This document shows, in pieces, positions 1-29,554 of a stretch of 29,554 nucleotides of DNA. How positions within the stretch are numbered: position 1 is the first letter of the stretch; the number at the start of each line of letters is the position of its first letter. The notes under the pieces are model-generated. The model was not told the origin of the DNA. It made no database searches and saw nothing but the letters and a program-made list of their open reading frames with translations. The DNA is from a virus: positions 1-29,554 of IMG/VR virus record IMGVR_UViG_3300043803_000660. One strand, written 5' to 3'. Position numbers and translations under genes: made by a program.

Positions 1-178
1 CCTTGTTGCCGATCCACTCCTTCTCGTAGCTGTCACGCTCCTCGACGGTCATCACACGGATGCCGAGCACCAGCGGCTTGCCGCTGGCGTCCTTCCACTC
101 CCGCACCGTCACCTTCAGAACGGACAGATCGTCCGAGGCGAGAATCTGGGCGGCGAGTTCCTGCACAGTCAGAGCCAT
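1..178 (-). CDS. Tail assembly chaperone-like protein, N-terminal part
   Basis: Only the first 59 codons are present; the gene runs off the left edge. It starts at ATG 178 behind AGGAGA with good spacing. The peptide begins MALTVQELAAQILASDD, then has a V-x-V-x-EW segment and MTVEERDSYEKEW. A short beta-strand EW motif followed by an ERD(S/A)-Y-E helix is common in small tail assembly chaperones encoded just before the tape measure gene, where they coat the tape measure during tail assembly. The position, last in a run of connector and tail genes, fits. Too short to count as proof. If the call is right, the gene may have a frameshifted extension beyond the window. Confidence 0.55.
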   Translation of the reverse strand, partial: MALTVQELAAQILASDDLSVLKVTVREWKDASGKPLVLGIRVMTVEERDSYEKEWIGNK

Positions 179-186
179 GGCATCTC

Positions 187-504
187 CTAGGGTTGGATCC
201 TTAACGTGACGGTGTACCGTGCCACGTCATTGGCAATGCCCTGGAGCGTGAACTTCTCGAGCACGGCGGTGCCAGAGTAGGCAAGGCCACCGCCCGCAAT
301 CGAAACCGCAGCACGCTTGGCGTACTTGGCCGTCGAGATGTTCGCAGTCGTCAGGCACGATATCTCTATAGTGCCAACGTCAAGCGTCCACGTACTCGCA
401 CGAGCCAGCGGCAGCGAGCCGCCGTGAGTCACGCGCAACTCGGTGACTTCACCGAATGACACGCCGTCCCACGTCGCCGTGACGCCCGCTGCGTATGTAG
501 CCAT
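187..504 (-). CDS. Small tail protein of unknown function
   Basis: A 105-aa protein starting MATYAAGVTATWDGVSFGEV. It is rich in Thr, Ala, Val and Gly with alternating hydrophobic residues, suggesting an all-beta fold of the tail-tube or tail-tube-associated kind; the phrase G-V-x-F-GEVTEL resembles the N terminus of small tube-like proteins. It lies 8 bases before the putative tail chaperone and 19 bases after another beta-rich tail protein, so it is co-expressed with tail genes. No catalytic motif, signal peptide or membrane segment. Whether this or its upstream neighbour is the major tail tube protein cannot be decided from sequence alone. Confidence 0.55.
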   Translation of the reverse strand: MATYAAGVTATWDGVSFGEVTELRVTHGGSLPLARASTWTLDVGTIEISCLTTANISTAKYAKRAAVSIAGGGLAYSGTAVLEKFTLQGIANDVARYTVTLRIQP

Positions 505-523
505 GACGGGGCTCCGTCATGGA

Positions 524-922
524 CTACGAACGGGCAATGCGGAACGTCACCTGGCCTCGGATAGCGTCCTGCGTCGCCAGCGTCAGCGTGGAACTCTGGA
601 CAGTTCCAGCACGGGCGAGCAGCTCGGAACCACCCACGACGATCTTGATCGTGCCCGTCGATCGGTCTGCAATCAGCGTCTTCCCAACGTAGTCAAACTG
701 CACGGTTTGCCCGGTGTCGCCAGACGCCGAGCCGGCCAGCGGCAGGTCGAGAGTCTTGGCCGTTTCGCCAGCTGTCTGGCCCAGATGGGCCACGTTGATC
801 TTCTCGTCCTCCGCAGTCGGATCGGTGGCAGAGATGACGACGTTCGTGACGGTGTAGACCGTGTTGGTCGTGGGCCACGTCACCACCGTACCTGCACCAT
901 CATGCGGCGTCTCGAAAGACAT
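524..922 (-). CDS. Putative major tail (tube) protein
   Basis: A 132-aa beta-rich protein beginning MSFETPHDGAGTVVTW. Thr, Val, Ala and Gly dominate, with motifs such as TVTNVVIS, EKINVAHLGQTAG and FDYVGKTL. The short N-terminal segment followed by a beta sandwich, the mention of a product like 'VTNVVISATDPTAE..INVAHLG', and the position directly after the tail completion gene (stop 926) fit a tail tube protein of siphoviruses. Tube proteins are often larger, so this small size is a caution. No membrane segment or enzyme motif. The start at 922 lies 3 bases after the upstream stop. Confidence 0.5.
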   Translation of the reverse strand: MSFETPHDGAGTVVTWPTTNTVYTVTNVVISATDPTAEDEKINVAHLGQTAGETAKTLDLPLAGSASGDTGQTVQFDYVGKTLIADRSTGTIKIVVGGSELLARAGTVQSSTLTLATQDAIRGQVTFRIARS

Positions 923-925
923 CGT

Positions 926-1345
926 TCAAATCTCCTGCCAGAGGATCGAATACTGTTGGTTGACCGTGAGAATCGGCGGCAAGTCGCCTCCCGCCAGCTG
1001 CACCACGCCGTCCGATTCCGTGTCCAGAGACACGGTCCTGACGCTCACGTAGTTTTCCACAGCCGTGCCGTACCCATCCAGAACCGATCGGCATCGGTCG
1101 GCGATGTCCCGGGCCTCGCCGTACGTCTCGGCGTACACGTCCACCGACAGCAGCACGACGCCCATTCCCATCGGGCCGGATAGCGTCTGCGTCCGCTGGA
1201 TGCCCGTGCGACGCCAGGTGATGAACGGCAGATCCGCCGAGGCCGGTGCCACGACGGGGTAGACACGCTGGCCCACGACAGCCGCCACGGCGGGGTCGGC
1301 CACCAGGGCGTTAGCCAGCAGCTGCTCAGGTGACTTGAGTGGCAT
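926..1345 (-). CDS. Tail completion / terminator-like protein
   Basis: A 139-aa protein. The N-terminal helix (SPEQLLANALVADPAVAAVVGQRVYP) leads to a beta strand with LPFITWRR and then VVLLSVDVYAETYGEARDIADRCRSVLDGY. This layout, 'region - VYP - LPFITY - V-x-V-x-S-x-x-Y-x-EA-x-x-I-A', is that of small DUF3168-type and lambda gpU-like proteins which cap the tail at the neck. It follows the HK97 gp10-like gene, the usual order in HK97-type phages (head completion, gp10-like, tail terminator, tube). It starts at ATG 1345, 5 bases after the upstream stop. Confidence 0.65.
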   Translation of the reverse strand: MPLKSPEQLLANALVADPAVAAVVGQRVYPVVAPASADLPFITWRRTGIQRTQTLSGPMGMGVVLLSVDVYAETYGEARDIADRCRSVLDGYGTAVENYVSVRTVSLDTESDGVVQLAGGDLPPILTVNQQYSILWQEI

Positions 1346-1350
1346 GGTGG

Positions 1351-2118
1351 CTACCCTCCGATGATGCCGCTGATGGTGCCGGTGCTGGACTGCGTGATTT
1401 TGGAAATGGCGGCCTCTATCGAGATGCTCAGCTCACGCCGCAGGATCTCGGCCACTTGGTTCTTGGTCTGCTCGTAGGCGGTCTGCACGGGCGGGCGGCC
1501 GGCCACACCACCTGGCCGAACTCCCGGCAGGCGGATTGCCCCCTGGCCCTTCTTGCCCTTCATGAAGAAGGCGTAGGGCTGAGACTTGCTGCCGTCGGGG
1601 TAGATGTCGAACGGTCCACGGGCGGCCAGGCTCGATGCGATGACGGCCCCCTGGCCCTTCACTTGGTGGGCACTGACGGTGGCCACCTTGCCAGACTTCA
1701 TGCGGCGGGTGTGCGACTTTCGCTGGTAGGGCTTGTCCGAGAGCTTGGTGACTTCCCGCTCCTTAGTGCCGAACTCCAGCCACCACTGATGAAAGCCCCG
1801 TTCCTTGCCAATCCGCACGCTGCCAGCGGTGGCGGTGCCACGCTCTTTCTGAGACTGCCGGTAGCCGATCAGGCCCACGGCCGCCCCGTCCTTCGGGTAC
1901 TTAACCGTTTTGTAGTGGGCAGCCCGCTTGAGATTGCCGGTGGGGCCCACGGGCGTGACTTCTCGCAGCCGCAGGTACGCCGGCCAGATGGCCTTCTCCA
2001 AGGCCGCCTCCAGCGTTGCAGCAAGCCCGGCACGGCCGTCTTGCCCGAACAGGTTCCGCAGCTGCTCGGTCTTTTGCTTCAGGTCGGTGGAGTCCACCGT
2101 GATCAAGATGAAGGCCAC
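1351..2118 (-). CDS. HK97 gp10-like head-tail completion protein
   Basis: A 255-aa protein initiated at GTG 2118, which overlaps the upstream TAG (TAGTG) and has GGAGG in front. Key features are a Lys/Arg-rich centre, the AAxYKTVKYPKDGAAVGLIGY segment and the GFHQWWLEFGTKER motif. The last is the E-F-G-T signature of the HK97 gp10 family (early tail-completion proteins acting at the head-tail joint). A C-terminal AYEQTKNQVAEILRRELSISIEAA helix follows. At 255 aa it is longer than the roughly 120-180 aa usual for the family; the extra part is a basic, Gly-rich insert around residues 110-190. Confidence 0.7.
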   Translation of the reverse strand: MAFILITVDSTDLKQKTEQLRNLFGQDGRAGLAATLEAALEKAIWPAYLRLREVTPVGPTGNLKRAAHYKTVKYPKDGAAVGLIGYRQSQKERGTATAGSVRIGKERGFHQWWLEFGTKEREVTKLSDKPYQRKSHTRRMKSGKVATVSAHQVKGQGAVIASSLAARGPFDIYPDGSKSQPYAFFMKGKKGQGAIRLPGVRPGGVAGRPPVQTAYEQTKNQVAEILRRELSISIEAAISKITQSSTGTISGIIGG

Positions 2119-2432
2119 TAGATCGCCTCCTGGCACAGCAGCTCGTGCTCGGTGCGGTTGCCGTGCTCGAGGATGCTGACGATCTCCAGCGTGCGGCCAC
2201 GCCACTGCAGACGCATCTGCTGCGTGAGTCCGGTGAGATACCGCATCCGCACCCGGTGGCTGGCCTCGGTCTGCTGCTGGCCCTGCAGGAAGAACTCCCG
2301 GGCCGAGATGCCCTCGACGCTGGCCCAACGCTCAGCGAAGGTGCCCCACGTCTGCGTAGCCTCGCCCAGCGGCGTGCGGCTGTCCGTGGCCTGCTGCACC
2401 GTCACTCGCTCTCGGAGCCGGCCAGAGTTCAT
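2118..2432 (-). CDS. Head-tail adaptor (head closure) protein
   Basis: A 104-aa protein starting at ATG 2432, joined TGATG to the gene upstream. The sequence MNSGRLRERVTVQQAT..TPLGEATQTW..AERWASVEGISARE.F, followed by HRVRMRYLTGLTQQMRLQWRGRTLEIVSI, is the standard pattern of the phage head-tail joining family (SPP1 gp16 / HK97 gp7-type 'head-tail adaptor'). These small beta-barrel proteins close the connector after DNA packaging and dock the tail. Length and position between the connector and gp10-like genes agree with the family. Confidence 0.8.
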   Translation of the reverse strand: MNSGRLRERVTVQQATDSRTPLGEATQTWGTFAERWASVEGISAREFFLQGQQQTEASHRVRMRYLTGLTQQMRLQWRGRTLEIVSILEHGNRTEHELLCQEAI

Positions 2433-2833
2433 CAGTCTGGCCCCCACATGATGAGCTTGTAGGTGCCGGTGCCAGCCCCAGCCAGCAACTGGGGCACGGG
2501 TTCGCTGTCAGCCATCTGCGTCACGGCCACCTCGCCGTTGGACGAAATGAGCCGCCACGCATCGTCGCCGCCGTCGTTGAGGGTGCGGCGGCTAGAGCCG
2601 CTCCACGCAAAGGCCAGCTTCAGCGGCGAGCCCAGCGACACAAGCGTGCCGGCGGCGTTGCGGTACGAGCCGAAGTTAATGGACACGCTCGAGGTTCCGG
2701 CGGTGCCGGTGACGGCCACGACTTCGCCCGAGGTGTACCCGGTGACGGACTGCAACGACTGCACCTTCAGCCTGGCCGTGCCAGACGTGTCGTGGAAGAG
2801 GGCGTCAACAGTGATGCGGCCGTCGATGCTCAT
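2432..2833 (-). CDS. Structural protein, tandem paralogue B
   Basis: A 133-aa protein from ATG 2833 (ATGA overlap with the gene upstream). It begins MSIDGRITVDALFHDTSGTA, almost the same as the next gene (MSIEGRITVDALFHDKDGTN). Both share a central SYRNAAG/TYRNAAG motif and end in a YKLIMWG/YTVLVWS strand, so the two are tandem duplicates. The fold looks all-beta, as in head decoration or neck proteins. I do not recognise a family. The middle (residues 75-105, RRTLNDGGDDAWRL) has diverged most, as expected if one copy specialised. Confidence 0.65.
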   Translation of the reverse strand: MSIDGRITVDALFHDTSGTARLKVQSLQSVTGYTSGEVVAVTGTAGTSSVSINFGSYRNAAGTLVSLGSPLKLAFAWSGSSRRTLNDGGDDAWRLISSNGEVAVTQMADSEPVPQLLAGAGTGTYKLIMWGPD

Positions 2834-3228
2834 GACGCAGACCACACCAACACGGTGTATTGCGTGGTGCCAGCAACTCCAGCGACAGAGATAGACTCCT
2901 GTTCGTCGAGGTTGCTTGTGCAGACGTGGCCTATAGAAACGAGATGCACGCTGCCATTGGATTGAGTCAGCCTGCCACCGTTTCCACTTGCATGAAAAAC
3001 GACGTGGCCGTCGCTCGGAGCCACTGTCACCAAGTTGCCGGCAGCGTTTCTGTATGTTGTCGGTGCGAATTGCAGCGTGACCGCCGTGCTGCCGCACGTT
3101 CCGCTCCAGTAGGCCACGGTGCCAGACGCATAGAAGTCGGCATCCTGAATTGAGAGCACGTTGATTGCGTTGGTGCCGTCCTTGTCGTGGAACAAGGCGT
3201 CCACTGTGATCCGGCCTTCAATGCTCAT
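2830..3228 (-). CDS. Structural protein, tandem paralogue A
   Basis: A 132-aa beta-rich protein from ATG 3228, overlapping the connector gene stop by 4 bases. It shares start (MSIEGRITVDALFHD), centre (TYRNAAGNLVTV) and end (YTVLVWS) with the gene that follows. DNA similarity is also evident: the first about 45 bases of both genes match closely. No enzyme motif. Because the pair lies between the gp6-like connector and the head-tail adaptor, a role at the portal-tail neck or on the capsid surface is likely; this is inference from location only. Confidence 0.65.
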   Translation of the reverse strand: MSIEGRITVDALFHDKDGTNAINVLSIQDADFYASGTVAYWSGTCGSTAVTLQFAPTTYRNAAGNLVTVAPSDGHVVFHASGNGGRLTQSNGSVHLVSIGHVCTSNLDEQESISVAGVAGTTQYTVLVWSAS

Positions 3229-3824
3229 CGGTACGATCCCCAGCGTTGCGAGTCGAGAAGCGACTTCACGCCGAACTCGATCTCTTTGGAGATGCTGCCG
3301 GTGAGCACGCTGGAGCGTGACTCATACCAGTGCCCAACGAGCATCAGGATGGCGTGGCGGATTGCGGCTGGCACGCTCGTGCCGCTGGCCCCGTAGCCGG
3401 CCCACCACGTCACAGCCACGGCGTTGTAGTCGTCGAGGTTCGCCGGCCACGTTCCGGCACGCAGCTGCCGCACCACGCCAGGCGTTGAGTTGCGGTCCAC
3501 TCGGTACGCCGTCGTGGACAGCGTGGCCGTGGAGTCGTCGCCCAGCGTGTAGGTGAGCGACACCGCCGTGGCTGTGCCGCTCGTGGCAATCGGCGGCCGG
3601 GGCAGCTCGATCTCGTAGGGGAACGAGTCCAGCCGCATCGTCCACTGCGTGTTGATCAGCGTGCGGTCCAGGTACTGCTCGCACCACTCACGGGCCGCCG
3701 TGATCAGCGTAGAGATGTAGGAATCGTCGTCGCTGATGTCCACACGCAGATGGGCCTTGGCCTCGGATACCGAGACGGGCTCAACCGCCGGCGGCGTCGC
3801 TCTGGTCAGGCTGCGGTACTGCAC
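3225..3824 (-). CDS. Head-tail connector, gp6-like
   Basis: A 199-aa protein. I place the start at GTG 3824, with AGGA 7 bases before it. Its hallmark N terminus, EPVSVSEAKAHLRVDISDDDSYISTLITAAREWCEQYLDRTLI, is the standard opening of HK97 gp6-type connector proteins, which form a ring under the portal. The C-terminal half contains VPAAIRHAILMLVGHWYESR, another family signature. Family length (about 100-200 aa) and position after the capsid genes agree. It overlaps the small gene upstream by 44 bases. Confidence 0.85.
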   Translation of the reverse strand: MQYRSLTRATPPAVEPVSVSEAKAHLRVDISDDDSYISTLITAAREWCEQYLDRTLINTQWTMRLDSFPYEIELPRPPIATSGTATAVSLTYTLGDDSTATLSTTAYRVDRNSTPGVVRQLRAGTWPANLDDYNAVAVTWWAGYGASGTSVPAAIRHAILMLVGHWYESRSSVLTGSISKEIEFGVKSLLDSQRWGSYR

Positions 3825-4020
3825 GGGGGCGTCCTCGTTTCCTGGGCGTGGCGTCGGCCGTCTCGGCCCGGTGCTCGATGGCCGCCGTCTCGATGGTCTG
3901 CTGCTTGTCCTCGACGGCGATGCCTCGGCTGATCCAATCGTTCGCCATGCCGTCGGGAACGTCCGGCAGCACCTGGCCACGCTTGTAGTGCCGGTAGCTC
4001 ATCAGCATCCTTATCTTCAT
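3781..4020 (-). CDS. Small basic protein of the head-tail module
   Basis: A 79-aa protein from ATG 4020 (ATGA overlap with the glycosyltransferase stop). The first half, MKIRMLMSYRHYKRGQVLPDVPDGMANDWISRGIAVED, resembles short phage proteins that follow capsid genes, with a small beta fold ending in a W-I-x-x-G-x-A segment. The second half is a low-complexity tail with an AT-hook-like KRGRP core (residues 62-70). Function unknown. It may act in capsid assembly or bind DNA in the head. Confidence 0.6.
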   Translation of the reverse strand: MKIRMLMSYRHYKRGQVLPDVPDGMANDWISRGIAVEDKQQTIETAAIEHRAETADATPRKRGRPRAVPQPDQSDAAGG

Positions 4021-4754
4021 GATTCCCCCACCCTCCATGCAGTTTCGGGCCGCTTGCTCGTACTGGTGAACTCATTCGCCCACTGGAACACGGGCGTGGT
4101 CAGGTTGCGGCCGGGCCACGTCACGACGTACTCGCCGTGTCCCAGCACGACCCGGGGCGAGACGAAGATCCGGTTGCCGCTCTCTCGCCAGTTCTTCCAC
4201 CACCAGATGTCGGGATCTAGCCGGCCGTCGCCCCACGAACCCTCGGGGTCTGGCTTCGACCAGAACCACGGTTTCTTGGTTCGCTTGAGTGCGGCCGTGC
4301 TGATCACCGTGAGGCCGAAGTGGGCCGTGTCCACCTCTTGAATCGGCTCAGCAAACCACGACGGTGGCAGGCTTGTGTGCCCGGCATCCGGCGGCGAATC
4401 CAGCGTGCCCTTGAGCGTGAGCATGGGGCGGCCGTCCTCACGCTTGGTTTGCAGCCCCGTGATCGCATCGCACTGAAACGTCATCGCCATGGCGAAGAGC
4501 GTCTCCACGTCTTCCTTGGTGAAAAACGTGTCGTAATCGATGGCGAGCAGGTACTCGGCCTTGTCGATGAACTGCTCGAAGACCCGGGTGTTCACTTGGT
4601 CCCAGAAGCAGCCCGTGCCGAGAGTCGGCCGGATGCCCAGCGGCATCAGGGCCTGAGCCCAGGCGAAGAAGTTGCTGGTGAACCCCAGCCGGGGCATCGA
4701 CAGCACGGCCTCGACTCGGATATCCACCTGCGTGTCACCGACACGGACGAGCAT
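4017..4754 (-). CDS. Glycosyltransferase-like protein in the structural module
   Basis: A 245-aa protein from ATG 4754 behind GAGGGG. Residues around 65-80 (EYLLAIDYDTFFTKEDVETL) contain a D-x-D motif after a hydrophobic strand, the nucleotide-sugar and metal site of GT-A glycosyltransferases. Further on come FQCDAITGLQTKR, HFGLTVIS and a Trp-rich DPDIWWWKNWRESG segment, typical of phage GT2-like proteins of this size. It stands between capsid and connector genes and follows a terminator, so it may be transcribed separately or by read-through. A role in glycosylating virion proteins is inferred from location. Confidence 0.65.
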   Translation of the reverse strand: MLVRVGDTQVDIRVEAVLSMPRLGFTSNFFAWAQALMPLGIRPTLGTGCFWDQVNTRVFEQFIDKAEYLLAIDYDTFFTKEDVETLFAMAMTFQCDAITGLQTKREDGRPMLTLKGTLDSPPDAGHTSLPPSWFAEPIQEVDTAHFGLTVISTAALKRTKKPWFWSKPDPEGSWGDGRLDPDIWWWKNWRESGNRIFVSPRVVLGHGEYVVTWPGRNLTTPVFQWANEFTSTSKRPETAWRVGES

Positions 4755-4773
4755 TGTGGCCCCTCAAATGGAA

Positions 4774-4806
4774 ACGGCTGGCAGAGCGTAGAGCCCTGCC
4801 AGCCGT
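4774..4806 (-). terminator. Rho-independent terminator candidate
   Basis: Perfect 11-bp inverted repeat (ACGGCTGGCAG at 4774-4784 with CTGCCAGCCGT at 4796-4806) and an 11-base loop. On the minus strand the stem is followed by TTTCCATTT. It sits in the 77-base gap after the 147-aa structural gene and before the glycosyltransferase, so it could lower expression of the connector and tail genes relative to the capsid genes. Confidence 0.65.
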
Positions 4807-4831
4807 CCACTGTGCCGCATGTGTCAAGCGA

Positions 4832-5275
4832 TCAGCCGCTGACGAGCGTGCCGACGTTCTTGGTGGCCGCCGAGACCGGAGCCTCTTCGGCACGGCCCAG
4901 CCGGGCCACGCTGTTCACCGCCACGGTGTTGCCGGGCGAGGTGTACAGCGTCAGGAAGCGACGCTTGCCACGCATGTCCACGTTGAACCGAGCCACGTAG
5001 CCGACGTTCGCCCCGGTCGTGGTGCCAGCCGCCACCGTGAAGTCGGTGCCGCCCACGAAACCGCTGATGTTTGTCTGGCCGGTGCCGGTCACGTCGTGCT
5101 GCGTCAGCCGGAGAACCGGAGCCGCATTGCTGGTGGTCGCCGTGTACGGCGAGTACACCACATCGATGGACACGTACTCGAAACCGAGGGTGTCGATCTC
5201 GTGGCTGTGGGTGGCCGAGGCCGCCACACTCGCCGCCGCCTTGGCGTCCGTCTTCGTTGCCGCAATCTGGATCAT
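4832..5275 (-). CDS. Capsid-associated structural protein
   Basis: A 147-aa protein starting MIQIAATKTDAKAAASVAAS, 30 bases downstream of the major capsid gene. It is rich in Ala, Thr, Val and Gly; the segment FEYVSIDVVYSPYTAT followed by APVLRLTQHDVTG and FTVAAGTTTGANVGYVARFNVDMRGKRRFLTLYTSPG suggests a jelly-roll-like beta fold. Such genes directly after the capsid gene often encode head decoration or cement proteins. It is the last gene before the terminator at 4774, so capsid protein and this protein form the high-expression end of the head operon. Confidence 0.6.
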   Translation of the reverse strand: MIQIAATKTDAKAAASVAASATHSHEIDTLGFEYVSIDVVYSPYTATTSNAAPVLRLTQHDVTGTGQTNISGFVGGTDFTVAAGTTTGANVGYVARFNVDMRGKRRFLTLYTSPGNTVAVNSVARLGRAEEAPVSAATKNVGTLVSG

Positions 5276-5305
5276 GGGAGCAGTTCTCCGTGGATGGAAC
5301 TAGGT

Positions 5306-6616
5306 TCAGGACGCCGCAGTCTTGAGCGCGATGACCGGGCCAGCCTCGGTCGTCGAGCCGAGCGAGTGGAACACCGCATTGGCACGCACGATGCCGGTCA
5401 CGAGGGTCTGGTCATACTCGACCAGCCGCTCCTGGCTGACACGCAGGGCGTAGCCCTGACGCAGGCCGAGGGCACCAGCCATGGCCATGTCCCCGAACAG
5501 CACCTTGATCTTCGACGCATCCGCACCGAGCGTGCTGTTCATCACATGCACGAGCGTCACGGGGTAGCCGAGGAACGTCAGGCCGAAGCCCTGTGCCACG
5601 CTGGCGTTGCCACCCTGGCCGAGATCCAGCCGCTGCATCGCAGCGTGGTAGCCGGCCGGCGAGATGTACCACCGGGCACCGGGCAGGGCGTAACGCGGAG
5701 TCTTCGCCAGCACGGCAAGGAAGTCTTCCTTGTCGAGCGTCTCGAATCCCGTGTTGCCGGGGGCCGCCGTCGCCACGCTGGCGGTGTACGGAGCGGTGTC
5801 GATCTTGACCGCCACGCCATGGTGGCCGCCGAAGGCCGAGGTGCCCGTACCCGTGAACACCGCTTCATCGAGGGCCTTGGCAACCGCAAGGCTGTGCTCC
5901 TGGGCGATCAGGTCGGCAATGCCCACGCCGTCGGCCCACAGTTCGTTGCTGATCTTCGTGGCCACGCCGAACTTCTGGGCGACCAGCTGCACCTGCGTGC
6001 CGGTCATGTCGCTGTAGGTGAACTCGCTGCCTTCGCCGAGCCACGCGCCGGTGACGCCGGTGAGCCGCTTCGGGATCATCAGCGTGTCGCTGGCCATCGA
6101 GAAGTTCTGGAGAGCCCCGGGGGCCACCCCATAGGTTTCGACGTTGCGCAGAATTTCCTCAGCGACCGGCTCAGGCACGGCGAAGCCGCCGGTGCTGTTG
6201 ACGCCTTCGACCATCGTGCGGCTCTCGACGCCGTGGTCAGCACACCACCGACGGGCGTTGTCGTCGCCGGCGAACTTGGCACGCAGCCACATGCCGAAAC
6301 GGTACGCCGTCTCGTGCGAGCGGAACGCCTTGAGCTTGCGGCCGTCCCGCACCGGCTCGATGCGATTCTCGACCGCACGCACCTCGGGGGCCGGCGAGCA
6401 ACGCTCGGCCACGCTGCGGAGATTCTTGGCCGACTCGACCACCTTCACCTCGAAGTCGATCGAGGCGGCGAGCCTCTGAGCCCGCTCGGTCAGGCCGGTG
6501 AGCTCCGCATCACGGGACTCGAGGTCGGCCTGGTTGTCGGTCTGCAGGGCCGTGAGCGAGTCAATCCGCTCGGCAACGTCGGTGGCTTCGGCGCGAAGAG
6601 TCGAGAGGCGGTCCAT
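5306..6616 (-). CDS. Major capsid protein, HK97 fold
   Basis: A 436-aa protein. Residues 1-60 are a charged coiled coil (MDRLSTLRAEATDVAERIDSL), the delta/scaffold domain. The mature capsid part begins near residue 125-135 (STGGFAVPEPVAEEIL). Typical features follow: ITGAWLGEGSEFT-type loop (here VTGAWLGEGSEFTYSD), FGVATKISNELWADG, and the LDEAVFTGTG, FLGYPVTLVHVMN and LFGDM segments seen in phage major capsid proteins of this family. Length and domain order match the HK97 group, and the prohead protease gene lies upstream to cut off the delta domain. Confidence 0.95.
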   Translation of the reverse strand: MDRLSTLRAEATDVAERIDSLTALQTDNQADLESRDAELTGLTERAQRLAASIDFEVKVVESAKNLRSVAERCSPAPEVRAVENRIEPVRDGRKLKAFRSHETAYRFGMWLRAKFAGDDNARRWCADHGVESRTMVEGVNSTGGFAVPEPVAEEILRNVETYGVAPGALQNFSMASDTLMIPKRLTGVTGAWLGEGSEFTYSDMTGTQVQLVAQKFGVATKISNELWADGVGIADLIAQEHSLAVAKALDEAVFTGTGTSAFGGHHGVAVKIDTAPYTASVATAAPGNTGFETLDKEDFLAVLAKTPRYALPGARWYISPAGYHAAMQRLDLGQGGNASVAQGFGLTFLGYPVTLVHVMNSTLGADASKIKVLFGDMAMAGALGLRQGYALRVSQERLVEYDQTLVTGIVRANAVFHSLGSTTEAGPVIALKTAAS

Positions 6617-6661
6617 GTGTGATCTCCAGCGGCGTGATTGCCGATGGAGTCCACTGTGCCG

Positions 6662-6832
6662 CTACGCACCCGGCCTCTTGCAGAACCTCATTTGAGAAAC
6701 TGTTGTTTTCACAAACGCCACCGCACGAGCACCGCACCGTGGGCAACGCAGATACCGCTGCCGTTCATCGCCGCAGGCACGACTAGAACGGCACCGCAAC
6801 TTCTCGCCGCAGGTGCAGCGGGCCTCAGACAT
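6662..6832 (-). CDS. 56-aa zinc-ribbon protein between protease and capsid genes
   Basis: A 56-aa ORF on the minus strand from ATG 6832, overlapping the protease stop by 8 bases and ending with TAG at 6662. It reads MSEARCTCGEKLRCRSS and later YLRCPRCGARAVAFVK. The CxC at residues 6-8 and CPRC at 30-33 form a plausible four-Cys zinc site, with Cys14 and Cys20 in between. Size and layout recall small phage zinc-ribbon proteins such as Mu Com, which regulate translation, but homology is not shown. Codon use and coupling to the protease gene support a real gene. Confidence 0.65.
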   Translation of the reverse strand: MSEARCTCGEKLRCRSSRACGDERQRYLRCPRCGARAVAFVKTTVSQMRFCKRPGA

Positions 6833-7460
6833 TGCGAAGCCTCAGCATGGCGGCCCACGCCTGGGCGACGCCACGCATGGCCGAACGCACGGCAGGCGGG
6901 GCCGCTGGCTCGCCCTGTGACGCCAGCCACGCCTCGTAGGAACGCATGGCCACGCCGGCACTCGTCTGTGGGTACGCCGGCACCAGCACCGGCCCAACGT
7001 CGTACAGGCCCGAAACCTCTCGGATCTGCCGCACGGCCTTGCCGTCCTCGCCGGTACGAAACGACTCGTGCTTCGGGTCCACCGTGAAGGCGAACGACGA
7101 GCCACGCACATCACGCCGCTGGATGAGTTCGAGCACGTCGGCCCGGCTCACGGGCGGCGTCACCACGTACCGCAAGCCCTTCTCGTCACTGGACAACTCC
7201 AGCGTGCCAGACGACGTGCGGCCCAGCACGATGTTGCTGTCATGGTTGAACAATGCGACCACGTCGCCCTTGCCACGCTGGCGGCCGAGAATCTTGTCGA
7301 ACGCACCCGGCAGGATCTCCTCCTTGAACCCGCCCAGGTCGAGGCTCAGCCGGTTGTACACGGCGGCGTAGCCAACGATGGCGGCCCGGCCGTCGGCACG
7401 GCTCTCGACCACGAGCTCGTTGTCATCCTCAAAGGCGAAGTCCCGGCGTTCAATCTCCAT
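6825..7460 (-). CDS. HK97-type prohead protease
   Basis: A 211-aa protein from ATG 7460 behind GAGGAG, overlapping the portal gene by 11 bases. It contains AAIVGYAAVYNRLSLDLGGFKEEILPGAF, the standard start of caudovirus prohead proteases (U35/S78), then VALFNHDSNIVLGRTSSGTLEL with the catalytic His in FNHD, and the RGSSFAFTV segment with the catalytic Ser. Near the end, EVSGLYDVGPVLVPAYPQTSAGVAMRS is also a family signature. It processes the capsid delta domain during head maturation. The C-terminal 30 residues are Ala-rich. Confidence 0.92.
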   Translation of the reverse strand: MEIERRDFAFEDDNELVVESRADGRAAIVGYAAVYNRLSLDLGGFKEEILPGAFDKILGRQRGKGDVVALFNHDSNIVLGRTSSGTLELSSDEKGLRYVVTPPVSRADVLELIQRRDVRGSSFAFTVDPKHESFRTGEDGKAVRQIREVSGLYDVGPVLVPAYPQTSAGVAMRSYEAWLASQGEPAAPPAVRSAMRGVAQAWAAMLRLRNV

Positions 7461-8745
7461 CGGTCTGCTCCTCTGTTTCGGCGTCGTCCTCGAGCTCGTC
7501 AGCCGGGCTGTCCTCGGCTTCGACCACCGGCGGCTCGGCAACCGGCTCCGGTGCAGGCGGCTCCTCGCCTGCCTTGTCCAGCGTGGTCATGTTGAGTTGG
7601 ATGAAGTGCTTGTCGCCCTCGGGACCGAGCGGGTTGAGATTCTCCATCTCACGCACTTCGTTAATGCTCATCCAGCCGTTTTGGATCGCCGAGACGTAGT
7701 AGGCCGAGCGGCTCGCGTGGTCGCCACGCAGCAGGCCGTTGGCGTTGTGCTCAGCGAAGTACTTTTCGTCGTCGTCAATCAGGTCACGGGCAATGGCCGC
7801 TTCCCATCGCTTGAGATGACTGAGAAGGCAGTGCTGCACGAACTCGGTGCCCTGAACTTCAATGTTCGAATAGGTACTGCGGGTGAGATCCTGAATCATG
7901 TGCGGCGGCACACGAAACGCCCGGCAGATTTCGATGACTTGGTATTGGCGTGTCTCAAGGAACTGGGCCGCCTCGTTGCTCTGCGAGAGCTCGTGGGCCT
8001 TCACGCCGTTCGGCAGCACAGCCGTCCGGTGGGCACGATCCGGCCCACGGTGCATCCGCTCCCACTGCTCACGCAGACGCTCGGCCGCCTCGACGGGAAT
8101 CGGGTTGTCGCTCTCCAGCACGATGCCGGGCCGGGCACCGTTGCCGAAGTAGGTGGCCCCGTGGGCCTCCAACGCCTGGGCCAGGCCGATGGCGTTTTGG
8201 AACAGCCGGTACGTCGGAATCGGGTGAATGCCGTCGCTCGTCGTGTACCGCAGGGCGAAGATCTGCTCTTGGCGGTACACCGTCTGCCGGCCATCCGGCT
8301 CACGGTAGAGGTAGCGAATCTGGCCGTTCTCCAGCCGCTCCTCCTCCATGCGTGAACTGTGCAGCGGCCAGAGCTCGCCGACCGTGCCGCGGGGGCCGGG
8401 CCGCTTCTCGGCGTACGACGCCCCGTAGTGCAGGTAGAGCCCGGTCATCCAATCCCGAAACTCCTGAGCCGTCTGCCACGGATTCGGCTGCGTGTGCAGC
8501 AGGCGGTACAGCGGGTGCTCGGGCACCTTACGCTTGCCGCCCGTCGTCACTCGCTCGTACAGGTGCAGCGGCAGAGACGAGACCGAATCCGAAATGACAC
8601 GGATGCACGCCGTGTAGGCCGAGCAGGCCATCGAGGTGTCGGCGTTTACCCGGATGCCGGATGACGTGCGGCCGCCGCCCATCTCGCTCCAGTCGATGCC
8701 ACGGAGCTCGTGCATCCGGTAGTCGTTGGTGGCTGTCTCGCTCAT
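7450..8745 (-). CDS. Portal protein, HK97 family
   Basis: A 431-aa protein from ATG 8745 (ATGA overlap with terminase). Residues 35-70 read ADTSMACSAYTACIRVISDSVSSLPLHLYERV, the standard portal N-terminal helix. Later PLYRLLHTQPNPWQTAQEFRDWM and FRVPPHMIQDLTRSTYSNIEVQGTEFVQHCL are strong family signatures. The last about 50 residues are an acidic, Pro/Glu-rich tail. The portal is the dodecameric ring through which DNA enters the head and to which the terminase and connector proteins bind. Confidence 0.95.
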   Translation of the reverse strand: MSETATNDYRMHELRGIDWSEMGGGRTSSGIRVNADTSMACSAYTACIRVISDSVSSLPLHLYERVTTGGKRKVPEHPLYRLLHTQPNPWQTAQEFRDWMTGLYLHYGASYAEKRPGPRGTVGELWPLHSSRMEEERLENGQIRYLYREPDGRQTVYRQEQIFALRYTTSDGIHPIPTYRLFQNAIGLAQALEAHGATYFGNGARPGIVLESDNPIPVEAAERLREQWERMHRGPDRAHRTAVLPNGVKAHELSQSNEAAQFLETRQYQVIEICRAFRVPPHMIQDLTRSTYSNIEVQGTEFVQHCLLSHLKRWEAAIARDLIDDDEKYFAEHNANGLLRGDHASRSAYYVSAIQNGWMSINEVREMENLNPLGPEGDKHFIQLNMTTLDKAGEEPPAPEPVAEPPVVEAEDSPADELEDDAETEEQTDGD

Positions 8746-10340
8746 AGCGTGATGATGTCCCAGGTGCCTGCGTTTGATGACGATGTTGCGTAGACGCCTG
8801 CCGCCATCACTAGAGCCACAATGCCGTCAATCCGCTCATGGCTTCGCTGCTTGCTCGGCTTGATGTTCTGCCCGTCTGTCTGAATCGCCACGTTTCCTGC
8901 CTGCCACGTCAGCACTTCGTGGCCGCCGTGCAAAAGCTTAGAGCCGCAAATCCATGCCTCGACCTGAAGAGAAGGCGCTGACATGGAGCCGTAGCCCTGC
9001 CCGAAACCTACAACGGGCAACCCGTCCTCTTGCAGCAATTGCGTGAGATGAGTCGAGTTCCAGCGATCCACAGCTATCTGCCGAAACCCGTACTTCTTGG
9101 CCAGGTCGTTGATGTCGGCACGCACTTGCGAGTAGTCCGTGACGTTGCCCTGTGTGACGTGAAGCAGGCCCTTCCGCTGCCACACGTCATACGGCACCTT
9201 GTCTCTACGGACTCGCTGGTGCAGGTTCTCTTCAGGAATCCAGAAGTGCGGCTCCACCCAAAAAGTGCCGTCGTCCAGCGGGAACAGAATCACGAACGCC
9301 GTCGTGTCGAACGTCGTGGCTAGGTCGAGCCCGGCAAAGCAGTCACGGCCGGCAAGTGGCACCGGGCAGGGCGTGTTGCCTTTCGCCCAGTTATGCATCG
9401 CAATCCAGCGGGTATCCTGCTCTGTCCAGCAATTCAAATAAAGTTGCTTAAAAGTGTTCTCGTATGCAGGCATCTCAACCGCCCGCTGACACTCGCTTCT
9501 GAGAAAGTCGAGCTTTACTGAAACGCCGAGATTCGGATTGGCAATAGCCCACGTTTTCTCGTCCTTCCAATCGGCTGCAGGATCGGCACAGTAGATCGCC
9601 GGCAGAAACGTCTCGTCTTTGATCGCCCCGGTGCGGACAGCCTCGGCGTACTTCCACACCTCCCAGCACACCGACTTCTTGTCGTGGCCCGCCGTCGTCA
9701 ACGCCACCGTGAGCGGGTTGCGTCTGGCCCCCTGGCTCGAGAGCATCACCTCCCACATCTCACGGTTGCTTACATGGAGCTCGTCGAAAATCACCGCGTG
9801 AGCCGAAAGCCCGTGCTGGATTCCAGCCTCGGCAGAAAGTGCCTTGTAGGTGGCGTGCGTGGACTCTCGCACGATGGCGTTGCGATACACCTTGAGATGC
9901 TGCCGCAGCACCGGCGACTGCTCCACGGCGATGCGTGCGGTGTCGAACACCAGCCGGGCCTGATCTCGTGAAGCCGCACACGAATACACTTCCGCCCCAG
10001 GCTCGTCCTCGAGCATGCACCTGAGTGCGATGCCAGCAGCCAGCGTGCTCTTGCCGTTCTTGCGTGGCAGGGCCAGCAGCGACGTGCGTACCTTTCGCCG
10101 GCCGGCGTCCTCGGCGAACAACGCCCGCAGGTAGTCACGCTGCCACGGCTGGAGCAGGAACGGCTTGCCACCGAGCTCGCCCTTGGCGTGCGTCAGGTGC
10201 TTCTCAAAGAACCGCACCGCTAGGCACGAGGAGCACTTATTGCACGGCTTCTCAGCCGAACATGAGGCGGTCTTCGTCGTCGTTGGACGCTGCTTGCTCA
10301 ACGGCAGAGACTCTCGCCAAAGCGGACGCCGTGAGGCCAA
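8742..10340 (-). CDS. terL: Terminase large subunit
   Basis: Open frame of up to 532 aa. The ATPase has a Walker A-like LPRKNGKST near residue 90 and Walker B VIFDELH near residue 186. The nuclease domain contains the conserved acidic GLDLATTFDTTAF (about residue 340) and ends with the ERIDGIVALVMA helix, all as in the Terminase_1 family. The motor packages genomic DNA into the prohead and cuts it. The start is uncertain: the longest frame opens with TTG at 10340 inside the small-subunit gene; GTG at 10217, just before the conserved FFEKHLTHAKGE, is the alternative and gives 491 aa. The longer form includes a CNKCSSC cluster that could be coding. Confidence 0.93.
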   Translation of the reverse strand: MASRRPLWRESLPLSKQRPTTTKTASCSAEKPCNKCSSCLAVRFFEKHLTHAKGELGGKPFLLQPWQRDYLRALFAEDAGRRKVRTSLLALPRKNGKSTLAAGIALRCMLEDEPGAEVYSCAASRDQARLVFDTARIAVEQSPVLRQHLKVYRNAIVRESTHATYKALSAEAGIQHGLSAHAVIFDELHVSNREMWEVMLSSQGARRNPLTVALTTAGHDKKSVCWEVWKYAEAVRTGAIKDETFLPAIYCADPAADWKDEKTWAIANPNLGVSVKLDFLRSECQRAVEMPAYENTFKQLYLNCWTEQDTRWIAMHNWAKGNTPCPVPLAGRDCFAGLDLATTFDTTAFVILFPLDDGTFWVEPHFWIPEENLHQRVRRDKVPYDVWQRKGLLHVTQGNVTDYSQVRADINDLAKKYGFRQIAVDRWNSTHLTQLLQEDGLPVVGFGQGYGSMSAPSLQVEAWICGSKLLHGGHEVLTWQAGNVAIQTDGQNIKPSKQRSHERIDGIVALVMAAGVYATSSSNAGTWDIITL

Positions 10341-10710
10341 ACTGCTCGGCGAACCGCAGCATGTGCAGGCGGGCGTCCTTCTTCCGATACCAGGCCGGGT
10401 GATTCATCACCCTACCCTTGTCGTCCATGAACGTGGCCCCGTGCTGCTTCAGTTCCGCCTCGGCCTTCACCATGTCGGCCAGGGCGTCGCAGTAGGCGGC
10501 CAGCGTGTGCTGGTGCCGCATGCTCATCACCTTGGACGCCTCAAGCATCGGCACGATACGTTGCCACTCAGCCCGGCCGATCTCGCACAGGTAGTTAGGC
10601 GGCTCAGGAATGCCCGCCGGTGCCTCAATGCCGCTCTTATGCGGGCCTCTAACGCGAGAGCCCCGGAGCTTAAGAATCGGCTTAGGCGTCGGCTTTCGGC
10701 CCTTACCCAT
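10252..10710 (-). CDS. terS: Terminase small subunit, P27-like
   Basis: A 152-aa protein from ATG 10710, joined TGATG to the ligase stop. Typical P27-family features are the basic start (MGKGRKPTPKPILKLRGSR), PAGIPEPPNYLCEIGRAEWQRIVPMLEA and YCDALADMVKAEAELKQHGATFMDDKG, then NHPAWYRKKDARLHMLRFAEQFGLTASALARV. Small subunits recognise the packaging site and recruit the large subunit. The gene overlaps the start region of terL, consistent with coupled translation. Confidence 0.92.
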   Translation of the reverse strand: MGKGRKPTPKPILKLRGSRVRGPHKSGIEAPAGIPEPPNYLCEIGRAEWQRIVPMLEASKVMSMRHQHTLAAYCDALADMVKAEAELKQHGATFMDDKGRVMNHPAWYRKKDARLHMLRFAEQFGLTASALARVSAVEQAASNDDEDRLMFG

Positions 10711-11459
10711 CACGCTATCCGCAGGAACGCTGGAAACCGTGGCACGCCGGCGTCTGTCATCTGCTGGAACTTGAACGTAAACACGGTGCCAACCCGTGGC
10801 GGCTTACGCCGCAGCGAGTCCGTCAGCCCTGACGATAAACGGAACACGGTGCCGTCTTGCATCCGTGCCACCAGAGCACCAACGCTGGAGCGGTTGCGGC
10901 CCGTGCCCGGCTCGTACCCGATCACCGTGGCCTCAGCGTCCAGGAACGTCTTGACCTTCAGAAGCGAGGCCGACCGCTTCGGCTGGTACGCACTACCCGG
11001 CTCGCGGAGCATCACGCCTTCGCCGCCTGCCCGCACGATCTTGGACAGCACGGCAGCGAGCTCGTCACGGCCGCCGCACCGCTGCTGCTCGAGCACGAAC
11101 GCAGGGCCGGTGCTTCCGGTCAGCACGTCACGCAGCAGCTGCTGCCGCTCCTCGAAACCGCCAGCCGCCGCCGGGGCGTCGAACACGGCGTATCGGATCG
11201 GCCGCCACGACTCAGCGTCGATCCGGCGGTACGCACCGACCACGCTCTGAAACGTGCCACGGCCGGCCCACAGTTCCCCGTCGAGGCTGACGCCACGCGG
11301 CAGCGACGACACGAACGACGCCGGGGCGTTGATCTCGTTGCCCGCTCTCGTCGCCAGCGTGTACCCGTCCCACACCGCACGCACGCCATCGAGCTTCTCG
11401 CTCATCCACCAGCCGGCCGGGTCGCTGCCGGCCCAGTTCTTCGCAAGCATCACCGACAT
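10710..11459 (-). CDS. ATP-dependent DNA ligase
   Basis: A 249-aa protein from ATG 11459, with GGAGG eight bases upstream. Motif I is SEKLDGVRAVWDG (the adenylated Lys is in EKLDGVR), and the motif III-IIIa zone contains SLDGELWAGRG and IRYAVFDAP. Motif IV appears as GGEGVMLREP and motif V as SASLLKVKTFLDAEATVIGYEPG; an OB-like C-terminal domain follows (GTVFTFKFQQM). This is the compact catalytic core plus OB architecture of small viral ligases, which seal nicks in duplex DNA using ATP. It heads the packaging operon, behind a promoter candidate, an unusual place for a ligase. Confidence 0.9.
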   Translation of the reverse strand: MSVMLAKNWAGSDPAGWWMSEKLDGVRAVWDGYTLATRAGNEINAPASFVSSLPRGVSLDGELWAGRGTFQSVVGAYRRIDAESWRPIRYAVFDAPAAAGGFEERQQLLRDVLTGSTGPAFVLEQQRCGGRDELAAVLSKIVRAGGEGVMLREPGSAYQPKRSASLLKVKTFLDAEATVIGYEPGTGRNRSSVGALVARMQDGTVFRLSSGLTDSLRRKPPRVGTVFTFKFQQMTDAGVPRFPAFLRIA

Positions 11460-11483
11460 GGCACGCACCTCCAGAGATGCTGA

Positions 11484-11513
11484 AACATACGCTCATCATC
11501 GGCCCATTTTCAA
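11484..11513 (-). promoter_or_regulatory. Sigma70-type promoter candidate for packaging/head operon
   Basis: Read on the minus strand: TTGAAA (11513-11508), an 18-base spacer, then TATGTT (11489-11484). It lies 25 bases before the ligase start at 11459 and ahead of the GGAGG ribosome site. It matches five of six consensus bases at -35 and four of six at -10, assuming a sigma70-like factor in the host. Confidence 0.45.
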
Positions 11514-11692
11514 CTGGCCACCGCATGCGTTTCGTGCCTGAAAAACAGGCTCCAAACTGCTGCGACAACACGCAGTGCAGACACCTCGTCACGCCTCGCA
11601 GGCAAGCGACTCACGCCAGCATTTCGGAGGCGGCTTCGACACACGCACATGCAGCCGAGAGCCGCCAGGCGGAACGCCACGCACTAGGGGAC

Positions 11693-11729
11693 ACCATTTT
11701 CGGCCACGCATGCGATCCGAAACGGTGGT
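11693..11729. repeat. Imperfect inverted repeat with palindromic centre
   Basis: ACCATTTTCGG (11693-11703) pairs imperfectly with CCGAAACGGTGGT (11717-11729) around a centre containing CGCATGCG. On the plus strand a run of four T follows; on the minus strand there is no T run. It may be a weak terminator or a protein-binding site in the gap before the packaging operon. Confidence 0.35.
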
Positions 11730-11787
11730 TTTCCTCAGACGCTGCCGGTATGGCAGCAGGCACCCTCCCAGGCTTCACCAGTTCGCG

Positions 11788-12120
11788 TTAGCGGGCGTCG
11801 CGGTGTGTCTTGCGTGTGTGGCATCCATGACACAGACACTGGCCTGCAGAAACGTCGTAGCGGCTCCTACCATCCATGCACCGATCCGTACCTTCCATCA
11901 CTGGGGATACGTGGTCAGCGTGGGCTTGCCCCTTTTGTGAGCAGACCACGCCACAGGCCTGGCATTGCCACGCATCCCGCGTGAGCACGGCCTGCCGCCA
12001 CAGTCGATGACGCTTTGAGCAATAGCCACGGGCTGCCGCGCTTGGCCTGGTGCTCTCGTCTCGCTGTGGGCGGGACGCACGCAGACGCAGCGGCCTGTGG
12101 CATGGGATGCGTTGGGGCAT
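11788..12120 (-). CDS. HNH endonuclease
   Basis: A 110-aa protein from ATG 12120, its start shared with the upstream stop. After a basic N-terminal region it contains RGYCSKRHRLWRQAVLTRDAWQC, then CQACG, HADHVSPV and LCHGCHTRKTHRD. This is the usual phage HNH layout: first Cys pair (QCQAC), the H-x-D-H active-site core, and the second Cys pair with the metal-binding His. HNH proteins next to terminase genes, such as HK97 gp74, assist terminase cutting of cos DNA. Here it is separated from terS only by the ligase gene and the non-coding gap. Confidence 0.85.
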   Translation of the reverse strand: MPQRIPCHRPLRLRASRPQRDESTRPSAAARGYCSKRHRLWRQAVLTRDAWQCQACGVVCSQKGQAHADHVSPVMEGTDRCMDGRSRYDVSAGQCLCHGCHTRKTHRDAR

Positions 12121-12476
12121 TAGCTCTTGAGCGACACGATGCCGAGAGTGCCCGTGCTGTTTGTGGTGGCCGAGACGATCTTGAGAAACGACACGGCGAA
12201 CACCGCATCAGGCAGGGCGTAGATCCTGCCGTCCGTGCTCGAGGGGGCCAGCGTGATGTCGGCTGCCGAGCCATCTGCCCCGTAGATGCGACGGAACGCA
12301 CCATCGACACTGGTGCCGCCCCAAGTCTGAAGCGTGGTGGCGTTGGTGGTCATGGTGCCAAGCGACACCACACCGCCAGCCATATCGTCCAGCCTGAGCG
12401 TGGTGGCCAGGGTGGTCGTGCTGTGCAGCACGATGCTCACGTCACGCTCGTACCGCTTGATCTTCACATGGGACAT
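12120..12476 (-). CDS. Beta-rich structural protein
   Basis: A 118-aa protein from ATG 12476, with GGAGC just upstream. It starts MSHVKIKRYERDVSIVLHST, is rich in Thr, Ala and Gly, and ends GTLGIVSLKS. The segment GRIYALPDAVFAVSFLKIVSAT suggests stacked beta strands, as in small virion proteins. I do not recognise a family. It lies between the fibre module and the HNH gene. The 79-base gap upstream (12477-12555) contains the perfect inverted repeat CCTGA-GTC-TCAGG at 12515-12527. Confidence 0.5.
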   Translation of the reverse strand: MSHVKIKRYERDVSIVLHSTTTLATTLRLDDMAGGVVSLGTMTTNATTLQTWGGTSVDGAFRRIYGADGSAADITLAPSSTDGRIYALPDAVFAVSFLKIVSATTNSTGTLGIVSLKS

Positions 12477-12555
12477 GGTCTAGCTCCGTGGCTCGGGTCT
12501 GGCCCGCATCGTGGCCTGAGTCTCAGGGTATGGCGTTATGCCGTACGTCTTGCAG

Positions 12556-12864
12556 TTAGGCGGGCTCTTGCGGCAGCAGTGCCTTGGCAACCTCCAGCGG
12601 CACTACCTCCACTTGGCTCATCATCTCGGGCGTGATGTGCGAGAACGCCTTGGCAAGAATGCCGCCGCTCCCGACTTCGCTGAGAACGTCGCCATACATC
12701 ATCCATCGGCCATCAGTCAGCGGTCTGCCCGTAGGGATATGGCGTGGATCGCCATACGCCTGCTGCAGTTCGTATAGCGTCACCGCCACGTTGTAGTCGT
12801 AGACGAGGGCGAGGCCACGGCAGTCGCCGTACGGCAGCGGCAGCGTGATGTCTGACAGCCACAT
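12556..12864 (-). CDS. Hypothetical protein after the fibre gene
   Basis: A 102-aa protein. I choose ATG 12864, which overlaps the fibre stop as TGATG and has AAGGA about seven bases upstream. It reads MWLSDITLPLPYGDCRGLALVYDYNVAVTLYELQQAYGDP and ends with EVVPLEVAKALLPQEPA. It has no membrane segment or enzyme motif that I can identify. The tight coupling to the fibre-like gene suggests a partner such as an attachment or assembly factor. Confidence 0.55.
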   Translation of the reverse strand: MWLSDITLPLPYGDCRGLALVYDYNVAVTLYELQQAYGDPRHIPTGRPLTDGRWMMYGDVLSEVGSGGILAKAFSHITPEMMSQVEVVPLEVAKALLPQEPA

Positions 12865-13703
12865 CACACGTTCCTTCCAAGGGCCGTCTGGAACGCCTGC
12901 ATTGCGGTGTAGTAGGCGGCGGCCTCTGCCGCTGTAAACGCAAGTCCGATGCTATAGCCGCCAAGCGTGCCGGTGTAGATGTTGTTGGCTGCTGGCGTCG
13001 AAGCTCTATTCAGAGCGAACACGAAGATGTTCGAGGCTTCGGGTGTGGCTGCACTCTGAGTGTTGGTGGCATCCTGCACGCCGTTGCGATAGATCAGACC
13101 TGCGTTGGCTGGCGTGTTCACGCCCATCCACAGACCGACCGCCGATAGCGTCACGGCACTTAGGTTGGGGCTGAACGCACCATACCCATACTGCACGGTG
13201 GTTGCTGGGCTGTTGTAGCCAAGAGAAAAGGATTGCGCGACGCCAGAAATCGCCTCTGAGCCAAGGAACGTGTTGAACGTCGCCCCTGACCTAACTCGTT
13301 CATACGCGGCAATGTGCCGATCTCCAGCAGTAAGAATGTTGGTGGCGAATCCCGTATCCAGATACTTAGATCCGCCACCAGTTAGCCCGCCCGTTGCGGT
13401 GTAATCCCCGCTGACAAACGGCCCTACGTTTGTGTCCACGGTGTTTCCGAACTGCGTCCCTGACTGTGACTGACCACGGTAGAGAGGCACGAGGCACGCA
13501 TTCAAACCCGTGCCGCAGAACAGGTTTAGCCGGTAGAACTTGCTGCGAATGCCAGCCGATGCAATGGCCTTGCAGAACCTGTCCACGGCCGGCAGTGCCG
13601 TGCCCACACTGCCCCCGTTGGCGACAACTCGAGCCTGCCAGCTGGCCGCTTCGGGGTGCAGCGTCTGCCTCGGCCGCAGCGTTCGTGGGCTCATGGGGCT
13701 CAT
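12864..13703 (-). CDS. Putative fibre / receptor-binding protein
   Basis: A 279-aa protein from ATG 13703 (ATGA overlap). After a short basic start comes a helix (VDRFCKAIASAGIRSKFYRLN), then LFCGTGLNACLVPLYRG, GGSKYLDTGF and long Gly/Thr/Ser/Asn-rich beta stretches, ending in YSIGLAFTAAEAAAYYTAMQAFQTALG. This looks like a lectin-like, concanavalin-type beta sandwich as found in phage fibres and other adsorption proteins. The 'GGSKYLDTGF' and 'IGLAFTAAEAAAYY..M..FQTALGR' pieces are typical of such modules. No collagen-like or tape-measure repeats. Confidence 0.6.
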   Translation of the reverse strand: MSPMSPRTLRPRQTLHPEAASWQARVVANGGSVGTALPAVDRFCKAIASAGIRSKFYRLNLFCGTGLNACLVPLYRGQSQSGTQFGNTVDTNVGPFVSGDYTATGGLTGGGSKYLDTGFATNILTAGDRHIAAYERVRSGATFNTFLGSEAISGVAQSFSLGYNSPATTVQYGYGAFSPNLSAVTLSAVGLWMGVNTPANAGLIYRNGVQDATNTQSAATPEASNIFVFALNRASTPAANNIYTGTLGGYSIGLAFTAAEAAAYYTAMQAFQTALGRNV

Positions 13704-13933
13704 TGGGTGTCTCGCATGTGCTTCATCTCGTACAGCAGCTTGGTCTGCTCGGTGACTGCCTTGCTGATCTCGCTCTGCGTCTCGCTCAGGCTGCGAACGA
13801 ACACTCGATGTTCTTCGACCAACGGGATCAGAACGTCGTTGCGAAGCACCCAGCCGGCCGCCAGGGCGACCACGACCGAGAATCCGTAATCACGCAGGGC
13901 CGTGTAGAGCGTGTCCTTCGTCGCCTCAGTCAC
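13700..13933 (-). CDS. Membrane-anchored coiled-coil protein, holin-like
   Basis: A 77-aa protein from GTG 13933, GTGA-coupled to the gene upstream. A single hydrophobic helix (about residues 18-30, FSVVVALAAGWVL) precedes a charged coiled coil (SLSETQSEISKAVTEQTKLLYEMKHM). Small proteins with one membrane span and a coiled coil are common in phage lysis cassettes (XhlA- or spanin-like). It forms a unit with the two membrane-associated genes just upstream. No family assignment is certain. Confidence 0.55.
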   Translation of the reverse strand: MTEATKDTLYTALRDYGFSVVVALAAGWVLRNDVLIPLVEEHRVFVRSLSETQSEISKAVTEQTKLLYEMKHMRDTQ

Positions 13934-14250
13934 GCCAGGGCCTCCAGCATCTCGACTCGGTTCTCCAGCCAGCGACGAATCAGGATCTTCACGATCTCGC
14001 TGATGATGGCCGCCAGGATGATGCTGGCGATAAACCCCATGCCGTACTCGGCACGCTCTTGCCGCTCGATGCTCTTGGCCAGGTGCTGGCCCACCACGGC
14101 GGTCTGCTGCGGATCGCACTGGTACAGCACGGGCACGGGCCACTTGCGGAGGGCACGGCCGATGAGCCGCTCGCCACGCTTGCGGCCGAGCAAATACCGC
14201 TTGGCCGGCAGTTCGTTCCACACGGCGTCGATGAGTTGCTGGCGGGTCAT
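13930..14250 (-). CDS. Small membrane protein of the probable lysis module
   Basis: A 106-aa protein from ATG 14250 (ATGA overlap with the lipoprotein gene). The N-terminal part is basic and soluble (LPAKRYLLGRKRGERLIGRALRKWPV). Near the C terminus is one membrane span, GMGFIASIILAAIISEIVKILI (about residues 74-95), followed by RRWLENRVEM. It may act as a holin or pinholin partner; membership of a lysis module is inferred from its neighbours. Confidence 0.5.
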   Translation of the reverse strand: MTRQQLIDAVWNELPAKRYLLGRKRGERLIGRALRKWPVPVLYQCDPQQTAVVGQHLAKSIERQERAEYGMGFIASIILAAIISEIVKILIRRWLENRVEMLEALA

Positions 14251-14513
14251 TTCTTGGCCCTCTGCTTGTTGCACTCAGGGCATGGCACCTTCACGGTGCC
14301 GTCACCAAGCCAGCCGCCGCCGGGCGGATTCTTCGCACCGCACGTCGAACACTTGTCGCTTGCAGGCGTCGGCTCAGGGCTGGGCGTGGCCCGCATCTTC
14401 ACCAGAGCACGGGCAGTCTCGGCAGCCAACTCGGCGGTCAGCGACGCATCGTCAGCCGGCAGCGTCATAACGCAGCCCACCAGCACGATGCACAGAGCCA
14501 CTAGGAATCTCAC
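14247..14513 (-). CDS. Small lipoprotein with zinc-ribbon end
   Basis: An 88-aa protein from ATG 14513. MRFLVALCIVLVGC has a lipobox (L-V-G-C, Cys14), predicting export and lipid anchoring. The mature part is an Ala/Glu-rich helix (SLTAELAAETARALVK), a Pro/Ser linker, then CSTCG and CPEC spaced about 26 residues apart, a four-Cys zinc ribbon or two disulfides. The size and position after the peptidase recall outer-membrane spanins (Rz1-like), but Rz1 proteins are Pro-rich and lack a zinc ribbon. Confidence 0.6.
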   Translation of the reverse strand: MRFLVALCIVLVGCVMTLPADDASLTAELAAETARALVKMRATPSPEPTPASDKCSTCGAKNPPGGGWLGDGTVKVPCPECNKQRAKK

Positions 14514-15508
14514 AGCACGTCCCCCGTCCAGTTGGGCAACTGCTGGGCAGGCCAGCCGTTCACGCCAGAGAAGGCGATTGAGTAGCGGCCACTGATGTCA
14601 GACCAGCGGGCCCAAAACGATCCGTGCGGAATCTCAAGCGTCGTCCCCATCACCGCCCGGGGGCCGGTGTTCCACTTGCCCCACGAGTTGGCCACGAGCA
14701 CGAGCGGCTGGCCGTACGCCTTGCGGGTTTCGTCTCGGTCGTCCACGCCCAGGTACGCCATGGCGTGGTACCAGACGCCGCCGGATCGTTTGGACACGCC
14801 GTTGGTGTCTCGCGTGTTGATGAACGCTTCCGAGCCGCAGCTGCTGATGCAGTAGCCGTTGGCGATCAGATCACGCACTTCTTCAAACGTGCGGGCCCGT
14901 GTCGCCGTGCGAACGAGATGCTGCCGGCCGAGCTCGAGCACGCTGGCTGGCGGCTTTGTTGCTCCCCACTTGCCGGCCAGCTTGCCGTCGTACTTCGTCA
15001 GGTCGATGCCGAGGGCTTCGTACCGCTTACGCACCCACAGGCCGGATTCTTTCAGCACCACTTCGGCGGCGTGGTCGCAACTCCAACCGTCGCCGCCGTG
15101 CTGGCGAAACCAGTAGATGGCCTCAGTGCTTAGCACGCCGTCCCGCCGGGCAGCGTCTGCAAGATCAGGAGCACCTTCCACAAGGCCGGTGACTTCGTCG
15201 GGCTTGCCAGCGGCGATTTCGCAGGCGAGCGTGCCGAGGCAAGCGTTTCGGGTCGAGTGGCTGACGCAGTCGCCACGGGTCTGGGCCGATGCCGGCAGGC
15301 AGTCAGGAAACACCCGCTGCATGATCTCAAACGGCGCCCACAGTTTCCCCGCACCGCTGCCCACTAGCCCGTACCGTCGGCACGTCGTGCCGCCGTCCGG
15401 TGCTTGGCCCTGCATCAGCAGGTACTGAGTGAGCCGCTCAGACGCAGCCGGATCGGCGTAGACGCCGACGAGGCCAGCCAGGTACTCAGACTGTGCATCC
15501 CAAGGCAT
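14510..15508 (-). CDS. Papain-like cysteine peptidase
   Basis: A 332-aa protein from ATG 15508 behind AAGGAG. The catalytic set of a C1-type fold can be read in order: Gln76 and Cys81 in QTRGDCVSHSTRNAC, His248 in WYHAMAYLGVDD, and Asn274 in VANSWGKW. The NSWG motif and HAM-x-Y-x-G strand are diagnostic of the papain-like fold. No signal peptide, but membrane protein genes flank it on both sides. It may be a lytic or entry enzyme that cuts host envelope proteins, or a virion maturation protease; the first is favoured by its neighbours. No amidase, muramidase or other standard endolysin is visible. Confidence 0.75.
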   Translation of the reverse strand: MPWDAQSEYLAGLVGVYADPAASERLTQYLLMQGQAPDGGTTCRRYGLVGSGAGKLWAPFEIMQRVFPDCLPASAQTRGDCVSHSTRNACLGTLACEIAAGKPDEVTGLVEGAPDLADAARRDGVLSTEAIYWFRQHGGDGWSCDHAAEVVLKESGLWVRKRYEALGIDLTKYDGKLAGKWGATKPPASVLELGRQHLVRTATRARTFEEVRDLIANGYCISSCGSEAFINTRDTNGVSKRSGGVWYHAMAYLGVDDRDETRKAYGQPLVLVANSWGKWNTGPRAVMGTTLEIPHGSFWARWSDISGRYSIAFSGVNGWPAQQLPNWTGDVL

Positions 15509-15511
15509 CGC

Positions 15512-16123
15512 TCACTCCTTGGCCGTGCCGGCCCATGCGATTGCCTTGTAGAGCTCGACGACCTTGGCCCGTGTCTCAACGTCGATCGGGCGGGCGTCGA
15601 GGCTGAGCGTGTCGCCCATAGCCTTCTCAACGGCCTGGCGGAGGCCGGCGTAGGTGCCGGGCTTGTTCTCACCGATTCGCCGCCACCCGATGTCGAGAGC
15701 GAGCGTGGTGAACATCCGCAGGGCACGAGTGTCGGTCAGCACCACTTCGGTGCCCAGTTCGTCGCCGGCCACGACCGTGGCCGCCTTGCTCCACAGGTTG
15801 GCCCACAGCATGCGATCCCCAAGCGGTGCGGCCTTGAGTGCGTCAGCAATCGGCTGGACGGTGGCACGCATCGCAGAGCTCGGGGCATCGACGGTAATCA
15901 CGGGCACGGCCGGCGTGCTCGGCAGGCTCGGCATCGGCACCTTGCCCCAGGCTGCGGCGATCAAGAGGGCCGCTGCGGCGATTCGGCCGGCGAGGGCTCC
16001 GTGGGCCTTGGCGGCTTCGGCGGCCTTAGCGAGGTACCCAGCGATTTGCTGCCGGTACGGCGCAGCGAGGAAAGCAACTGCCGCCACCACGGCGGCGGTG
16101 CGTACGAGTGACTCATGGCTCAC
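15512..16123 (-). CDS. Membrane-associated protein with hydrophobic N terminus
   Basis: A 203-aa protein from GTG 16123, GTGA-coupled to the gene upstream. Two hydrophobic segments (about residues 8-23, RTAAVVAAVAFLAAPY, and 44-60, GRIAAAALLIAAAWG) suggest a membrane hairpin. A soluble C-terminal domain follows (VQPIADALKAAPLGDRMLWANLWSKAATVV, then MFTTLALDIGWRRIGENKPGTYAGL). Family not recognised. Its location directly before the papain-like peptidase suggests a membrane partner in the same module. Confidence 0.55.
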   Translation of the reverse strand: MSHESLVRTAAVVAAVAFLAAPYRQQIAGYLAKAAEAAKAHGALAGRIAAAALLIAAAWGKVPMPSLPSTPAVPVITVDAPSSAMRATVQPIADALKAAPLGDRMLWANLWSKAATVVAGDELGTEVVLTDTRALRMFTTLALDIGWRRIGENKPGTYAGLRQAVEKAMGDTLSLDARPIDVETRAKVVELYKAIAWAGTAKE

Positions 16124-16422
16124 CGGACGGCCTCCACCTGCTGCATCACCCAACGCACGAGATCCTCGCCCGCAGGCGTCTTGAGCACGGCGGCCAGCTT
16201 GCTCACCAACTGGTCGTCCACCTTGGCGTGCGTCTGTGCGGCCAGCCACTCGACGGCGTCCGCCACGACGAGAGAACGCCGGTACGGGTCGGGCTCAGCC
16301 ATGAACCGCTGGCCGTAGCCGATGAGCGGGGCCCATCGCTGCAGCAGCATGAGCGACTGCCACAGGTTCAGGCCGTTACCGTACTGCTCGAGCTCTTGCG
16401 GGGTGGCACCGTAGTCGGGCAT
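16120..16422 (-). CDS. Hypothetical helical protein
   Basis: A 100-aa protein from ATG 16422 behind GAGGAGGAC. It reads MPDYGATPQELEQYGNGLNLWQSLMLLQRWAP and then ADAVEWLAAQTHAKVDDQLVSKLAAVLKTPAGEDLVRWVMQQ, mostly amphipathic helices with several Trp. No membrane span or enzyme motif. It overlaps the next gene by 4 bases. Function unknown. Confidence 0.6.
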   Translation of the reverse strand: MPDYGATPQELEQYGNGLNLWQSLMLLQRWAPLIGYGQRFMAEPDPYRRSLVVADAVEWLAAQTHAKVDDQLVSKLAAVLKTPAGEDLVRWVMQQVEAVR

Positions 16423-16424
16423 GG

Positions 16425-16697
16425 CTAGTCCTCCTCATCGGATTCTGCCTCCCCACCGGCATCCTCTTGCAGTGGCGTGACGTTGATCGTCTCGTTCAGC
16501 CAGTCGTACGCTGCGTCGTAGGAATCCTTCGCCTCCTCAAAGGCGTCTTTGCGGTCTAGGCGAAACGGCTGCTTGAAAACCTCTTCGTCGATGAGTTTTC
16601 CGCTGCCGTCGGTCATGTAGATGTAGGCGTACTGCTGGCCGTACTCCACGACGATCCGACGCAGCACGTCCTCGCGGCCCTTCGGTGCCATGGTCAT
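16425..16697 (-). CDS. Small acidic-tailed protein of unknown function
   Basis: A 90-aa protein. I take ATG 16697, which overlaps the upstream stop (ATGA) and has AGGA in front; an ATG six bases later is possible. It reads VLRRIVVEYGQQYAYIYMTDGSGKLIDEEVF, then a helix KDAFEEAKDSYDAAYDWL, and an acidic end EDAGGEAESDEED. Function unknown; the acidic tail resembles those of DNA-mimic or protein-binding phage factors, but that is speculation. Confidence 0.55.
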   Translation of the reverse strand: MTMAPKGREDVLRRIVVEYGQQYAYIYMTDGSGKLIDEEVFKQPFRLDRKDAFEEAKDSYDAAYDWLNETINVTPLQEDAGGEAESDEED

Positions 16698-17071
16698 CGG
16701 TCCTGCTCCCATAGGTCCGCTAGGTTGCCCTCGTAGCCAACTGCCTCTTTCGTCTCGTGATCCATCGGGATCCGCTGAATGCTGACGTGCCGTGTCTTCG
16801 TCACCCGGCGATCCTCACGGGTGTCGTCGCTCCACGTCGCTTGGATCTGCAGGCAGGCGTCTCGGATCTCGGTGGTCGTCGGATCCCGCTGACGTACCGG
16901 CTTGGCCCTGAGCTTGCGGTCGTGCCGCCGGGGCAGCTGCCACACGACGGCCAGGCGGATGACTTGGTCCCGGGAAATAGTCCACCGCTCGCACAATGCA
17001 CGCATCGGCATGTGCGTCGCCCAGTCAGCACGGAACGCCGTCAGGCTGATGGTTGCGGTGTCGCCTCGCAT
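16694..17071 (-). CDS. Helix-turn-helix DNA-binding protein
   Basis: A 125-aa protein. Start ATG 17071 lies inside the end of the glycosyltransferase gene and is preceded by GGAG. Residues 20-45 (MRALCERWTISRDQVIRLAVVWQLP) form a helix-turn-helix, followed by a basic wing (RRHDRKLRAKPVRQRD). The C-terminal half includes EIRDACLQIQATWSDDTREDRRV and HVSIQRIPMDHE. It could be a late regulator. Its frame starts within a longer open frame, but upstream codons look like a shadow of the glycosyltransferase. Confidence 0.6.
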   Translation of the reverse strand: MRGDTATISLTAFRADWATHMPMRALCERWTISRDQVIRLAVVWQLPRRHDRKLRAKPVRQRDPTTTEIRDACLQIQATWSDDTREDRRVTKTRHVSIQRIPMDHETKEAVGYEGNLADLWEQDR

Positions 17072-17928
17072 GGCTCCATCCACGACACGATCGTTCTCAT
17101 CGACGGACACACATACAGCATCTGCCCAGTGGCCCGGGCGATGCCCTTGTGGAACGGCACATGCTCGCAGTCCGTCGTGCCGTCGTACGTGCCGGCCAGG
17201 TAGGCATCGGTGCGGTAGATCGCCATGCCGCCGAACGCACTCGACACGAGAGCGGGCGGCGATCCCACGGGCGGCATCCATGTGTATCCGAACCCGCCTC
17301 GGCCGCCTCGGTACTGGTCCCAGTAGCAGTCCCGCTGGCCAACGCCACGCAACGCCCACAGGTCATAGTGAGCCCACTGCGGGCCATTGCCGAAGTCGTA
17401 CTGAAACAAACTCACGCTGGCCATGCCGTAGGCACCCTGCTTCTCAACGAGGCAGCCGACGCCGTTTACCAGCCCGTGCTGCGAGAAGCCCGCCCATAAG
17501 TCGAAGTCCATGACGATGACGTAGTCGGAGCGTGCGGCACACTGCCGCACCCACTGCTGACAAGCGTGCCGGTACTCGGCGAGTGCCACGGTGCGGCGGC
17601 CGGCGAACTCACCCGGCAGGTGCGGGCGACCTAAGACCTCGTAGTGAAACGTGGCGTGACTGTGCCGGCGGGAGAACTCGGCCAGCACGTCCAGAGTGTC
17701 GTCCGTGCAGTCGTTGCTCTCGATATGCAGCTGCCACGACTTGCAATGCTGGCCGAGGGCCTCGACTCGCCGCAGGTTGTCGGCCAGCTGCGGGCCGCAG
17801 TTGCGAGCCAGGCCGACGACGGCGATGGACGAGTGCCGCAGCCGCTCGAGCCCTTCGGCGTGGCGGCGGTCGAACTCCTCGGCGAAGTCGGGGTGCGGCA
17901 TCCACAGGTCGGCATCTAGGTCAGGCAT
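17041..17928 (-). CDS. Glycosyltransferase, CAP59/CMT1-like or GT2-like
   Basis: A 295-aa protein from ATG 17928 behind GAGGAG; it overlaps the upstream gene by 8 bases. Features in order: SIAVVGLARNCGPQLADNL (nucleotide-binding start), LHIESNDCTDDTLDVL (the E-S-N-D-x-T-D-D-T motif), DYVIVMDFDLWAG with the D-x-D metal site, and a C-terminal SSAFGGMAIYRTDAYLAGTY..CEHVPFHKG acceptor-site region. The combination recalls fungal-type capsule mannosyltransferases (GT69) and related bacterial proteins. With the next two genes it forms a sugar-modification block, targeting perhaps virion protein or phage DNA. Confidence 0.75.
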   Translation of the reverse strand: MPDLDADLWMPHPDFAEEFDRRHAEGLERLRHSSIAVVGLARNCGPQLADNLRRVEALGQHCKSWQLHIESNDCTDDTLDVLAEFSRRHSHATFHYEVLGRPHLPGEFAGRRTVALAEYRHACQQWVRQCAARSDYVIVMDFDLWAGFSQHGLVNGVGCLVEKQGAYGMASVSLFQYDFGNGPQWAHYDLWALRGVGQRDCYWDQYRGGRGGFGYTWMPPVGSPPALVSSAFGGMAIYRTDAYLAGTYDGTTDCEHVPFHKGIARATGQMLYVCPSMRTIVSWMEPCEATPQPSA

Positions 17929-18688
17929 ACGGCACTCCTCGCTTGCCGCACAGGGCGGCCGACACGCTCCACGGGAAGTTGGTGGACCGCAGGAACTGCC
18001 GCACTCGGTGCATGTACTCCGCGGCCTCGGGACCCGCGCGGTGCGTGTGCCCGTAGCCAGCGGTGTCGTCCGTGAAGACGGCCCCGTCCTGCGGCACGTA
18101 GACAGCCCCGGCGGTGCCGGCCACGACGCTGTAGGCGATGCAGTCGCTCCACGGCCCCATGTTCCACCACTGGTGCTGGCCGAGCTTGAGCAGCCACTGC
18201 AACTGGATTGCCGCCCCGATGCCCGTCTCCGTGGGCACGGGCCACTCCCGCAGCCGGCGGCGAACGTCGGCCGGCGTCATGGTCGTCGTGGACTCCAGCC
18301 CGCAGCCGACGTGGCCCACGATCTGCCCGGCCGGGCTCGCCACCTTGTAGTCGTGGAACACCACGGCGGCCGTCGGGAACCGTTCCACGCTCTCGACGAT
18401 GCCGGGAAGCAGGCGGTCGTCGGCCCCCATGCAGATGACGTGCGAGCCCACGAGCGACGGGTACACCGTTGCCGCAGCGGCTTGCCAATCCGCTGCCTTC
18501 TCGTGGTGCCGCACGTAGCGGATGCACGGGTAGACGCCCTGCAGCTGCTTCACGATGCCGGGCGTGTCGTCCGTGCTGGCGTCGTCGATCACGACGACTT
18601 CGGCCGGGCTCTGGCACGCAGACGACACGATGGCACGGCCCAGCGTGGCCGCTCGGTCCCACGTCGGGATGACGACAGACACGCTCAC
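17921..18688 (-). CDS. Family 2 glycosyltransferase
   Basis: A 255-aa protein from GTG 18688, GTGA-coupled to the methyltransferase stop. The N terminus is a textbook GT2 start: SVSVVIPTWDRAATLGRAI, then EVVVIDDASTDDTPGIV. The D-x-D-like site is HVICMGADDRLLPG. The C-terminal half has QWWNMGPWSDCIAYSVV and AVFTDDTAGYGH. Such enzymes move a sugar from a nucleotide sugar to an acceptor in the cytoplasm. The acceptor is unknown; the adjacent methyltransferase and second glycosyltransferase suggest a multistep modification. Confidence 0.85.
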   Translation of the reverse strand: MSVSVVIPTWDRAATLGRAIVSSACQSPAEVVVIDDASTDDTPGIVKQLQGVYPCIRYVRHHEKAADWQAAAATVYPSLVGSHVICMGADDRLLPGIVESVERFPTAAVVFHDYKVASPAGQIVGHVGCGLESTTTMTPADVRRRLREWPVPTETGIGAAIQLQWLLKLGQHQWWNMGPWSDCIAYSVVAGTAGAVYVPQDGAVFTDDTAGYGHTHRAGPEAAEYMHRVRQFLRSTNFPWSVSAALCGKRGVPYA

Positions 18689-19353
18689 AGCGTTGCTCCC
18701 GTGCAGATGGCAAGCCGGTAGTGGCACATCGGCCCGTAGCCCGTGTGGAGAGTCTCGTCATTCATACCGAACACGAAGACGTTTCGGAAGCACCGCTTGA
18801 GCGTGGACCGCAGCCCGTCCTCGGTCTTGCAGTTCACATGCCCGGCCCGGCTGAGCTCGGACGCATGCGGCTGCGACTCCAGCGAAGGCATCCCGCAGAT
18901 GAACGTGCCGTACTCGCCGATGCTAAGGGCCACGTTGCCAAGAAACGCCCCCTCATGGTGCGGCGGGATGTGCTCGAGCACGTCTAGGGCGTAGGCGGCG
19001 TCGAAGAGTTTCGGCAGACGATCCGGCACGTAGCGTGGCCCGGCCACCATGTCGTGCTGCATCAGCATCACGTTGCCTGGCCGCTGCCGGGAGCGGGCCT
19101 CGTCGATGAAGGCGGCGTCGAAGTCGGTGGCGATGACGTTGCCGACGGCCTGGGCCACGATGCGGGTGGCGAACGCATCGCCGCAGCCGATCTCCAGCAC
19201 CCAATCGCAGCCGGCCAGCACACGAGCCACGAACTTATACCGAGCCAGCGTGAAGCCGAGCCGCTTGGCGTCGATCTCGTACGTGTGCGAGCTCATGGCA
19301 CCGAGAGCGTGCCGCTCGTAGTCGTTGAACACGGCGTACTGTGGCTCGCTCAC
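18685..19353 (-). CDS. SAM-dependent methyltransferase, class I
   Basis: A 222-aa protein from GTG 19353, GTGA-coupled to rusA. Motif I is WVLEIGCGDAFATRIVAQAV, followed by an acidic residue after VIATDFD (motif II) and FDAAYALDVLEHIPPHHEG (motif IV region with the usual DVLEH). This is the Methyltransf_11/25-like small-molecule or sugar methyltransferase pattern; it lacks the DPPY or PC motifs of DNA methyltransferases. Next to two glycosyltransferases, methylation of a sugar is the most likely role. Confidence 0.82.
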   Translation of the reverse strand: MSEPQYAVFNDYERHALGAMSSHTYEIDAKRLGFTLARYKFVARVLAGCDWVLEIGCGDAFATRIVAQAVGNVIATDFDAAFIDEARSRQRPGNVMLMQHDMVAGPRYVPDRLPKLFDAAYALDVLEHIPPHHEGAFLGNVALSIGEYGTFICGMPSLESQPHASELSRAGHVNCKTEDGLRSTLKRCFRNVFVFGMNDETLHTGYGPMCHYRLAICTGATL

Positions 19354-19748
19354 GAGATCCGCACGGTCGTCCGTGCCTCCTGTCCGTAGCTCTTCTCGAC
19401 CACTAGGCGGGCCACTAGCGTGTCGTCGCCCATCACGTCCTGCAGTGCGTCCAGCACGGCCTTCGCCAGGTTGTCCACGTCGGGCCTCGGTAGCCGTGGT
19501 GCCGTGGGCTTCACGCCAGCCTTGGTCATGTGCGACTTCGGCCGCTGAAAAACGGCGTCGATCACCACGTTCAGAGGCTCGCCGGTCTCGCCCAGCCCGG
19601 CCGCTCGAGCAGCTGCTGCCAGCAAGTGCCGGTACGCATGCACCGGGTGCTCTTTGGGCACATACGCCCGTGCGAACCCGCCCCGAGTCGAGACTCGTGG
19701 CCTCGGCTGCGGGACGGGCTCGCCGGGGATGGTGAACGTGACGGCCAA
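19350..19748 (-). CDS. rusA: RusA-type Holliday junction resolvase
   Basis: A 132-aa protein from ATG 19748, three bases after the upstream stop. The N terminus TFTIPGEPVPQPRPRVSTRGG and the core RPDVDNLAKAVLDALQDVMGDDTLVARLVVEKSYG carry the family signature, including the catalytic acidic residues in D-x-DN and DD. The basic patch RPKSH binds DNA. RusA dimers cut Holliday junctions; phages use them to resolve recombination intermediates before packaging, in line with the RecT-like protein at the right end. Length fits the family (about 120-140 aa). Confidence 0.93.
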   Translation of the reverse strand: MAVTFTIPGEPVPQPRPRVSTRGGFARAYVPKEHPVHAYRHLLAAAARAAGLGETGEPLNVVIDAVFQRPKSHMTKAGVKPTAPRLPRPDVDNLAKAVLDALQDVMGDDTLVARLVVEKSYGQEARTTVRIS

Positions 19749-19751
19749 GGC

Positions 19752-20051
19752 TCACCGATAGCGGATGACGGCGAACCACATGCGGCGGACGGGCGACCAC
19801 GCCACGCCTTCCTCGATGATGGCTCGACGGCCGAAGAAGCAGCAGTTTCGACGGGCCGCCTCCGGCGTCGATCCGCAACCGATGCCCTCGTACTGGCCGC
19901 AGCTGCTGTGAACCAGCGAGCCACGACGGGCGATCACGACGGCGTGGTCACTGGCACTGACGACCGAGCCACGACGAGCCACCACGGTGGTGTCGGCGTT
20001 GGCGTGAATGCAGACCAGGGCAGCGAGCAGAACCAACAGGCAGCGAAACAT
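19752..20051 (-). CDS. Secreted Cys-rich protein
   Basis: A 99-aa protein from ATG 20051 behind GGAGGA. MFRCLLVLLAALVCIHANA is a clear signal peptide with an A-N-A cleavage site, giving a mature part of about 80 residues. The mature chain is basic with Cys residues in SSCGQYEGIGCGS and RRNCCFF, and two near repeats VVARRGS and VIARRGS at the start. The 'G..CG.TPE.A..N.C..G' pattern suggests a small exported fold seen in environmental genomes. Role unknown; it might act in the periplasm on superinfection or host defence. Confidence 0.6.
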   Translation of the reverse strand: MFRCLLVLLAALVCIHANADTTVVARRGSVVSASDHAVVIARRGSLVHSSCGQYEGIGCGSTPEAARRNCCFFGRRAIIEEGVAWSPVRRMWFAVIRYR

Positions 20052-20231
20052 GGCAATCCTCCGTGAGCTCCCGGTATCCGCCGGGACGCACGCAGGATGC
20101 CAAGGCTGTCAAGCGAGCAGACTATGCAGCACTCGGTAACGCCGTGCCTCGCGTCACGCGGCCGGGCGGCGCGGGATCGGCGGGGTGCTATGCGGAACGC
20201 CCGCCGCTATCGGGTTCCACATACACAGTGG
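20052..20231. other. Non-coding left flank of the cassette array
   Basis: No supported gene. On the minus strand it carries the ribosome site for the secreted protein gene and a hairpin TCCCGG-TATCCG-CCGGGA at 20069-20086. A second imperfect hairpin spans 20185-20226 (TAT-G..GGAA..CCCG pairing with CGGG-TTCC..ATA), ending just before G^TTATGC at 20231. A TTGACA (minus strand, 20112-20107) lacks a good -10 partner. The right edge is the junction where the first cassette begins. Confidence 0.5.
20185..20226. repeat. Hairpin at the left junction of the cassette array (possible degenerate site or attI-like position)
   Basis: Left arm GTG-C-TATG-C-GGAA-CG-CCCG pairs with CGGG-TTCC-A-CATA-CAC. The right arm plus the following GTTATGC has the same order as an attC right arm (L', spacer, R'), but there is no R'' AAC partner on the left and no regular extra G/A bases. 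It may be a decayed attC, the original insertion site, or a terminator for the membrane protein gene on the minus strand. Confidence 0.35.
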
Positions 20232-20456
20232 TTATGCGTTTCCAGCGATGAGTCGCACGAGCCATATCGCACCATGGAATGCGTGCGCCAAAACGCAGCC
20301 AAGAAAAACAAGCACAATCGCCATTCCAAACACCGAAAAGGGAAACAAAAACAGCCCAAGAATGGCAAACCCTACCGGATCGTCATCCGGGATCGGGCAG
20401 ATGCGACCGCGCTCATAACCACGCGATGGAATGGACTGCTCGTCGTTGTCTGTCAT
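20232..20456 (-). CDS. Cassette gene 1: small two-span membrane protein
   Basis: A 74-aa protein from ATG 20456, with AGGAG nine bases upstream; both lie in the loop of attC at 20415-20501. Residues 1-17 are encoded by attC sequence (including SIPSRGYE over the R'' arm). After PIPDDDPVG come two membrane segments, FAILGLFLFPFSVFGMAIVLVFLGCVLAHAF, with little loop between. The TAA stop (20234-20232) is made by the G^TTATGC crossover site. Low GC compared with phage genes. Function unknown; a short holin-like or immunity-type membrane protein is possible. Confidence 0.7.
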   Translation of the reverse strand: MTDNDEQSIPSRGYERGRICPIPDDDPVGFAILGLFLFPFSVFGMAIVLVFLGCVLAHAFHGAIWLVRLIAGNA

Positions 20457-20501
20457 GGTGTCATACTCCTGTGTTCGCAGCCATTCATCTCTGCGCGTTC
20501 G
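20415..20501 (+). repeat. attC site 1 (87 bp)
   Basis: ATAAC (R'') - spacer - GAT (20425-20427) - extra G 20428 - GAATGG - extra A 20435 - CTGC, pairing with GCAG (20477-20480) - CCATTC - ATC (20487-20489) - spacer TCTGCGC - GTTCG (R', 20497-20501). The two unpaired bases are six apart in the left arm, as in canonical integron attC sites. The loop contains, on the minus strand, the ribosome site and start codon of the 74-aa membrane protein. Confidence 0.88.
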
Positions 20502-20506
20502 CCTAC

Positions 20507-21193
20507 TCAAAACAGCGTTCCCTGGCTCAGTCGGTTCGCAGCCGCCTCGCAATACTTCTCACTGATCTCGATCCCAACGGCCTGCCGTCCTTCGAGTTTC
20601 GCCGCGACGAGAGTGGTGCCGCTGCCCATGAATGGGTCGAGCACCGTCACCGCGTCTGGGACGAGCGACAGGCACCACCGCATGAGAACCAGCGGCTTTT
20701 GCGTCGGGTGAATGTAGCCAAGCCCAGGCCCGTTCTCCTTTGCGGCACAACCACCTCCACCCCAGTTCTTCCGAAACAGCCTCGCTGGCGTCGGAATGCT
20801 GGTCCATGCGAACTCGCAATCGGATTGGTCGTTAGTCCAGTCTGTGACTCGCTTGTCCCAAACCAGCCATGCGTTGGTTGGTGGGAGCTTCAACGTGTAA
20901 TAGTTCCCGCCCCAGATTATTTGTTCGTGGGCTGCGTCCATCACAAAAGCCGGCTCGAATGGTTTATCGTCTCCGTGGATTCGTTTTCCAGGCTTGCGCT
21001 TCGGGCCGACTGGCGTTTGCCAGTTGATCCCATACGGCGGGTCGGTCAGCAGGAGGTCGAACCGATCCAGAAACGGCAACACCTTCCGGCAGTCGGCGTT
21101 GTAGATCGTGATCCCGTCCCGGTCGTAGTAGGGCGTGAAGGGGACGGGCGAACCAACGGATGCAGCGGACAGCGTTGCATCGTCTTTAGGCAT
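20507..21193 (-). CDS. Cassette gene 2: DNA adenine/cytosine-N4 methyltransferase, beta type
   Basis: A 228-aa protein. I choose ATG 21193, six bases after AAAGGA; a start at 21208 is also open. The catalytic motif is LLTDPPYGINW near residue 50, followed by a target-recognition middle part (RIHGDDKPFEPAF, IIWGGNYYTL) and a C-terminal SAM site DPFMGSGTTLVAAKLEGRQAVGIEISEKYCEAAANRL. DPPY before F-x-G-SG is the beta order of N6/N4 amino-methyltransferases. It contains HPTQKP, the usual helper motif. Ribosome site and first residues (MPKDDATLSAA) lie within attC 21149-21233. No partner nuclease gene is visible, so self-protection against host restriction is likely. Confidence 0.9.
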   Translation of the reverse strand: MPKDDATLSAASVGSPVPFTPYYDRDGITIYNADCRKVLPFLDRFDLLLTDPPYGINWQTPVGPKRKPGKRIHGDDKPFEPAFVMDAAHEQIIWGGNYYTLKLPPTNAWLVWDKRVTDWTNDQSDCEFAWTSIPTPARLFRKNWGGGGCAAKENGPGLGYIHPTQKPLVLMRWCLSLVPDAVTVLDPFMGSGTTLVAAKLEGRQAVGIEISEKYCEAAANRLSQGTLF

Positions 21194-21233
21194 AGTGAGT
21201 CCTTTCATCGCTGCCGCTGATCCTGTGCGTTAT
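21149..21233 (+). repeat. attC site 2 (85 bp)
   Basis: CGAAC (R'', 21149-21153) - CAACG spacer - GAT (21159-21161) - extra G 21162 - CAGCGG - extra A 21169 - CAGCG (21170-21174), pairing with CGCTG (21209-21213) - CCGCTG - ATC (21220-21222) - CTGTGC spacer - GTTAT (R', 21229-21233). All fourteen L-stem base pairs are perfect. The loop includes the start codon and ribosome site of the methyltransferase on the minus strand; the R' crossover site supplies the stop codon of the gene to its right. Confidence 0.92.
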
Positions 21234-21796
21234 GCGTATTGAAGTGGTAGTCGTGGCGACCGCCGCCACCGCTCGACCGCATCCGTCACCATCCCGCTGC
21301 CGGGGAACATATCAACGAACTCGTCCTGCGGCTCGACGTTGAGTAGGTCGAGCAGCCAGAGCGTGAACCCCTCCGGCTTCGCACCCGGACAGCCCTTCTT
21401 GAGCGTGATGCACTCCGACACCCAATCCCGCACGGTTGGCATCGTTCGCGGTCGCGGCCTGCCACCCCGAAAGATCACCGGCTCCCATGCGTATGCCACC
21501 GTCACGTTCGGCTTGAACACCGCGAACGGCTTGACCCATGCCGCAACGCGGCAGTCCTTCGGGCACATCGGCAGGATCGTCCGCAGGCCTGGCGTGTGCA
21601 GGCTCATGGCCCAGCCGTCCGGGTATTCGCCGCAGAGATGCTCCACAAGCCGCCGGTGCCGCTCTGGATCGTCCCAATCTGCCGCCTCGTCGTGCCGATT
21701 GCCGTATAGCTTCTGACCGCAGCCAAGGTAGGGCGGGTCCGCGTAGCAAAACCGCATAACCACGCGATGGAGCAGACCCGCGTCAGCGTCCTTCAT
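21230..21796 (-). CDS. Cassette gene 3: adenine methyltransferase-like protein
   Basis: A 188-aa protein if it starts at ATG 21796 in the attC loop, with AGGA ten bases upstream. Starts at 21757 (MRFCYADPPY) and 21829 are alternatives. Conserved parts are MRFCYADPPYLGCGQKLYG (the D-P-P-Y catalytic motif right at the N terminus), VAAWVKPFAVFKPNVTVAYAWEPVIFRGG, GAKPEGFTLWLLDLLN and DMFPGSGMVTDAVERW (SAM-binding F-x-G-S-G). This is a short phage and actinobacterial-type DNA methyltransferase family with DPPY first. Stop TAA is formed by the G^TTATGC site at 21229-21234. It likely modifies phage DNA together with the first methyltransferase. Confidence 0.82.
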   Translation of the reverse strand: MKDADAGLLHRVVMRFCYADPPYLGCGQKLYGNRHDEAADWDDPERHRRLVEHLCGEYPDGWAMSLHTPGLRTILPMCPKDCRVAAWVKPFAVFKPNVTVAYAWEPVIFRGGRPRPRTMPTVRDWVSECITLKKGCPGAKPEGFTLWLLDLLNVEPQDEFVDMFPGSGMVTDAVERWRRSPRLPLQYA

Positions 21797-21841
21797 GGCG
21801 GCTTCGTCCTGTGGCTGCGGGCTGCTCATCTTCGGTGTTCT
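21756..21841 (+). repeat. attC site 3 (86 bp)
   Basis: ATAAC (R'', 21756-21760) - CACGC spacer - GAT (21766-21768) - extra G 21769 - GAGCAG - extra A 21776 - CCCGC (21777-21781), pairing with GCGGG (21817-21821) - CTGCTC - ATC (21828-21830) - TTCGGT spacer - GTTCT (R', 21837-21841). The L stem is perfect apart from the two extra bases. Minus-strand start codon candidate ATG 21796 is in the loop. Confidence 0.92.
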
Positions 21842-21845
21842 GTGG

Positions 21846-21995
21846 CTACTTACTCGGCCTTCGGATGGTATCTCTCTTCGGCCTTCGTTTTGATTTCTTG
21901 GCCCGTCGCCTTCGGTTCTCACCGTCATGCGGCGGGCATCTGTCGCACTTGCCTGTCTGCTTGCAAATCTCCTGCCAGCGTTCCCCCTTTGGCAT
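21846..21995 (-). CDS. Cassette gene 4: 49-aa basic CxxC protein
   Basis: A 49-aa minus-strand ORF from ATG 21995 with AGGAGG five bases before the start codon, ending with TAG at 21846. It begins MPKGERWQEICKQTGKCDRC, so Cys11, Cys17 and Cys20 plus His23 could bind zinc, and the rest is strongly basic (RRRRAKKSKRRPKRD). This resembles small nucleic-acid-binding proteins. It is the only gene in its 217-bp cassette and starts 20 bases before attC 22015-22058. Too short for confident family assignment. Confidence 0.65.
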   Translation of the reverse strand: MPKGERWQEICKQTGKCDRCPPHDGENRRRRAKKSKRRPKRDTIRRPSK

Positions 21996-22014
21996 TGCGA
22001 CCTCCTGCACTCAC

Positions 22015-22058
22015 AGAACCACGCGATGCTGCGGACGAGCCGCAGATCGCATCGTTCT
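22015..22058 (+). repeat. attC site 4, minimal (44 bp)
   Basis: AGAAC (R'', 22015-22019) pairs perfectly with GTTCT (R', 22054-22058). Inside, CAC faces ATC as the unpaired central spacer; GCGAT - extra G 22028 - CTGCGG pairs with CCGCAG - ATCGC; the five-base loop ACGAG starts with A at the position where the other sites carry their second extra base. It is shorter than typical attC sites because the terminal variable stem is reduced to this loop. Confidence 0.85.
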
Positions 22059-22203
22059 CAGATCCATGTATCGCCGGTGCCCAAAGCGGTTCGCAATCCC
22101 GGTTTATCGGTCCGGTCGCTGCCGCCCCCGAGCGACGCATGATCGCCGTCGGGCATCTGAGCTCTCGCCGCCGGCGCGGCGTCATGTTTTGTGCTGAAAA
22201 AAC

Positions 22204-22299
22204 TCATGCGAAGTACTCGACCGCCACCCACATGATGACAACCAACGCCAAGAACGAGTCAGGCGGCATCGCATCCACCAGCGTCATGAGATCGCTCAT
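22204..22299 (-). CDS. 31-aa single-span membrane protein
   Basis: A 31-aa ORF from ATG 22299 with GAGGAGG eight bases upstream, ATGA-coupled to the HTH gene. MSDLMTLVDAMPPDSF is followed by one hydrophobic helix LALVVIMWVAVEYFA. Stop TGA is at 22204. Translation coupling and a perfect ribosome site support expression. No family known. The 145 bases after it, up to the array at 22058, hold a GC-rich palindrome (GCCGC-CGGC-GCGGC) but no supported gene. Confidence 0.6.
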   Translation of the reverse strand: MSDLMTLVDAMPPDSFLALVVIMWVAVEYFA

Positions 22300-22676
22300 G
22301 CAGCACCTCCTCTCGGCGAGCAAATCCCTAGCCGCCACTTGCTGACCTTGCTGCTGGTGCATTCGGGTGCCTCAGCACGACGCTCGGCCATGTGCTTCTC
22401 ACGCTCGATCTTGGCTCGCTCGGCAACCCACGGCGACAGTGCCAGGCCGCTCTGCGATGCGGCCTCGTCCTCCTCAGACGGTGCCTCATACTCTGGCGTG
22501 CCCAGTGGCGGCCTCGGCGGCAGCTTGTACCGCTGTGCCCACTTCGACACGGTGCTTTGGCAGACGCCCATGCGTCGGCCAATCTCGCCAGCCGACAGGC
22601 CCTGCGACCACAGCTGATGAAGCAGTGCCACGTCGGCACGGCTGTGCGAACTGACGTACTGGTTGCCAGGGATCAT
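22296..22676 (-). CDS. Helix-turn-helix protein
   Basis: A 126-aa protein from ATG 22676 (ATGA-coupled to dnaN). Residues 15-50 (ADVALLHQLWSQGLSAGEIGRRMGVCQSTVSKWAQRYKL) form a resolvase/GcrA-like helix-turn-helix: a first helix, G-L-S-A-G-E-I-G-R-R-M-G, then the recognition helix QSTVSKWA. The rest is a charged helix (PWVAERAKIEREKHMAERRAEAPE). It probably binds phage DNA and controls early or middle transcription or replication. Family uncertain beyond the fold. Confidence 0.75.
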   Translation of the reverse strand: MIPGNQYVSSHSRADVALLHQLWSQGLSAGEIGRRMGVCQSTVSKWAQRYKLPPRPPLGTPEYEAPSEEDEAASQSGLALSPWVAERAKIEREKHMAERRAEAPECTSSKVSKWRLGICSPRGGAA

Positions 22677-23776
22677 GCGTCCTCCGCCAGCGGCATGATG
22701 ACGCCGCGGTACTCGCCGCACGACAGCGTGACGGCACCGGCAGGCCCGGTCGCATGAATCGAGACGTTCGGCTCCTCGTCGGCCGGCAGCCCCTGCAGGT
22801 AGTCACGCACGAAGGCCGGGTCCAGCTTGACCTTGCACGCCGTCCCGGCCTGCACCACCGAGCACTTCGCCTTCGACTCGCCGTACTCGCTCGAGCGGGC
22901 CGTAAGCGTCAGCGTCTCGCCGAAGTCGTACGTAACGCCCTTGCTCTGCTCGCTGGCCACGACGGCCGCAGCCCTGGTCGCCGACAGCAGCTCCTCGCGC
23001 TCCACGACGTGCGGCTCAGTGCTGGCCTCGGGGAACACGTCACGCCACCGTGGGAAGCGGCCGTCCACGATGCGAGCCGTGAGCACGCCGCCGTCGAACG
23101 TGAACACCACGTCCGACTTGGTCGCCTCGATCTGCACCGAGCCCTCGCTGCGTTCGCTGAGCGTGGCAGCGATGCGAGCCGCAGCGGCCGGCACGAGCGT
23201 CGTCGAGTCGTCCACCGCCTGGTCCGTCTCCGTCTGCACCGCCGACAGCCGCCGGCCGTCAGTGCCAACGAACGTCGGATCTCCACCCGTCACGTCGATG
23301 AGCACCGCACCCAGGGCGTAGCGGCTGGACTCGCTGTCCGTGGCGTACGACACGGCCCTGATCGCCCGCACGAACTGATCCGCCGGCAGGCGGCAGACGG
23401 GCGTGGCGTCCACGGGCTCCCACGTCGGGTACTCGGCCACGTCCTCAGTGGGGAGATCCCACTTTCCCCGGCCGCACTTGATCGTGACGGTGCTGCCCTT
23501 CGGGGTGAGCGTCACGTCGTCGTCGTGCCGGCAGGCCCGCAGGATCGCCGTCAGCCTGTCGGCCGGCAGCAGCATCGGCTCGCACTGCTCGCCGATCTCA
23601 CGGTCGATGCGGATCTCAAGATCCGTGCCCGTGATGAGCCCGTCGCCGATGCGGACGTTCCGCAAAATCGGCTTCGGGCCGCGCGAGCTCACCGCCCTAG
23701 TCACGTCACTGAGTGCCGCCAGCAGCGTGCCGGCTCCTATCGTCAGCCCCGCCCGTTCCTTCGTTGCCGTAGCCAT
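22673..23776 (-). CDS. dnaN: DNA polymerase III beta sliding clamp
   Basis: A 367-aa protein from ATG 23776 behind AAAGGA, the same length as bacterial clamps. Three repeating domains can be followed: residues 10-125 (GAGTLLAALSDVTRAVSSRGPKPILRNVRI..LITGTDLEIRI), 135-250 (LPADQFVRAIRAVSYATDSESSRYALGAVLID..FVGTDGRRLSAV) and 250-367 (VEREELLSATRAAAVVASEQSKGVTYDF), ending in EYRGVIMPLAEDA as in DnaN. The ring holds the replicative polymerase on DNA. A phage copy implies that it either uses a host polymerase with its own clamp or encodes a polymerase outside the window. Confidence 0.93.
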   Translation of the reverse strand: MATATKERAGLTIGAGTLLAALSDVTRAVSSRGPKPILRNVRIGDGLITGTDLEIRIDREIGEQCEPMLLPADRLTAILRACRHDDDVTLTPKGSTVTIKCGRGKWDLPTEDVAEYPTWEPVDATPVCRLPADQFVRAIRAVSYATDSESSRYALGAVLIDVTGGDPTFVGTDGRRLSAVQTETDQAVDDSTTLVPAAAARIAATLSERSEGSVQIEATKSDVVFTFDGGVLTARIVDGRFPRWRDVFPEASTEPHVVEREELLSATRAAAVVASEQSKGVTYDFGETLTLTARSSEYGESKAKCSVVQAGTACKVKLDPAFVRDYLQGLPADEEPNVSIHATGPAGAVTLSCGEYRGVIMPLAEDA

Positions 23777-23777
23777 G

Positions 23778-23885
23778 TCACGAATCCTTTCGCGTCAGAG
23801 ACACACCAACCAAAATGCCCAGGGCGAACGTCGCCGCGAGCGTGAACTGCCCAACCGAAATCCAGACCCAATCGGTGATGCTCAC
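23778..23885 (-). CDS. 35-aa single-span membrane protein
   Basis: A 35-aa ORF from GTG 23885, overlapping the upstream TGA (GTGA), ending with TGA at 23778, two bases before the dnaN start. It reads MSITDWVWISVGQFTLAATFALGILVGVSLTRKDS, a single hydrophobic helix from residue 9 to 31 followed by a positive end, so N-out/C-in orientation is likely. It fills exactly the space between two real genes. Function unknown. Confidence 0.6.
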   Translation of the reverse strand: MSITDWVWISVGQFTLAATFALGILVGVSLTRKDS

Positions 23886-24151
23886 AGTGCGGCCCCCGCA
23901 TCGCTGTCGTCGTCCTCGAGCAGCGGCCACTTCGCCTGGCTGGACGCCTCGGCGTGCTCGTAGGCAACCGCCTGCTGCACGAGCCGAGTCTGCAGCTGCA
24001 GCACCAGGTCGGCAGTCTCCAGCAGCAACGCTGCCCCGAAGTTGAGGCGGGCCCGGCTGGCTCCGTCGCTGGCCTTGGTCACGGCGGCCTGCGCCATCGC
24101 ATCGGCGTAGATCCGCAGGCTGGCCACGATCTCGTGCGGACGCATGCTCAT
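23882..24151 (-). CDS. Small helical protein
   Basis: An 89-aa protein from ATG 24151 (ATGA overlap). It reads MSMRPHEIVASLRIYADAMAQAAVTKASDGASRARLNFGAALLLETADLVLQLQTRLVQQ with an acidic end LLEDDDSDAGAAL. Long amphipathic helices, no enzyme motif. Function unknown; it may be an accessory of the neighbouring replication proteins. Confidence 0.55.
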   Translation of the reverse strand: MSMRPHEIVASLRIYADAMAQAAVTKASDGASRARLNFGAALLLETADLVLQLQTRLVQQAVAYEHAEASSQAKWPLLEDDDSDAGAAL

Positions 24152-24369
24152 GACACCACCTCGATGTTGCGGGGCTTGCCCGGCGTGCGTCGGATAAATC
24201 CCTTTCGCTCCAGGGCGTCGAGATGCACCGTGGCGGCGTGCGGCGACTTCGCCCCGATGGCCGAGGCGATCTGCCTCACGGTCGGCGAGTACAAACTCAT
24301 GTTTGCCCGAATGAAATCCAGCACTTCTTGCTGGCGAGCGGTGAGCCGCTCCTTGGCGGTCTGCGTCAT
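24148..24369 (-). CDS. Stand-alone LexA-type DNA-binding domain
   Basis: A 73-aa protein from ATG 24369 (ATGA overlap). LTARQQEVLDFIRANMSLYSPTVRQIASAIGAKSPHAATVHLDALERKGFIRRTPGKPRNIEV reads as the LexA N-terminal winged helix from end to end: the L-T-x-R-Q-x-E-V-L start, recognition helix SPHAATVHLDALE, and the wing RKGFIRRTPGKPR. The LexA self-cleaving Ser/Lys domain (about 120 residues) is missing, so this repressor could not be inactivated by RecA. It may block SOS genes of the host or control phage genes without induction. Confidence 0.8.
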   Translation of the reverse strand: MTQTAKERLTARQQEVLDFIRANMSLYSPTVRQIASAIGAKSPHAATVHLDALERKGFIRRTPGKPRNIEVVS

Positions 24370-25223
24370 AGATCCTCCTCCTTGAGTTTCAGAGTCGATG
24401 CAAGCGCGGCGACTTCGGCGGGCCGCCGGTACGGGGCCGGTGCCATTCGTGCGAACTCGGCCGCCTTGCGATCCAGGGCCGCCTTTCGCTCCACGTCCTC
24501 GGGGCGCTTGCCGGTCTCTCGGTTCGTGCCGCCCTTGTCCTGGCACTTCGACAGCCAACGCACGACAAACGCACGCCAGTTGCGTCGGCCCGCCCGGCTC
24601 GGGTTCGCCTTCAGCCAGGCCGTTGCCTTGGCGAGCTCCTGGGCGAGCACGGCACCCGGGTACGCCTCGGCCCACTCCCGTCGGTCTGCGTCCGTGATGC
24701 CGGTCCACCCGGCTTCAGCCGTCCACGCCACCTTCGGCTTCGCCGGCGTGCGAGACGCCTTCGGCGGATCGCTCGTCGGAACCGGCGCAGCCGGTTGTAT
24801 CTCTCTCTTCTCCTCTCCTGTCTTCTCTTCTCCTGTATGTAGTCCGATTTTTTCTGGACATTTTTCGGACAAACCTCGGACAGCCCTCTGGGACGACTTG
24901 CGCCGGGCGTCTTCCAGCCTGGCTTTTGCAGCCTTAGAGAACCGCTTCTCCCAGCCCTCGATGACGATGGTGCCGTTCAAAAACGTCACCCAGCCGACTC
25001 GCTCAACAGCGAGCCAGAACGCTTCGTCACCTCCCGCCACGGCAGCGACACGCCTGGGCGTTGCCCTGATCGTGCCGTCCGACGAGTTGAGGGCAGCCCA
25101 TGACCACAACTGGATGAGACGCCAGCAGACTGCCTCGACGGGCAGCCCGGTGTCGTCCACCAGCTCGAGCACCTCGGGCTTGGTGCCGAGGTTGCAGTCA
25201 AGGGGAATCCATTCACCGGCCAT
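24366..25223 (-). CDS. Replication initiation-like protein (DnaD/DnaT-type layout)
   Basis: A 285-aa protein from ATG 25223, with AAGGAGG seven bases upstream. Residues 1-100 form a winged helix (GTKPEVLELVDDTGLPVEAVCWRLIQLWSWAALNSSDG..FWLAVERVGWV). A Lys/Pro/Glu-rich linker (about 120-180) follows, then ITDADRREWAEAYPGAVLAQELAKATAWLKANPSRAGRRNWRAFVVRWLSKCQDK, the small C-terminal domain with W-L-x-x-N-P-x-R..N-W-x-x-F that ends many phage replication proteins. It probably loads helicase at the phage origin. Neighbouring LexA-like, dnaN and GHKL genes fit a replication block. Confidence 0.65.
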   Translation of the reverse strand: MAGEWIPLDCNLGTKPEVLELVDDTGLPVEAVCWRLIQLWSWAALNSSDGTIRATPRRVAAVAGGDEAFWLAVERVGWVTFLNGTIVIEGWEKRFSKAAKARLEDARRKSSQRAVRGLSEKCPEKIGLHTGEEKTGEEKREIQPAAPVPTSDPPKASRTPAKPKVAWTAEAGWTGITDADRREWAEAYPGAVLAQELAKATAWLKANPSRAGRRNWRAFVVRWLSKCQDKGGTNRETGKRPEDVERKAALDRKAAEFARMAPAPYRRPAEVAALASTLKLKEEDL

Positions 25224-25234
25224 CCGTGGCCTCC

Positions 25235-26695
25235 TTACTTCGCCTTCGGGTTCCACTGAGCCAGCAAATTGTCGAGCGTCTTCAGCACGCGCTCCGACGG
25301 CTTCGCAGACTGATCGATCAAAAAATCAAGCGGCGTCTTCGGGTCGTCCTCGTGCCGAAGCACTAGGCCGCTAGCAACGGCGAACATCGACATGCTGTCA
25401 CGCAAGGCGCCGCCGTCTCGGCCGGCGTGGTAGCCGCGCCAGATCGGACTCTGCCCGCCGAAAATGACTGTGGCTGCTTTCTCGCCAAGCCTGCATTCCG
25501 GGACCGCCTCGGACTTGACGGGGTCGATTTGGACATTCAAGTCGTATCCTCGCTTCTTGCGAGGCTTTGCCTTCAGAGCCCCTCCTTCGTCAATGACGGC
25601 ATTTCCGTTGCCATTGCCGCCGCTGCCATCCCCCTTGGTGTCGCCATGGCCGACAACGTCGCCTTCGCCTTGCGACGCAGCAGTATCGCCATCAGTGGCG
25701 GTCGTCATGTCGCCTTGATCGTCGGACTTAGGCGGCTTCGGCAGGGGAATGGTGATGACGTGATTAGGCGTGTAGGGCTTCAGCATGTCCGCAAAAATCT
25801 CGGCCACCTTCCGGCACACGGACGATTTCTCGTGCAAACTGTCCTTGTGCTTTGTGACGCGAAACCACGTTTGCCGGTCGTCCTTGTCTTCCATCAACGT
25901 GACTTCGGCGTAGAACTGAGAAACGTCGTAACTCTCAAGGCCGGCGCGTTCTCCGGAACACAGAACGCGCAGAGGCAGCTTGATCGTCACGCCAGAACTC
26001 ACGTTGTCCTGGCCTAGAGACAGGATGCCACCACGAACGCGGAATCGCTTACCGTCAACTTCCGCTTCCAGCTCGCGAACAGAACGGAACTTCGGGCGAT
26101 CGGCAGGGGCAAGAGACGTTCCGTTAATTGTGATAGTGATGCCTTCACGCAAGGCATCAACGTAGAGCTTCTCCAGTTCCGTCCGTAACCGACTGATTGA
26201 CGAGTTGCTCAGCGGGAAGTCAACGCGGGCGACCGTGACCACAGTGCCGGACTGTGCGGTCGTTTTGAACGCTCGCTCCGTGACCTCCCACTTGCCTCGA
26301 CGAATCATCACGTCTGTGTCGGCCACAGAAACAGTCTTTCGGCCGTCACGTACGGTCACGATCTTGATGACTTCGCCAAGCCTCCAGCCGGCGTCCTTCA
26401 GCCCAACGCCGTAGCGGGACGAGCCTTGCTCGTCGCCATGCTCGATGTGCCGTCCAGGCTGAAACGCCATGGCCGCGCTGTGCATGCCGCACCCGTCATC
26501 GGTGACAGTGATGGTGCGAGTGTCTCCTTCAATAACGATGTCGATGCTGCGAGCCTTGGCTCCGATACAGTTGTCGATCAACTCGCCAAAGCACGACAGC
26601 GCAGTCATGCCGGAAGCCCGGTACGAATGCAGTTGATAAGTCGTCGGCGTAACGTCGATGCGGCGCGGGTGCCGCTTACCAGTTCTTGTCCCCAC
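25235..26695 (-). CDS. GHKL-family ATPase with C-terminal extension
   Basis: A 486-aa protein if started at GTG 26695, six bases after AGGAGA; a TTG at 26728 is a weaker option. ATP-site motifs in order (486-aa numbering): N box FGELIDNCIGA (E38, N42), G1 VTDDGCGM (66-71), G2 SRYGVGLKDAG (95-100), G3 SGTVV (near 150). This is the Bergerat fold of Hsp90, MutL, gyrase B and MORC proteins. A Ser/Ala-type second domain (to about 270) is followed by a charged region, a Gly/Asp/Asn-rich linker (near 350-385) and a C-terminal domain (RGYDLNVQIDPVKS to LDNLLAQW). No kinase or gyrase parts. It follows the ParB-like gene by 10 bases. Confidence 0.75.
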   Translation of the reverse strand: MGTRTGKRHPRRIDVTPTTYQLHSYRASGMTALSCFGELIDNCIGAKARSIDIVIEGDTRTITVTDDGCGMHSAAMAFQPGRHIEHGDEQGSSRYGVGLKDAGWRLGEVIKIVTVRDGRKTVSVADTDVMIRRGKWEVTERAFKTTAQSGTVVTVARVDFPLSNSSISRLRTELEKLYVDALREGITITINGTSLAPADRPKFRSVRELEAEVDGKRFRVRGGILSLGQDNVSSGVTIKLPLRVLCSGERAGLESYDVSQFYAEVTLMEDKDDRQTWFRVTKHKDSLHEKSSVCRKVAEIFADMLKPYTPNHVITIPLPKPPKSDDQGDMTTATDGDTAASQGEGDVVGHGDTKGDGSGGNGNGNAVIDEGGALKAKPRKKRGYDLNVQIDPVKSEAVPECRLGEKAATVIFGGQSPIWRGYHAGRDGGALRDSMSMFAVASGLVLRHEDDPKTPLDFLIDQSAKPSERVLKTLDNLLAQWNPKAK

Positions 26696-26705
26696 GGTAT
26701 CTCTC

Positions 26706-27500
26706 CTATTGGGTTTTGGCTCTTTCAATCCAAGTCGTCAGTTCATCCACGATTTGCTTCTTGGAGATCCGGTCGCACGCAAGCAGCTCTTGCAGTAAAA
26801 GCCGGAGGTCATCAAGCAAGTCTCGGGCTGGACGTGTCTTTTTCTTTGCTGGCTTGCTTGCCGGCTTTGGCTTTGCTGGCACTTGCTTCACCGCATCACG
26901 CAACTTTTTCTTTCCGGCGATCACGTCTTTCTGCACCTGCTCGGGTATCACGCCAGCCTCGACGGCCTGGTCGAGCTTTACCGCCTGCTTCGCCTTGTGG
27001 AGCGATACGCCGGCCTTGGCCGCCACCTTGCCGGCTGTGGATGCGGCCTGCTTCTCTTTTTCGTCTCCCTTTTTCCGTGGGGACGATTTCGTCCCCACGG
27101 GCTTTTCGGTTCCCTTCTTGAGCCCAGCCGCCTGCCGCTCCTTCGCCTCCTTCCGAAGGATGCGGTTGATGGCGGCTGTCGCGGTTGCGTATGCGTCCTC
27201 GGACAGATGCCTGCGGTCGAGATTCTGTGCGGCCACCCACTCCGTAGCTGATAGTCCGCACTTGCTGTCCCACTCAACGCAGGGCAAATCAACCTTGTGG
27301 CCTTCGCCGCGAAGTTTCATCACGGCCCGCAAGCGATTGCGGCCGTCAAGCACCTGGCCCTTGTGCGAGACGATTGGATTCTGGACGCCGTGCTCTGCGA
27401 TGCTGTCAACCAGCGACTGGAAGCGATCGCCTTCAAGCAGCGGAAAAACGCTTGCCGCTGGATGAATCACGTAGTCGCAGATCTTTTCCTGTTGCGCCAT
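26706..27500 (-). CDS. ParB-like nuclease-domain protein
   Basis: A 264-aa protein from ATG 27500 (TGATG overlap). The N-terminal ParB/Srx-type domain contains FPLLEGDRFQSLVDSIAEHGVQNPIVSHKGQVLDGRNRLRAVMKL, with the G-x-V-L-D-G-R-N-R motif and the E-H-G-Q-N-P-I start. A helix-turn-helix stretch follows (LDRRHLSEDAYATATAAINRI, then TAGKVAAKAGVSLHKAKQAVKLDQAV), and a Lys/Ala-rich tail ends in ELLACDRISKKQIVDELTTWIE. Phage ParB-like proteins may bind DNA, cleave DNA or hydrolyse CTP. Pairing with a GHKL ATPase is notable. Confidence 0.82.
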   Translation of the reverse strand: MAQQEKICDYVIHPAASVFPLLEGDRFQSLVDSIAEHGVQNPIVSHKGQVLDGRNRLRAVMKLRGEGHKVDLPCVEWDSKCGLSATEWVAAQNLDRRHLSEDAYATATAAINRILRKEAKERQAAGLKKGTEKPVGTKSSPRKKGDEKEKQAASTAGKVAAKAGVSLHKAKQAVKLDQAVEAGVIPEQVQKDVIAGKKKLRDAVKQVPAKPKPASKPAKKKTRPARDLLDDLRLLLQELLACDRISKKQIVDELTTWIERAKTQ

Positions 27501-27820
27501 CACGCCATCCTCCACACGCTCGCCATCCGCCCGCTCGTCGTCCGCCTGGTGCCGCACTCCACGACGAGCCCAGCCCGTGCCAGTTCGCCACGACGTGGCC
27601 GTTGCGTGTTGGGGTTCATGCCAAGCTTGTGCTGCATCTCCTCGTCGGTGAGTCCCTGCGGCCACGCCGCCAGGAGCTCGAGCACCCGCCGCTGCATGGC
27701 GTTCAGCGTCGCCGGGCTGAGCGAGTCGGCCGCTGCGGCCGAAGTAATCGTGCCGTTTGACGGGGCACGCTGCGTGAACAGCGGGCCAGCCGTGGCGTCT
27801 TCGATGCCGTAGTGGTTCAT
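27500..27820 (-). CDS. Winged-helix protein
   Basis: A 106-aa protein from ATG 27820 behind AAAGGA. The C-terminal two thirds, LNAMQRRVLELLAAWPQGLTDEEMQHKLGMNPNTQRPRRGELARAGLVVECGTRRTTSGRMASVWRM, is a standard phage winged helix: helix 1, 'G-L-T-D-E-E-M', the recognition helix NPNTQRPRRGELARAG and a wing ending in S-V-W. It likely binds DNA, as an excision or replication accessory or regulator. The first 30 residues are Ala/Ser-rich and disordered. Confidence 0.75.
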   Translation of the reverse strand: MNHYGIEDATAGPLFTQRAPSNGTITSAAAADSLSPATLNAMQRRVLELLAAWPQGLTDEEMQHKLGMNPNTQRPRRGELARAGLVVECGTRRTTSGRMASVWRMA

Positions 27821-27982
27821 CTCACAATCCTTTGTGTATTGGCCCCGTCTCGTGGGGCACCCGGCGTCGGCCTTGGGAATGGAGTACGAACCAATCCGAC
27901 GCTGCGGCGATTACGAAGGGATTCACCGCAACCCTGCCCGCCGGCGCTGCATGACGGCCGGTACGCCACGAGCCTGGCGTTA
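27821..27982. other. Short non-coding gap
   Basis: No supported gene. On the minus strand it contains the ribosome site of the winged-helix gene. A five-bp hairpin GCCCC-GTCTCGT-GGGGC sits at 27842-27858. A partial attC-like left arm (CGAAC, then GAC-G-CTGCGG) occurs near 27886-27907 but no matching right arm was found. It could hold a promoter for the downstream genes, though I see no clear -35/-10 pair. Confidence 0.45.
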
Positions 27983-28237
27983 TCAGTCCCCGGTGTATGT
28001 GTGTCCTCGGTCCACGTACGCCTTTCGCCTGGGCTCGTACTTGTCGAGCCGCGTGCGAAGCTCTTCTAAGTCACGCTGCCACCGCAGACGCTCTGCGGCG
28101 TGCGACTCGGCCAGACGCTGCAAGTCACGAGCAAACGCCGCCATTCGTGGCATGTGCTGCCGCTCGAGGTAGGCCACGATGGTGTCGATGCCGATGGTGA
28201 GCGGCTCGCGCTCGTGGACGTTGGCGTAGCGTGTCAC
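27983..28237 (-). CDS. Small coiled-coil protein
   Basis: An 84-aa protein from ATG 28237, overlapping the gene upstream by 4 bases. It reads IGIDTIVAYLERQHMPRMAAFARDLQRLAESHAAERLRWQRDLEELRTRLDKYEP, a helix and then a charged coiled coil. No family recognised. Its position suggests an accessory of the early region. Confidence 0.55.
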   Translation of the reverse strand: MTRYANVHEREPLTIGIDTIVAYLERQHMPRMAAFARDLQRLAESHAAERLRWQRDLEELRTRLDKYEPRRKAYVDRGHTYTGD

Positions 28238-28512
28238 TCCACCACCGCCTTTCGCCGAATGTCCTCGGCCTCCTGGCGGATCTTGGCGGCCTGCTTGGAC
28301 AGCCGGGCCGCAATCACTTCGATCCGCACAGCGGCCTCGTCCATCGCAGCCGAACGTGTCTCGTGCCAGGCGTCTCGGTCTTCACGCAGGACGGACCCGT
28401 GACGCACAAGCGTTACGCCGCCCATCGGCACCTCGCTGCCCTCAAGCAGCCACCAGCCAACGCCGTCGGCGTCGATCCTGTCTGCGAGCATGGGGACGTA
28501 CACGCTGCTCAT
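28234..28512 (-). CDS. Small early protein with coiled-coil end
   Basis: A 92-aa protein from ATG 28512 (ATGA-coupled to the RecT-like gene). The start MSSVYVPMLADRIDADGVGWWLLEGSEVPMGGVTLVRHG looks like a small beta domain, followed by a long charged helix (WHETRSAAMDEAAVRIEVIAARLSKQAAKIRQEAEDIRRKAVV). Function unknown; coupling to the recombination gene suggests an accessory. Confidence 0.6.
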   Translation of the reverse strand: MSSVYVPMLADRIDADGVGWWLLEGSEVPMGGVTLVRHGSVLREDRDAWHETRSAAMDEAAVRIEVIAARLSKQAAKIRQEAEDIRRKAVVE

Positions 28513-29360
28513 GCCGTCACCTCGTGCTCGGCGGCCTCGTGCGGGAACTCCGTGCCGTTGTCCTCGGAGCCGATCAGCATCTCGGCCTTGTGGTGGATCA
28601 GGGCCACGAGCTCGTCCTTGGCGGCCTCGCTGAAGACGCCTTCGGCGTGCCGCTTGTCCACGAGCGACCGAATCGCATCGAGCATCTCGAACGTCGTGGC
28701 CCTGCTGACCGCCAGGCGGGCCTTGCCCATCGGATCCTCTGGCACGACCGGGGCCACCGGCGTCACCTTCACCACGCTGGGCGTGGCCGGTTTGGCCGCT
28801 TCTTTGGCCGCTTCCGTGGCCGGATAGTCCTGGGCCTCTTCGGCCGTCACCAGGCCCTTGAGAACGTCCGGGAAGGCGTCTCGCAGTGCGAAGCCTCGGG
28901 CACGCAGCTGCAGCATCCGGCGTGGGTACTGCGTCCACGGGCCAGACTTGCCCCACAAGCCGGCTTTCTTGGCGTCGGCGACGGAGAACCGCACAGTAGT
29001 GGGCTCGGGATATCCACGCCGCTTGGCAGTGCAAGTGGCAACCATCTGCTCGCCGTCGCCTTCCACCTTCTCGGTGACGTACTCGCAAACAGGGCTGGCC
29101 TTGGCAACCGCTAAGGCTGCGTCACCAAAAACCGCCGGCCGTCCGTTGACTACCGCGATTGACTGCAACGCCTGAAGCGGAGCCAGGCTGATCTCCCCGC
29201 CGGCTTGGATCGCCAGAAGGCAGCTAGCCGGCTTTCCCCGAAACTCCTTTGGCGCAAACTCGCTGTTCGCCACCATCTCTGCAAACTTCATTGCGTCCGC
29301 AAAAGTCTGCAGTGCCAGCCCCCTCGTTGGCGTCGTGTTGGTGCTCAGTTCCGTGCTCAT
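28509..29360 (-). CDS. RecT-like single-strand annealing protein
   Basis: A 283-aa protein from ATG 29360 behind AAAGGA; an upstream in-frame extension to 29492 is unlikely. Core segments are EMVANSEFAPKEFRGKPASCLLAIQAGGEISLAPLQALQSIAVVNGRPAVFGDAALAVA, then WTQYPRRMLQLRARGFALRDAFPDVLKGLVTAEEA. This is the repeating pattern of a RecT-like phage family in which ssDNA is bound and annealed. The C-terminal 110 residues are Ala/Glu-rich, acidic and probably bind partners. A 5'-3' exonuclease partner may lie beyond the right edge. RusA (19350) would resolve products. Confidence 0.65.
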   Translation of the reverse strand: MSTELSTNTTPTRGLALQTFADAMKFAEMVANSEFAPKEFRGKPASCLLAIQAGGEISLAPLQALQSIAVVNGRPAVFGDAALAVAKASPVCEYVTEKVEGDGEQMVATCTAKRRGYPEPTTVRFSVADAKKAGLWGKSGPWTQYPRRMLQLRARGFALRDAFPDVLKGLVTAEEAQDYPATEAAKEAAKPATPSVVKVTPVAPVVPEDPMGKARLAVSRATTFEMLDAIRSLVDKRHAEGVFSEAAKDELVALIHHKAEMLIGSEDNGTEFPHEAAEHEVTA

Positions 29361-29378
29361 CTGCCGTGTCCTTTCGTG

Positions 29379-29395
29379 ATTCGCGAATCGCGAAT
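29379..29395. promoter_or_regulatory. Palindromic operator candidate upstream of the RecT-like gene
   Basis: A 17-base inverted repeat, ATTCGCGA-A-TCGCGAAT, perfect around one central base. It lies 18 bases before the RecT-like start codon, overlapping the region just ahead of the ribosome site. Size and symmetry fit a binding site for a dimeric HTH repressor. No other copy was found by eye in the window. Confidence 0.5.
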
Positions 29396-29425
29396 GTCCT
29401 AGTGAAATACCGGCTTGCGTCCTGC

Positions 29426-29554
29426 TCACCGGCTCGTTGTTGCGTCCGTGCTGCTCGAGCTCCGCTCGACTCCTTCCGCCGTCCGGTTCCACCAGGCGGC
29501 GGTCCTTTCTGCGTTGAGTCCCTCAGTCGTAGGCCCCCACTTGGCGAAACCTAA
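29426..29554 (-). CDS. C-terminal end of an unidentified early protein (partial)
   Basis: The last 42 codons of a minus-strand frame open from the right edge to TGA at 29426. The peptide reads GFAKWGPTTEGLNAERTAAWWNRTAEGVERSSSSTDATTSR. The Trp-rich helix and Ser/Thr tail look like a real C terminus, and the frame would leave 65 bases before the RecT-like start. It cannot be identified. Codon use is similar to nearby genes, but the piece is too short to exclude chance. Confidence 0.4.
   Translation of the reverse strand, partial: LGFAKWGPTTEGLNAERTAAWWNRTAEGVERSSSSTDATTSR

Follow-up and report, generated by a model that had tools for sequence, protein, structure and literature searches.

MORC ATPases have been studied as DNA-compacting silencers in animals and plants, and their relatives in bacteria have been described in restriction operons. 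To our knowledge, no partner of ParB had come from the GHKL class of ATPases. MORC2 clamps and compacts DNA (PMC12216690), and topological entrapment of DNA has been described for MORC-1 of C. elegans (PMC8277788). SMC is recruited by ParB at parS near origins (PMC7333895). In the literature searched, which lies mostly outside the subscription journals, we found no paper on a phage pair of ParB and a GHKL/MORC protein.

The window analyzed here, 29,554 bp long, covers a whole virus record of IMG/VR. It carries a ParB-like gene directly followed by a gene for a GHKL ATPase, in the following setting.

27500..27820, minus strand: small winged-helix-like protein (phrog_1123), directly upstream of the pair, left border of a variable slot
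26706..27500, minus strand: ParB-like protein, 264 aa, ATG start, with a ParB N-domain, a linker, an HTH domain, and a C-terminal helical hairpin
26696..26705, minus strand: 10-bp intergenic gap between the ParB-like gene and the ATPase gene, of equal length in the homologous locus L132
25235..26695, minus strand: GHKL (MORC-like) ATPase, 486 aa, GTG start
24366..25223 (from the MAGEW start), minus strand: replication initiation protein (phrog_2509, 5e-20), directly downstream of the ATPase gene

An in-frame TTG at 26728 would be an alternative start for the ATPase and give a protein of 497 aa that overlaps parB. The GTG start is favored because the closest homolog, L132, likewise begins after a 10-bp gap. 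A preliminary description of this DNA had reported a ParB-like gene, a gap of 10 bases, and a 486-aa GHKL ATPase with intact N, G1, G2, and G3 motifs, and the coordinates, the Pfam match and the alignment confirm it. Its placement of the pair in the replication region is borne out by the neighbors, which are the initiator, a LexA DNA-binding domain, a beta clamp, and a RecT gene (Pfam/PHROGs annotation). The LexA domain (24148-24357) comes without the protease half and is a small phage regulator, with the initiator on one side and the beta clamp on the other. The clamp is a phage-encoded DNA polymerase III beta sliding clamp (22673-23776; phrog_947, 5.5e-56). No ParA adjoins the ParB-like gene of the window, and its neighbor is the GHKL ATPase. 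The operon partners that mark R-M MORC/paraMORC loci, namely a methylase, an SFII/Z1 helicase, or a nuclease, were not found for the window pair.

The ATPase is divided as follows.

26218..26668, minus strand: GHKL ATP-binding domain, about aa 10-160, carrying the N, G1, G2, and G3 motifs
25766..26217, minus strand: S5-like transducer region, about aa 160-310, with the conserved K284 (from the alignment and from strands and helices of the model)
25556..25744, minus strand: Gly/Asp/Asn-rich linker, about aa 318-380, predicted to be disordered (pLDDT < 50 at 310-386)
25238..25549, minus strand: C-terminal domain, about aa 383-486, from a low-confidence model, probably of MORC/paraMORC type

The protein matches Pfam HATPase_c_3 (E=1e-14) and its motifs are all intact: the N box E38-xx-D41-N42, G1 D66-G-x-G70, G2 G96-V-G98, and G3 T151. 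These residues, together with K284 as the candidate S5-domain lysine, are invariant or nearly so among 12 aligned relatives, and the gene is under strong purifying selection (dN/dS 0.04-0.27). The family profile finds MORC2 first among PDB entries (7.5e-12), then MORC4 and MORC3, and then MutL. Foldseek with the window model, which is well modeled at residues 1-230 only, also ranks MORC2/3/4 first. Likeness to MORC in profile and fold thus exceeds likeness to MutL, gyrase, and Hsp90, with a model that is of low confidence outside residues 1-230. The MORC S5 motif GhXhhpXXRhl is matched strictly in nine family members, and the window protein has only a degenerate form, GVTIKLPLRVL. The preliminary description had placed an unknown C-terminal domain behind the linker. 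The linker is indeed predicted to be disordered. The low-confidence model of the domain shows three strands and helices, and the LN..[HN]P motif that the relatives have there also occurs in restriction-linked MORCs, so the domain is probably the usual one found at the C terminus of MORC/paraMORC proteins. An ordinary phage family was looked for as the identity of the ATPase, and PHROGs returned only families of 'unknown function'. A MutL-like repair protein was rejected: the score is 35 bits against an equivalog cut-off of 180 bits, the similarity is confined to the core, and the endonuclease or MutS partner of such a protein was not found. A topoisomerase subunit was also rejected, with no Toprim or GyrA partner noted.

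Relatives were collected by scanning viral contigs with patterns built around G2 of the ATPase; neighboring genes played no part in these scans. Scans of IMG/VR and GTDB contigs with patterns from a single protein or from two rows had given nothing useful or unrelated GHKLs only. One phage polyvalent protein of 3,166 aa (L112:2404-11904) carries a GHKL ATPase domain about 40% along its length. The family comprises 14 loci (the window, Bobby, L132, L133, L152, L153, L166, L167, and L170-L175; L168 is a duplicate of L167), and the phage ATPases in the pair are 440-490 aa long. The first homolog found was gp96 of Mycobacterium phage Bobby (E 2e-10), and the ParB-like gp95 lies 3 bp upstream of it. 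In a maximum-likelihood tree, all 14 phage ATPases form a single clade (support 97/93) apart from 39 restriction-type proteins. The G2 motif of every member of the phage clade reads GVG[LMA]K-D, a private GVGxKD motif, whereas restriction-type proteins and all 24 readable bacterial matches have K-T, K-S, or another residue. Readable matches in Pseudomonadota and Bacteroidota genomes carry only the restriction-type K[TS], plus one K-G, and no ParB is found near the matches in these genomes.

By the ParB profile, 10 of the family loci have a ParB-like gene immediately upstream of the ATPase gene and one has it downstream. Because L167 and L170-L174 are closely related, these 11 loci represent about five lineages. 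Most of the pairs overlap by ATGA, and in L166 the gene order is swapped and the adjacency kept. In L133, L152, and L153 a small protein without a Pfam match takes the place of ParB and precedes the ATPase with a 4-bp overlap. The same profile found an adjacent ParB in 0 of 43 restriction-type MORC loci, some of which have only 1.5 kb of flank; two weak matches among them (E 0.005 and 0.05) were not accepted as adjacent ParBs. A replication-initiation-type gene comes right after the ATPase in five loci (the window, L133, L152, L170, and L172), and other loci have DnaB-type or RepA-type helicase, Sak4-like, or RecT-like genes nearby. The preliminary description had asked for a neighborhood survey and would have yielded to one in which the two genes were rarely adjacent. 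The survey found a ParB-like neighbor in 11 of the 14 loci, which rules against chance pairing. That two accessory genes lie side by side by coincidence is very improbable, and we reject it. ParB-fold genes do occupy the slot in relatives that have no ATPase, but the adjacency is repeated in five separate lineages, holds in L166 with the order swapped, is accompanied by shared tails (see below), and is missing from all 43 control loci.

The ParB assignment of the partner is weak by Pfam (ParB_N 0.045). PHROGs makes it firm, with matches to phrog_21315 (7e-12) and to phrog_4715, annotated 'ParB-like' (7e-11). The family profile finds Spo0J (4.7e-6) and Noc (2.1e-5) in the PDB, where no family other than Spo0J, Noc, and ParB reaches significance, and Foldseek returns Spo0J/ParB/Noc/KorB. 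In the model of the window protein (pLDDT 77.6), a ParB N-domain and an HTH domain are followed by a helical hairpin at the C terminus, and the protein thus has the combination of ParB N-domain and HTH expected of ParB in ParABS. The earlier idea of a GHKL clamp joined to a ParB clamp is supported by the family membership of both proteins, MORC for one and Spo0J/Noc for the other. Among the CTPase motifs, G-x-x-R is kept and ENLQR has become QNLDR in the window protein or something similar in its relatives. Because the catalytic glutamate position of this P-motif is occupied by another residue in every aligned relative, CTP switching is possibly absent; switching and hydrolysis may be lost or altered, or another NTP may be used.

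Our main reading, to which we give a probability of about 0.5, is that the pair forms a phage-specific two-protein DNA-handling module, in which the ParB-type protein would be an adaptor that guides a MORC-type ATP-gated clamp onto phage DNA close to the origin. It is favored because MORCs clamp and compact DNA and because ParB brings SMC to origins. The HTH of the ParB-like protein would recognize phage DNA, perhaps at a palindrome that lies within the ParB-like gene, and the C-terminal helical tail of the protein would dock on the ATPase. With ATP, the ATPase would dimerize as an N-gate clamp around phage DNA, as MORC and MutL do. Loaded at or near the origin, such a DNA-entrapping clamp would allow replicating phage genomes to be organized, initiated on, or separated, in analogy to the ParB-parS loading of SMC with a MORC instead of SMC. 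The data show that the genes are adjacent, which families they belong to, that the motifs are intact, that selection acts on them, and that they move together; the interaction, the DNA target, the clamp loading, and the benefit for replication or DNA organization are what we infer. A more specific version is possible and we advance it tentatively: a MORC-type ATPase would have replaced ParA/SMC, the palindrome in the adaptor's own gene would nucleate the adaptor, the ATP-gated GHKL clamp would be loaded on phage DNA, and front ends, either ParB or another domain, would have been swapped with the docking tail kept.

The part of the partner that may face the ATPase is the following.

26709..26828, minus strand: predicted two-helix tail of the ParB-like protein (codons 225-264), on which the ATPase may dock

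In the model of the window protein, the tail helices are predicted at residues 225-241 and 247-263. L175 and L152 have orthologous ATPases (44% identity over 461 columns) whose partners differ in front, with unrelated domains there, one partner being a ParB and the other not. These two partners align over 48 residues of their C-terminal parts at 35% identity; comparing just the two sequences gives E 5e-6, and shuffling gives z 9.7. Since orthologous ATPases keep unlike fronts and homologous tails, the tail appears to be the constant part that faces the ATPase and the front end an exchangeable part that reads DNA. Tail homology is moderate between L152 and L133 and between the window and L133 (shuffle z 3.3), and the shuffle test detects none among the remaining partners. 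Docking through the tail would extend to the window ParB-like protein less firmly than to the partners in L175 and L152.

A candidate DNA target lies within the ParB-like gene itself.

27075..27100, no strand assigned: perfect 26-bp palindrome, CCGTGGGGACGA-2nt-TCGTCCCCACGG, located in the stretch of the ParB-like gene that encodes the linker from the ParB domain to the HTH

It is the strongest palindrome in the record (0.05 expected). The palindrome of L132 (4565-4592), at the equal position of the gene, differs by two compensatory changes and is broken at one point. A wider scan covered ParB-like genes that have a motif of the RR[HN]L type, with the linker taken as the 20-48 codons after the motif. 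A linker palindrome scoring at least 8 was found in 12 of 21 such genes, which are partly non-independent, versus 2 of 162 other sequence windows (p = 6e-8). The reading frame relative to the palindrome varies between genes, which argues for a constraint on the nucleic acid. Palindromes were also seen at L166:6732-6759, L170:3981-4005, L171:4464-4490, and L173:3210-3236, and in the parB-like genes of L005, L006, L131, L176, L178, L180, L181, L194, and L199. Such long palindromes are frequent in ParB-like genes of phages and of bacterial genomes; they lie about 27-40 codons past RR[HN]L, have arms that differ, and are apparently general. A half-site resembling one arm with one mismatch (26686-26696) is found where the ATPase gene begins and is insignificant alone. 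RNA folding of the palindrome is favorable (z -1.5 to -3.7), which makes an RNA hairpin a candidate; the spacers of 0-4 bases also fit a dimeric DNA site. The simplest reading is a parS-like candidate site for the protein's own HTH. Because ParB-like genes without a paired ATPase carry one too, the palindrome is a feature of phage-type ParB genes generally. The last point bears on a role in expression control, in which the ParB-like protein would be an autorepressor acting at the intragenic palindrome and the MORC-like ATPase would spread silencing across the early operon. Many phage ParB-like genes do have such a palindrome, and eukaryotic MORCs silence genes, but a site that is not specific to ATPase-paired ParBs and not promoter-proximal makes transcriptional silencing improbable.

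Phages with and without the pair can be compared directly. In Bobby, gp93-97 are a five-gene, 3.47-kb insertion between gp92 and gp98, and the two genes of the pair move together within it. The sister phages Dove and ThreeRngTarjay have an empty site, where the left flank is about 97% identical and the right flank 94%. Close relatives of the window phage, with terminases 71-95% identical, do not have the pair, and other genes occupy the slot bordered by the phrog_1123 gene and the initiator (L093, L096, L098, L101, L102, and L106). The slot of one relative contains a different ParB-fold protein with no ATPase and that of another contains a methylase gene. This hypervariable slot can hold unknown genes, a methylase together with a small gene, or a ParB-like protein. 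The GC content of the window pair is 0.58-0.59 versus 0.65-0.69 in its surroundings. Since relatives carry other genes in the slot and the pair has a lower GC content than its surroundings, the module is accessory and is gained and lost. It is not essential for replication, since close terminase relatives do without it. When the host was sought by terminase, the best genome match had just 40% identity.

This patchy distribution suits counter-defense, which would be the main rival to clamp loading and is a serious alternative, although we consider it rather doubtful. In the manner proposed for T4 rIIA/rIIB, the pair would either keep host nucleases off phage DNA or use dead heterodimers to poison the host's MORC-containing restriction systems. 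Host relatives of the ATPase sit mostly in restriction and MZA-like defense operons, T4 has the GHKL ATPase rIIA together with rIIB, whose first part is an HTH, and rIIA orthologs have been described as poorly understood counter-defense (PMC7824862). However, the catalytic motifs are intact and conserved rather than decoy-like, the place among replication genes is fixed in unrelated phages, and the family profile has no significant match to T4 rIIA (hhalign 20%, hmmsearch E 0.02). Phage-borne defense or superinfection exclusion is less likely, as is the silencing discussed above. Here a minimal MORC system would act against rival phages, with ParB as its recognition or nuclease part. MORC homologs do sit in defense operons, the gain in Bobby is cassette-like, and certain ParB-fold proteins are nucleases (PMC5512222). 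Unlike restriction-type MORC loci, though, the pair has no conserved nuclease, helicase, or methylase beside it, and its position inside the replication module, mostly right upstream of the initiator, also makes a defensive role unlikely.

If the main reading, a ParB-type adaptor guiding a MORC-type clamp, is right, the ATPase would be, as far as we know, the first GHKL-class protein to partner a ParB. A ParB-fold adaptor with a minimal MORC-like ATPase would then be a simple model for guided MORC loading and for how MORCs choose DNA. Bobby is a culturable mycobacteriophage that has the pair, and its natural sister phages without it provide an ideal comparison. The parts are of known kinds; their combination is new to us, as are the MORC-like clade specific to phages and the apparently exchangeable adaptor.

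Of the described systems, MZA has in MzaB a protein with weak similarity in the GHKL domain (NCBIfam 1.5e-8, PADLOC 2.2e-6), but the window ATPase scores 33.5 bits, far under the curated cut-off of 850 bits, and the window has no MZA partners, so membership was rejected. T4 rIIA/rIIB are likewise neighboring phage genes for a GHKL ATPase and an HTH protein. No full-length homology is detectable beyond the GHKL core, however; rIIB has no ParB domain, and rIIA is 725 aa long. The preliminary description had known of no standard phage module with this pair. That stands for ParB with GHKL, of which we found no described case, but has to be qualified by T4 rIIA/rIIB as a known pair of GHKL and HTH proteins. 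Orphan and phage proteins of the ParB-CTPase fold (2025 survey, PMC12704722) share a ParB fold outside parAB and a link to mobile elements; the main text of that survey mentions neither GHKL nor HATPase. ParABS/Noc and the ParB loading of SMC are alike in the ParB N-domain and HTH, in the best matches (Spo0J, Noc, and ParB-CTP), and in a palindromic candidate site. The window protein differs from ParABS in having a GHKL partner instead of a ParA neighbor, a helical-hairpin tail, and a P-motif in which the catalytic glutamate is not kept. MORC/paraMORC proteins (Iyer et al., 2008; PMC2292703) share the GHKL plus S5-type module with four ATP motifs, in nine phage members the strict S5 motif GhXhhpXXRhl, and the C-terminal LN..HP motif, and MORC2/3/4 are the nearest solved structures. 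The phage ATPases differ in forming their own clade (97/93) and in having GVGxKD where MORC/paraMORC has GLGLK[TS]. In place of a methylase, a Z1/SFII helicase, or a nuclease, their partners are ParB-like or other small adaptors, and they reside in the replication region.
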